The translations under genes were made by a program, and so were the position numbers. From Actinomycetota bacterium (lineage in GTDB: Bacteria; Actinomycetota; Thermoleophilia; Gaiellales; Gaiellaceae), in the NCBI GenBank assembly GCA_005888435.1, contig VAXO01000041.1, positions 1 to 46,350 on the forward strand: 46,350 nt of DNA, read 5' to 3'. Of this stretch, positions 1-46,350 are shown piece by piece; position 1 is the first letter of the stretch; the number at the start of each line of letters is the position of its first letter. Under the pieces are notes generated by a model, which made no database searches, was not told where the DNA came from, and saw only the letters and a list, made by a program, of their open reading frames with translations.

Positions 1-90
1 GCAGGCGTCGAGCCGGAGTCCCGCGCGTCCGAGACGGTCGGAACCCCACGGATCGTGGACGACTCGCAAGCTGCGCTTGCGAGCCGGTAA
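1..90 (+). other. Open frame to the window edge, possible 3' end of an upstream gene
   Basis: Frame 1 is open from the first base to a TAA at 88-90 (29 codons, ending ...IVDDSQAALASR). Its last third coincides with the first stem of the hairpin cluster. It may be the C-terminus of a gene entering from the left or chance; no family is recognisable. Confidence 0.2.
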
Positions 91-250
91 GGGGTAACTC
101 GCTTCGCGGGGGAACGCGCGCGGGCCGAGCCCGTGCGCTCCAAGGGCGGTCGGCTGGTCCCTTACGTGCGGCGCGAGCATGCTTCGCGTGCTCGCCTCGC
201 ATCAGTTCGCCTGCGCGTAAGCCGCGCTTTGCGCTGGCTTACGCTGCGGC
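60..250. repeat. Hairpin-dense intergenic repeat (copy A)
   Basis: No gene is visible in 91-300. The stretch holds successive stem-loops: a perfect 9-bp stem CTCGCAAGC/GCTTGCGAG at 63-83, a CGC-TT-GCG element near 100-108, a 10-bp stem GCGCGCGGGC/GCCCGTGCGC with loop CGA at 116-138, a 7-bp stem GCGAGCA/TGCTCGC at 173-195, and GCGTAAGCC/GGCTTACGC at 215-244 whose loop contains GCGC-TTT-GCGC. The first three, in order and with similar sequence, recur at 30659-30734 after erpA, so this is a dispersed composite repeat rather than an ordinary terminator. Confidence 0.75.
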
Positions 251-287
251 CTTGTTCGTTGCGCGGGGCTTGTGTCTTTCTGTTCGA

Positions 288-300
288 TAGCCTCGTTTGG
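288..300 (+). promoter_or_regulatory. Leaderless -10 element of the epimerase gene
   Basis: TAGCCT at 288-293 is followed by seven bases and then GTG at 301, the start that opens the conserved GIHHLGVAV segment. There is no Shine-Dalgarno sequence. The arrangement matches a dozen other genes here. Confidence 0.5.
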
Positions 301-694
301 GTGGAGGCGCGGGGGATTCATCATCTTGGTGTGGCAGTTGGCGACCTCGACGAGGCGCTCGCGGCTTTTCGGAGCCGAGGTCGAGCACCGCGCCACGGTG
401 GACGACCAGGGTGTGCGGGCCGCTTCGGTGCGGATCGGAGACGGCCGGGTTGAGCTGCTCGAGCCCCTCGAAGAGGACACGCCGGTCGGCCGCTTTCTCG
501 CCAAGCGCGGCCCGGGGATGCACCACGTCGCCTACGAGGTCAGCGACCTGAGCGCGACCCTCGCGGAGCTTGCAGACGCCGGCGCAGACCTGATCGATGC
601 GTCGCCGCGCGAGGGCCTGTTCGGGCTCGAGGTGGCGTTCGTCCACCCGGATTCCGTCCACGGGGTCCTTTCGGAGGTGGTTTCGGCTGGCTAG
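301..694 (+). pseudogene. mce: Methylmalonyl-CoA epimerase, frameshifted
   Basis: The family interconverts (2R)- and (2S)-methylmalonyl-CoA in propionate metabolism and has a vicinal-oxygen-chelate fold. The N-terminal half, with GIHHLGVAVGDLDEALA, is read from GTG 301 in one frame; the rest, from LFGAEVEHRATVDDQGVRA through GPGMHHVAYEV to the stop at 692-694, is in the next frame. The switch lies near 358-372, and compared with the usual ...ALA-(x4)-LFGAEVEH spacing a few residues are also missing, so a deletion of about 10 to 13 bases explains both. The metal-binding His of each half (IHHLG, MHHVA) remains. Either a real inactivating deletion or an assembly error; the intact remainder suggests a recent event. 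Confidence 0.7.
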
Positions 695-944
695 TCCAGA
701 ACGAGTCCGCATCGAGATCGCCTTCGACGGCGGCCAGATCATGGGGGCCCTGCTCACGCCCGCGGGCGCCGACGCGCTCGAGCAGGCGCTGGGTGCCGCC
801 GACGTTCGCGCAGGCGCCGGCGAAGCTGCCCTGTCCCTCGAGGCCGAGGACGGGCGCTACACGATCGCCCTCCAGCGGGTGGTCTACGTCAAGCGCTTCG
901 CCAGGGAGAGCCGCGTGGGCTTCGGCGCCGCGGCTCCGAGTTAG
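687..944 (+). CDS. Small conserved-looking protein, function unknown
   Basis: About 85 residues beginning ...ASPERVRIEIAFDGGQIMGA and ending ...RESRVGFGAAAPS. No ATG, GTG or TTG lies between the epimerase stop and the folded-looking beginning; the options are CTG at 687, overlapping the epimerase stop by eight bases, or ATG at 741, which would drop the strand-like segment VRIEIAFDGG. I prefer CTG 687 because the same pattern occurs for two other genes. Alternating hydrophobic residues suggest a small alpha/beta protein. It is not a family I recognise; its position suggests co-expression with the epimerase and sigma factor genes. Confidence 0.5.
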   Translation: MASPERVRIEIAFDGGQIMGALLTPAGADALEQALGAADVRAGAGEAALSLEAEDGRYTIALQRVVYVKRFARESRVGFGAAAPS

Positions 945-975
945 CCCCACCGCCGAGCGGGGCAATTTGAGGTTG

Positions 976-1536
976 ATGGCGGCTTCGACGGAATCGACCG
1001 CGGAGATCCGCGACCTGGTCGCGCGCGCCCAGGCCGGCGATCGCGAAGCGCTCGAGGAGCTCTACCTCCTTCACTTCGACCGCATCTACAGCTACCTGCA
1101 CATGAGCGTCGGCAACCGCCACGACGCGGAGGACCTGACCACGCAGACGTTCCTGAAGATGCTCGAGTCGATCAAGCGCTTCCGCTGGCAGTCGGCGCCG
1201 TTCGCCGCCTGGCTGTTCCGGATCGCGCACAACCTCGCGATGGACCACTTCCGCGCGTCGCGCCGCTGGCAGCCTGAGGAGGAGGTGCCCGAGCCGCCCG
1301 GCGAGTCGGAACCGTCCGCCGAGCTCGCCGCGTTTCAGTCGATCGGGCGCCAGAGCATGCTCGAGCTGATCGAGAACCTCTCCCAGGAGCAGAAGCAGGT
1401 GCTTACGCTCAAGTTCGTGTTCAACCTGCCGAACGGAGAGGTCGCGACGATCCTCGGGAAGACAGAGGGCGCGATCAAGTCCCTGCAGCATCGCGCGCTC
1501 GTCTCCCTGCAGAAGCAGATCAGCAAAGACAACTAG
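976..1536 (+). CDS. RNA polymerase ECF sigma factor
   Basis: A 186-residue sigma-70 family protein of the extracytoplasmic-function type, which would direct RNA polymerase to a small regulon. Region 2 spans about residues 12-95 (ALEELYLLHFDRIYSYL, DAEDLTTQTFLKML, FAAWLFRIAHNLAMDHFR); region 4 covers about 130-180 with the helix-turn-helix LSQEQKQVLTLKFVFNL...GEVATILGKTEGAIKSLQHR. The linker is acidic and proline-rich. Start ATG 976 is preceded by a weak TTGAGG. Its stop overlaps the next start by one base, so it is co-transcribed with the YchF-like gene; no anti-sigma factor is adjacent. Family confidence is high; target genes are unknown. Confidence 0.9.
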   Translation: MAASTESTAEIRDLVARAQAGDREALEELYLLHFDRIYSYLHMSVGNRHDAEDLTTQTFLKMLESIKRFRWQSAPFAAWLFRIAHNLAMDHFRASRRWQPEEEVPEPPGESEPSAELAAFQSIGRQSMLELIENLSQEQKQVLTLKFVFNLPNGEVATILGKTEGAIKSLQHRALVSLQKQISKDN

Positions 1537-2441
1537 TGGCGCTCGAGGTGGGGATCGTGGGGCTGCCGAGCTCCGGAAAGTCGACGCTCTTCCATGCGCT
1601 CACCGGCGCACGAGCGACCGGCGACGTTGGCATGGCGGCGATCCCGGATCCCCGGCTGAGCCGGCTCGCGGGGGTGATTCACCCGCGCAAGGTCACGCCC
1701 GCGGCGATCCGGATCGTGGAGGTGCGCGGAACCGGACCGGAGCTCCTCGGCAACCTCCGCCAGGTCGACGCGTTGCTCGTCGTCCTTGACGGCTTCTCGG
1801 GCACGCGCGTGCCGGCAGACGACCTGGAGACGCTGCGGCTGGAGCTGCTCGTCGCCGACCGCGACCACGTCGAGCGCAGGCTCGAGCGCGTCGCCAAGCA
1901 GGCGAAGTCGGGCGACCTGAAGCTGAAGCAGGAAGTCGCCGAGCTCGAACGCGTGCTCGCGCACGTCGACGCCGGGGGGACGCTGGCCGACTGGCCGGGC
2001 GACCCGCCCGAGGAGCTCGAGCCGCTCACGACGAAACCGCTCCTCGCGGTCGAGAACGGGCCGGGTGGGATCGACCTGAAGCTCGAGGCCGAGCTGGCCG
2101 AGCTCGGCGACGAGGCAGCGGAGTTCCGCGAGGGCGCGTCCGCGCTCGAGGAGGTCGTGCGCCGGCTGAGCGAGGAGCTCGGGCTGATCAGCTTCTTCAC
2201 GGCGGGCGACAAGGAGACGCGCGCATGGACGCTCCGGCGCGGCCAGTCGGCGCTCGAGGCGGCCGCGACGATCCATTCCGACATCGCGCGCGGCTTCATC
2301 CGCTGCGAGGTGATCCGGTGGGACGACCTCGTCGAGGCCGGCTCGCACGCGGAGGCCGCCCGGGCCGGCCTCCAGCGCCTCGAGGGTAAGACCTACGAGG
2401 TTCAGGACGGGGACGTCCTGAATGTCCGTTTCAACGTCTAG
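1536..2441 (+). CDS. YchF/Obg-like protein with degenerate GTPase core
   Basis: At 301 residues it is about 60 shorter than standard YchF, an ATPase that associates with ribosomes. Kept: a P-loop GLPSSGKST at residues 9-17, the IPDPRL.RLAGVIHPRKVTPAA segment, and a C-terminal TGS domain (LGLISFFTAGDKETRAWTLR; LEGKTYEVQDGDVLNVRFNV). Changed: the switch II region, normally DxAGLVKGASKGEGLG, is absent and replaced by VEVRGTGPELLG, and the usual NxxE nucleotide-specificity segment reads VENGPGG. It could be a divergent paralogue that still binds nucleotide but does not hydrolyse it normally. GTG 1536 overlaps the sigma factor stop (TAGTG). Confidence 0.8.
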   Translation: MALEVGIVGLPSSGKSTLFHALTGARATGDVGMAAIPDPRLSRLAGVIHPRKVTPAAIRIVEVRGTGPELLGNLRQVDALLVVLDGFSGTRVPADDLETLRLELLVADRDHVERRLERVAKQAKSGDLKLKQEVAELERVLAHVDAGGTLADWPGDPPEELEPLTTKPLLAVENGPGGIDLKLEAELAELGDEAAEFREGASALEEVVRRLSEELGLISFFTAGDKETRAWTLRRGQSALEAAATIHSDIARGFIRCEVIRWDDLVEAGSHAEAARAGLQRLEGKTYEVQDGDVLNVRFNV

Positions 2442-2456
2442 CGCCGGTACGGCGCT
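2440..2456. terminator. Bidirectional hairpin between two convergent stop codons
   Basis: AGCGCCG/CGGCGCT, a perfect 7-bp stem with loop GTA, lies exactly between the stop of the YchF-like gene (TAG 2439-2441) and the stop of the cysteine-rich peptide (TAA 2458-2456, minus strand). There is no U-tract. Confidence 0.55.
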
Positions 2457-2506
2457 TAGCAGTCGCAGCCGCAGCCACACCCGCAGCCGCCTTCGCAGCA
2501 GCTCAT
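2456..2506 (-). CDS. 16-residue cysteine-rich peptide, candidate mini-metallothionein
   Basis: The minus strand reads MSCCEGGCGCGCGCDC then TAA: 16 residues with seven cysteines (3, 4, 8, 10, 12, 14, 16), in a CC-x3-C-x-C-x-C-x-C-x-C pattern. The start has an almost perfect Shine-Dalgarno, AAAGGAGGTG, with six bases between GGAGG and ATG. A promoter (TTGACT, 18 bp, TATATA) lies upstream with a 16-bp inverted repeat filling its spacer, and a hairpin follows the stop, so the ORF has all parts of a transcription unit within about 125 bp. It is divergent from arsR-arsC; cyanobacterial smtA/smtB has the same layout of a metallothionein opposite an ArsR-family repressor. A metal- or arsenite-binding role is inference. 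Alternatives: a regulatory leader peptide or a fortuitous ORF, though the Shine-Dalgarno argues against chance. Confidence 0.7.
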   Translation of the reverse strand: MSCCEGGCGCGCGCDC

Positions 2507-2534
2507 CGCGCACCTCCTTTCATCGATGGGGTTC

Positions 2535-2564
2535 TATATAATCGACGAATGTCGATGAAGTCAA
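2535..2564 (-). promoter_or_regulatory. Promoter of the cysteine-rich peptide with embedded operator
   Basis: On the minus strand TTGACT (2564-2559) and TATATA (2540-2535) are 18 bp apart. The spacer contains the inverted repeat ATCGAC-ATTC-GTCGAT (2556-2541). A repressor bound there would block this promoter. A transcript would start near 2528, beside a second palindrome CATCGATG (2521-2528). Confidence 0.65.
2537..2556 (+). promoter_or_regulatory. arsR -10 element and operator; leaderless start
   Basis: A consensus TATAAT at 2537-2542 lies six bases before the arsR ATG at 2549, with no Shine-Dalgarno, so transcription should begin at or next to the start codon. The inverted repeat ATCGAC-GAAT-GTCGAT (2541-2556) overlaps both the -10 and the start codon, which fits autorepression by ArsR. 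Confidence 0.65.
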
Positions 2565-2881
2565 TCGCGACCCTTCCGGCGCTCTGTTGCGGCCCAGCGG
2601 CCGAGCCGCTGGCAGTTCACGAACGCGACCAGCTCGCCGCGCGGTTCAAGGCACTCGCCGATCCGACGCGCGTGGCGATCGTCAACCAGCTCTCCGCCGC
2701 GGACGAGGTCTGCGTCTGCACTCTCGTCGACGCGTTCAACCTGTCGCAGCCGACGATCTCCCACCACCTGAGGATCCTGCGCGAGGCCGGCCTCGTCGAG
2801 TCGACCCGACGGGGCACCTGGGCGTTCTACCGGCTCGTTCCCGACGCGCTCGCCGCGCTGCGCGCGACGCTCGGCGCATGA
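2549..2881 (+). CDS. arsR: ArsR-family metalloregulatory repressor
   Basis: A 110-residue winged-helix repressor of the ArsR/SmtB family, which leaves its operator on binding arsenite, antimonite or a metal. The DNA-recognition helix is in LSQPTISHHLRILREAGLV. The sensor-helix motif EVCVCTL (Cys55, Cys57) is the type-1 thiolate site of arsenic-responsive members. An additional Cys13-Cys14 pair near the N-terminus resembles the N-terminal ligands of CadC-like regulators, so ligand specificity is not certain. ATG 2549 follows TATAAT by six bases; ATG 2555 is an alternative. The stop overlaps the arsC start (ATGA), indicating translational coupling. It probably controls both its own operon and the divergent peptide. 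Confidence 0.93.
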   Translation: MSMKSIATLPALCCGPAAEPLAVHERDQLAARFKALADPTRVAIVNQLSAADEVCVCTLVDAFNLSQPTISHHLRILREAGLVESTRRGTWAFYRLVPDALAALRATLGA

Positions 2882-3249
2882 AGCGCGCGCTCTTCGTCTG
2901 CATCGGCAACGCCGGCCGATCGCAGATCGCCCAGGCGTTCTACGAGGAGCTCGGTGGTGAGGCGCGCTCGGCGGGCTCGCGGCCCGAGTCGCGGCTGCAC
3001 GCAACCGTCGTCGACGCGATGCACGACGTTGGGATCGACATCTCGTCCCGCAGTCCGAAGGGGTTCACCGACGCAGACGTCGAGTGGGCAGACGTCGTCG
3101 TGACCATGGGTTGCGGAGACGTGTGCCCGTTCTTTCCCGGCAAGCAGTACGTCGACTGGGAGCTTCCCGACCCGGTCGCGATGTCGCCTGAGGAGGTACG
3201 CGTGCTGCGCGACGACATCCGCCGTCGCGTCGCCGAGCTAGCCCGCTGA
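2878..3249 (+). CDS. arsC: Arsenate reductase, low-molecular-weight phosphatase fold
   Basis: 123 residues. The phosphatase loop CIGNAGRSQ at the N-terminus (Cys8, Arg14, CX5R) is the catalytic site of ArsC and protein-tyrosine phosphatases, and DP at about residue 98 supplies the acid. The segment TMGCGDVCPFFPG (Cys79, Cys83) followed by DWELPDP resembles actinobacterial arsenate reductases that use mycothiol or thioredoxin; which is used cannot be told from sequence. It would reduce arsenate to arsenite, the species ArsR senses. It overlaps arsR by four bases. The C-terminal end overlaps the convergent transporter gene by 12 bp. No ArsB or Acr3 arsenite pump is in the window. Confidence 0.9.
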   Translation: MKRALFVCIGNAGRSQIAQAFYEELGGEARSAGSRPESRLHATVVDAMHDVGIDISSRSPKGFTDADVEWADVVVTMGCGDVCPFFPGKQYVDWELPDPVAMSPEEVRVLRDDIRRRVAELAR

Positions 3250-4071
3250 GATCAGGACGACGCCGGCGAGCGTCAATGCGATGCCCGCCTCTTGCGAGCG
3301 CGCGACGCGCTCCGACAAGACGAAGCGGGCGAGGATGACCGTGACGATCGGATAGAGCGAGGCGAGCACCGACGTGACGCTGACGAGCCCGCTCGTCGAG
3401 GCCGCGGCGAAGAGGAGATTGCCGAACATGTCGCCGAAGCCGATGAGCGCCAGCCCCGGGAGGACGCGCCGCGGAACGACGATGTTCGGCCGCTTGACCG
3501 CGACCGCCAGCATGATGACGCTCGTCGACGCGATGCGGAAGATCAGGGACGCCCACCAGTAGTCGGCGTTGCCTGCGGCGTGCATGAACGGGAAGTAGCC
3601 GCCGAAACCGATCGCCGCGAGGATCGCCAACCCGACGCCCGCGGCTAGGCGGGCCTCACCGCCGCTCCGCGGCTCCCACGCGGCGAGGAAGACCCCCAGC
3701 AATGCACAGCCGATACCGGCGAGCTGCCAGGCGGAAGGGCTTTCGCCGCTCGCGATGCCCACGATCACCGGCACGACCGCGGAAACGCCGGCGATCGGCG
3801 CGACGATGCTGATCGCGCCCACGGCGATCCCGCGGTAATAGGCGAACAGCCCGAGCGTCCCGGAGATCGCGGCCGGGATCGCGAGCAGCGCGACTGCGTC
3901 CTGGGGGCCGATCCAGCGCACGGCGACGATGACGGCGATTCCGACGAGGCCGCCGAGCTGCACGTACACGAGCGTCCGCAGCGCTCCGAGCTTGCGGCCC
4001 TGCAGCGGCCCGAAGAAGTCCGCGAACCCCCACGACAGGCTCGCGCCCAGCGCGAGAACGATCGCGTCCAT
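3238..4071 (-). CDS. EamA/DMT-family transporter
   Basis: 277 residues with about ten hydrophobic segments in two repeats, as in drug/metabolite transporters. It begins MDAIVLALGASLSWGFADFF, the typical first helix with a conserved Trp-Gly. The second repeat starts around residue 145 (AAGVGLAILAAIGFGGYFPF). Substrate unknown; the family exports amino acids, nucleotides or drugs. It converges on arsC with a 12-bp overlap, so an arsenic role is not implied. ATG 4071 is six bases after a TAGCTT element. Confidence 0.88.
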   Translation of the reverse strand: MDAIVLALGASLSWGFADFFGPLQGRKLGALRTLVYVQLGGLVGIAVIVAVRWIGPQDAVALLAIPAAISGTLGLFAYYRGIAVGAISIVAPIAGVSAVVPVIVGIASGESPSAWQLAGIGCALLGVFLAAWEPRSGGEARLAAGVGLAILAAIGFGGYFPFMHAAGNADYWWASLIFRIASTSVIMLAVAVKRPNIVVPRRVLPGLALIGFGDMFGNLLFAAASTSGLVSVTSVLASLYPIVTVILARFVLSERVARSQEAGIALTLAGVVLISAG

Positions 4072-4083
4072 CAGCTGAAGCTA
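4072..4083 (-). promoter_or_regulatory. Leaderless -10 element of the EamA gene
   Basis: TAGCTT (4083-4078, minus strand), then CAGCTG, then ATG 4071; no ribosome binding site. Confidence 0.5.
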
Positions 4084-4142
4084 CCTAGCACGCGACCGTT
4101 CTTCGAAGTGCGATCGTCTGTCGAATGTGGTTTAGACGGCGA

Positions 4143-4191
4143 GCCGGGCCAAGCCCGGCACGCCTCTAAGCGGCGCCGCCGAGTCGGCGCC
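4143..4191 (-). terminator. Two hairpins after the OB/HD gene
   Basis: The 124-bp gap between the two minus-strand genes contains GCCGGGC/GCCCGGC with loop CAA (4143-4159) and GGCGCCG/CGGCGCC (4172-4191). The second begins about five bases beyond the HD-gene stop. Neither has a U-tract, as is common in GC-rich genomes. Confidence 0.4.
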
Positions 4192-4195
4192 TTCG

Positions 4196-5047
4196 TCAGT
4201 CAGGTACAGGACGCGTTGCGGCGACCGCGTCGAGCTGGTTCGCGTGGTAGAGCACGGCCGCCTCTGCAGTGCGGGCAGCACGCGCATCGTGGTGCACTGC
4301 GATCGCGTGCAGCAGCTCGGCGCGGACGTCCGTCTCGAGCGCGGCCGCGCGTGCCTCGACGAGCCGCAGCCCGAGGTGGACATGCCCGAGCAACCGCCCC
4401 TCGTCGGTTTGGCGGAAGGTCGGCCCGGAGGTGAGCTCGGACGTTCGTCCTATGTCGTGCAGCAACGCTGAGGCGAGGAGAAGGTCTCCGCGCAGGCGTT
4501 GATGCAGCTGCGCCGTCTCCCGGCAGATCGTCGCGACGCCGACCGTGTGCTCGAGCAAGCCTCCGGCGTACGAGTGATGCGTCTCGGCGGCCGGCAGCCG
4601 GCGCAGGGCCGTACGGATCGTCTTGTCGTCGAGGAAGCGCAGCACCGTCGCCCGCAGGCCAGGATGCGAAATCTCGGCCGCGAGGAACTCGAGGAAGCCT
4701 TCGAGCTCGTCCGCGTCGCGCCGCATCGCCGGTGCGAGGTCGGCCGGATCGGCGTCGGGCGCCGCCTCCAGCGCGCGGACGTCGACCTGGAGCCGGTCGC
4801 GGAACTTCTCCACGCGGCCGAGGACCCGCACGGCATCTCCCTCGACGAAGCGCGAATCGAGCAGCTCGACGTCGTGCCAGACCCGAGCGTCGATCCTGCC
4901 GCTCGGGTCGACGAGCTCGAGCGCGAGGTACGGTGCACCGTTCTTCGTCCTCAGCCGCTGCTTGCGCGCAACCGCATAGACGCCTTCCACGACACGCTCT
5001 TCAGCGAGCTCCGCGATCGCGCTCACAGTTGGTAGCTTGACCGTCAT
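4196..5047 (-). CDS. OB-fold plus HD-domain phosphohydrolase/exonuclease-like protein
   Basis: 283 residues. Residues about 18-95 form an OB-fold nucleic-acid-binding domain (KNGAPYLALELVDPSGRIDARVW; FVEGDAVRVLGRVEKFRDRLQ). Residues about 130-270 form an HD domain with HHSYAGGLLEHTVGV and LLASALLHDIGR plus later His residues (GHVHLG; LLHAIAVHHD). This order is that of YhaM-type 3'-5' exoribonucleases, which act on RNA and single-stranded DNA. ATG 5047 shares bases with the divergent DUF1015 ATG at 5046; GTG 5027 is a shorter alternative. Activity is inferred from domain order. Confidence 0.85.
   Translation of the reverse strand: MTVKLPTVSAIAELAEERVVEGVYAVARKQRLRTKNGAPYLALELVDPSGRIDARVWHDVELLDSRFVEGDAVRVLGRVEKFRDRLQVDVRALEAAPDADPADLAPAMRRDADELEGFLEFLAAEISHPGLRATVLRFLDDKTIRTALRRLPAAETHHSYAGGLLEHTVGVATICRETAQLHQRLRGDLLLASALLHDIGRTSELTSGPTFRQTDEGRLLGHVHLGLRLVEARAAALETDVRAELLHAIAVHHDARAARTAEAAVLYHANQLDAVAATRPVPD
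5033..5045 (+). promoter_or_regulatory. Leaderless -10 element of the DUF1015 operon
   Basis: TAGCTT at 5033-5038, seven bases, ATG 5046. The element lies inside the first codons of the divergent HD gene, so the two transcripts would overlap at their 5' ends. Confidence 0.5.
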
Positions 5048-6065
5048 GGCGGATGTCCGGGCTTTCCGAGCAGACCGCTACGACGAGGCGAAGGCGGGCC
5101 CGCTCGGGTCGCTCGTCGCGCCGCCGTACGACGTCATCTCTCCGGCCGAGCGGCGGGAGTACCTGGCCCGGAGCCCGTACAACGTCGTCCACCTGACGCT
5201 GCCGGACGACGAGGCCCAGGCGGCACGCGATCTCGGCGACTGGCGGGCGGAGGGTGTCCTCGCCCGCGATGCGCAACCGGGGGCGTGGCTGCTCTCGCAG
5301 GAGTACACCGGCCCTGATGGTGTGCAGCGCAGCCGTTCGGGCCTCGTCGCGTCGCTGCGCGCCGAGCCGTACGACCGTGGCATCGTGCTGCCGCACGAGC
5401 GCACGCACGCCGGGCCGAAGGAGGGACGCCTGCGCCTGCTGCGCGCGACCCGCACCCAGCTCGAGCCGATCTTCCTCCTCTACGAAGGCGGCTCCGTGGA
5501 GCTCCCCGAGCGCGCTCCCGACCTGCAGAACGGCGGCGACCGGCTGTGGCGGGTCGACGAGGTTCCCGACTTCAGCGACACGCAGCTGCTGATCGCAGAC
5601 GGCCATCACCGTTACGAGACTGCGCTCGCGTACGCCGCGGAAGGAGGCTCGCCCTATCTGATGGTCGTGCTGGTGCCGACTCGCCAGGAAGGGCTGACGA
5701 TCTTCCCGACGCACCGTGTCGCCCAGCACGTCAACGGGGCGCGCGGAACGCCGATCGCCGAGCCGGGCGACGACCTTCCCGGCGTCGTGCTCTACCGGGA
5801 CGGGCACTACGAGCTGCTCGAAAGCGATGCGCTCGACGTCGAGGTCGTGGACCGGCTCGCACCGCACGGAGTCACGTACACCCCGCGCCGTGACGAAGCG
5901 GTCGCTACGGTCGACCGCGGCGACGCCGAGGCGGCGTTCCTGCTGCGGCCGACGCGCATCGACGACGTCTGGGCAGTCGCTCGGCGAGGCGAGACGATGC
6001 CCCAGAAGAGCACCTACTTCTTCCCCAAGCTCACGTCGGGCCTGCTCTTCCATCCGCTTGACTGA
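5046..6065 (+). CDS. DUF1015-family protein
   Basis: 339 residues with the family hallmarks: N-terminal GSLVAPPYDVISPAERREYL, SPYNVVHLTLP, PHERTHAGPKEGRL and the signature LLIADGHHRYETALAYA near residue 190. It ends with the typical KSTYFFPKLTSGLLFHPL. Function is not established; the family is cytoplasmic and often near serine or sugar-phosphate metabolism genes. ATG 5046 is chosen over TTG 5037 because the conserved ADVRAFRADRYD begins just after it and a -10 element precedes it. It heads a run of seven overlapping genes on this strand. Confidence 0.88.
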   Translation: MADVRAFRADRYDEAKAGPLGSLVAPPYDVISPAERREYLARSPYNVVHLTLPDDEAQAARDLGDWRAEGVLARDAQPGAWLLSQEYTGPDGVQRSRSGLVASLRAEPYDRGIVLPHERTHAGPKEGRLRLLRATRTQLEPIFLLYEGGSVELPERAPDLQNGGDRLWRVDEVPDFSDTQLLIADGHHRYETALAYAAEGGSPYLMVVLVPTRQEGLTIFPTHRVAQHVNGARGTPIAEPGDDLPGVVLYRDGHYELLESDALDVEVVDRLAPHGVTYTPRRDEAVATVDRGDAEAAFLLRPTRIDDVWAVARRGETMPQKSTYFFPKLTSGLLFHPLD

Positions 6066-6846
6066 CTGGCTCGCGCTCTGCCGCGAGGCGGTCGTCGACG
6101 TGCGCCGCGTCCTGGTGGAGCTGCCGACGCGCGCGGACCGTGAGCCCGTCGTCGGCCAGGGCGAGGGCGGCGACGAGACGACGGCGATCGACCAGGCCGC
6201 CGAGCGTGCGGTGCTCGCCCGCTTCGACGGCGTCGAGGACGTCACCTTCGTCTCGGAGGAGATCGGCCGGCTCGGCGACGGCAGCGTGCATGTCGTGATC
6301 GATCCGATCGATGGCTCGCTGAACGCGAAGCGCGGCATCGGCTTCTTCTCCCTCTCGGTCGCGGTCGCCTCAGGCCCGACGATGGGCGACGTCGGGTTCG
6401 GGTTCGTGCACGACTTCGGCACGGAGGAGGAGTGGACGGCCACGCGCGGCCAGGGCGCGTTTCTCAACGGCCACGCCCTCGAGGGCGACGGGCCGAAGGA
6501 CCGCATCGAGATCCTTTCGTTCGAGGCGACACGCACGGCCTCGGTCGCCGAGAAGGCCGCAGCCGTCGTCGATCTCGCGTACCGGCTGCGGATCATGGGC
6601 TCGCTTGCGCTCTCCCTCTGCCACCTCGCGGCGGGGCGGGTCGACGCCGTCTGCTCGCTCAAGCCTGCGCGCTCGGTCGACATCGCGGCCGCGCAGCTGC
6701 TCGTGCGCGAGCGGGGCCTCTCGATCGACCTCTTCGAGGATCCGCCGTTCGACGTGGCGCCGCTCGACGTGGAAGGGCGTTCACGGGTCGTCGCAGCGGG
6801 AACGCCCGAGCTGTGTCAGCAGCTCGCCGCCGCTCTCTCCGCATAG
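6058..6846 (+). CDS. Inositol monophosphatase-family phosphatase
   Basis: 262 residues of the Mg2+-dependent, Li+-sensitive phosphatase family (inositol-1-phosphatase, fructose-1,6-bisphosphatase, PAP phosphatase). Metal ligands: Glu in VSEEIG near residue 65 and DPIDGSLNAKRG near 80. The usual C-terminal WDxAAG is replaced by SVDIAAAQLL, keeping the Asp. The DGS in place of DGT and the altered C-terminal motif mean the substrate is uncertain. The best start is TTG 6058, inside the last codons of the DUF1015 gene (8-bp overlap); there is no other start before the conserved N-terminus. Confidence 0.85.
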   Translation: MTDWLALCREAVVDVRRVLVELPTRADREPVVGQGEGGDETTAIDQAAERAVLARFDGVEDVTFVSEEIGRLGDGSVHVVIDPIDGSLNAKRGIGFFSLSVAVASGPTMGDVGFGFVHDFGTEEEWTATRGQGAFLNGHALEGDGPKDRIEILSFEATRTASVAEKAAAVVDLAYRLRIMGSLALSLCHLAAGRVDAVCSLKPARSVDIAAAQLLVRERGLSIDLFEDPPFDVAPLDVEGRSRVVAAGTPELCQQLAAALSA

Positions 6847-7556
6847 GCTCCTCCGGCTGGAACTACAAATCCTGGAAGGACGAGTTCTACGAGGGGAAGC
6901 CGGCGCGCCTATGGCTCCAGCACTACGCGCAACACTTCGACACCGTCGAGGTGAACAACACCTTCTACCGGCTGCCGCTGAAACCGTCGGTCGCGCGCTG
7001 GGTCGCGGAGACCCCGCCGGGATTCCTGTTTGCGATCAAGGCGAGCCGCTACCTCACGCACATCAAGCGGCTCACGGACATGCGGGGCGGCCTCGCGCGC
7101 TACTACGAGCGCATCGAGCCGCTCGTCCGCTCGCCGAAGCTCGGACCGGTGCTCTGGCAGCTGCCGCCGACCTTCAAGCGCGACGACGACAGGCTTGCGT
7201 CTGCGCTTGCTGCGCTTCCACCGGGACGTCACTGCTTCGAGTTCCGTCACGCCAGCTGGTTCGTCGAGCCGGTGTACGAGCTGCTCCGCGCGCACGATGC
7301 TGCGCTCGTGATCGGAGACCGTCCCGAGGTGAAGGAGTTCCAGGCGCACGTGTTCACTGCGGACTGGACGTTCGTCCGCTTCCACTACGGTTCGCGCGGG
7401 CGCCGGGGGAACTACAGCGAGTCGGAGCTAGAGCAATGGGCGCGGCGCTTCGAGGAGTGGAATCGTGACGTCGACGTCCTCGCCTACTTCAACAACGACT
7501 GGGAACTGTTTGCGATTCGGAATGCGTTGTGGCTGAGACGAAGACTGTCAAGCTGA
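6813..7556 (+). CDS. DUF72-family protein
   Basis: 247 residues. DUF72 proteins have a TIM-barrel-like fold and unknown activity. Visible signatures: RIGSSGWNYKSWKDEFY at the start, HYAQHFDTVEVNNTFYRLP, FLFAIKASRYLTHIKRL, LGPVLWQLPP, HCFEFRHASWF and the closing DVLAYFNNDWELFAIRNA. Translation likely starts at GTG 6813, inside the phosphatase gene (34-bp overlap), since no other start precedes the conserved RIGSSGW. It overlaps the LigD-type polymerase gene by 28 bp, so the two are probably coupled. Confidence 0.87.
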   Translation: MSAARRRSLRIGSSGWNYKSWKDEFYEGKPARLWLQHYAQHFDTVEVNNTFYRLPLKPSVARWVAETPPGFLFAIKASRYLTHIKRLTDMRGGLARYYERIEPLVRSPKLGPVLWQLPPTFKRDDDRLASALAALPPGRHCFEFRHASWFVEPVYELLRAHDAALVIGDRPEVKEFQAHVFTADWTFVRFHYGSRGRRGNYSESELEQWARRFEEWNRDVDVLAYFNNDWELFAIRNALWLRRRLSS

Positions 7557-8437
7557 GCTCCCCCGACCGCGTCCTCTACCCGGAGGACGGCGTTACGAAG
7601 GGCGACCTGTTCGCGTACTACGAGCAGGTGGCGCCCACCCTTGTTCTGCACCTGCGCGACCGTCCGTTCACGATGAAGCGCTACCCGCACGGCATCGACG
7701 GTGAGGTGTTCTTCCAGAAGCAGGCGCCGAAGCACTTGCCGGACTGGATCCCGACGCGCCAGTTCCGTACGTGGCGGCGCGAGGGCGGCTCGCGCCTCGT
7801 CGACTTCGCACTCGTGAACTCGCCCGAAGCTGTGCTGTTCATGGTGCAGAACAACTGCATCGACATGAATGCGTGGTACTCACGCGTCGACAAGCCGCAC
7901 CGTCCCGACTTCGTTCTCTTCGACCTCGACCCGCCCGACGGCGGCTTCGAGCTCGCAATCGAGGTCGCGCATCTGATCCGAGAGCTGCTCGAGGAGGTCG
8001 GGCTGCCCGGCTACGTGAAGACGAGCGGCGCAGACGGCATCCACGTCGTGGCGCCGATCGTGCGCCGGGCGAGCTTCGAGCAGACGTACGCCTTTGCGGA
8101 GAACGCCTCACGCCTGCTCGAGCAGCGCCATCCCGGCAAGGTCACGACCGAGTGGCTGAAGAAGAAGCGCGAAGGCGTGCTCGTCGACCACCGCCAGAAC
8201 GGCTGGGGGAAGACGATCGCCTCCGTCTACAGCGTCCGGCCCAAGCCCGGAGCACCCGTCTCGACCCCCCTCCACTGGGACGAGCTGACGCAGGACGTCC
8301 GGCCGCGCGAGTTCACGATGCAGGTGGCTCTGGAGCGGATCGAGCGTCAGGGAGACCTCTTCGCGCCGGTGCTGGAGGAGCCGCGTCCCCTCGGTGCGGC
8401 TGCGACCAGGTTGGAGCGGCTAACCTCAAAGGCGTGA
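7529..8437 (+). CDS. LigD-type DNA polymerase (primase-polymerase domain) for end joining
   Basis: 302 residues, equal to the polymerase domain of bacterial LigD alone. This archaeo-eukaryotic primase-like domain adds ribonucleotides during Ku-dependent end joining. Motifs: PFTMKRYPHGIDGEVFFQK, NNCIDMNAWYSR, the catalytic aspartates in FVLFDLDPPD, VKTSGADGIHVVAPI, and the late SVYSVRPKPGAPVSTPL. No ligase, phosphoesterase or Ku gene is in the window, so partners must be elsewhere. GTG 7529 overlaps the DUF72 gene. The last ~35 residues overlap the Mrp promoter region. Not a full LigD, so I do not assign that symbol. Confidence 0.9.
   Translation: MAETKTVKLSSPDRVLYPEDGVTKGDLFAYYEQVAPTLVLHLRDRPFTMKRYPHGIDGEVFFQKQAPKHLPDWIPTRQFRTWRREGGSRLVDFALVNSPEAVLFMVQNNCIDMNAWYSRVDKPHRPDFVLFDLDPPDGGFELAIEVAHLIRELLEEVGLPGYVKTSGADGIHVVAPIVRRASFEQTYAFAENASRLLEQRHPGKVTTEWLKKKREGVLVDHRQNGWGKTIASVYSVRPKPGAPVSTPLHWDELTQDVRPREFTMQVALERIERQGDLFAPVLEEPRPLGAAATRLERLTSKA
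8421..8433 (+). promoter_or_regulatory. Internal leaderless -10 element before the Mrp gene
   Basis: TAACCT at 8421-8426, then CAAAGGC, then GTG 8434. It lies inside the end of the polymerase gene, so the Mrp gene could be transcribed independently as well as by read-through. Confidence 0.45.
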
Positions 8438-9507
8438 GCGAGCCCAGTCGCGACGAGATCCTGCGCGCGCTCGAGCGCGTGATCGACCCGGAGCTGAAGC
8501 GCCCCGTCACGGAGCTCGACATGGTGCGCGGCGTCGAGATCGACGGCGGCGATGTCCGCGTGACGATCGCGCTGACGGTGGCGGGCTGCCCGCTGCGCGA
8601 CTCGTTCCAGCAGCAGGTCGCTGACGTTCTGCGCGACGTTCCGGGCGTCGAGCGCGTCGCCCTCGGCTTCGACGTGATGACGCCGGAGGAGCGGCAGGCG
8701 CTGACGACCAAGCTGCGCGCCGGCTTCCAGGGACGCGGCCAGGGACTGTCCCTGGATGTTTCCACGCGGGTCGTGGCCGTTTGCAGCGGGAAGGGCGGCG
8801 TCGGCAAGTCCACACTCGCCGCCAACCTCGCCGTCGCGATCGCGCAGACCGGCAAGCAGGTCGGAATCCTCGACGCCGACGTGTACGGCCACTCGATTCC
8901 GCACGTGCTCGGCATCCGCCAGAAGCCGGTGCTCGTCGACAAGATGATCGTGCCGCCGGTCAAACACGACCTCAAGTTGATGTCGATCGGCTTCTTCCTC
9001 GACGACAATCAGCCGGTGATGTGGCGCGGGCCCATGCTGCACCGCGCACTCGAGCAGTTCCTGTCCGACGTGCACTGGGGGCAGGTGGACGTGCTCGTGG
9101 TTGACATGCCGCCGGGGACCGGCGACGTCGCGATCTCGCTCGGGCAGCTGCTGCCGCGCGCCGAGACGCTCGTGGTGACGACGCCGCAGCCGGCCGCCCA
9201 GGAGGTCGCGTCTCGCGCCGGCGCGATGGCGCAGAAGACCGGCATGCGCCTGATCGGCGTCGTCGAGAACATGACGGGCGACGTTTTCGGCTCCGGCGGC
9301 GGCGAGCGGCTCGCACAGGAGCTCGGGGTGCCGGTTCTCGGACATGTACCGCTCGATCCGCTGTTGCGCGAATGCGGCGACGCCGGCGAGCCGCTGCTGG
9401 TCGCGGCGCCCGAGTCGTCGAGCGCGCAGGCGTTGCGCGCGATCGCCGATGAGGTGCTGGCGCTCCAACGCGGCTCGATCGTCAAGTCCCTGCCCGTCCT
9501 CTCCTGA
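8434..9507 (+). CDS. mrp: Mrp/NBP35-family ATP-binding Fe-S carrier protein
   Basis: 357 residues. Residues about 1-85 form a DUF59/MIP18-like domain (DEILRALERVIDPELKRPV...LTVAGCPLRDSF). A ParA/MinD-type ATPase follows, with a deviant Walker A SGKGGVGKSTLAANL near residue 118, DADVYGHSIPHVLGI, and Walker B DVLVVDMPPGTGD. The family inserts or carries Fe-S clusters. The loop that carries CxxC in many Mrp proteins is short here (VVENMTGDVFGSGGGERL) with no cysteine pair, so cluster binding would need other ligands. GTG 8434 overlaps the upstream stop (GTGA). Demand from the downstream nuo operon and ErpA is a plausible context, by inference. Confidence 0.92.
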   Translation: MSEPSRDEILRALERVIDPELKRPVTELDMVRGVEIDGGDVRVTIALTVAGCPLRDSFQQQVADVLRDVPGVERVALGFDVMTPEERQALTTKLRAGFQGRGQGLSLDVSTRVVAVCSGKGGVGKSTLAANLAVAIAQTGKQVGILDADVYGHSIPHVLGIRQKPVLVDKMIVPPVKHDLKLMSIGFFLDDNQPVMWRGPMLHRALEQFLSDVHWGQVDVLVVDMPPGTGDVAISLGQLLPRAETLVVTTPQPAAQEVASRAGAMAQKTGMRLIGVVENMTGDVFGSGGGERLAQELGVPVLGHVPLDPLLRECGDAGEPLLVAAPESSSAQALRAIADEVLALQRGSIVKSLPVLS

Positions 9508-10238
9508 CGGACGACGCCCACGCCCGGCTGAGCGCGCTCGGCTTTGCCGAGAACGACGTGCGCACGCTCGCCGACCATTTCCTCGACGCCGAGGGGCGCG
9601 GTAAGAAGGGCCACGGGCTGACGCGGATCGACTGGCTCGAGACGCTCGACGGCTTCGACCCCCGGGCCGAGCCGGAATGCGTCCTGAGCGAACCGGGTTT
9701 CCAGCGCTGGGAAGGTCGCGGGGCGCTCGGTTACATCACCCTCGCCGCGATCTGCGACGCGCAGCTCGCCGATCCGCCCGCCCATGCACGCGTGGTTGTC
9801 GCGCACGAGTGTTTTCCCACGGGGATGCTCGGCCACTACGTTCGCCGGCTTGCCGAAGGAGGTCTCGTCGCCGTGCTGACCTCGACCTCACCGCCGCGGC
9901 TCGGGCATCCAGAGGGCGGCCCGAAGCTCGCAAGCACGAGCCCGCTCGCGATCGCGATCCCGAGCTCCGACGGCAGACCGCTCGTCAGCGACGTCTCGAT
10001 GGGGCGCGTCACGTACGGCGACGTCCTTGCCGGCAAGGCTTCGGAGGACGAGCTCGTCCCCTTCGGCGGCGAGCATGCGCACAAGGCGTTCGCGCTCGCG
10101 ATTGCGTTGCAGCTGCTCGTGGACGCCCTCGTCGTCGACGGCTACGGCGCCGTGCTCATGGTTGCACGGGCCGAGGGAGATCCCGTCCCGGCCTTGCGTG
10201 CGCTCGTTCCCGGAATGCGGCTGCCGGGCGACGCGTGA
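9504..10238 (+). CDS. Short Ldh2-like (malate/L-sulfolactate dehydrogenase family) protein
   Basis: The sequence matches the NAD(P)-dependent Ldh2 family: LSALGFAENDVRTLADHFLDAEGRGKKGHG at the N-terminus, then GALGYITLAAICDAQLA and GPKLASTSPLAIAIPSSDGRPLVSDVSMG. At about 244 residues it is roughly 100 shorter than usual, so activity is doubtful. The conserved N-terminus begins upstream of the first ordinary start (GTG 9558); the only candidate before it is CTG 9504 in a CTGA overlap with the Mrp stop. If CTG is not used, a 226-residue product from 9558 lacks the first helix. Confidence 0.7.
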   Translation: MTDDAHARLSALGFAENDVRTLADHFLDAEGRGKKGHGLTRIDWLETLDGFDPRAEPECVLSEPGFQRWEGRGALGYITLAAICDAQLADPPAHARVVVAHECFPTGMLGHYVRRLAEGGLVAVLTSTSPPRLGHPEGGPKLASTSPLAIAIPSSDGRPLVSDVSMGRVTYGDVLAGKASEDELVPFGGEHAHKAFALAIALQLLVDALVVDGYGAVLMVARAEGDPVPALRALVPGMRLPGDA

Positions 10239-10882
10239 TCGCGCTCCCGCCTGCGATCGTCGCCGGAGAGATCGTGCGCCTGCAGACGCGTCAGCACGTC
10301 GTCGCGCTGACGTTCGACGGCGGCGGGAACGCGGACGGCGCGAAGGGCGTGTTGACCGTCTTGCGCCGCCAGAACGTGCCGGCGACGTTCTTTCTGACCG
10401 GCCACTTCGTCCAGAGCTTTCCGCGGCTTTCGCGTGTGATCGGCCGCCGCTATCCCATCGGGAATCACACTGTCGATCACCTCGACATGCTGCGGCTGTC
10501 GCCCGGTGCGGCGAGGCGCGAGGTCACGCGCGCGGCAGCGATGATCCAGCGCGCCACCGGCCGCGACACCCACCCGTACTTCCGCTTTCCGTACGGCTCG
10601 CGCAACGCTCGAACGCTGCGGCTGGTGAACGACCTCGGCTACGCATCGGTGCGCTGGACGGTCGACAGCTTGGGCTGGATGGGGCTCTCGCAGCAGAGCG
10701 TCGGCGGGGCCGCGCGCCGCGTGCTGCAGAACCTCGTCCCCGGCGAGATCGTCCTGATGCATCTGGGCTCGTCACGCGATCACAGCACGATCGACGCGAA
10801 GGCCCTGCCGGCGGTGATCCGGCTCGTTCGCGCGCGCGGCTACAGGTTCGTCACTCTGGCGGGGATCCGAGCACCGCGCTAG
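10235..10882 (+). CDS. Polysaccharide deacetylase (carbohydrate esterase 4 type)
   Basis: 215 residues with a NodB homology domain that removes acetyl groups from glycans such as peptidoglycan. Motif 1 reads ALTFDGGGNADG, with Gly where the second, metal-binding Asp of TFDDG normally stands. Motif 2 is HTVDH, motif 3 RFPYGSRN, and the C-terminal LMHLGSS supplies the last His. The substitution in motif 1 also occurs in a subset of the family and may change metal binding. There is no clear signal peptide; IVAGEIVRLQ precedes the domain. GTG 10235 overlaps the upstream stop (GTGA); it is the last gene of the operon. Confidence 0.87.
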   Translation: MIALPPAIVAGEIVRLQTRQHVVALTFDGGGNADGAKGVLTVLRRQNVPATFFLTGHFVQSFPRLSRVIGRRYPIGNHTVDHLDMLRLSPGAARREVTRAAAMIQRATGRDTHPYFRFPYGSRNARTLRLVNDLGYASVRWTVDSLGWMGLSQQSVGGAARRVLQNLVPGEIVLMHLGSSRDHSTIDAKALPAVIRLVRARGYRFVTLAGIRAPR

Positions 10883-10884
10883 GC

Positions 10885-10943
10885 ATCGCGTGCGATCCCG
10901 CCTGGAGGACGGCGGGCTTTGCCCGCACGTCCGATCTGACTAA
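10885..10943. repeat. Two-hairpin intergenic repeat (copy B)
   Basis: ATCGC-GT-GCGAT (10885-10896), then GGACG.GCGGGC / GCCCGC.A.CGTCC around a TTT loop (10907-10932), then a conserved non-palindromic tail GATCTGACTAA. It lies between two convergent genes and could terminate both. The same order recurs at 13463-13525. Confidence 0.7.
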
Positions 10944-10951
10944 TCGACTGG

Positions 10952-11611
10952 TCACACCGACGTCTCGCCGGGCGTCATCAGTCTGCTGAAGCGCGGGTCG
11001 TCTCGTAGCGACTCGAGGTCGCTGTCCTGCTTCGCCCACTCGCGGAAGCGCGGATTCTCGAAAGCGTGCTCGAGGTGCCCGAGCGCAGCCTCACGGTCGC
11101 CCATCAGCGCCTCGACGCACGCCAGGTCGTAGACGAGGCCGAGATTGTCCGGATGGTGCTCGAGGCCTTCGAGCAGCGAAGCTTTCGCGTCCTCGTAGCG
11201 CTTCTCCCTGAGAGCTGGAGCGCCGGCAAAGGCGAACTCCCACGGCGAGACGCGGAACGGCGCGCCGCGCTCCCCTCCGATCGCGAGCACCGTGGTGCCG
11301 TCTACCACGGCGCGCGCTCCTCGACGCTCCTTGGCGTCGTCGAGGAAGACGCAGGTCCCCACGGTCGCGTCGATCTCCTCGCCGTCGACGGTGAACGTCG
11401 CCCGGCCGGTGACGACGACGTAGAGCTCCTCGTGGTGTCCCGCGCCGTCGCCTGTCTCATCGTGCTCCTCGACGACGAGCTCGCCTGCGTCGGCCGTGTA
11501 GGCATTGATGCCGAACGCCTCGATCCCGAGCGTCCGCCGCACCGGACGCCACTGCAGCTCGCCGCCGACGACCGCGATCGGCTCGATCTCCTGGATCCGG
11601 GCGACCCTCAC
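10952..11611 (-). CDS. Cupin domain plus TPR-like repeats
   Basis: 219 residues. Residues about 25-120 are a cupin barrel (HDETGDGAGHHEELYVVVTGRATFTVDGEEI; GTCVFLDDAKERRGA), with the His/Glu set that usually binds a metal. Residues about 135-210 look like tetratricopeptide helices (ALREKRYEDAKASLLEGLEHHPDN; ACVEALMGDREAALGHLEHAF). The fusion of a small-molecule-binding barrel with a protein-interaction tail gives no specific function. GTG 11611 overlaps the stop of the DUF1028 gene, so it is the last of four coupled genes. Confidence 0.8.
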   Translation of the reverse strand: MRVARIQEIEPIAVVGGELQWRPVRRTLGIEAFGINAYTADAGELVVEEHDETGDGAGHHEELYVVVTGRATFTVDGEEIDATVGTCVFLDDAKERRGARAVVDGTTVLAIGGERGAPFRVSPWEFAFAGAPALREKRYEDAKASLLEGLEHHPDNLGLVYDLACVEALMGDREAALGHLEHAFENPRFREWAKQDSDLESLRDDPRFSRLMTPGETSV

Positions 11612-12459
11612 GAGCTCGCCTTGCGCAGAGCGTCGAGCACGATCGGATCGATCCGCGACACGCCGTCGACGCGCTCCTCGAGGTTGGCGGCCCCGGCCCA
11701 GTCGTCGAACGCCTGCTGCAGCTCGCCCGCGTGGCCGAGGCTCGCGAGCCGCTCGCGCAGCTCCTGCTGGAGCGTGTCGTCGACGGCGACCCAGTCCTCT
11801 TGCGGCGTCGCCCCGAAGAGCTCTTCGTGCAGCGAGAAGAGACGCCCTAGCTCGGCGATCGGGCGAGCGTGGTCGTCGACGCGCAGGTCGATCACGGTGT
11901 CGGAGAGCTTCGCGTAGCCGGCGTCCTTCTCGACGACGAGAAGCGACGCCGACTGCTGCCCGCGCCGGTCGCCGCCCGCGGCTTGAGCGGCGGCGAGGCA
12001 CTCGATCAGCCGCTGGCCCAGCTCGAGGTGCGCGTTGGACTCGAACGTGGCCGCCAGCGCGTCGACCGTCGCTTCGGAGACGAGGATGTTTCCCTGCGCC
12101 GCGTAGCACTCGCCGGTGTGCCCGCCCGCCCAGTCGTGGCAGCCCTTGCCCGTGAACGTCGCGGCGCGCCCCGCCCCGTCGACAACGCCGACCTGGCGCT
12201 CGTCGCGGCCCTCATCGGCCGATGTGAGCGCCTTGATCACCTCCTCGGCTGTGCGTCCCTCGCGCAGGAGCGCCAGCCCGTCCGGGCCGTAGCGCGGGTT
12301 CGCGTACGCCTGCGTCGCGATCGCGCCGACCTGCGGCTCCGCCCATGGGACGACCGAGCCGACTGCGAGGAACTTCGACTGCACCGCGGCGCCCCACTGA
12401 CCTGCGGGGAGGTCGCACGCGACGATCGAGTACGTCGCGACAACGGGCTCAGGGGCCAT
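11608..12459 (-). CDS. DUF1028-family (Ntn-hydrolase-like) protein
   Basis: 283 residues. The N-terminal ~205 residues match DUF1028: VVATYSIVACDLPAGQWGAAVQSKF, AIATQAYANPRYGPDGLALL, GCHDWAGGHTGECYAAQGNIL, QQSASLLVVEKDAGYAKLSD. The fold is related to N-terminal-nucleophile hydrolases but no reaction is established. A ~75-residue C-terminal segment (about 205-283) is helical and may bind a ligand or partner. It overlaps the upstream small gene by 11 bp and the downstream cupin gene by 4 bp. Confidence 0.88.
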   Translation of the reverse strand: MAPEPVVATYSIVACDLPAGQWGAAVQSKFLAVGSVVPWAEPQVGAIATQAYANPRYGPDGLALLREGRTAEEVIKALTSADEGRDERQVGVVDGAGRAATFTGKGCHDWAGGHTGECYAAQGNILVSEATVDALAATFESNAHLELGQRLIECLAAAQAAGGDRRGQQSASLLVVEKDAGYAKLSDTVIDLRVDDHARPIAELGRLFSLHEELFGATPQEDWVAVDDTLQQELRERLASLGHAGELQQAFDDWAGAANLEERVDGVSRIDPIVLDALRKASS

Positions 12460-12727
12460 ACGTGAGCTCGCGCAGGTCGACGTCGAGCAGGTCGCGGCGG
12501 TCCGGCGGCACGAGAGCTGCCGCGACTTCGGGATGGGCGAGCGCCGCCTTGATCTCCTCGGCGCTGCGTGCGCGCACGACGATGGGCCGGCCCGCCTCGT
12601 GCGCCTCGTGCAGGCGGTCCGTCTCGGAGATGTCGTGGAGCACGAGCGCGTCGTCGAGGTCGAGCTCGCCCTCGACCGCGATCTCGGGCACGCGCCTCCC
12701 CGTCGCGCCGAACCAGCGTTCTCTCAC
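12449..12727 (-). CDS. Small protein of unknown function
   Basis: 92 residues starting VRERWFGATGRRVPEIAVEG and ending LLDVDLRELTYGP. GTG 12727 overlaps the stop of the metal-dependent hydrolase gene (GTGA), and its own end overlaps DUF1028 by 11 bp, which is strong contextual support for translation. It has an acidic centre and a likely beta-alpha pattern. I do not recognise the family. Confidence 0.7.
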   Translation of the reverse strand: MRERWFGATGRRVPEIAVEGELDLDDALVLHDISETDRLHEAHEAGRPIVVRARSAEEIKAALAHPEVAAALVPPDRRDLLDVDLRELTYGP

Positions 12728-13419
12728 AGCGTGACCGAGTCTCCCGGGTCGACTGCCTCGACCTCGACGCCGGGCGCGTTCTGCTTCAGCTCGTCCGGCG
12801 TGCCGGCAAGCAGTGGGAATGTCCCCCAGTGACACGGGACGACGCGCTTGACGCCCAGCAGCTCACAGGCGACGCCGGCCTCGCGCGGATCCATGGTGAA
12901 GTGCCCGCCGATCGGCAGCACCGCGACGTCCGGCGAGTAGATGCGCCCGATCAGCTGCATGTCGCCGAAAACGCACGTATCGCCGGCGAAATAGACCTTC
13001 TTGCCGTCCTCGAGCTCCACGACGATCCCCGCCGCTTCACCGAGGTAGTCGCCGCCGTCGGACGCGCTCGAGTGGAAGGCGTTCACGAGCGTGAACTTGA
13101 TCCCCTCGGCCTCGACCGTTCCGCCCTTGTTGGGACCGGGCATGTCGTCGGTCTGCGCTCCCTGCCCCTTGAGCCAGCCCTTGAGCTCGACCATCGCCAC
13201 GATCGGCAGCGGACCGTGCTTCTTGCTCAGGTCGACCACCGAGCCGACATGGTCTCCATGCCCGTGCGTCACCGCGATCACGTCGCAGCGGTCGGGATCC
13301 TTCTCCGAGTCGGGGCACTTGGGGTTGTCGAACCACGGATCGACGTAGACACGCTTGCCGCCGGGCGTGTCCAGGCGGAAGGAGGCATGTCCAAGCCAGG
13401 TCAGGGTCGCGTCGGCCAT
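12724..13419 (-). CDS. UPF0173-type metal-dependent hydrolase (metallo-beta-lactamase fold)
   Basis: 231 residues. It begins MADATLTWLGHASFRLDTPGG, the family start, and carries the zinc motif THGHGDH near residue 55, then VNAFHSS, FAGDTCVFGDMQLI, LPIGGHFTMDPREA and a final PCHWGTFPLL. These supply the His/Asp ligands of a binuclear metal site. Substrate unknown. ATG 13419 has a good Shine-Dalgarno AAAGGAG with five intervening bases, so the eight-codon-longer ATG 13440 form is less likely. It is the first of four overlapping genes. Confidence 0.9.
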   Translation of the reverse strand: MADATLTWLGHASFRLDTPGGKRVYVDPWFDNPKCPDSEKDPDRCDVIAVTHGHGDHVGSVVDLSKKHGPLPIVAMVELKGWLKGQGAQTDDMPGPNKGGTVEAEGIKFTLVNAFHSSASDGGDYLGEAAGIVVELEDGKKVYFAGDTCVFGDMQLIGRIYSPDVAVLPIGGHFTMDPREAGVACELLGVKRVVPCHWGTFPLLAGTPDELKQNAPGVEVEAVDPGDSVTL

Positions 13420-13462
13420 CGAGCTCCTTTCGTTCGGCACTGGGCGGAGGAAAAGCCAGGGA

Positions 13463-13525
13463 GTCGCTTGCGACGCCTGTAGAAGAGGGACGTGCGGGCT
13501 TTGCCCGTACGTCCGATTTAACTAA
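13463..13525. repeat. Two-hairpin intergenic repeat (copy C)
   Basis: GTCGC-TT-GCGAC (13463-13474), then a 12-bp stem GGACGTGCGGGC/GCCCGTACGTCC around TTT (13488-13514), then tail GATTTAACTAA. It aligns with copy B along its whole length. Here it lies between divergent genes, so it is not simply a terminator. Confidence 0.7.
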
Positions 13526-13605
13526 CAGCCTTGGGTCGCCGCCATCAGAAGGCGCGATCCAAACGGGTAAAGGAACGTCCGAGGGCAGCGCGAAGCTTGG
13601 GCGGG

Positions 13606-13989
13606 ATGGCCCGCCGAGCGCTCCCGGCCCTGCTCGCGCTGATCGCCCTCCTCGCCGACCTCTCCGGCGACCACGGCCTTGCTCTCGGCTTCGTCCTTGC
13701 CGCCATCCCAGCGGCCTTCGTCTTGGCGCTGGAGTGCTACGGCGACACGCTCGAGGCCCGTTGCGGCGGCGTCCGGCCGCTCGTCGCGGCCGGCGGGCTC
13801 GTGCTGCTCGTGCTCAGCGCCGCGCTCCGCAGCCCGGCGGTCGTGGGCGGCGTGCCGCGGCTCGCGATCTCCGCGATCGTCCTCTGTCTGCTGCTCTATG
13901 CAGGGGCTTTGCTCGCTGCGCTCTTCTCGTCGCCGCAGCCGATGAAGGTCTCCGTCGAAGAGTCGGAACCAGAGCGACTCGCGGCGTAG
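13606..13989 (+). CDS. Small integral membrane protein
   Basis: 127 residues from ATG 13606 (MARRALPALLALIALLADL), with four predicted membrane helices: about 5-20, 24-42, 59-76 and 85-107, then a short acidic tail (SVEESEPERLAA). A 152-residue form from 13531 would add a very basic leader (RRHQKARSKRVKERPRAARS) and is possible. Neither start has a clear ribosome binding site. I do not recognise the family. Confidence 0.65.
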   Translation: MARRALPALLALIALLADLSGDHGLALGFVLAAIPAAFVLALECYGDTLEARCGGVRPLVAAGGLVLLVLSAALRSPAVVGGVPRLAISAIVLCLLLYAGALLAALFSSPQPMKVSVEESEPERLAA

Positions 13990-14039
13990 TTCGGTTAACC
14001 GCACCGCGAGACGCCAGCCCTCCGCCCTACCGAAACCGC

Positions 14040-14052
14040 TACAACCTCAAAG
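14040..14052 (+). promoter_or_regulatory. Leaderless -10-like element of the MMPL gene
   Basis: TACAAC at 14040-14045, CTCAAAG, GTG 14053. The block CCTCAAAGG is also found before the Mrp start. Confidence 0.35.
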
Positions 14053-16188
14053 GTGCTAGCTCGTCTCGCGCACGTCGTACACAGAAGGCGCGCAATCGTC
14101 GTCAGCCTCTGGGTGGTCCTGACGATCTTCGGCGCGTTCTCCGCGGCCAAGGTCTCGCATCGCTGGTTCGAGTCGTTCTCGATTCCCGGCTACTCGGCGT
14201 ACGAGACGAACCAGAAAGTGCTGAAGACCTTCGGGACCGGGGAACGGCCGCCGTTCGTCGCGGTCTTCCATTCGAACGGCGACATCACCAAGGTGAACCT
14301 GGAGCGGTCCATCGACAGGGCGGCGGGAGTGAATCCGGGCTCGCGTGTGAGCTCCTACGTGAACACGCACAACGCCATGTACCTGTCGAAGGACCGGCAC
14401 ACCGCCTTCGCGGAGATCTATCCGCCCGGCGAGAACAACTTCACCGAGGACGTGCACATCAACGACGTGCGCTCCGCGCTTGCCGCGAACGCTCCTCCCG
14501 GCGTGACGACGCACCTGACGGGACTGCTCCCGCTCGAGGATGCGTCGAGCGGCGGCGGCAGCGGCCCGAGCGTGCTCACCGAGGCCCTGATCGGCGGCGG
14601 TGGGGCGCTCATCATCCTGCTCTTCGTCTTCGGAACGGTTCCCGCCGTCGCGATGCCGCTGGCGATTGCGCTGGCCGCGATCCTGAACACGTTCACGCTC
14701 GTCTGGGGCCTGACGTACATCACAGACGTCTCGATCGTCGTGCAGTTCCTGATCGCGCTGGTCGGTCTCGGCGTCGCGATCGACTACGCGCTCCTGATGA
14801 TTTTCCGCTTCCGCGAGGAGCTCGCCGCAGGCGAGGACCTCGAGACCGCGCTCACCGAGACGATGACCCACGCCGGCCGGTCCGTGATCGTCTCGGGCAC
14901 CACGGTCGCCGTGGGCCTGCTGAGCATGGTCATCCTGCCGCTGCCGTTCATCCGCTCGATCGGGATCGGCGGCATGCTCATCCCCGCCGTCTCGGTGCTG
15001 GTGTCGATCACGCTGCTGCCCGCGATGCTCTCCTTCCTAGGGCTGCGGATCAACAAGCTTCGGGTGATGCCGAAGCGGATGGTCGCAGTCAGCGATCCCG
15101 AGACGAGCTGGTGGGGACGGTGGGCGAGCTTCGTCGTTCGCCGCCCGTGGCCGGTCGCTGCCGTCGGCACCGCCATCGTCGGCTTGCTCCTCTTCTACGG
15201 CCTGCAGCTGAACCCCAGCGAAGCGCAGGCGAAGGACTTTCCCGGAAAGGGCGACGCCATCACCGGCCGGCAGATGCTGGCCGACTCCGGCATCTCGCCG
15301 GGCGCGATGAAGCCGTTCGTGATCCTCTCGTCGAAGTCCGACGTCGCCGAGGTCGTCTCGGGCGTGCAGGACGTGCGCGGCGTCGAGGGCGCGGCCGCTC
15401 CGACGGGCTGGAGCAAAGACGGCAAGGCGCTGGTCGAGGCGATCCCGTCCGACGACGGCTCGAGCAAGCCCGTGCGCGGCACGATCGACCGCGTCAAAAA
15501 CGCATTACCGCCGGGAGCAACCCTGGGCGGTGTTGCGCCCGAGGACCGCGACTTCGTCCATGCCGTCTACGGGAACTTCGGCTACGTCCTGCTGTTCGTG
15601 ATCCTGCTGACGTACGTGCTACTCGCGCGCGCGTTTCGCTCGCTGCTCCTGCCGCTGAAAGCCGTGATTCTCAACCTCGTGTCGCTTGGCGCGGCGTACG
15701 GGATCATCGTGTTCATCTTCCAGCAGGGACACGGCTCCGAAGCGATCTGGAACGTGCCCGCGACGCAGTCGATCATCCCGTGGATCCCGTTGATGATCTT
15801 TGCCTTCCTCTACGGGCTCTCGATGGACTACGAGGTCTTCATGCTCACGCGCATGCGCGAGGCGTACGACGAGACCGGCGACACGAAAACGGCGATCCAG
15901 CTCGGCCTTGCGCGCACGGGCAAGCTGGTCACGAGCGCCGCCCTCGTCCTGATGTTCGCGTTCTTCGTGCTCTCGACGAGCCCGGGCACGGACATCAAGC
16001 AGTTCGGCATCGGCCTCGCGGCCGGGATCATCTTCGACGCGACGGTGATCCGCGCACTGCTGGTGCCGGCGCTCGTGCGTCTGATGGGCCGCTGGAACTG
16101 GTGGCTGCCGCAATGGGCTGCGCGGCCGCTGCGAACGCGTCCGAGCGCGCCTGCGCCGGAAGCGCGGCCGATTCCGGAATCGGCTTAA
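14053..16188 (+). CDS. MMPL-family RND transporter
   Basis: 711 residues. Two halves, each with one leading helix, an extracytoplasmic domain and a five- to six-helix block. First helix IVVSLWVVLTIFGAF; first block about residues 178-340 containing VGLGVAIDYALLMIFRFREEL, the Asp-Tyr signature of the family; second block about residues 515-685 with YGLSMDYEVFMLTRMREAYDETGDTKTAI. These proton-driven exporters carry lipids, siderophores or drugs in actinobacteria; the substrate here is unknown. It ends 32 bp from the convergent nuoN stop; a perfect palindrome covers its last codons. Confidence 0.92.
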   Translation: MLARLAHVVHRRRAIVVSLWVVLTIFGAFSAAKVSHRWFESFSIPGYSAYETNQKVLKTFGTGERPPFVAVFHSNGDITKVNLERSIDRAAGVNPGSRVSSYVNTHNAMYLSKDRHTAFAEIYPPGENNFTEDVHINDVRSALAANAPPGVTTHLTGLLPLEDASSGGGSGPSVLTEALIGGGGALIILLFVFGTVPAVAMPLAIALAAILNTFTLVWGLTYITDVSIVVQFLIALVGLGVAIDYALLMIFRFREELAAGEDLETALTETMTHAGRSVIVSGTTVAVGLLSMVILPLPFIRSIGIGGMLIPAVSVLVSITLLPAMLSFLGLRINKLRVMPKRMVAVSDPETSWWGRWASFVVRRPWPVAAVGTAIVGLLLFYGLQLNPSEAQAKDFPGKGDAITGRQMLADSGISPGAMKPFVILSSKSDVAEVVSGVQDVRGVEGAAAPTGWSKDGKALVEAIPSDDGSSKPVRGTIDRVKNALPPGATLGGVAPEDRDFVHAVYGNFGYVLLFVILLTYVLLARAFRSLLLPLKAVILNLVSLGAAYGIIVFIFQQGHGSEAIWNVPATQSIIPWIPLMIFAFLYGLSMDYEVFMLTRMREAYDETGDTKTAIQLGLARTGKLVTSAALVLMFAFFVLSTSPGTDIKQFGIGLAAGIIFDATVIRALLVPALVRLMGRWNWWLPQWAARPLRTRPSAPAPEARPIPESA
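16167..16184. repeat. Perfect 18-bp palindrome at the MMPL 3' end
   Basis: GCCGATTCC/GGAATCGGC with no loop covers the last five codons before the MMPL stop. It may help terminate transcription from either side. Confidence 0.4.
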
Positions 16189-16192
16189 AGGC

Positions 16193-16229
16193 AAAGGCTG
16201 GGGTCAGACCCCTTCGGGGTCAGACCCCC
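16193..16229 (+). repeat. Palindromic repeat, copy 1 (supplies the nuoN stop)
   Basis: AAAGGCTG then GGGTCAGACCCC, TTCG, GGGTCAGACCCC. The unit GGGGTCAGACCCC is itself palindromic and doubled. The nuoN stop codon (16222-16220, minus strand) is inside it, so insertion has probably replaced the native nuoN end. Copies 2 and 3 are in nuoG. Confidence 0.8.
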
Positions 16230-17692
16230 CACGGCAAGCTGTTGACCGCGTGCTTGCAGAGGTCGATTAGCGGCTGCACCGCGAAGAAGGACCCGACCGT
16301 CACGACGAGGCAGGTGACGACCGCTGTCTGCAGGAGCGTCTCGCGGGGCGGTGAGCCGCCGATCGGCGCGAGCTGCAGATCCTCCGTGCGCCGCATGAAC
16401 ATCGCGCGCACGAGCCCGAGGTAGTAGTAGAGGCTGACGAGTGTCGCCAGCACGCCGACGATCACGAGCCACGTCCAGCCGTGCTCGTACGCCGCGGCGA
16501 AGACGTAGAACTTCCCGACGAAACCGCCCGTGAGCGGGAACCCCGCGAACCCGAGCAGGAATGCCCACATCGAGATGCCGAGCAGCGGGCGCTCCCACCC
16601 GAAGCCGGCCATGTTCTCGAACGTCACGGGCACGCCGAGCTCCCGCTCGCGCGCCGCGACGACGGCGAAGGCGCCGACTGACATGGCCGTGTACGGGATG
16701 AGGTAGTAGAGGAGCGCTCGGCCGCCGAGCGGCGAGTTCGCCGAGACGCCGATCAGCATGAAGCCGGCTTGCGAGATGGACGAGTACGCGAGCATCCGCT
16801 TCACGCCGCGCTGCACGAGCGCCGCGAGGTTCCCGACGACGAGCGAGCACACTGCGATCACCGCGATCGCCACCGTCCAGAGGTGCGCGTTTGCGGGGAA
16901 CGCCGTCACGAGGACGCGGAGCGTCACCACGAGCGCGGCAGTCTTCGTCGCGGCGGCCATGAACGCCGTCACCGGCGTCGGCGCACCCTCGTAGACGTCC
17001 GGGGTCCACATGTGGAACGGCGCGGCGGAGGCCTTGAAGGCGAGCCCGGCGATCAGCATCGCGAGACCGAAGACGAGCAGCGCGTTGTCCTGGGCGCCGG
17101 CAGCCGCGATGCCGGGGAAGTCGAGCTTCCCCGTCGCGCCGTACACGAGTGCCGAGCCGAACAGCAGCACCGCCGAGCCGAAGCCGCCGATGACGAGGTA
17201 CTTGAGCGCGGCCTCGAGCCCGCCGAGCCGGTCGCGGTCGATCGCGCAGAGGATGTAGAGCGAGATCGAGAACCACTCGAGTGCGAGGAAGAGGGTCATC
17301 AGGTTGTTCGCGCCGACGAAGAACGCCATGCCGGCGCCGGAAGCCGCGAGCAGCGCGTAGTACTCGGCGGCGTGGTCCTCTCGCGCGCGCTCGCGATAGG
17401 CGACCCCGGTCACGAGCAGTCCCGTCCCGGCGACGATCATCGTCGCGAGCGCCGTCAGGCGATCGCGGTTGAACGCATCCGCGACGACCCCATGGCCGTC
17501 GGCTGACTTCACGTACAGCGCGACGCCGAAGCCGAAGGCGGCGGCATAGCCGAGGCCACACACGCCCGCCGCGACGCCCTTCCGCCACGACCGTGGGACG
17601 AGCACCGCACAGAGCAGGGCGACGCCTGCCGCCACGAGCAGCGAGTCGACCGGAGCGAGCGCGAACCAGTCGACGTGGGGCTTCGGAATCAC
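16220..17692 (-). CDS. nuoN: NADH-quinone oxidoreductase subunit N
   Basis: 490 residues, antiporter-like membrane subunit of complex I that carries part of proton translocation. About 14 helices; the conserved proton-path segment reads KASAAPFHMWTPDVYEGAPT, with the Lys-rich helices AAATKTAALVV and QRGVKRMLAYSSISQAGFML. GTG 17692 overlaps the nuoM stop (GTGA). The last residues LPWGV and the stop lie in a palindromic repeat, so the C-terminus is slightly altered compared with what the ancestral gene encoded (inference). Confidence 0.95.
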   Translation of the reverse strand: MIPKPHVDWFALAPVDSLLVAAGVALLCAVLVPRSWRKGVAAGVCGLGYAAAFGFGVALYVKSADGHGVVADAFNRDRLTALATMIVAGTGLLVTGVAYRERAREDHAAEYYALLAASGAGMAFFVGANNLMTLFLALEWFSISLYILCAIDRDRLGGLEAALKYLVIGGFGSAVLLFGSALVYGATGKLDFPGIAAAGAQDNALLVFGLAMLIAGLAFKASAAPFHMWTPDVYEGAPTPVTAFMAAATKTAALVVTLRVLVTAFPANAHLWTVAIAVIAVCSLVVGNLAALVQRGVKRMLAYSSISQAGFMLIGVSANSPLGGRALLYYLIPYTAMSVGAFAVVAARERELGVPVTFENMAGFGWERPLLGISMWAFLLGFAGFPLTGGFVGKFYVFAAAYEHGWTWLVIVGVLATLVSLYYYLGLVRAMFMRRTEDLQLAPIGGSPPRETLLQTAVVTCLVVTVGSFFAVQPLIDLCKHAVNSLPWGV

Positions 17693-19128
17693 TTGAACTG
17701 TCCCGCCACGTCGGCGGCGCCGTGGTCGCCGCGGAAGGAGTGTTGAGTTATCGCCGCCGGCCAGATCGACAGCGCCAGCAGGCACGCGATCATCGGCACG
17801 GTCACGCCGAGCTCCGCCGGGCGCAGGTCGAGCGCCGAGTCGGAGACGGCCGAGCCGACCTCGCGGTGGAGCACCGCGGAGACCACCCGCAGCACGTACA
17901 TCGCCGCGAGCACGATTGCGACGGCGCCCGCCACAGCCCAGCCCCAGCCGCGCTGGAACACGCCGGCGAGGATCAGGAACTCACCGGCGAACGCCGAGGA
18001 CAGTGGCACGGCCAGGGCGATCACGCCGGTCGTCAGCAGCATCGTCGCGAGCGCCGGCCGCCCGCGGGCCATCCCGCCCAGCCGCCCCAGCTCTCCGGTG
18101 AGCGCGCGCCGCTCCACCATCCCGGCCAGCAGGAAGAGCGTCGCCGAGACCAGCCCGTGGTTGACCATCTGCAGAACGGAGCCGTCGAGGCTGAGGTCGT
18201 TGACGGCGAAGACGCCCATGATGATCAGACCCATCTGCGCGAGCGAGGAGTAGGCGATCACCCCGCGGAGGTCGGGGGCGCGGAACGCGAGCAGCGAGCC
18301 GTAGATCAGGCCGATCGCGGCGAGCGCGAGGATCGGCGCGCGAAAGTCGTGCGCCGGCCCGGGGAACTTCGTCACCGCGATGCGCAGGAAGCCGTAGGCC
18401 GCCGCCTTGGAGACGACGCCCGAGAGAACGGCCGCCACCTCGGGCGAAGACTCGCGGTAGGCGTCCGGCAGCCACCCATGGAGCGGGAAGAGCGGCGCCT
18501 TGATGGCGAAGGCGGCGACGAAACCGAGGAAGATCCACTGGCTCGAGCTCTGGCCGATCTGCACGAGGTCGAAGGTGTGCTCCGAGAGCCCGTACACGAC
18601 GATCGAGGCGAGCATCAGCAGCGACCCCGCCATGGTGTAGAGCACGAACTTGAGCGTTGCGCCCATCCGTCCCGGTCCGCCCCACACGCCGACGAGCACG
18701 TAGAGCGGGATCAGCATCGCCTCGAAGAACGCGTAGAAGAGCAGCAGGTCCTGCGCGGCGAACACGCCGACGATTGCGCCCATGAGGAACAGCATCAGTC
18801 CCATGTAGGCGCGGATGCGCTCGCGGCCCGCCCAGAAGCCGTACGTGATCGTCGCCGCCATGACGACAACGGTCAGCCCGATCAACCAGACGGAGAAACC
18901 GTAGACCCCGACGTGGTACGAGACATTCAGGTCGCTGAACCATGTGTGCTGGTCGGAGAACTGCAGCCCGCCTTGCGCGAAGTCGTACCGCACGAGCAGC
19001 TGGATCCAGATGCCGACCTCGGCGAGCGCCGCGAGCAGCGCCAGCGCGCCGGCGGAGACCGGGTTCAGCGGCAGCACCCACACGATCAGGGCAGCTGCGA
19101 GCGGAAGGCAGATGAGGAGCGTGGTCAC
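17689..19128 (-). CDS. nuoM: NADH-quinone oxidoreductase subunit M
   Basis: 479 residues, second antiporter-like subunit. Family motifs: GLSEHTFDLVQIGQ, KAPLFPLHGWLPDAYRESSP, SGVVSKAAAYGFLRI and RGVIAYSSLAQMGLIIMG. About 14 membrane helices. GTG 19128 overlaps the nuoL stop (GTGA), and its own stop overlaps nuoN. Confidence 0.95.
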   Translation of the reverse strand: MTTLLICLPLAAALIVWVLPLNPVSAGALALLAALAEVGIWIQLLVRYDFAQGGLQFSDQHTWFSDLNVSYHVGVYGFSVWLIGLTVVVMAATITYGFWAGRERIRAYMGLMLFLMGAIVGVFAAQDLLLFYAFFEAMLIPLYVLVGVWGGPGRMGATLKFVLYTMAGSLLMLASIVVYGLSEHTFDLVQIGQSSSQWIFLGFVAAFAIKAPLFPLHGWLPDAYRESSPEVAAVLSGVVSKAAAYGFLRIAVTKFPGPAHDFRAPILALAAIGLIYGSLLAFRAPDLRGVIAYSSLAQMGLIIMGVFAVNDLSLDGSVLQMVNHGLVSATLFLLAGMVERRALTGELGRLGGMARGRPALATMLLTTGVIALAVPLSSAFAGEFLILAGVFQRGWGWAVAGAVAIVLAAMYVLRVVSAVLHREVGSAVSDSALDLRPAELGVTVPMIACLLALSIWPAAITQHSFRGDHGAADVAGQFK

Positions 19129-21005
19129 TTGACGATCACGAAGACGACGGCGAGGACGGCGACGCTCGACGCGATCGCGAGGGCATACGTGCGCAGCAGG
19201 CCGGTCTGGACGCGCGCGACGAGCCCGCCGAGGTCGCGCGTGTCGTCGCCGAGGTCGCGGCCGCTGTCGGCGATCACCGGCTGCTCGATGCCGCGGCGCA
19301 GCAGGTTCGCGAGGAAGACCGACGGTGCGTAGAAGAGCGCGTCGTACGCCTCGTCGAACCAGAACTTGTGCTCGAACGTCCGCTGGGCCCAGGCGATGCG
19401 CGGCACGGCCACGCGCTTCGCGCCGTAGATCGCCCAGGCGACGGCGATGCCGCTCAGGCCGAGCAGCAGCGAGAGCGCAATCGAAAGCCACTCCTGCCAC
19501 GACGCCGGCGAGACGGTCGGCTCGGCGACCGTCTGCAGCCACGTCTCGACCGGATGCCACCACGGCGAGAACTGGATCCAGCCGCCGACGATCGACAGAA
19601 CGCTGAGCACGCCGACCGGAATCGCCAGCGAGACTGCGACGACGTCACGGCCGAGTGGGTGGAAGTGCTCGCGCACGAACGCGCTCGGCTCGCCCCAGAA
19701 GACGATGAAGAGCAGGCGGAACGTGTAGAGGCCGGTGAGCAACGTGCCGATCAACCCGGCCGCCCAGAGCAGGTAGCCGTACCACCCTCCGTGCGCCAGC
19801 GCCGCGGCGAGGATCGAGTCCTTCGAGAAGAAGCCGGCGAACGGGAAGATGCCCACGAGCGCGAGCGACCCGATCAGGAATGCCCAGTACGTCTTCGGCG
19901 CGAGTTGCCGCAGCCCGCCCATCTTGCGGATGTCCTGCTCGTTCACGAGCGCGTGGATGACGATGCCGGCCGCCATGAAGAGCAGCGCCTTGAAGAAGGC
20001 GTGCGTCATCAGGTGGAACATCGCGTTCGGGTACGAGCCGACGCCCGCGCCGACGAACATGTAGCCGATCTGCGACATGGTCGAGTAAGCGATCACGCGC
20101 TTGATGTCGACCTGCACGAGCGCGATCAACCCGGCCACGAGCAGGGTCAACGCGCCCAGGCCCGCGGCGAGGTCGGCGATCTTCGGAGCCGCCTCGAAGA
20201 TCGCATGCGTGCGGGCGATCAGGTACACGCCGGCGGTGACCATGGTCGCCGCATGGATGAGGGCGCTGACCGGCGTCGGGCCCTCCATCGCGTCCGGAAG
20301 CCACGTGTGCAGCGGGATCTGCGCCGACTTCGCGACGGCGCCGCCGAGCAGCCCGAGCGCGACGAGATTCGTGACCGTCGAGCTGAACTCGCCGCCGAGG
20401 ATGCCGAACTCGAGCGAGTTCCCCTCCTTGATCAGCAGGAAGAACGCGAGCGCCATCGTCGCGTCGCCGATCGCGTTCATCACGAACGCCTTCTTCGCGG
20501 CTGCGACCGCGCTCGGCCGCTCGTGCCAGTAGCCGATCAGGAGGTACGAGGAGAGGCCGACCATGCCCCAGCCCGCGAGCAACAGCAGCAGGTTGCCGCC
20601 CTGCACGAGCAGCAGCATCGAGAAGACGAACAGCGCCATATAGGCGAAGTAGCGGCGCTCCTCGTCGTCGCCGTCCATGTAGCCGATCGAGTACCAGACG
20701 ATCAGTGCGCCGACGCCGCTGACGACCAGCATCATGAAGACGGAGAGCGGATCGATGAGGACCTGGAGGCCCGACTGGTACGAGCCGCCGGTGACCCAGG
20801 TCCAGGCCGTCGACAGGATCTCGCGCTGCGAGCTGTCGCGCCCGAGCAGCCCGATGAACGACGCGACGGCGCCCCCGAAGGCGACGAAGCAGGAGGCCGT
20901 CGCGAGAAAGCCCGCCGTCCGTCGCGACACACGCACGCCGCCGAGCGTGATCAGGCAAGCGGCGACGAGCGGGGACAGCAGGCAGATCCAGGCGCCGTAG
21001 ACCAT
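19125..21005 (-). CDS. nuoL: NADH-quinone oxidoreductase subunit L
   Basis: 626 residues, the distal antiporter-like subunit with the long lateral helix. Motifs: YMDGDDEERRYFAYMALFVF, LLAGWGMVGLSSYLLIGYW, HTWLPDAMEGPTPVSALIHA, and DIKRVIAYSTMSQIGYMFVG. The C-terminal ~110 residues contain the amphipathic stretch and a final membrane helix. ATG 21005 overlaps the nuoK stop by one base (TGATG). Confidence 0.96.
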   Translation of the reverse strand: MVYGAWICLLSPLVAACLITLGGVRVSRRTAGFLATASCFVAFGGAVASFIGLLGRDSSQREILSTAWTWVTGGSYQSGLQVLIDPLSVFMMLVVSGVGALIVWYSIGYMDGDDEERRYFAYMALFVFSMLLLVQGGNLLLLLAGWGMVGLSSYLLIGYWHERPSAVAAAKKAFVMNAIGDATMALAFFLLIKEGNSLEFGILGGEFSSTVTNLVALGLLGGAVAKSAQIPLHTWLPDAMEGPTPVSALIHAATMVTAGVYLIARTHAIFEAAPKIADLAAGLGALTLLVAGLIALVQVDIKRVIAYSTMSQIGYMFVGAGVGSYPNAMFHLMTHAFFKALLFMAAGIVIHALVNEQDIRKMGGLRQLAPKTYWAFLIGSLALVGIFPFAGFFSKDSILAAALAHGGWYGYLLWAAGLIGTLLTGLYTFRLLFIVFWGEPSAFVREHFHPLGRDVVAVSLAIPVGVLSVLSIVGGWIQFSPWWHPVETWLQTVAEPTVSPASWQEWLSIALSLLLGLSGIAVAWAIYGAKRVAVPRIAWAQRTFEHKFWFDEAYDALFYAPSVFLANLLRRGIEQPVIADSGRDLGDDTRDLGGLVARVQTGLLRTYALAIASSVAVLAVVFVIVK

Positions 21006-21322
21006 CAGCCGCGGAGCGTGTTGAGGCGGTCGACGTCGAGCGTCACGCGCTTGCGGTTCAGCGCCACGACCAAACCGAGGCCGACGACAACCTCGGACGC
21101 GGCAACGGCCATGACGGCCAACGCGAAGATCTGGCCGCCGCCGTCACCCAGATTGCGGGAGAAGCCGATCAGGGCGAGGTTGGCGCCGTTGAGCATGATC
21201 TCGAGCGAGAGCAGCACGATCAGCGGGTTCCGGCGCAGCAAGACACCCAATGAGCCGGTCGCGAAGAGGAACCCGGCGACCGCGAGATACCAGGAGATTT
21301 CCGGGCCGAGCAGCGCGATCAC
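21005..21322 (-). CDS. nuoK: NADH-quinone oxidoreductase subunit K
   Basis: 105 residues and three helices. The two conserved membrane glutamates are in LLSLEIMLNGANLALI and AASEVVVGLGLVVAL, part of the proton path linking the quinone site to the antiporter subunits. Length is normal. It overlaps nuoJ by 4 bp and nuoL by 1. Confidence 0.95.
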   Translation of the reverse strand: MIALLGPEISWYLAVAGFLFATGSLGVLLRRNPLIVLLSLEIMLNGANLALIGFSRNLGDGGGQIFALAVMAVAASEVVVGLGLVVALNRKRVTLDVDRLNTLRG

Positions 21323-21876
21323 AACGAGGGAACCTCCTCGGGACTGCGCCGCGAGTGCGCGCCCAGGATGACGCCGCCGACCGCTGCGACGAGCAGCACG
21401 ATCGACGTGATCTCGAACGCGAGCAGGTGGTCGGTCAGGAAGAGCCGTCCGATGTATGCCGGCGTGCCGAACGTCGCGTCAACGTGCTCGGAGTGTGCGA
21501 GCTGACCGCTCGCCTTCAGGCTGATCACGACGACGATCTCGACCAGCAGCGCACCGGCGGCAAGGACCGCGCCGACCGCCTGCCAGCCCGGGCCTCCCAT
21601 CCACGGCGACTCGCTTCGTGGGCCGATGTAGGCGATGACGAAGAGGAACATCACCATCACGGCGCCGGCGTAGACGAGCACCTGCGCTGCGGCGACGAAC
21701 TCGGCGTTCAGCAGCAGGTAGAGCACCGCGAGCGAGCCCAGGTTCCCGATCAGCGCCAGCGCCGAGTAGAACGGGCTCGAGAACGACACGACCGCTACGC
21801 CCGAGCCGAGACAGGCGAACGCCGCGACGATCCAGACCATCCAGACGACCACGTTTCCTGCGGACGCGACGAGCAT
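21319..21876 (-). CDS. nuoJ: NADH-quinone oxidoreductase subunit J
   Basis: 185 residues and five helices. The third helix contains the conserved LVYAGAVMVMFLFVIAY with the pi-bulge tyrosine segment. ATG 21876 overlaps the nuoI stop (TGATG); TTG one codon upstream is less likely. Confidence 0.94.
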   Translation of the reverse strand: MLVASAGNVVVWMVWIVAAFACLGSGVAVVSFSSPFYSALALIGNLGSLAVLYLLLNAEFVAAAQVLVYAGAVMVMFLFVIAYIGPRSESPWMGGPGWQAVGAVLAAGALLVEIVVVISLKASGQLAHSEHVDATFGTPAYIGRLFLTDHLLAFEITSIVLLVAAVGGVILGAHSRRSPEEVPSL

Positions 21877-22370
21877 CAAGAGTGCGTCTCGTAGTAGGGA
21901 ATCGGCGTGTCGTAGAGGTCAGGATCCGCGACCGGCACGCGCTTGATCGGCTCGGCGAGCAGCATGTCCTTCGTGTAGATCAGGTCGTCGCGCGAGTACT
22001 CGGAGATCTCGAACTCGTTGCCGAGCGTGATCGCGTCGAACGGACAGGCAAGCTCGCAATAGCCGCAAAAGATGCAGCGGCTCATGTTGATCTCGTAGAT
22101 GCGCGCATACCGCTCACCGGCCGAGACGCGATTCTCCGGGGTGTTCTCGGCGGCGACGACGCGGATGCAGTCCGCGGGGCACGCGGCCGCGCAGAGTGAG
22201 CAGCCGACGCACTTCTCCAGCCCGTTCTCGTGGACGTGCAGCCGGTGGCGGCCGCGGAAGCGCGGGTAGACCGGCCGCTTGTATTCCGGGTACTGCTGCG
22301 TGATCGGCTTCTTGAACAGCTGCCGGAACGTGACGGCGAAGCCCTTGACTGTGTCGAGCGGCTGAGGCAT
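21876..22370 (-). CDS. nuoI: NADH-quinone oxidoreductase subunit I
   Basis: 164 residues, hydrophilic arm subunit carrying two [4Fe-4S] clusters (N6a and N6b) near the membrane. Motifs: CVGCSLCAAACPADC and CIFCGYCELACPFDA, each CxxCxxC...CP. ATG 22370 overlaps the nuoH stop (TGATG). Confidence 0.96.
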   Translation of the reverse strand: MPQPLDTVKGFAVTFRQLFKKPITQQYPEYKRPVYPRFRGRHRLHVHENGLEKCVGCSLCAAACPADCIRVVAAENTPENRVSAGERYARIYEINMSRCIFCGYCELACPFDAITLGNEFEISEYSRDDLIYTKDMLLAEPIKRVPVADPDLYDTPIPYYETHS

Positions 22371-23365
22371 CAGTGCACCCAGACCACGAGCAGTGCGGTG
22401 ATGACGGCGTTGATCGTCGCGACGGGCAGCAACACTTTCCAGCCGAAGCGCATCAGCTGGTCGTAGCGCAGGCGCGGGACCGACGCGCGGATCCAGATGA
22501 AGATCGAGACGAGGATGAACACCTTCAGCACGAACCAGAGCGGGCCGAGCGGTGCCCATGGGCCGTGCCAGCCCGCGAAGAACAGCGTTACCGCGAGCGC
22601 GGAGAGCGTGATCATGTTGACGTACTCAGCCGTCTGGAAGAGCCCCCAGCGCATGCCGCCGTACTCCGTGTGGTAGCCGGCGACGAGCTCGGTGTCCGCT
22701 TCGGGGAGGTCGAACGGCGGCCGGCTCGTCTCGGCGATCACGGCGAAGAAAAAGACGAGCATCCCGGCGAGCTGGGGGATGAAGAACCAGATCGTCGCGC
22801 CCTGCTTGTTGACGATCTCGACGAGGTTGAGCGACTGGCCCATCAACACGACGCCCAGCACTGACAGCGCGAGCGACACTTCGTACGACACCAGCTGCGC
22901 GCACGTCCGCATCGAGCCGAGCAGGGAGTACTTGGACTCCGACGCCCAGCCGCCGATGATCGCGCCGTACACACCGACGGAGCCGAGCGCGAACAGCAGG
23001 ATCAACCCGATCGACACGTTCGCGATCTCACCGTTGACGTGGTAGTGCCAGATCTGCCAGCCGGCGCCGAACGGGATCACCGCGAAGGCCGCGAGCGCCG
23101 TGAACATGGCGATGACCGGCGCGGCGATGTAGAGCGAGTCGCGCGCGGCCACGGGAAAGAAGCTCTCCTTGCGGATCAGCTTGATCAGGTCGGCGATCGG
23201 CTGCAGCAGCCCGAACGGACCGGCGCGGTTTGGCCCGTAGCGCAGCTGCATGCGCCCGAGCAGCTTGCGCTCGAGCCAGGTCGTGTACGCGAACGCGAGC
23301 ATCACGAGGTTGACGATGATCCCCGCCTTGATCAGGGAGATCCACCAGGGCTCGCCGTTGTTCAC
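22370..23365 (-). CDS. nuoH: NADH-quinone oxidoreductase subunit H
   Basis: 331 residues, the membrane subunit that forms the quinone chamber with NuoB and NuoD. Motifs: TTWLERKLLGRMQLRYGPNR, GPFGLLQPIADLIKLIRKE, and ETSRPPFDLPEADTELVAGY. Eight helices. GTG 23365 overlaps the nuoG stop (GTGA). Confidence 0.96.
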   Translation of the reverse strand: MNNGEPWWISLIKAGIIVNLVMLAFAYTTWLERKLLGRMQLRYGPNRAGPFGLLQPIADLIKLIRKESFFPVAARDSLYIAAPVIAMFTALAAFAVIPFGAGWQIWHYHVNGEIANVSIGLILLFALGSVGVYGAIIGGWASESKYSLLGSMRTCAQLVSYEVSLALSVLGVVLMGQSLNLVEIVNKQGATIWFFIPQLAGMLVFFFAVIAETSRPPFDLPEADTELVAGYHTEYGGMRWGLFQTAEYVNMITLSALAVTLFFAGWHGPWAPLGPLWFVLKVFILVSIFIWIRASVPRLRYDQLMRFGWKVLLPVATINAVITALLVVWVH

Positions 23366-25514
23366 GTCGCTAGCTCCACGGACGGTTGCAGGTCGCCGGC
23401 GTGCTCGTCGGCGATGCGGACGATGCCCGCGCGGAGGTCCTCGCTGATCCGCGCGCGCAACGTGACCGATGTGCCGTTCGAGCGCACGGTCACTTCGTCG
23501 CCGTTGCGGATACGCCGGTCGGTCGCGTCGTGCCGCGAGAGCTCGACCTCCGCGAGCGGACGCTGGAACTGCAGCTCCGGGGTGCGCTCGACGGCCGGTC
23601 CGGAGAACAGCGGCCGGTAACGAATGAGCTGCAACCCCGACGGCTCGGGGTCTGACCCCGAAGGGGTCTGACCCGAGCCTTTGTCGTCGGTTGCGGGAGG
23701 CAACTCCGCCAGCTCGCCGACGGCGCCGAGGAGAATCCCGCCGAACGCGATGGCAGAGACTTCCTCGAAGACCGCCGACGGATACGGAGACACCTCGACG
23801 CCGAAGCGCTCGGCGAGACGCGAGATCCAGACGAGCTCGTCGGGCGCCGGCGGGATGACCGTGCGCCGGAGCCGCTGCACACGGCCCTCGAGGTTCACGT
23901 ACGTGCCGTCCCGCTCCAGGTAGCTCGTGCCGGGGAGGACGAGATCGGCCCAGCCGCCGGCGAGACCGTGGAACATCGAGATCACGAGCACGCGCTCGGC
24001 CTGCTCCGCCAGTGCGCGGACGGCGGGATTCGCGGCAGCCTCGTCACCCGAGACGATCAGCAGGGCGATCGGATCCGGGTTCGCCGCCTCGGCGTCCGCC
24101 GCCGCGGCCCACGCGTCGCAGACCCCGCGGGTGTTCGCCGTCTCCGGCAGGTAGAAGGCGCCCCTCGCGCCGGTGCTCTCTGCGAGGGCGGCTACCCGCG
24201 CGCCGCCGTCCCCGTCCGGGCCGCACCAGACCAGGATCGCGTTGGCGGCCTCGCCGAGCTCGCCGATCGACGTGACGACGCGCGCCCCGTTCCGCTTCGC
24301 CTGCTTGATCCAGAGCTCCACGATCGGCGCGCGCTCGACGACCGGCGCGTCGCCGAGCAGGGCGATGGCGTCGGCGTCTGCGATCGCCGACAGCGGCAGG
24401 CGCAACGAGTCGAGCGCGTCGGAGATCTCCTCCGGAAGCACGGCGGTGTGCGAGTCGAGCCCGCGGCGCAGCAGTTTTGCAAGCGCATACGCCTGCTCGA
24501 CCGTCTCCGAGCCGGAAAGGGCCGTGACGACACGCCCGTGCGCAGCGCGGAGCAGCTGCTCGGCTTCGTCCAGCGCGCGCTCCCAGGAGATCTCCTCGAA
24601 GCCGCGGCGGCGCACACGCAGCAGCGGGTCGCGCAGGCGGTCCTCGGCGTTCAGGTGCCGGTATGCGAAGCGGCCCTTGTCGCAGAGCCAGCCCTGGTCG
24701 ACCTCGGGATGATTGCGAGACAGGATGCGCTTGACCTTTCCCTCGCGCGTCGTGACGTTGACGTTGCAGCCCACGGGGCACAGGCCGCACACGCTCGGCA
24801 CGTCCTGGATCTCCCATGGCCGTGCTTCGAAGCGGTACGTCGTCGACGTCAGCGCGCCCACCGGGCAGAGCTCGACCACGTTGCCCGTGAACGGCGCGCG
24901 GTACGGCTCGTCCTCGAAGGTCGCGATCTGCGTCTGCGAGCCGCGGTTGACCGCTACGAGCTGGCCGTCCTCCGCCACCTGCTCGCTGAAGCGCGTGCAG
25001 CGGTAACAGAGGATGCACCGCTCGCGGTCGAGCGCGATCAGCGGCGAGATCGGGATCGGCTTGTCGAACGTTCGCTTTGGGAACGTCATCCGCGTGTCGC
25101 CGGGCCCGTAGCGGAACGTCAGGTCCTGCAGCGGGCACTCACCGCCCTTGTCGCAGACGGGACAGTCGAGCGGGTGGTTGACGAGGATGAACTCGAGCGT
25201 CGCGTTCTGCGCCTCGGCGGCGACCGCGGAAGTCAGCGCGGTGCGCACCTCCATCCCGTCCGCCGCCTGCAGCGTGCACGCCGCCTGCGGCTTCGGCGGC
25301 CCAGGTGTGATCTCGCAGAGGCACATGCGGCACGCGCCGACGGGCGCCCCGAGCCGCGGCTCGTAGCAGAACACGGGAATCTCGATTCCCGCTGCCAGTG
25401 CCGCCTCGACGAGCCCCGTTCCCTTCGGCACCTCGACCTGGACGCCGTCGATCGTCAGCTTGACCGTGGGTCTGACCGCGCTAGGGGTCTGACCCGAGCC
25501 TTTCGGTTGGACGC

Positions 25515-25518
<4 letters not shown>
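23362..25518 (-). CDS. nuoG: NADH-quinone oxidoreductase subunit G with repeat-encoded insertions
   Basis: 718 residues, the large Fe-S subunit of the peripheral arm. [2Fe-2S] N1b: FCYEPRLGAPVGACRMC then C. His/Cys3 cluster N4-type: HPLDCPVCDKGGECPL. [4Fe-4S]: CILCYRCTRF. The molybdopterin-like domain begins VCGLCPVGCNVNVTTREGKV, ligands for an additional [4Fe-4S] cluster. Two copies of a palindromic repeat are read in the same frame: residues about 5-12 (PKGSGQTP), ahead of the native-looking VKLTIDGVQVEVP, and about 613-627 (KGSGQTPSGSDPEPS), which would form a flexible linker. GTG 25518 overlaps the nuoF stop (GTGA); the natural start before VKLTIDG has apparently been displaced by the first copy. 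Confidence 0.94.
23647..23682 (-). repeat. Palindromic repeat, copy 2 (in frame within nuoG)
   Basis: On the minus strand AAAGGCTCGGGTCAGACCCC followed by TTCGGGGTCAGACCCC, nearly identical to copy 1. It is translated as KGSGQTPSGSDP within the C-terminal region of NuoG. Confidence 0.85.
25468..25503 (-). repeat. Palindromic repeat, copy 3 (nuoG N-terminus)
   Basis: On the minus strand AAAGGCTCGGGTCAGACCCC is identical to copy 2 over 20 bases, then TAGCGC replaces TTCGGG and GGTCAGACCC follows. It is translated KGSGQTPSAVRP right after the nuoG start. Confidence 0.85.
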
Positions 25519-26826
<1,308 letters not shown>

Positions 26827-26837
<11 letters not shown>

Positions 26838-27294
26838 TGCGCAGCTCCTGCACGATCTCCGGCACGTCCTCGGGCTGCACATGCGTGCGGTAGTGATGGT
26901 CGACAGACACGATCGTGGCCCAGCCGCAGCCGCCGAGGCATTCGATCGGCCGCAGCGTCACCTCTCCGTCGGGCGTCGTCTCGCCGGCGGAGATCCCCAG
27001 CTCCTGCTCGAAGCGCTCGAGCACCTGCTGGGCGCCGACGAGCGCACACGACACGTTCGTGCACACCTCGACCATGTGCCGCCCGATCGGCCTCAGGTGG
27101 AGCATGTCGTAGAACGACGCCACCGCTTCGCAGATCGCCGGCGTCGTGCCGAGCGCATCCGCGCATTCGCGCAGCGCGTCCGGCGAGAGATAGCCGTGCT
27201 TCTCCTGCGCGAGCCGCAGCGCGGGCAGCATCGCCGAATGCCAGTCCGGGTAGGACTCCTTGAGCCTCTGCACCTCGGTGTAGAGCTCGCTCAT
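26827..27294 (-). CDS. nuoE: NADH-quinone oxidoreductase subunit E
   Basis: 155 residues, thioredoxin-like [2Fe-2S] protein (cluster N1a). Ligands: VCTNVSCALVGAQ (CxxxxC) and ECLGGCGWA (CxxxC). ATG 27294 overlaps the nuoD stop by four bases. Confidence 0.95.
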
Positions 27295-28445
27295 CGATCG
27301 ACCTCGCCCATGACGGTGTCGAGCGAGCCGACGATTGCGATCAGGTCGGCGACGAGCGCGTCGTGCATGCATGTCGCGGTTGCCTCGAGCGCGACGAACG
27401 ACGGGGCACGGAACTTGACGCGCCACGGCTTCGGGCCGCCGTCCGAAACGACGTAGCAGCCGAGCTCGCCGCGCGGCGACTCAACCGTGACGTAGACCTC
27501 GCCTTCAGGGACGCGGTAGCCCTCCGTGACGATCTTGAAGTGATGGATGAGCGACTCCATCGACGTATGCAGCTCCTCGCGCGGCGGCAGCACGACCTTG
27601 CGGTCGTCGGCGATCCACGGCCCGCCGGGCATGCGCCGCAGCGCCTGGTCGACGATCCGCACGGACTCGCGCATCTCCTCCATGCGCACGCGGTACCGGG
27701 CGTACACGTCGCCCTCCTGGTACACGGGCACACGGAAGTCGACTCTGTCGTACGCGAGATACGGCTGCTCGCGGCGGAGATCCCAGTCAACGCCCGAGGC
27801 GCGCAGCACCGGGCCGGACTGCCCCAGCGCGATCGCGTCGTCGGCAGAGAGCAGGCCGACGCCCTGCGTGCGCTCGAGCCAGATCTCGCTGCGGTTGACG
27901 AGGGCCTCGTAGTCGTCGATTGCCTTGGGCATCACGTCGAGGAACTTCGCGCATTCGTCGAAGAAGCCGGGGGGGACGTCCTCCGCGAGCCCGCCCGCCT
28001 GGAAGTAGCGCGTGTGCATGCGCGTCCCGCCGACAAGCTCGAAGAGATCGAGGATCCGGTCGCGCTCGCGGAAGCAGTACCAGAACATCGAGATCGCCCC
28101 GAGCTCGAGCGCTGCCGTGCCGAGCCAGATGAGATGCGAGTGGATCCGCGTCAGCTCGCACAGCAACATGCGCATCCACGTCGCCCGCGGCGGAACCTCG
28201 ATCTCGAGCAGCTTCTCGATCGCGAGGACGAAGACCAGCTCGTTGTACTGGAAGGAGACGTAGTCGATCCGCTCCGGGTAGGTGATCGCCTTCCACCACG
28301 TCTTCTGCTCCATGTTCTTCTCGAAGCCGGTGTGCAGGTATCCGATCACCGCCGCCAGGCCGACGACCTGCTCGCCGTCGAGGTCGACGACGAGGCGCAG
28401 CACGCCGTGCGTCGACGGATGGTTCGGCCCGAAGTTGACCGTCAT
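27291..28445 (-). CDS. nuoD: NADH-quinone oxidoreductase subunit D
   Basis: 384 residues, the 49-kDa-type subunit that forms the quinone-reduction site. Motifs: NFGPNHPSTHGVLRLVVDL with the quinone-site His, GYLHTGFEKNME, and the RMHTRYFQAGG region. ATG 28445 overlaps the stop of a 28-codon frame by one base (TGATG). In the nuoD frame, DDVMTVNF... reads upstream through GSDDV, and the preceding frame ends LQVPTT, so a longer N-terminus interrupted by a one-base shift is possible. Confidence 0.95.
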   Translation of the reverse strand: MTVNFGPNHPSTHGVLRLVVDLDGEQVVGLAAVIGYLHTGFEKNMEQKTWWKAITYPERIDYVSFQYNELVFVLAIEKLLEIEVPPRATWMRMLLCELTRIHSHLIWLGTAALELGAISMFWYCFRERDRILDLFELVGGTRMHTRYFQAGGLAEDVPPGFFDECAKFLDVMPKAIDDYEALVNRSEIWLERTQGVGLLSADDAIALGQSGPVLRASGVDWDLRREQPYLAYDRVDFRVPVYQEGDVYARYRVRMEEMRESVRIVDQALRRMPGGPWIADDRKVVLPPREELHTSMESLIHHFKIVTEGYRVPEGEVYVTVESPRGELGCYVVSDGGPKPWRVKFRAPSFVALEATATCMHDALVADLIAIVGSLDTVMGEVDR

Positions 28446-28531
28446 CACGTCGTCGGAACCTGCAGGACGGTCGGGATCGGCGACGGAATGCGCGTCCCCT
28501 GGTAGATCTGCGGGCGTTCGACGATCGCCAC
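28445..28531 (-). CDS. 28-residue ORF between nuoC and nuoD (mini-gene or shifted nuoD N-terminus)
   Basis: GTG 28531 directly follows the nuoC stop; the frame reads VAIVERPQIYQGTRIPSPIP then TVLQVPTT and ends in TGA, which overlaps the nuoD ATG in the TGATG pattern used at other junctions in this operon. The 86-bp nuoC-nuoD gap is otherwise unexplained. Either this is a real small protein or it is the ancestral N-terminal extension of NuoD separated by an indel. Confidence 0.4.
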   Translation of the reverse strand: MAIVERPQIYQGTRIPSPIPTVLQVPTT

Positions 28532-29077
28532 TTACTCTTCTCCGGAGAAGCGGACCGGCTCGCCGCCGATCGGATAGTCCTTCCGGAGCGGGTGCCCCTC
28601 CCAGTCCTCGGGCATCAGAATGCGGGCCTGGTTCGGGTGGCCGCTGAACTCGATGCCGAACATGTCCCACGCCTCGCGCTCGTGCCAGTCGGCTGTCGGC
28701 CAGACCGGGACGACCGTCGGAACCTCGTCGCCGTCGTCCACCCAGACCTGCAGCCGCGCACGAGCCGCGCCGGCCCGGAGCGCCAGCAGGTGGTAGCTGA
28801 TGGAGAAGCGCTTCGGCTTCGGCGCCGGCAGCCGCTGGAAGCCCTGCGTTCCGGGCTTGTTCAGGTCGCGACCGCCCGGTGTGCCGATGTAGCCGGAGAC
28901 GCTCTTCCCGCCCCAGCCGAGGTAATCCGTCGCGGCGATGTCGGACAGGAAGTCGAAGCCGAGCTCGTCGCGCAGGTGGCGCGCCGCCTCCGGCAAGCGC
29001 GGCGCATCGACGACGAGCGTCGTCTCGCCTTGCGCCTCGCGGATCTCGACGAGCCCGGGAACGCGGTTGAAGTTCAG
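28532..29077 (-). CDS. nuoC: NADH-quinone oxidoreductase subunit C
   Basis: 181 residues, the 30-kDa-type peripheral subunit. Signature segments: [55 protein letters not shown] and the closing [14 protein letters not shown]. No ATG, GTG or TTG stands in frame near the N-terminus; CTG 29077, in a CTGA overlap with the nuoB stop, gives [15 protein letters not shown] and is the likely start. A later TTG would remove about 30 conserved residues. Confidence 0.9.
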
Positions 29078-29655
29078 GACGCGACTCCGCGCAGCTCGTA
29101 GGCGGGAGGCACGCCGGCCATCACTTTCTCGTGCAGGCGGACGATGCCCTCCATCAGCGCTTCGGGCCGCGGCGGGCAGCCGGGCACGTGGATGTCGACG
29201 GCGACGATCTTGTCGACGCCTTGCAGCGTCGTGTAGTTGTTGAACATCCCGCCGGAGCTTGCGCAGGCGCCCATTGCGATCACCCACTTCGGCTCGAGCA
29301 TCTGGTCGTACACCTGGCGGAGCGGCGCGGCCATCTTGTGCACCACGCGGCCCGACACGATCAGCAGGTCGGCCTGGCGCGGCGACGACCGGAAAGCCTC
29401 CATCCCAAAGCGCGCGATGTCGTACCGGGACGAGACGATCGACATCATCTCGATCGCGCAGCAGGCGAGCCCGAACGTGTCGGGCCACATCGACTTCGTC
29501 TGCGCCCACGCGACCGCCTTCTCCAGCGTCGTCAGCCCGACCGCGCGCTCCATCGCCTGCACCTCGCGCTCGAACACGCCCGGGCCCTTGTCCGGCCAGA
29601 GGACACGCTCGGACTGGAGGCCGTGGTCGGCTAGGCGGCCTTTTTCTATTGTCAT
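29074..29655 (-). CDS. nuoB: NADH-quinone oxidoreductase subunit B
   Basis: 193 residues, carries the terminal [4Fe-4S] N2 that reduces quinone. Ligands: [10 protein letters not shown] (two adjacent Cys), GACASSGG and [13 protein letters not shown] 29655 has a GGAAAGG ribosome binding site. An 82-bp gap, the largest in the operon, separates it from nuoA; I see no gene or strong hairpin there. Confidence 0.96.
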
Positions 29656-29737
29656 GCCGGCCTTTCCTGCAGCACCCGCGGGCCTGCACGGTCGGACAGC
29701 TGCATCGTTCCTTCGGCGTAGATCGGGCGCGTAGCGC

Positions 29738-30100
29738 TTAGTGCCACTCCAAGGCCCCCTTGCGCCAGATGTAGACGTACGCGACTACCAGGATCACGAC
29801 GAAGAAGAGGAACTCGAGGAAGCCGAACCACGCGAGCTCGTGGAGGATCACCGCGAGCGGATACAGGAACACGATCTCGATGTCGAAGACGATGAAGAGC
29901 ATCGCCGTCAGGTAGAAGCTGATCGTGAAGCGCTGCTCGCGCATCGGGCCGGTCGAGACGCCGGACTCGAACGGGATCGTCCGTGCGCGCATGCGGCGAT
30001 GGGGCCGCGTCGCGAAGACGAACGAGAACCACATCATCGATGCGGGAATCGCCAGCGCGAAAATCGCGTAGATCAGGAACGGCAGCCAGTTGTCGAGCAC
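29738..30100 (-). CDS. nuoA: NADH-quinone oxidoreductase subunit A
   Basis: 120 residues and three helices, first gene of the operon. Motifs: [20 protein letters not shown] and [20 protein letters not shown] with the acidic membrane residues. GTG 30100 is preceded by GGGGAGG with appropriate spacing. Confidence 0.95.
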
Positions 30101-30123
30101 GCGTTCCTCCCCGTCGAGCGGAC

Positions 30124-30142
30124 GGGAACCTAACAGGTTCCC
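30124..30142. promoter_or_regulatory. Inverted repeat upstream of nuoA
   Basis: GGGAACCT-AAC-AGGTTCCC, a perfect 8-bp inverted repeat 24 bp before the nuoA start. On the minus strand its centre contains TTAGGT, a possible -10. It may be an operator or a 5'-UTR hairpin for the nuo operon. Confidence 0.4.
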
Positions 30143-30260
30143 CGTGGCGCTACGAAGAATGGCGAAAATGGCTCAACCGTGCGTGAGACGTGTGTTACAA
30201 ACTCACGCCCCCGCGGGGGGATTCGCAGGAGCCGAGACCGTTGCTACGATCGGTCTGGAA

Positions 30261-30662
30261 ATGGCGATCCAGGAACGCGTGATGCCGCTGATGACCGTGA
30301 CCGAGGCGGCGGCGGCGAAGATCAAGGAGCTGATGTCGGAGGAGACCGACGTCAGCGTGCTGCGCGTCGCGATCCAGGGAGGCGGCTGCTCCGGCTTCCA
30401 ATACGGCCTCGGCTTCGACCGGGGCCCGGTCGAGGGCGACCTCGAGTTCGCGATGCACGGCGTCCAGGTCGTCGTCGACCCGTTCAGCGCGCCGTATCTC
30501 CAGGGGGCGGAGGTCGACTACGTCGACACGATCCAGTCCTCGGGCTTCGCGATCAACAATCCGAACGCCGTCTCGTCCTGCGGTTGCGGCCACTCGTTCC
30601 AGGTCGAAGAGGGCGACGCAGACGCCAATATGGGCGGCTGTGGCTCCGGCTGCTCTGCGTAG
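30261..30662 (+). CDS. erpA: ErpA/IscA-type iron-sulfur cluster insertion protein
   Basis: 133 residues. The A-type carrier core starts MTVTEAAAAKIKELM and has the three ligand cysteines in GGGCSGFQYGLGFD and SSCGCGHSF. An extra acidic tail follows, ending MGGCGSGCSA with two more cysteines that the core does not need. It supplies clusters to apoproteins; the divergent nuo operon, with many clusters, is an obvious client by inference. ATG 30261 is used; ATG 30282 and ATG 30291 are alternatives nearer the conserved core. TACGAT at 30245-30250 is a candidate -10, giving at most a few bases of leader. Confidence 0.9.
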   Translation: MAIQERVMPLMTVTEAAAAKIKELMSEETDVSVLRVAIQGGGCSGFQYGLGFDRGPVEGDLEFAMHGVQVVVDPFSAPYLQGAEVDYVDTIQSSGFAINNPNAVSSCGCGHSFQVEEGDADANMGGCGSGCSA

Positions 30663-30812
30663 CGAAAGCTGCGCTTTCGCTACGGGTTCGGTACTGCGCT
30701 TCGCGCGGAACGCGTGCGGGCAGAGCCCGCACGCTCCTTGCTGCTTGGCGACTGTGGTCGTCCGCCGGCGTGAGTTCGGCCTGCGGTTAGAGCGGTTGGG
30801 CCTGCTCTAACC
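30659..30812. repeat. Hairpin-dense intergenic repeat (copy D)
   Basis: A perfect 11-bp stem GTAGCGAAAGC/GCTTTCGCTAC (30659-30683) that includes the erpA stop, a GCGCTTCGCGC element (30696-30706), a perfect 10-bp stem GCGTGCGGGC/GCCCGCACGC with loop AGA (30712-30734), and GGTTAGAGC/GCTCTAACC (30785-30812). The first three correspond in order and sequence to those at 63-138. It may also terminate erpA transcription. Confidence 0.75.
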
Positions 30813-30835
30813 TCCGGCCTGCCGTGGGGGCGGCA

Positions 30836-30847
30836 TACGATCGTTTC
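30836..30847 (+). promoter_or_regulatory. Leaderless -10 element of the FprA gene
   Basis: TACGAT (30836-30841), CGTTTC, ATG 30848; no ribosome binding site. Confidence 0.5.
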
Positions 30848-32194
30848 ATGCCTGACCGTCCGCTTCGCGTAGCCGTTGTCGGTTCCGGTCCTGCCGGGTT
30901 TTACGCTGCGGGGGCCCTGCTCGACGCTGAGCCTGGCTTTGAGGTGGACATGCTCGAGCGGCTGCCCACGCCCTGGGGCCTCGTGCGGCTGGGCGTTGCA
31001 CCCGACCACCCGAAGTTGAAGAGCGTCTCGCGCGCCTTCGAGCGCATCGCCGAGAAGCCGGGCTTTCGCTTCTTCGGCAACGTCGAAGTCGGGCGCGACC
31101 TGTCGCATGAGGACCTCGTCCGTCTGTACGACGCCGTCGTCTATGCATTCGGCGCTCAGACGGATAAGCGGCTCGGCATCCCGGGCGAGGACATCTCCGG
31201 CTCGTGGTCGGCCACCGAGTTCGTCGCCTGGTACAACGGCCACCCCGACTACCAGGAGCTCCCGTTCGACCTGAACGTCGAGCGCGCCGTGGTAATCGGC
31301 AACGGCAACGTCGCACTCGACGTCGCGCGCATGCTCGCTCTGACGCCAGAGGAGCTCGCTCCGACCGACACGACTGACCCGGCAATCGAGGCGATTGGGT
31401 CGTCTGCCGTGCGCGAGATCGTCATCGTCGGCCGGCGCGGGCCGGCGCAGGCGTCGTGGACGACACAGGAGCTGAAGGAGATGGGCGAGCTCGCAGGCGC
31501 CGACGTACGCGTCGACGCTGCCGACCTCGAAGGCGCCGTGGAGGAGGACACGCAGACCCGGCGCAACATGGACGTCCTCCGCGAGTTCGCTGCGCCCGAG
31601 CCGACCGGGAAGGGGCTCGCGATCCGCTTCCTCTTCTTCCGTTCGCCGGTCGCGATCCACGGCGAGTCGAGGGTCGAGTCGATCGAGCTCGTGCGAAACC
31701 GGCTGGAGGAGCAGGACGGCCGGCTCGTCGCGGTCGCGACGGACGAGCACGAGACCCTCCCGTGCGGCCTCGTCTTTCGCAGCGTTGGCTATCGCGGCGT
31801 TGGCCTGCCGGACGTGCCCTTCGACGATGCGCGCGGAACGATCCGAAACGTTGGCGGCCGCGTCACCGGCGCGGAGCGGACCTACTGCGCCGGCTGGATC
31901 AAGCGCGGACCGACGGGGATCATCGGCACGAACAAGAAGGACGCCTCCGAAACGGTGGCGCGGCTGCTCGAGGACGTCGAGGCAGGGCGGATCACGCACA
32001 ACCCGGAAGCAACGCCCGATGCCGTCGAGTCCCTCTTGGCCGAGCGCGGTGCTCGCGCCGTCGTGTACACGGGTTGGGCGTCGATCGACGAGCTCGAACG
32101 GACTGCCGGAGAGAAGCTCGGACGGCCGCGCGTGAAGCTGCGTAGCTGGGACGAGCTGCTCGAGGCCGCCGAACGCGTCGCCGAGACCGCCTGA
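30848..32194 (+). CDS. fprA: Ferredoxin-NADP reductase, adrenodoxin-reductase (FprA) type
   Basis: 448 residues. The FAD-binding Rossmann motif VAVVGSGPAGFYAAGAL is at the N-terminus, followed by TPWGLVRLGVAPDHPKLKSV and FFGNVEVGRDLSHEDL, typical of adrenodoxin reductase and mycobacterial FprA. The NADPH-binding motif is VVIGNGNVALDVARML near residue 150; IVGRRGPAQASWT and the C-terminal AGWIKRGPTGIIGTNKKDA complete the signature. It moves electrons between NADPH and a ferredoxin; no ferredoxin gene is adjacent. ATG 30848 is chosen over the GTG eight codons upstream because of the -10 spacing and the Rossmann motif position. Confidence 0.95.
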   Translation: MPDRPLRVAVVGSGPAGFYAAGALLDAEPGFEVDMLERLPTPWGLVRLGVAPDHPKLKSVSRAFERIAEKPGFRFFGNVEVGRDLSHEDLVRLYDAVVYAFGAQTDKRLGIPGEDISGSWSATEFVAWYNGHPDYQELPFDLNVERAVVIGNGNVALDVARMLALTPEELAPTDTTDPAIEAIGSSAVREIVIVGRRGPAQASWTTQELKEMGELAGADVRVDAADLEGAVEEDTQTRRNMDVLREFAAPEPTGKGLAIRFLFFRSPVAIHGESRVESIELVRNRLEEQDGRLVAVATDEHETLPCGLVFRSVGYRGVGLPDVPFDDARGTIRNVGGRVTGAERTYCAGWIKRGPTGIIGTNKKDASETVARLLEDVEAGRITHNPEATPDAVESLLAERGARAVVYTGWASIDELERTAGEKLGRPRVKLRSWDELLEAAERVAETA

Positions 32195-32240
32195 GCGAGC
32201 TACGCTCCGCCGATCCGGGGAGCGACCAAGGGGAGGTCTC

Positions 32241-33542
32241 GTGAAACTGAAGTTTTCGATCGCCGTCGTAACGGCGCTCGTGCTGGCGTTCGGCGTCTCC
32301 GCCGCCCAGGCTGCGAGCGTTCAGAACGTCGTCAATGTCACGCACGACGACAACGGCGACAACGAGCTCGACATTGCGATCAACCCGACGAACCCGCAGA
32401 ACATGATCGCGGGCTGGAACGACTACGGCGTGGGCAACTTGTGCGGCGTCGGCTGGACGACCGACGGCGGCAAGACGTGGCAGACCGACTGGCTGCGCGG
32501 CATGACGCCGGCCGGCGGGAATCCGACGTACGACTACGGCGCCGGCGATCCATCCGTCGGTTTCCTCGACGACGGCACGGCGATCTTCACGTGCAACGCG
32601 TGGAGCGTGAAGAAGCCGACGGCGATCTACGTCACGACCTCGAACGATGGCGGCATGACGTGGGCGCCGCCGCACCAAGTCGCGTCGGCCGACACGAAGG
32701 CCGGGAACCTCGACCATCCAATGATGACGATCGACCACTACAACCACCGCGCACTGCTCGCATACACGACGTGGAGCGGACGCCAGGCGAACTCGTGGGC
32801 CTTGATCTCGGACGCGTCCGGTACCGCCTGGTCCGGCCCGTACCGCCTTGCCGCCGACTACAAGTCGAACGCGCCGGACGTCTTCGACGTGTCGCTGGCG
32901 GGTGCGCCGGACGGGACGGTGTATGCGACGTCAGGGATCTGGCAGCACGTGAACGAGTGGAGCGAGCAGGCCGTCGTGGTCAGCCAGCTGCGGCCGGGAG
33001 AGACAGCCTTCACACGCAGCGTGAAGGTGCGCGATCTCGTTCCCGCCCCTATGACGCTGCCCGGCGAGAGCTGGCGCACATCGATGCAGGCGTCCATCGG
33101 CGTCGATTCAGCGGGCACCGTCTACGAGCTGACGGGGGACTCGGTGACCGGCCACCTGCACATGTACCTCGCCAAGTCGACCGACCACGGCGCGTCGTTC
33201 CCGACGCAGTTGCAGCTGACGAGTGGCACGCATGACGAAGTGATGCCGTGGATGTCCGTCACGCCCGGCGGTCGCGTGGACACGACCTTCTACGACTACG
33301 ACGAGTCGACGGGCCTGATGGGCGTCGACTACGGCCAGGTCCCGGCAGGTGGCACGACCATGACCCGCACGCTCGTTCAAGCAGGCATCGACGGCGACTC
33401 GCAGCCGCCACGGGGACCGGGCGGCACGCCATTCATGGGCGACTACATCGGGATCGACTCGACCACCGGCCTGGTCGCCCTGGCGTGGACGGGCAACGGC
33501 CCGCTCTCCCAGGACGCCTGGGCAGCGACGGTCACGCCCTGA
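32241..33542 (+). CDS. Secreted BNR/Asp-box repeat protein (sialidase-like propeller)
   Basis: 433 residues. A signal peptide, MKLKFSIAVVTALVLAFGVS-AAQA, precedes a propeller-like body. Asp-box motifs (S/T-x-D-x-G-x-x-W/F) recur: WTTDGGKTW, TTSNDGGMTW and KSTDHGASF. These occur in sialidases and other secreted proteins; the Arg triad of true sialidases is not evident, so glycosidase activity is not claimed. GTG 32241 has GGGGAGG upstream, and TACGCT at 32201-32206 is a candidate -10. It is the first of several exported proteins in 32-44 kb. Confidence 0.85.
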   Translation: MKLKFSIAVVTALVLAFGVSAAQAASVQNVVNVTHDDNGDNELDIAINPTNPQNMIAGWNDYGVGNLCGVGWTTDGGKTWQTDWLRGMTPAGGNPTYDYGAGDPSVGFLDDGTAIFTCNAWSVKKPTAIYVTTSNDGGMTWAPPHQVASADTKAGNLDHPMMTIDHYNHRALLAYTTWSGRQANSWALISDASGTAWSGPYRLAADYKSNAPDVFDVSLAGAPDGTVYATSGIWQHVNEWSEQAVVVSQLRPGETAFTRSVKVRDLVPAPMTLPGESWRTSMQASIGVDSAGTVYELTGDSVTGHLHMYLAKSTDHGASFPTQLQLTSGTHDEVMPWMSVTPGGRVDTTFYDYDESTGLMGVDYGQVPAGGTTMTRTLVQAGIDGDSQPPRGPGGTPFMGDYIGIDSTTGLVALAWTGNGPLSQDAWAATVTP

Positions 33543-33551
33543 TCGATCACC

Positions 33552-33583
33552 CGGCCGGGGGACGCCCCCGCGTCCCCCGGCCG
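33552..33583 (+). terminator. Strong GC hairpin after the BNR gene
   Basis: A perfect 13-bp stem CGGCCGGGGGACG/CGTCCCCCGGCCG with a 6-base loop, starting nine bases after the stop. No U-tract. Confidence 0.65.
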
Positions 33584-33585
33584 AG

Positions 33586-33597
33586 GACAATGGGCCC
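33586..33597 (+). promoter_or_regulatory. Leaderless -10-like element of the zinc-ribbon gene
   Basis: GACAAT, GGGCCC, ATG 33598. The first base deviates from TAnnnT; spacing matches the other cases. Confidence 0.35.
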
Positions 33598-33792
33598 ATG
33601 GAGTCACTCGTGGTCGAGTGCCTCCGCTGCGGTAGTCACAGGCACGCTGAGCACCCCCCGCTGCGGAAGGTCAACCCCGAATGCCCTCGTTGCGGCTACG
33701 TCGGCTGGGCTGCGGTCGAGGATTTGACCGAGCGCGACCGTCGCGCCCTGCGCGGCCGCCCGCTCGAGCGGCGCCGCCTCAGGATCGCCTGA
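33598..33792 (+). CDS. Small zinc-ribbon protein
   Basis: 64 residues. Two CxxC pairs, ECLRCGS and ECPRCGY, 21 residues apart, would bind one zinc ion. The C-terminal third is basic (RDRRALRGRPLERRRLRIA), which suggests nucleic-acid or ribosome contact. No further family assignment. Its end overlaps the convergent P1-peptidase gene by 14 bp. Confidence 0.7.
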   Translation: MESLVVECLRCGSHRHAEHPPLRKVNPECPRCGYVGWAAVEDLTERDRRALRGRPLERRRLRIA

Positions 33793-34783
33793 GCGCCTCT
33801 TTCAACACCTCGCCGTCGAGCGCGTGGACCGTGCGGCCCTCACGCCCGGTCATCGTCTCCGCCGCGAGCATGGCATTGAGGATCGCCTCCTCCGTCGCCT
33901 CGATCACCGCAGCGTAGAAGGGCGTGATCTCGCCGTCGGAGAGCATTCGCAATGGGATCTCACCCCGTGCTGCGTCGAGGCCCCGGTTCGCCGTCGAGAA
34001 CGCGAAGAAGAGGTCACCGCTCGTGTGCGCGGCGGTGCCGCCGACACGCGCGACGCCCAGGCCGATCCGCTGCGCGAGCCGGTCGCACTGATGCGGTAGG
34101 AGCGGCGCGTCGGTCGCGGCGACGCCGATGATCGAGCCCCACTCCTCACGCGGCTGCGGTGTCGGTATCTGCTCGCCGAGCAGCTCGCCGACCGGTACTC
34201 CGTCGACGCGGAATCGGCTGCGGCGGCCGTAGTTCGCCTGCACGAGGACGCCGACGGTGTGGGCGCCCACGACCCGTGAAGACGTCCCGATGCCGCCCTT
34301 GAACTCGTGGCAGATCATTCCGGTCCCGCCGCCGACGTTGCCCTCGGCCACGGCCGCGGAGGCGTCGGCGAAGGCGGCCTCCACGTGCCGGGAAGTGAGG
34401 CGCTGGGCGCGGATGTCGTTGAGGAAGCCGTCGAATGTCTCGCCCACGACCGGCAGCGACCATGCGTCCTCATCTGAGGAGCGCGCCGCGATCGCGTCGC
34501 GGACGACGCCGACGCTGAAGGTGTTCGTGATGCCGATCGGCGTCGTGAGCAAGCCGGACTCGCGTACCCACTCGAGCCCGGTCAGCTCCCCGTTGCCGTT
34601 CAGCCGGTGGCAGCCGGCGAACAGAGGCGTCTCGGGCGGCACGATCACCGTCACGCCCGTGCGGACGTCTTCGCCCTCGATCAGCGTCGAGTGGCCGACC
34701 AGGACGCCGTCGACGTCGGTGATCGCGTTACGAGGGCCGGGCTCCCCGTCGCCGATCGGAATCTCCAGGTCGCGGGCACGCAC
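33779..34783 (-). CDS. P1-family (DmpA-like) aminopeptidase
   Basis: 334 residues. P1 peptidases are Ntn-type hydrolases activated by self-cleavage before a Ser or Thr; members release N-terminal D- or L-amino acids or beta-amino acids. Motifs: GPRNAITDVDGVLVGHSTL at the start, GVTVIVP, NGNGELTGLEWVRESGLL, GNVGGGTGMICHEFKGGIGTSSR, where the nucleophile is expected in GTSSR, and GVLVQANYGRRSRF. Cytoplasmic; no signal peptide. GTG 34783 follows TACGCT by six bases. Confidence 0.9.
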   Translation of the reverse strand: MRARDLEIPIGDGEPGPRNAITDVDGVLVGHSTLIEGEDVRTGVTVIVPPETPLFAGCHRLNGNGELTGLEWVRESGLLTTPIGITNTFSVGVVRDAIAARSSDEDAWSLPVVGETFDGFLNDIRAQRLTSRHVEAAFADASAAVAEGNVGGGTGMICHEFKGGIGTSSRVVGAHTVGVLVQANYGRRSRFRVDGVPVGELLGEQIPTPQPREEWGSIIGVAATDAPLLPHQCDRLAQRIGLGVARVGGTAAHTSGDLFFAFSTANRGLDAARGEIPLRMLSDGEITPFYAAVIEATEEAILNAMLAAETMTGREGRTVHALDGEVLKEALRRS

Positions 34784-34795
34784 GAGCGAAGCGTA
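34784..34795 (-). promoter_or_regulatory. Leaderless -10 element of the P1-peptidase gene
   Basis: TACGCT (34795-34790, minus strand), TCGCTC, GTG 34783. On the plus strand TATTAG/TAGGGT (34794-34802) overlaps it and may serve the divergent subtilase gene. Confidence 0.45.
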
Positions 34796-34852
34796 TTAGG
34801 GTTCGCCGACCCCTGGGCAAGGGGCTCGGGGGAGAACACAAGGGGGGAGTGC

Positions 34853-36484
34853 ATGCACGCTCGATTCAGGGTGCTGTGTCTGGCGCTCGCGACCGCCGCC
34901 GTCCTCATCGCCACCAGCTTGGCGACCGGGGCGAGCGGCGACAGCGGAGCCAACTACGTCATCCTCTACAAAGCCCAGTCCGTTCCGAGCGACGCCGCGA
35001 AGACAATCGCGAGTGCTGGTGGCACGCTCGTCTACAGCTACGACCAGATCGGGGTCGCGATTGCGAGGTCGAGCAACGCGTCCTTCCGCGACGACGTTAT
35101 GAAGGACAACCGCGTCGACGGGGCGTCGGCCACGACGAACTTCGCCTCGAAGCTTCCGGACGAGCAGGCGAGCGCCGACAGCTCCACCGGCGATCTACCG
35201 AACGCACCGGCTTCCGACTCGGACAGCCTGTCGCCACTCCAGTGGGACATGCAGCAGATCCACACGCCGCAGGCGCATGCCGTCACCGGCGGTAGTCCCG
35301 CCGTGCTGGCCGGCGACATCGACACGGGCATCGACTTCAACCATCCTGACCTGAAGCAGAACATCGACGTCGCCGACAGCGTCAACTGCCTCACCGGCGC
35401 TCCGGTGCCCGGAACAGCCGCGCAGGATGTCGACGGGCACGGTACCCACACCGCGGGGACGATCGCAGCGGCCGCAAACGGGATCGGCGTCGTGGGCGTC
35501 GCGCCCAACGTCAAGATCGCAGCGATCAAGTCCGGAAACGACGAAGGGTTCTTCTTCCCGGAGGCCGTCATCTGCGGCTTCGTGTGGGCGGGGACGCATC
35601 ACGTGGACGTGACGAACAACAGCTACTTCGCCGATCCGTATCTGTTCAACTGCCGCAACGATCCGGTCCAGCGGGCGATCTGGAAGGCGGAGAAGCGGGC
35701 GATCCAGTTCGCGATGGACGCAGGCGTCACGGTCGTCGCAGCCGAGGGGAACGAGAGCGACGACCTTTCGCATCCTCAGGTCGACCTGACCAGCCCGGAC
35801 AACACGACACCAGAGCAGCGTGACGTTACCAACGCGTGCGTCGTCATCCCCGTCGAGATCCCGGGGGTCGTTGGAGTGACCGCAACGGGTGACCGGCAGC
35901 AGGTCGACGGTGACAACGACGCGACCGACTATCTGAAGTCGTACTACTCGTCGTACGGCATCTCCACCGCGGACGTCACGGGGCCAGGCGGCGACTTCTA
36001 CTACGGCCGGTCGGCGCGCAGCGTCAACGGACTGGTCCTCTCGACGTATCCGGCGACCTCTCCGTGCACGCGAAGCGTGAAGGAGCCGACCGGAGACGTG
36101 ACGTACCCGACGGCGGTCTACTGCTACCTGCAGGGGACGTCGATGGCGTCGCCGCATGTTGCGGGCATCGCGGCGCTGATCATCAGCCGATTCGGGGACC
36201 TCAGCAATCCGAAGAACGGGAAGATGCGTCCGGGTGCGGTCGCCGCTCAGATTCAGCAGACGGCCGACCCGCAGCCGTGTCCGACAGAGTTGCCGCTGCA
36301 GGGCGCTCCCGGAAGCTCGCGGGCGAACGTCCCGTATGCGGCCACGACGCGGCCGAGCGGCGATCCCCAAGAGTGCCAGGGCGGTCCCGGCCACAACTCG
36401 TGGTACGGCAACGGACGCGCAGACGCGTTCAACGCCGTCATGAACATCTCCGGAAGCGCCGCAAACAACGAGCCTTCTCCGTAA
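34853..36484 (+). CDS. Secreted subtilisin-like serine protease (S8)
   Basis: 543 residues. Signal peptide at residues 1-27 (FRVLCLALATAAVLIATSLATGASG); an inhibitor-I9-like propeptide with ANYVILYKAQSVPSDAAKTI; then the catalytic domain with Asp in AGDIDTGIDFNHPDL (about 157), His in DGHGTHTAGTIAA (about 197) and Ser in LQGTSMASPHVAGIAAL (about 430). All three catalytic residues are present. The cysteines in the mature part suggest disulfides. ATG 34853 has GGGGGGAG upstream. It would degrade external protein; with the trypsin-like gene it gives the region an extracellular-proteolysis theme. Confidence 0.93.
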   Translation: MHARFRVLCLALATAAVLIATSLATGASGDSGANYVILYKAQSVPSDAAKTIASAGGTLVYSYDQIGVAIARSSNASFRDDVMKDNRVDGASATTNFASKLPDEQASADSSTGDLPNAPASDSDSLSPLQWDMQQIHTPQAHAVTGGSPAVLAGDIDTGIDFNHPDLKQNIDVADSVNCLTGAPVPGTAAQDVDGHGTHTAGTIAAAANGIGVVGVAPNVKIAAIKSGNDEGFFFPEAVICGFVWAGTHHVDVTNNSYFADPYLFNCRNDPVQRAIWKAEKRAIQFAMDAGVTVVAAEGNESDDLSHPQVDLTSPDNTTPEQRDVTNACVVIPVEIPGVVGVTATGDRQQVDGDNDATDYLKSYYSSYGISTADVTGPGGDFYYGRSARSVNGLVLSTYPATSPCTRSVKEPTGDVTYPTAVYCYLQGTSMASPHVAGIAALIISRFGDLSNPKNGKMRPGAVAAQIQQTADPQPCPTELPLQGAPGSSRANVPYAATTRPSGDPQECQGGPGHNSWYGNGRADAFNAVMNISGSAANNEPSP

Positions 36485-36495
36485 GGCGAACTGAC

Positions 36496-36522
36496 GAGGG
36501 GCCGGTCTTGCACCGGCCCCTC
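36496..36522 (+). terminator. GC hairpin after the subtilase gene
   Basis: GAGGGGCCGGT/ACCGGCCCCTC, a perfect 11-bp stem with loop CTTGC, 12 bases after the stop. No U-tract. Confidence 0.65.
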
Positions 36523-36526
36523 GCAC

Positions 36527-36538
36527 TACACTCAGAAC
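36527..36538 (+). promoter_or_regulatory. Leaderless -10 element of fumC
   Basis: TACACT (36527-36532), CAGAAC, GTG 36539. The identical hexamer and spacing stand before the gene at 42731. Confidence 0.55.
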
Positions 36539-37870
36539 GTGGCCAGCACCGAGGAACGGCGCGAGCTCTGGGGGAAGGAGACGAACAAAGCGGTCGCAAA
36601 CTTCCCCGTCTCCGGCCAGCCGATCCCGCCCGTCGTCGCGCGCTGGCTCGGCCGCATCAAGGCGGCCGCGGCGCGCGTGAACGCCGAGCTCGGGCTGCTC
36701 GACGAGGACAAGGCGCAGCGCATCGCCGAGGCGGGCGACCGCATCGCCGCCGGCGAGCTCGACGACCAGTTCCCGATCGACGTCTTCCAGACGGGCTCGG
36801 GGACGTCGTCGAACATGAACGCGAACGAGGTGATAGCGGCGCTCGCAGGCGACGACGTGCATGCGAACGACGACGTGAACATGGGCCAGTCGTCGAACGA
36901 CGTGTTCCCGTCGGCGGTGCATCTCGCAGCGCTCGACGAGCTCACCAACGAGCTGCTGCCCGCGCTCGACAAGCTGGGCTCGTCGCTCCAGGCGAAGGCG
37001 ACGGAGTTCGACGACGTCGTCAAATCGGGACGTACGCACCTGATGGACGCCGTTCCGGTCACGCTAGGCCAGGAGTTCGGCGGCTACGCCGCGCAGGTAC
37101 GGCAAGGATCCGAGCGCGTCAAGGGCGTGCTCGGCCGGGTCGGCCAAATCCCGCTCGGCGGCACGGCCGTCGGGACGGGCCTCAATACGCACCCCGAGTT
37201 CGCCGAGCGCGTGCGGCGCCGGCTCTCGGAGGAGACGGGCCTGGCGATCTCCGCGCCTGCCGACCCGTTCGAGGCGCAAGCGGCGCGTGACGGGCTCGTC
37301 GAGGCGTCGGGCGCGCTGAAGACCCTCGCCGTCTCGCTGACGAAGATCGCCAACGACCTGCGCCTGATGGGCTCCGGCCCGCGTGCGGGGCTCGCCGAGA
37401 TCTTCCTGCCCGAGCTGCAGAAGGGCAGCTCGATCATGCCGGGGAAGGTGAACCCGGTCATCCCGGAGGTCGTGACGCAGGTCTCGGCGCAGGTGATCGG
37501 CAACGACGCGGCGATAACCGCCGGCGGCATGCAGGGGCACTTCGAGCTGAACGTGTTCGTGCCGCTGCTCGCGCGCAATCTCCTCGACTCGATCAAGCTG
37601 CTCTCTGCCGCATGCCGGCTCCTCGCCGAGAGCTGCGTCGACGGGATCGAGGCGAATCGTGAGGTGTGCGAGCGCTACGCGGAGCTGACGCTGTCGGCTG
37701 CGACAGCGCTCAACCCGTACATCGGCTACGACGCCGCGACAGAGATCGTCAAGGAAGCCGCCTCGAGCGGACGGTCCCTGCGCGAGGTCGCCCGGGAGCG
37801 TGGCGTCGCCGAGGACGTCCTCGACAAGGCGCTCGACTACCGGGCTATGGCCAAGCCGCACGCCTCCTAA
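36539..37870 (+). CDS. fumC: Class II fumarate hydratase
   Basis: 443 residues, cytoplasmic, interconverts fumarate and malate in the citric-acid cycle. Signatures: FQTGSGTSSNMNANEVIA, VNMGQSSNDVFPSA, KSGRTHLMDAVPVTLGQEF with the active-site His, and the superfamily signature GSSIMPGKVNPVIPE with the mobile-loop Ser. The N-terminus is about 20 residues shorter than the common RIERDTMGEV form, reading ELWGKETNKAVANFPVSG. Aspartase shares the fold, but the motif details favour fumarase. GTG 36539 follows TACACT by six bases. It is a housekeeping enzyme amid genes for exported proteins. Confidence 0.93.
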   Translation: MASTEERRELWGKETNKAVANFPVSGQPIPPVVARWLGRIKAAAARVNAELGLLDEDKAQRIAEAGDRIAAGELDDQFPIDVFQTGSGTSSNMNANEVIAALAGDDVHANDDVNMGQSSNDVFPSAVHLAALDELTNELLPALDKLGSSLQAKATEFDDVVKSGRTHLMDAVPVTLGQEFGGYAAQVRQGSERVKGVLGRVGQIPLGGTAVGTGLNTHPEFAERVRRRLSEETGLAISAPADPFEAQAARDGLVEASGALKTLAVSLTKIANDLRLMGSGPRAGLAEIFLPELQKGSSIMPGKVNPVIPEVVTQVSAQVIGNDAAITAGGMQGHFELNVFVPLLARNLLDSIKLLSAACRLLAESCVDGIEANREVCERYAELTLSAATALNPYIGYDAATEIVKEAASSGRSLREVARERGVAEDVLDKALDYRAMAKPHAS

Positions 37871-37884
37871 AAGAGGAACCTACA

Positions 37885-37914
37885 TTGACAACACGGCGCC
37901 GAGACGCCTAGATA
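37885..37914 (+). promoter_or_regulatory. Sigma-70-type promoter of the first large secreted protein
   Basis: TTGACA at 37885-37890 and TAGATA at 37909-37914, 18 bp apart. Expected transcript start is near 37921, giving a leader of about 55 bases with a GGGGGAG ribosome binding site. This differs from the leaderless pattern of neighbouring genes. Confidence 0.6.
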
Positions 37915-37975
37915 CCCGTTCACCGGGCGGCAACTGCGGCAGGGAGCCGCCTCAATCGACTCCATGGGGGAGAGA

Positions 37976-40063
37976 ATGCGACTCAGAGGGAGAACGAAGC
38001 TTGCGCTGCTTGCAGTGCTTGCGTTGGCCGTTGTCGCCTTGACGGCATCCGCCGGGACGGCAACCGGGGCCAGTGCGGCCAGCGCGGTGCCGCTTGCCGG
38101 GACGGGCAGTCCGCAGACGGGAGACTTCACGCCGTCGAGCGGTGAGGTCGCGGGCGACGAGTTCGCCGGCGAAGGCGAGGACGAGGACACCGGCCCTGAT
38201 CCGTACGGCGGCACGATCAGCCTCTCGGGTGGGGCGGGCCAGGGATCGTCCGTGAACAGTGGCAAGAAGGCGAAGTCGAATCCGACCTTCAACTTGGGCT
38301 TCGAGGGCCTGAACCACTACCAGCAGCGCTACGCGCGCGGAGGGAATCAGTTCTCCGTCGAGCCGCCGGACCAAGGCATGTGCGTCGGCAACGGCTACGT
38401 CGTCGAAGCCGTGAACGACGTCATGAACGTCTTCAGCGCCGCGACCGGGAATTCCGCGCTTCCGGACAACACCGCGACCAACATCGTCAGCGGCTTCCCG
38501 CGCAACGTGAACCACGCTGTCGACCTGAACTCGTTCTACGGCTATCCGGCCGCAGTGAATCGGACAACGGGAGTACGCGGACAATTCGTCACGGATCCCA
38601 GTTGTCTGTACGACGCTGCGACGCAGCGCTTCTTCGTCGTCGTGCTGACGCTCGAAGTCGTGCCGACGAGCGGTGCCTTTACGAGGGTGAACCATCTCGA
38701 CATCGCCGTCAGCCAGACGTCGAACCCGACGGGTAGCTGGAACATCTATCGCGTCGACGTGACGAACGACGGGACGAACACCGGCGGCGCGAATCCGGGC
38801 CCGTTCCTCGGCGACTACCCGCACATCGGTGCAGATGCGAATGGCTTCTACATCACGACGAATGCCTATCCCTGGTGCTGCAACGGCTTCAGTGGGGCGC
38901 AGATCTACGCGTTTTCGAAGGCGCAGCTGGCCGCTGGGGCGGCCACAGTCGCCATGCAGCACATCGATACATCGGGCATGGTCAATGCCCCGAGCGAGGC
39001 CGGTTCGACGCAGCCGGGCTTCACGGTCTGGCCGGCTCAGTCGCCGGGGACTACGTCGTTCGACCTGAACGCGGGCGGCACCGAGTACCTGCTCAGCTCG
39101 AACGCGGGGGATGAGGCGCAGAAGCCCGTTTCCGGCAACGCCGGAACGCGGACGTCGAACCAGCTGATCGTGTGGGCGCTGACGAACACTGCGTCACTCA
39201 ACACGGTGCCGGCGCTCAGCCTGAGCAACAAGATCCTCACGGTGGGGCAGTACGGCGTCCCGCCGAAGCAGCAGCAGCCCGGCTCCGGCACGGCCCCGAC
39301 GACGACTGTTCCTCAGGGCTTCTGTCTGAACGACTCGACGACGGTGACCATCGCCGGCACCGGGTGTTGGAGGCTGCTCGTCAACGCGACCATGCATGCT
39401 GCAGGCCCGGAGGTCGTCGCGAGTCCCGACTCGAACGACACCCGCATGCAGCAGGTCATGTACGCAAACGGCAAGCTCTGGGGTGCACTCGACACGGCGG
39501 TCAACCCGGACGCTGGGCCACAGCGTGCCGGTATCGGCTGGTACATCGTGAAGCCCGACGTCTCGACCGGTTCACTCGCTGCGAAGGTCGCACTGTCGGG
39601 TTACCTCGGCGCTACGGGCTACGACTTCACGTACCCCGCCATCGGCGTGACGCCGAGCGGCCGCGGCGTGATGGCGTTCACAGCCACGGGTAACTCGTTG
39701 AACCCGAGTGCTGGCTATGCATCGATCGACGCTCAGGCCGGCGTCGGGGAATGGAACGTCGTCCCTGGTGGCACCGGAGCGGCTGCCGACGATGGCTTCT
39801 CCGGGTACAAGCAGCAGCGCTTCCCGGCAGGGATCCGATCCCGTTGGGGCGACTACGGCGCAGCCGCTGTGGACGGCAACTCGGTCTGGATCGCCAGCGA
39901 GTACATCTCGGCGGCGTGCAACTACACGGACTGGGGCGGCCCGTTCTTCGCGGGCGGGTCGGGCGACAACCTGCTCGGTACCTGTGGCGGTGCGAGTCAC
40001 GGTCCGGGTCACCGGACTGCGCTGGCCAACTGGTCGACGCGCATCAGCAAGTTCACGCCGTAA
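37976..40063 (+). CDS. Large secreted protein A, paralogue of the gene at 40628
   Basis: 695 residues. Signal peptide MRLRGRTKLALLAVLALAVVA...SAGTATGA, a disordered acidic linker (about 45-90), then a body rich in beta-strand. Segments shared with its paralogue: PPDQGMC, VVEAVND, DPSC-YD, FFVVVLTLE, GDYPHIGAD-GFYITTN, WPA--PGT, SND-RMQQV-YANGK-WGALDT, AGI-W-IVKPD, RWGDYG-A and IWIASE. Aspartate/Gly-rich repeats suggest a propeller-like fold. I do not recognise a named family. ATG 37976 has GGGGGAG six bases upstream. It is followed by a terminator and a small secreted gene. Confidence 0.85.
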   Translation: MRLRGRTKLALLAVLALAVVALTASAGTATGASAASAVPLAGTGSPQTGDFTPSSGEVAGDEFAGEGEDEDTGPDPYGGTISLSGGAGQGSSVNSGKKAKSNPTFNLGFEGLNHYQQRYARGGNQFSVEPPDQGMCVGNGYVVEAVNDVMNVFSAATGNSALPDNTATNIVSGFPRNVNHAVDLNSFYGYPAAVNRTTGVRGQFVTDPSCLYDAATQRFFVVVLTLEVVPTSGAFTRVNHLDIAVSQTSNPTGSWNIYRVDVTNDGTNTGGANPGPFLGDYPHIGADANGFYITTNAYPWCCNGFSGAQIYAFSKAQLAAGAATVAMQHIDTSGMVNAPSEAGSTQPGFTVWPAQSPGTTSFDLNAGGTEYLLSSNAGDEAQKPVSGNAGTRTSNQLIVWALTNTASLNTVPALSLSNKILTVGQYGVPPKQQQPGSGTAPTTTVPQGFCLNDSTTVTIAGTGCWRLLVNATMHAAGPEVVASPDSNDTRMQQVMYANGKLWGALDTAVNPDAGPQRAGIGWYIVKPDVSTGSLAAKVALSGYLGATGYDFTYPAIGVTPSGRGVMAFTATGNSLNPSAGYASIDAQAGVGEWNVVPGGTGAAADDGFSGYKQQRFPAGIRSRWGDYGAAAVDGNSVWIASEYISAACNYTDWGGPFFAGGSGDNLLGTCGGASHGPGHRTALANWSTRISKFTP

Positions 40064-40086
40064 GGCGGATCAGCGACTGAACGACG

Positions 40087-40120
40087 AGAGAGGGCCGGCC
40101 GCAAGCCGGCCCTCTCTTTT
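40087..40120 (+). terminator. Rho-independent-type terminator after secreted protein A
   Basis: A perfect 13-bp stem AGAGAGGGCCGGC/GCCGGCCCTCTCT with loop CGCAA, followed by TTT. The best terminator in the window. Confidence 0.8.
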
Positions 40121-40140
40121 GCATCTACTCTTGGATGTCC

Positions 40141-40506
40141 ATGCGTTCGGCAATCGTGGTTGCGAGCATGGCGCTGGTCTTGGCGGCCGGTGCGCAGGCC
40201 ACGACGCCTCGCGGGGCGCTGACCGGGATCGTGACCCGTGGGCCGATTACCCCGGTGTGCGCGCTGGAGCAGCCCTGCGACGAGCCGGCCCCAAACGTGA
40301 CGCTGCTCTTCACGCGGAACGACACGGTTCTCGGGCGGGCCGTCACCGATCAGAACGGCCGTTACCGCATCCGACTTCCCGTAGGTGCATACCGCGTTCG
40401 CCGCCCTTCGGCGACCGCACCTGACCGGAAGCTCGACCCGAATCGAATTCGCGTCTACGCGGCGCGCACCCGTGTCGATTTCTCCATCGACACAGGCATT
40501 CGGTAG
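40141..40506 (+). CDS. Small secreted single-domain protein A'
   Basis: 121 residues: signal peptide MRSAIVVASMALVLAAGAQA, then one beta-sandwich-like domain resembling carboxypeptidase-regulatory (CarboxypepD_reg/SdrD-B) repeats: LTGIVTRGPITPVC, PCDEPAPNVTLLFTR, AVTDQNGRYRIRLPVGAYRVR and ending VDFSIDTGIR. Two cysteines (TPVC, QPC) may form a disulfide. ATG 40135, two codons upstream, is also possible; TACTCT at 40126-40131 is a candidate -10. It is a paralogue of the gene at 42731, and both follow a large paralogous secreted gene. Confidence 0.75.
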   Translation: MRSAIVVASMALVLAAGAQATTPRGALTGIVTRGPITPVCALEQPCDEPAPNVTLLFTRNDTVLGRAVTDQNGRYRIRLPVGAYRVRRPSATAPDRKLDPNRIRVYAARTRVDFSIDTGIR

Positions 40507-40531
40507 CCACCGCGGTCCCTCGTAGCGCTCC

Positions 40532-40561
40532 CTGGACGGTCGAGAGAGGTCCGGATATCTT
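40532..40561 (+). promoter_or_regulatory. Possible promoter of secreted protein B
   Basis: CTGGAC (40532-40537), 18 bp, TATCTT (40556-40561). A hairpin GGGCTCGC/GCGAGCCC (40578-40605) would lie in the leader, upstream of the ribosome binding site. Weak match; uncertain. Confidence 0.3.
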
Positions 40562-40627
40562 GGGCGCCAACGGAAGTGGGCTCGCTGGGGGATCTAGGCG
40601 AGCCCCGGGTCTAAAGAAGGGGAGAGA

Positions 40628-42655
40628 ATGCGTTTGAATCGCCTTTGGAAAGCGGTGCTTGCCCTGTCGCTGCTTGCGGCCGCCGCCTCGACGCTCGTGA
40701 GCGTCGCGGGTGCGTCCCAGCTCCAGTCGTCAGCAACCTCCGCTTTGCCCGAGAGCAACGTGCTCGATCCGCTCAGCCAGCGCGGCGAGGAGGCGCCGGC
40801 GAATCGGAGCAACTCAGAGCTACACGGCAAGAGCAAGAAGCACAACGGCGTCGCAACGCCGGCCGTGAGTCCCACGGTCGTGGCGTCAACGTCGAATGCA
40901 GTCAGCGGGCAGAGCTTCGAGGGCCTGAGCATGTGGGACCAGCGCACGCTCAACGGCTTCTACCTCGAACCGCCCGACCAGGGCATGTGCGCCAGCACCG
41001 ACGCGACAGTCGGCGCCGGCGGGCGTGTGGTCGAAGCGGTGAATGACGTGTTCGCCGTCTACAACACGGGGGGCACGACACTCAAGGAACAGACGCTCAA
41101 CCAGTTCTTCGGGTATCCCGCCCTGCTCGCGGGTGGACCGGAGCTCACCGATCCGAGCTGCTACTACGACTCGGAGACGCACGCATGGTTCGTCGTCGTC
41201 CTCACGCTCGAGCTCGACCCGAGGACCGGCAACTTCACGGGTGCGAACCACATCGACATCAACGTCAGCAATCCGGGCAACCACGACCCGAGCACGACGA
41301 CGTGGAAGCGGTACACGATCGACACGACCGACAACGGGAACAGCGGGTCGCCGAACCATCATTGCGCGCCGGATCCCAACCCGAGGCCGGGCGAGACGAT
41401 GCCCGACGCGTGCATCGGCGACTACCCGCACATCGGGGCCGACCACTACGGCTTCTACATCACGACGAACGAGTACCCGTTCTTCACGGACGGGTTCAAC
41501 AGCGCGCAGATCTACGCGCTGTCGAAGCACAAGCTCGCGGCGAACCAGTCGTCCGTGCCGTGGGTGCAGTTCGCCAACACGAAGCTCGCGAACGAGAAGC
41601 GCGGCCCGGTCGGCTTCACGATCTGGCCCGCCGAGGTTCCGGGCACGGCGTACGACGAGGACAACAACGGGACGGAGTTCTTCTTGAGCTCCGACGCCGC
41701 CGAGGAATCCGGCAACGTGACGGGCTCGTCCGACACGATCGGGCTCTGGGCGATCACGAACTCGAAGTCGCTCGACAGTGACCATCCGGACCTGAACCTC
41801 AGCAGCCGGGCCCTGTCGTCCGAGGCATACGGCGTTCCGCCGCACTCGGCCCAGCCGAGCACCGGGACGCAGGATCCGACACAGAACTGGCCGCTCGGCC
41901 AGTGCCTCAACATCGACGCCTGCTTCGTGAACTTCCTGTCCGCGCCGGGCGAGACCGCCGACCCGTACAAGCCGGAGGTCATCGGCGAGCTGGACAGCAA
42001 CGACAGCCGGATGCAGCAGGTGTACTACGCGAACGGCAAGGTCTGGGGCGCCCTCGACACGCGCATGACCGTCGGAGGGAACGAGCAGGCCGGCATCGCG
42101 TGGTTCATCGTCAAGCCGGACATGATCGGTCCGGGCGGGGGCGGCAAGGTCGGACCGCAGTCCGCCGTCGTCAACCAGGGCTATCTCGGTGTGGCCAACG
42201 GAAACGTCACGTATCCGGCGCTCGCCGTCACCTCGGCGGGGCAGGGCGCGATGGCATTTACGCTCGTCGGCCCAACGACATATCCGAGCGCAGCCGACAT
42301 CCTGTTCGGCAACTCGGGCCCGACCGGTTCGGTCTTCCAGACGGCTCCGGGCCTCGGCCTGCAGGACGGGTTCAGCGAGTACAAGTACTACTCGCCGTTC
42401 GCACCCGGCCCCAACGGCGAGGCTCCACCTCCGCGACCGCGCTGGGGTGACTACGGCTCGGCCGACGAGGACAACGGCACGATCTGGATCGCCTCTGAGG
42501 AGATCCACAACAACTGCAGCCTCGCCCAGTGGTCTGCAACGGTCGGGCACTGCGGGCCGCAAGCCGACCGCAGTCCTGTGCCTGGTGTGGGCCAGCCGGA
42601 GGCACGGCGCTTGCTCGGCAACTGGAACACGCACATCGCGCGCATCGCTCCCTAG
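40628..42655 (+). CDS. Large secreted protein B, paralogue of the gene at 37976
   Basis: 675 residues. Signal peptide MRLNRLWKAVLALSLLAAAA...VAGA, then a linker and the same body as protein A: FEGLSMWDQRTLNGFYLEPP, MCASTDATVGAGGRVVEAVN, FFGYPALLAGGPELTDPSC, WFVVVLTLELDP, CIGDYPHIGADHYGFYITTN, SNDSRMQQVYYANGKVWGAL, PRWGDYGSADEDNGTIWIAS. It has a Pro-rich loop and extra cysteines near the C-terminus that A lacks, so the copies have diverged. Strong ribosome binding site GGGGAGAG. Function unknown; exported, probably beta-rich. Confidence 0.85.
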   Translation: MRLNRLWKAVLALSLLAAAASTLVSVAGASQLQSSATSALPESNVLDPLSQRGEEAPANRSNSELHGKSKKHNGVATPAVSPTVVASTSNAVSGQSFEGLSMWDQRTLNGFYLEPPDQGMCASTDATVGAGGRVVEAVNDVFAVYNTGGTTLKEQTLNQFFGYPALLAGGPELTDPSCYYDSETHAWFVVVLTLELDPRTGNFTGANHIDINVSNPGNHDPSTTTWKRYTIDTTDNGNSGSPNHHCAPDPNPRPGETMPDACIGDYPHIGADHYGFYITTNEYPFFTDGFNSAQIYALSKHKLAANQSSVPWVQFANTKLANEKRGPVGFTIWPAEVPGTAYDEDNNGTEFFLSSDAAEESGNVTGSSDTIGLWAITNSKSLDSDHPDLNLSSRALSSEAYGVPPHSAQPSTGTQDPTQNWPLGQCLNIDACFVNFLSAPGETADPYKPEVIGELDSNDSRMQQVYYANGKVWGALDTRMTVGGNEQAGIAWFIVKPDMIGPGGGGKVGPQSAVVNQGYLGVANGNVTYPALAVTSAGQGAMAFTLVGPTTYPSAADILFGNSGPTGSVFQTAPGLGLQDGFSEYKYYSPFAPGPNGEAPPPRPRWGDYGSADEDNGTIWIASEEIHNNCSLAQWSATVGHCGPQADRSPVPGVGQPEARRLLGNWNTHIARIAP

Positions 42656-42679
42656 GCGAACAGGAGCATTGCGTCAGTG

Positions 42680-42708
42680 GAGAGGCCGGCCCGCTGGGCC
42701 GGCCTCTC
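42680..42708 (+). terminator. Hairpin after secreted protein B
   Basis: GAGAGGCCGGCCC/GGGCCGGCCTCTC, a perfect 13-bp stem with loop GCT. It resembles the terminator after protein A, consistent with duplication of the whole cassette. Confidence 0.7.
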
Positions 42709-42718
42709 GCTTCGGGGC

Positions 42719-42730
42719 TACACTCTCGCC
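42719..42730 (+). promoter_or_regulatory. Leaderless -10 element of small secreted protein B'
   Basis: TACACT (42719-42724), CTCGCC, GTG 42731. Confidence 0.55.
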
Positions 42731-43114
42731 GTGGTCGCGCGTCCCCAGGTCTGGGGCGGCGTCCTTGCCGCCTGTGTCCTCGCCGCCGGAAGCGGAACTG
42801 CCGCCGGCGGGACGCGTTCGGCCGTCCTTCACGGGACCGTTTTGCTGGCGCCGGCGACCCCGGTGTGCATGCCTCGCATCCCGTGTATGCGTCCGGCTCC
42901 AGGAGTCGTGCTGGCGTTCTCGCGGGGCGGCCTCGTCCGCGGGCGCGTTACGACAGGCGCGGACGGGAGCTACCGCGTGGCGCTCGCCCCAGGTGCCTAC
43001 AGCGTCCGCGTGGCCCGACCGGCTGGTGTTCGGCGGCTGACCCCTTCGAGCGTGACGGCGGCCGGCGGCCAGGTGAGGCGGGTGACCTTTTACCTGGACA
43101 CCGGCATCCGCTGA
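42731..43114 (+). CDS. Small secreted single-domain protein B'
   Basis: 127 residues with a signal peptide (VVARPQVWGGVLAACVLAAG...TAAGG) and one beta-sandwich-like domain: LHGTVLLAPATPVCMPRIPC, PAPGVVLAFSRGGLVRGRVT, GADGSYRVALAPGAYSVRVA, ending RRVTFYLDTGIR. The TPVC...PC...PAP block and DTGIR ending are shared with the gene at 40141. GTG 42731 is chosen for the -10 spacing and signal-peptide fit over the GTG at 42677, which would place the terminator hairpin in the coding region. Confidence 0.75.
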   Translation: MVARPQVWGGVLAACVLAAGSGTAAGGTRSAVLHGTVLLAPATPVCMPRIPCMRPAPGVVLAFSRGGLVRGRVTTGADGSYRVALAPGAYSVRVARPAGVRRLTPSSVTAAGGQVRRVTFYLDTGIR

Positions 43115-43177
43115 TTGCCTCTAGGCGTTCCTAGATCTCTCAAGTAGCCCCCCGCGCCTGCCGATTCCGCGGTAACT

Positions 43178-44044
43178 GTGCGAAGACTCGTGACCATGCT
43201 CGCGGTCGCCACCGCGGCCCTGGCGCTCCTGTGCCCTTCGGCAGGCGCAGTCCAGGGCGGAACGCCGGACGGAAACGGCCATCCCAACGTCGGCCTGTCC
43301 GTCTTCCTGTACCACGGCATTCCGCTGTGGCGGTGCACGGGCACGATGGTGGCCGCGAAGGTCTATCTGACCGCAGGCCATTGCACCGGCATCGACACCG
43401 ATCTCGGCGTCGCCCCTGACAGCGCGCAGGTCTGGTTCACCTCAGGCGCGATCCCGCGCGGCACGCATGGCTTCGACGGGACTCCGTGCAAGCCGACCGA
43501 TACCGGCTATCCGTGCAAGGGCGAGTTCAGCGGCACGCCGGTGCCGCATCCAGGCTGGAACGGCTTCCTGACGCAGCCCAACACGCACGACATTGGTGTC
43601 GTCCAGCTAACCCAGGCGCCGAATGTCGGCCTTTCCAAGGTCGCGCCGGCCGGCTACCTCGACACCCTCGCCACCCAGCGTGGCCGGCAGGACGTCGATT
43701 TCACGATCGTGGGGTACGGCGTGCAGTTCGAGAGCCCGAACCTCGAGGTTGCGTTGCGGCAGCGGTTCGTCGGCACGAACCAGCTGCAAAACCTCCGCAG
43801 TCACCTCGCCGGCGGCTTCAACCTGATCATGAGCGACTCGGCCGGCAACGGGACCGGGGGTAGCGGGACGTGCTTCGGCGATTCCGGCGGCCCGGTCTTC
43901 CACACCGACAGCGACGGCCAGGTCTGGCAGGTCGCGGTCATCTCGTACGGAACGAAGTACTGCCACGGCAGCTCCGCCGCCTTCCGCCTCGACAACGCCC
44001 AGGCTCGCGCGTTCCTCTCGAGCCAGGGCGTGCCGCTGAACTAG
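43178..44044 (+). CDS. Secreted trypsin-like serine protease (S1)
   Basis: 288 residues. Signal peptide MRRLVTMLAVATAALALLCPSAGA; the mature protein starts VQGGTPDGNGHPNVGLS, like the activated N-terminus of chymotrypsin-fold proteases. Catalytic His in YLTAGHC (about 68), Asp in THDIGVVQL (about 137), Ser in CFGDSGGPVF (about 235); all present. Several cysteines can pair. GTG 43178 gives the positively charged n-region of the signal peptide; internal ATG 43196 would lose it. It is transcribed after the secreted cassettes and converges on lipA. Confidence 0.92.
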   Translation: MRRLVTMLAVATAALALLCPSAGAVQGGTPDGNGHPNVGLSVFLYHGIPLWRCTGTMVAAKVYLTAGHCTGIDTDLGVAPDSAQVWFTSGAIPRGTHGFDGTPCKPTDTGYPCKGEFSGTPVPHPGWNGFLTQPNTHDIGVVQLTQAPNVGLSKVAPAGYLDTLATQRGRQDVDFTIVGYGVQFESPNLEVALRQRFVGTNQLQNLRSHLAGGFNLIMSDSAGNGTGGSGTCFGDSGGPVFHTDSDGQVWQVAVISYGTKYCHGSSAAFRLDNAQARAFLSSQGVPLN

Positions 44045-44054
44045 GGCGGGTCGC

Positions 44055-44975
44055 TCAGTACGCGACTGCGCCGCGGCCCTCGGCCGCGGCGTGGCGCTGC
44101 TCGTCGGCGCGGTACGACGAGCGCACCAGCGGTCCCGAGAAGACCGAGCCGAAGCCGAGCGCCTCGCCCTGCTCCCGGAACCAGCGGAACTCGTCGGGAT
44201 GCACCCACCGGTCGATCTGCGCGTGCCTCGGGCTCGGCTGCAGGTACTGGCCGATCGTGACGACGTCGACGCCGTGTGCGCGCAGGTCCCGCATCGTCTC
44301 GACGACCTCGTCGTTCGTCTCGCCCAGGCCGACGATGATCCCGGACTTCGTCAACACCGGATAGTCGGCGATCTCCTTCGCGCGCTGCAACAACCAGAGC
44401 GCCTTGTCATAGCTCGCCTTGGCGCCGCGCATGCGCGCGTGTAGCCGCCGTACGGTCTCGATGTTGTGGTTGAACACCTCGGGGCGTGCCGCCAGCACGG
44501 TCTGCAGTGCCTCCTCCTCGACGTCGAGGAAGTCCGGCGTCAGCACCTCCACCGACGCGTGCGGGAGCTTCGCCTTCAACGCGCGGATCGTCGCCGCGTA
44601 GTGGCCCGCGCCGCGGTCGGGAACGTCGTCGCGGTCGACAGACGTGACGACGACGTGCTCGAGCTCCATCTGCGCGGCCGCGTTCGCCAGCCGCAGGGGT
44701 TCGAGCGGGTCGGGCGGGCGGTCAGGCTTGCCGCTGTGCACGTAGCAGTAGCGGCACGCGCGAGTGCACGTGTCGCCGAGGATCTGGAACGTGGCTGTGC
44801 CGCGGCCCCAGCACTCGGAGATGTTCGGGCAGCGGGCCTCCTCGCAGATGGTGTGCAGGCTCGCTCCGTGGATCAGCTTCTTCACGTCGAAGTAGCGAGA
44901 GTCGGCGCGCGGCGCGCGCACCTTCATCCACTCGGGACGGCGCGGGCGCTCCGCAACGGGAAGCGAGCTTTCCAT
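44055..44975 (-). CDS. lipA: Lipoyl synthase
   Basis: 306 residues. A radical-SAM enzyme that inserts two sulfurs into protein-bound octanoyl groups. Auxiliary-cluster cysteines 44, 49 and 55 in TICEEARCPNISECW; radical-SAM cluster cysteines 70, 74 and 77 in DTCTRACRYCYV; the final RSSY with its Ser ligand is present. Length is normal. ATG 44975 follows TAGACT by seven bases. A GC palindrome (CCGCGGCC/GGCCGCGG) in the last codons could terminate the convergent protease gene. Confidence 0.96.
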   Translation of the reverse strand: MESSLPVAERPRRPEWMKVRAPRADSRYFDVKKLIHGASLHTICEEARCPNISECWGRGTATFQILGDTCTRACRYCYVHSGKPDRPPDPLEPLRLANAAAQMELEHVVVTSVDRDDVPDRGAGHYAATIRALKAKLPHASVEVLTPDFLDVEEEALQTVLAARPEVFNHNIETVRRLHARMRGAKASYDKALWLLQRAKEIADYPVLTKSGIIVGLGETNDEVVETMRDLRAHGVDVVTIGQYLQPSPRHAQIDRWVHPDEFRWFREQGEALGFGSVFSGPLVRSSYRADEQRHAAAEGRGAVAY

Positions 44976-44988
44976 CTCTGTCAGTCTA
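44976..44988 (-). promoter_or_regulatory. Leaderless -10 element of lipA
   Basis: TAGACT (44988-44983, minus strand), GACAGAG, ATG 44975. The complementary AGTCTATG could act for the divergent cupin gene. Confidence 0.55.
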
Positions 44989-45536
44989 TGGCCGCGATGG
45001 TTCCCGAGGCCCGGCTGGAGGAGACGGAGCACGGCCTCGCCCCCAAGGGTGAGGGCTGGTTCGTCGTGAACGCGCGAGACGTTGTTTGGTACGACCGCGG
45101 CCCGCGCGGCAAGGTCATGGGCTTCGACGGCGACCCGGAGTTCGAACAGGTCGGGGTCAACATCTTCGTGCTCGAGCCCGGCAACCCCATGTCGATGTAC
45201 CACTGGGAGAACGACCAGGAGGACTTCCTCGTCGTTCAGGGCGAGGCGCTCCTGATCGCGGAAGGCGAGGAGCGGCCATTGAAGCAATGGGACTTCGTCC
45301 ACTGTCCGCCGAAGATGAACCACGTCATCGTCGGCGCGGGCGACGGGCCGTGCGTCGTCATCGCGGTCGGCGCGCGACAGCACCAAGACGGTGCCGGCTG
45401 GGGCGGCTACACCGTCGACGAGGCCGCGGTGCGGCACGACGCGAGCGCCGAGCGTGAGACGACCGACCCGCACGAGGCGTACGCACGCTTCCCGGCCCGC
45501 CGGCCGACGCGCTACGGCGACGGCTGGCTGCCCTAG
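44988..45536 (+). CDS. Cupin-domain protein
   Basis: 182 residues. Central cupin barrel at about 45-125: MSMYHWENDQEDFLVVQGEA, ALLIAEGEERPLKQWDFVHC and the second motif PPKMNHVIVGAGDGPCVVIA. His and Glu residues are placed for metal binding. Start ATG 44988 or ATG 44997; TCTATG six bases before 44997 slightly favours the shorter form. It lies between lipA and lipB on the opposite strand; its stop overlaps the lipB stop by three bases. A lipoate-related role is only suggested by position. Confidence 0.8.
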   Translation: MAAMVPEARLEETEHGLAPKGEGWFVVNARDVVWYDRGPRGKVMGFDGDPEFEQVGVNIFVLEPGNPMSMYHWENDQEDFLVVQGEALLIAEGEERPLKQWDFVHCPPKMNHVIVGAGDGPCVVIAVGARQHQDGAGWGGYTVDEAAVRHDASAERETTDPHEAYARFPARRPTRYGDGWLP

Positions 45537-46246
45537 GCCCTCGCCGCGAGTTGCTTGTGCAAGGTCTGCGGCCAGAGGCCGTGACCGTCATCGGCCGGTA
45601 GCGGCTCGAGCTCGAGCTCGAAGACCTCGGCGAGCGCCGCGTGCGCTAGCGGCCGAACCTCCGCGACCGACACGTCGCGTTCCAGCTCGCGCGCGATTGT
45701 CGTGAACGCCGCGTCCTCGAGCCCACACGCCGTGATCCATTCCGTGAACGGCGCCGGGTCGAGGTCGACATTGAGCGCGTAGCCGTGGGTCGTGATCCAG
45801 CGGGAGATGTGGACTCCGATGGACGCGATCTTCCGCGGCGGTCTCTGAAGCCAGACGCCAGTGAGGCCGTCCATTCGCGTCGCCTCGATACCGAGCGGCG
45901 CGAGCGTCCGGATCAACGCCTCCTCGAGGTCGCGCACGTACTTCTTGACGTCCTTGCCGTGTCGGCGGAGATCGAGGATCGGGTAGCAGACGAGCTGGCC
46001 GGGGCCGTGGAAGGTGGACTTGCCGCCGCGGTCGGTCTCGACCACGTCGACGTCGGCGCCGTTCGGAACGTGAAGCTCGCCCGCGTCCGTGCGCCGGCCG
46101 AGCGTGACCACGGGTGGGTGCTCGAGAAAGAGCACCGTGTCGGGGATCGCGCCCTGCGAGACAGCGGCCGCCAGCGAGCGCTGCACCTCCCAGGCCTCGC
46201 GGTAGGGGACGAGTTCGAGGTCGAGGACGTAGGCGCCGCGTTTCAC
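45533..46246 (-). CDS. lipB: Octanoyl-[acyl carrier protein]:protein octanoyltransferase
   Basis: 237 residues. Transfers octanoate from acyl-carrier protein to lipoyl domains, forming a cysteine thioester intermediate. Motifs: LFLEHPPVVTLGRR, ETDRGGKSTFHGPGQLVCYP, KIASIGVHISRW with catalytic Lys139, and ITACGLEDAAFTTI with catalytic Cys174. The C-terminal ~35 residues are acidic and variable. GTG 46246 follows TAGGCT by seven bases. It supplies the substrate of LipA. Confidence 0.95.
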   Translation of the reverse strand: MKRGAYVLDLELVPYREAWEVQRSLAAAVSQGAIPDTVLFLEHPPVVTLGRRTDAGELHVPNGADVDVVETDRGGKSTFHGPGQLVCYPILDLRRHGKDVKKYVRDLEEALIRTLAPLGIEATRMDGLTGVWLQRPPRKIASIGVHISRWITTHGYALNVDLDPAPFTEWITACGLEDAAFTTIARELERDVSVAEVRPLAHAALAEVFELELEPLPADDGHGLWPQTLHKQLAARA

Positions 46247-46259
46247 GCCGTCCAGCCTA
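46247..46259 (-). promoter_or_regulatory. Leaderless -10 element of lipB
   Basis: TAGGCT (46259-46254, minus strand), GGACGGC, GTG 46246. Confidence 0.55.
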
Positions 46260-46262
46260 GCT

Positions 46263-46329
46263 CCAGTCCCTATACATCTCTCTATATATGAAGTACTCTC
46301 GCCGCCTATATCAGCGACAGGGAGGGTGC
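46263..46329 (+). promoter_or_regulatory. AT-rich divergent control region
   Basis: An AT-rich island in GC-rich DNA with three CTATA blocks (46270, 46283, 46306), the motif ATATATGAAGTAC, and TATATC (46308-46313 region) as a possible -10 for the + gene at 46330. It probably contains an operator; the regulator is unknown. Confidence 0.45.
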
Positions 46330-46350
46330 ATGACCAGTCTGAGACGGCTT
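46330..46350 (+). CDS. Start of a gene cut by the window end
   Basis: ATG 46330 preceded by GGGAGG with suitable spacing; only MTSLRRL is visible. A PadR-type regulator often begins similarly, but seven residues do not allow a call. Confidence 0.5.

Follow-up and report, generated by a model that had tools for sequence, protein, structure and literature searches.

A facultative pairing of two exported-protein genes at a fumC-lipA hotspot in an actinobacterial family

The window, by which we mean the whole stretch of 46,350 nucleotides analysed here, carries two successive units (37976-40506 and 40628-43114), each with a gene for a large protein, a hairpin and a gene for a small protein. Such a layout raises the question of whether one cassette was duplicated in tandem and whether its two products act together, as an earlier note on this DNA had claimed. 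The elements listed in that note are all in the sequence: the reading frames, a 13-bp GGCCGG-type hairpin between the large and the small gene of each unit, and a DTGIR C-terminus on both small proteins. Both members are paralogous between units, the large proteins (large1 and large2) with 40% identity over 639 columns (E 6e-120) and the small ones (small1 and small2) with 44% identity over 98 columns (E 1e-21). By eye, all four proteins have an N-terminus that looks like a Sec-type signal peptide, in line with the exported character proposed for them, and a motif search of the four found no LPXTG sorting motif. The large proteins have indeed no named family, since profile searches against Pfam and NCBIfam gave no match for either of them up to E 1. 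We lean towards the explanation that a facultative exoprotein pair is present here in two copies of independent derivation, lying in a hotspot between fumC and lipA, with the small protein as a detached accessory of the hotspot exoproteins. The locus adds a new and genuine, if modest, case of turnover among secreted proteins in a soil actinobacterium; it is not a new kind of system. Its features are collected in Table 1.

Table 1. Features of the fumC-lipA region of the window.
Feature	Position	Strand	Remarks
fumC (class II fumarate hydratase), left hotspot anchor	36539..37870	+	Named from ORF sequence; same left-end gene in 50 family genomes
large1, exported protein, predicted seven-bladed propeller, 695 aa, Shine-Dalgarno-type start	37976..40063	+	Fold taken from the large2-core model
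13-bp hairpin then T-rich tract, probable intrinsic terminator of large1	40087..40117	+	
TACTCT, -10-like box, probable leaderless promoter of small1	40126..40131	+	9 nt to ATG 40141, 3 nt to ATG 40135
small1, exported protein, predicted transthyretin-like (CarboxypepD_reg-like), C-terminus DTGIR	40135..40506	+	PF13620 E 2.9e-6, below cut-off
large2, exported protein, predicted seven-bladed propeller, 675 aa, subfamily other than that of large1	40628..42655	+	Model; tree and AU test
13-bp hairpin then CGCTTC, probable large2 terminator, weak T tract	42680..42708	+	
TACACT, -10-like box, probable leaderless promoter of small2	42719..42724	+	6 nt to GTG 42731
small2, exported protein, predicted transthyretin-like (CarboxypepD_reg), C-terminus DTGIR	42731..43114	+	PF13620 34.1 bits
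Exported trypsin-like protease, further cargo of the fumC-lipA interval	43178..44044	+	PF00089 E 7.6e-11; also in the interval of L137 and L139
lipA (lipoyl synthase), right hotspot anchor, convergent with fumC	44055..44975	-	Match 44097-44951

Regarding the signals around the genes, large1 starts at ATG 37976, with GGGGGAGAG upstream and a second in-frame ATG at 37964. The likely start of small1 is ATG 40141 (the more likely one) or ATG 40135, and that of small2 is GTG 42731. Both hairpins have perfect arms and folding z-scores of -6.8 (first) and -3.6 (second), and they are the only two sites of the form GGCCGGC-loop-GCCGGCC in the 46 kb window, where 0.01 would be expected. Behind the first hairpin comes a T-rich tract, and TACTCT and the small1 start lie only a few bases further on. 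A similar hairpin stands in the matching position in L137, L139 and L028, and in the first two, from the same genus as the window, the succession of hairpin, TACCAT, 8 nt and ATG is the counterpart of the unit 1 arrangement. Boxes of the TANNNT type are a mark of leaderless genes, and such genes are frequent among Actinobacteria (PMC3160421). Among the homologues, such a box at leaderless spacing is found at 24 of 50 small genes, versus 3% in shuffles, while the large genes have a Shine-Dalgarno-type start in 31 of 37 cases and a leaderless-type box in a single one. Judging from these signals, the likeliest role of the hairpin is that of a terminator for the large gene. The second one received no call from the terminator scan, and its probable role at the end of large2 rests on its position and on its similarity to the first. 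Genes of a co-transcribed operon would have no terminator or promoter between them, and here a hairpin with a T tract and a TANNNT box lie in between, signals that leave room for read-through. The large and the small gene of each unit are thus probably separate transcription units, so that at the transcript level the pair does not look like the single cassette that had been proposed.

Nor is the tandem duplication of the cassette supported. In the tree, large1 is the sister of a homologue with 84% identity (L032), inside an eight-member clade that includes Chloroflexota, while large2 is at most 50% identical to any homologue found. Holding large1 and large2 together as sisters was rejected by the AU test (p-AU 3.3e-114). 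The same constraint on small1 and small2 gave a p of 0.59, and small1 groups with small genes adjoining large1-clade genes. Besides, unit 2 is absent from the fumC-lipA loci of two genomes of the same genus, whose gene orders are fumC, large1-type, small1-type, trypsin, a second small-like stretch and lipA (G079), and large1-type, small1-type, trypsin and lipA (G187). With the large pair rejected as sisters and unit 2 missing there, the idea that both genes were recently copied in tandem as a unit finds no support; unit 2 was either gained in the lineage of the window or lost in the others. Direct repeats on either side of unit 2 would point to an insertion, but the repeat list gave nothing convincing of this kind. 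The second small-like gene of G079 (L137:8490-8854), between the trypsin-like gene and lipA, is split over two frames, possibly as a decayed copy or through a sequencing error.

The small proteins can be placed in a known domain family. Small2 matches PF13620 (CarboxypepD_reg) with 34.1 bits, above the curated cut-off of 32.3, and small1 does so with 28.0 bits (E 2.9e-6), under that cut-off. The model of the small protein (pLDDT 82) is a transthyretin-like beta sandwich, and this prediction superimposes on the transthyretin-like domain of carboxypeptidase D (5aq0) with a Z of 9.8 and an rmsd of 2.2 over 79 residues. The small protein is hence predicted to be a free-standing transthyretin-like (CarboxypepD_reg) domain, with a profile match and a predicted sandwich fold in common with PF13620, the carboxypeptidase D domain and the CnaB/SdrD B-type domains. 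It differs from known CarboxypepD_reg domains in being free-standing, exported and about 120 aa long, in its conserved DTGIR C-terminus (TGIR being the last four residues in 37 of 55 small homologues) and two conserved cysteines, and in being nearly restricted to one actinobacterial family: at E 1e-8, its profile matches 46 of 103 genomes of that family versus 2 of 26 other genomes of the order. With a pN/pS of 0.36 relative to its closest homologue, in L139, small1 is under purifying selection.

To see the locus in its chromosomal setting, we used the 50 genomes with fumC and lipA on one fetched stretch, which are family kin and not independent. The two anchors are convergent and the gap between them ranges from 20 to 10,918 bp (37871-44054 in the window). 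The interval is nearly empty in about ten of the 50 genomes, and elsewhere it holds varying sets of propellers, subtilases, pro-kumamolisin-type proteins, trypsin-like proteases and small genes; BNR_2 is carried by other cargo of the interval. By a simple hydrophobicity rule, 70 of the 93 genes inside the interval (75%) are exported, versus 38 of 284 (13%) outside (Fisher p 1.8e-28, an optimistic value given the kinship of the genomes). Across the family, genes for exported proteins are thus concentrated between fumC and lipA, and the interval is a hotspot for them. It supplies a list of candidate exoenzymes, and reading what lies between fumC and lipA is a simple way to compare how relatives deal with their surroundings. 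We found nothing on this hotspot in the literature searched. In the window, the trypsin-like protease has TAGHC, HDIG and GDSGGP motifs and, by eye, an apparently intact catalytic triad. An exported subtilase is encoded at 34607-36484, just 5' of fumC, which suggests that the exoprotein cluster may reach past the interval.

The pairing of large and small genes was surveyed in 103 family genomes. At a threshold of E 1e-3, the small profile finds a match in 54 of them; for the large profile, at E 1e-10, the number is 36. These figures take in weak relatives. A small gene lies within 600 bp of 13 of the 20 strong, assessable large genes of the family (tallied from tables), mostly downstream on the same strand, with two convergent cases and one upstream of a truncated large copy; the other seven have no adjoining small gene. 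In that upstream case (G153, L141:6058-7626), the large gene directly 3' of the small one is truncated at its N-terminus, and this hints at recombination at the unit. Five further small genes are divergent from weaker propeller relatives, with a gap of about 410-430 bp. Within the hotspot, the small gene is present in 6 of 7 large-bearing intervals versus 7 of 43 others (Fisher p 0.0007), or versus 7 of 22 when only cargo-bearing intervals are compared (p 0.026), both p values being optimistic because the genomes are related. The distance matrices of large and small proteins in 11 pairs correlate (r 0.56, p 0.003) by a Mantel test that ignores species kinship and in which one clade drives much of the signal.

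Checking the large homologues for partners gave a split answer to the claim that the preserved pairing means joint action. Within the family most have a small partner and the pairing recurs far above chance, but none of about 16 homologues outside it has a small neighbour, and an obligate partnership is not supported. The closest homologue of large1 (L032/L146, 84% identical) is also without a small gene. Conversely, small genes that lack an adjoining large gene number at least 23, with 16 of them near lipA and seven between a comEA-like gene and leuS (names assigned by eye); the latter, in L108, L113, L116, L119, L123, L129 and L135, share this second conserved location and have no propeller gene there. 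Other neighbours of the small gene are subtilases, pro-kumamolisin proteins and other propellers. According to these counts, the large-small pairing is real, recurrent, facultative and lineage-limited.

Single polypeptides that join similar parts are also found. L212 encodes an exported protein of 1626 aa with a WGDY-motif propeller, three CarboxypepD_reg domains, kelch repeats and malectin. Its propeller is weakly related to the large protein and precedes the CarboxypepD_reg part in the same order as in the gene pair. L216 has a C-terminal array similar to that of L212, where the profile matches the CarboxypepD_reg part alone. Unlike the pair, the L212 and L216 proteins are one polypeptide with extra domains and only distant similarity to the four proteins of the window (P0001-P0004). 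In a related genome, L214 has a CarboxypepD_reg and malectin part C-terminal to a subtilase. In this lineage, CarboxypepD_reg domains accompany both propellers and proteases among the exported proteins and act as their common accessories. The small protein fits in as a detached form of such a domain, and it offers a case, open to testing, of an accessory domain that is fused elsewhere and is here a protein of its own. The fusion is weak evidence for a link between large and small, because CarboxypepD_reg fuses with many enzymes, that subtilase included; its presence on varied exported proteins limits how specific the link can be.

Taken as a mechanism, the explanation that we prefer would run as follows. 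Exported proteases and propellers would come and go at fumC-lipA in the course of the family's evolution. The large protein, presumably exported by its Sec-type signal and predicted to fold as a seven-bladed propeller, would most likely bind, and perhaps cleave, an extracellular polymer or surface ligand. The small protein, probably transcribed separately and exported, would be a transthyretin-like domain that most likely serves hotspot exoproteins, most often the propeller, as a detached docking, stabilising or adhesion accessory. Paralogy, predicted folds, recurrent adjacency, the hotspot and the terminator- and promoter-like signals were computed, whereas we infer export, ligand binding and an accessory action on the large protein. 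A direct putative partnership of the two proteins is plausible.

One could argue that there is no functional link, both genes being frequent residents of the hotspot whose adjacency comes from shared location and local inheritance. This is a serious competitor, if a less probable one: the small gene accompanies many other types of interval cargo, large genes without it are common, the transcription signals are separate, and the association weakens once hotspot cargo is controlled for. Against it, divergent pairs occur outside a confirmed fumC-lipA interval (L102, L103, L111, L114 and L122), fusions of propellers with CarboxypepD_reg exist, and nearly all large-bearing intervals hold a small gene. 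We think it rather unlikely that an undescribed propeller family (EPPDQ/RWGDYG) and its lineage-specific transthyretin-like partner form a two-component extracellular binding or degrading machine, traded as a unit at the hotspot. That the large and the small protein make up an obligate system and a dedicated complex, with their genes copied in tandem as a unit, is improbable. The paralogy of both members, the adjacency within the family and the grouping of small1 with partners of large1-clade genes agree with it, but it conflicts with the rejection of large1 and large2 as sisters (the large1 clade reaching into Chloroflexota), the lack of unit 2 at same-genus loci, the many members of either family that stand alone, and the terminator and promoter signals between the genes.

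As for the fold of the large protein, sequence profiles gave no convincing relative among solved structures, and PADLOC yielded nothing. We built an AlphaFold2 model of the large2 core from 31 homologues (pLDDT 82, pTM 0.88). Foldseek ranked sialidases at the top, with a poor superposition, and realignment with VIA gave YncE and the CylK propeller at Z 23.6 and PLL lectins at about Z 20. On YncE, the predicted model aligns with 302 of 321 YncE residues at an rmsd of 3.4. The large protein is hence predicted to be a seven-bladed beta-propeller over most of its length. It would share this fold with YncE, PLL lectins and the CylK C-terminal propeller (Z about 19-24), from which it differs by an identity of only ~10% and by conserved motifs of its own (EPPDQ, GDYPHIGAD and RWGDYG); PPDQ and RWGDY are invariant across the homologues. 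A reading of the large protein as a glycoside hydrolase of the sialidase type, with the small one as its carbohydrate-binding module in trans, is very improbable, as in spite of the Foldseek ranking and the BNR_2 in other hotspot cargo, the Asp box (SxDxGxxW) was found in none of the 31 homologues by motif search, no BNR family profile of Pfam or NCBIfam matches the two large proteins (P0001/P0002), and the best VIA matches are seven-bladed propellers and not six-bladed sialidases.

Large1 is under purifying selection (pN/pS 0.26 relative to its closest homologue, in L032). This propeller family is absent from the literature searched, and both the family and the hotspot appear to be undescribed there. 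The locus defines an unnamed exported propeller family, by its predicted fold, and a specific chromosomal site of secreted-enzyme swapping in uncultured soil bacteria. The large family occurs in soil Actinobacteria, Chloroflexota, Acidobacteria and one archaeal bin. The archaeal member is a distant homologue on a 176 kb contig of a Thermoplasmata bin (L040:4539-6761), and points to either inter-domain transfer or misbinning.
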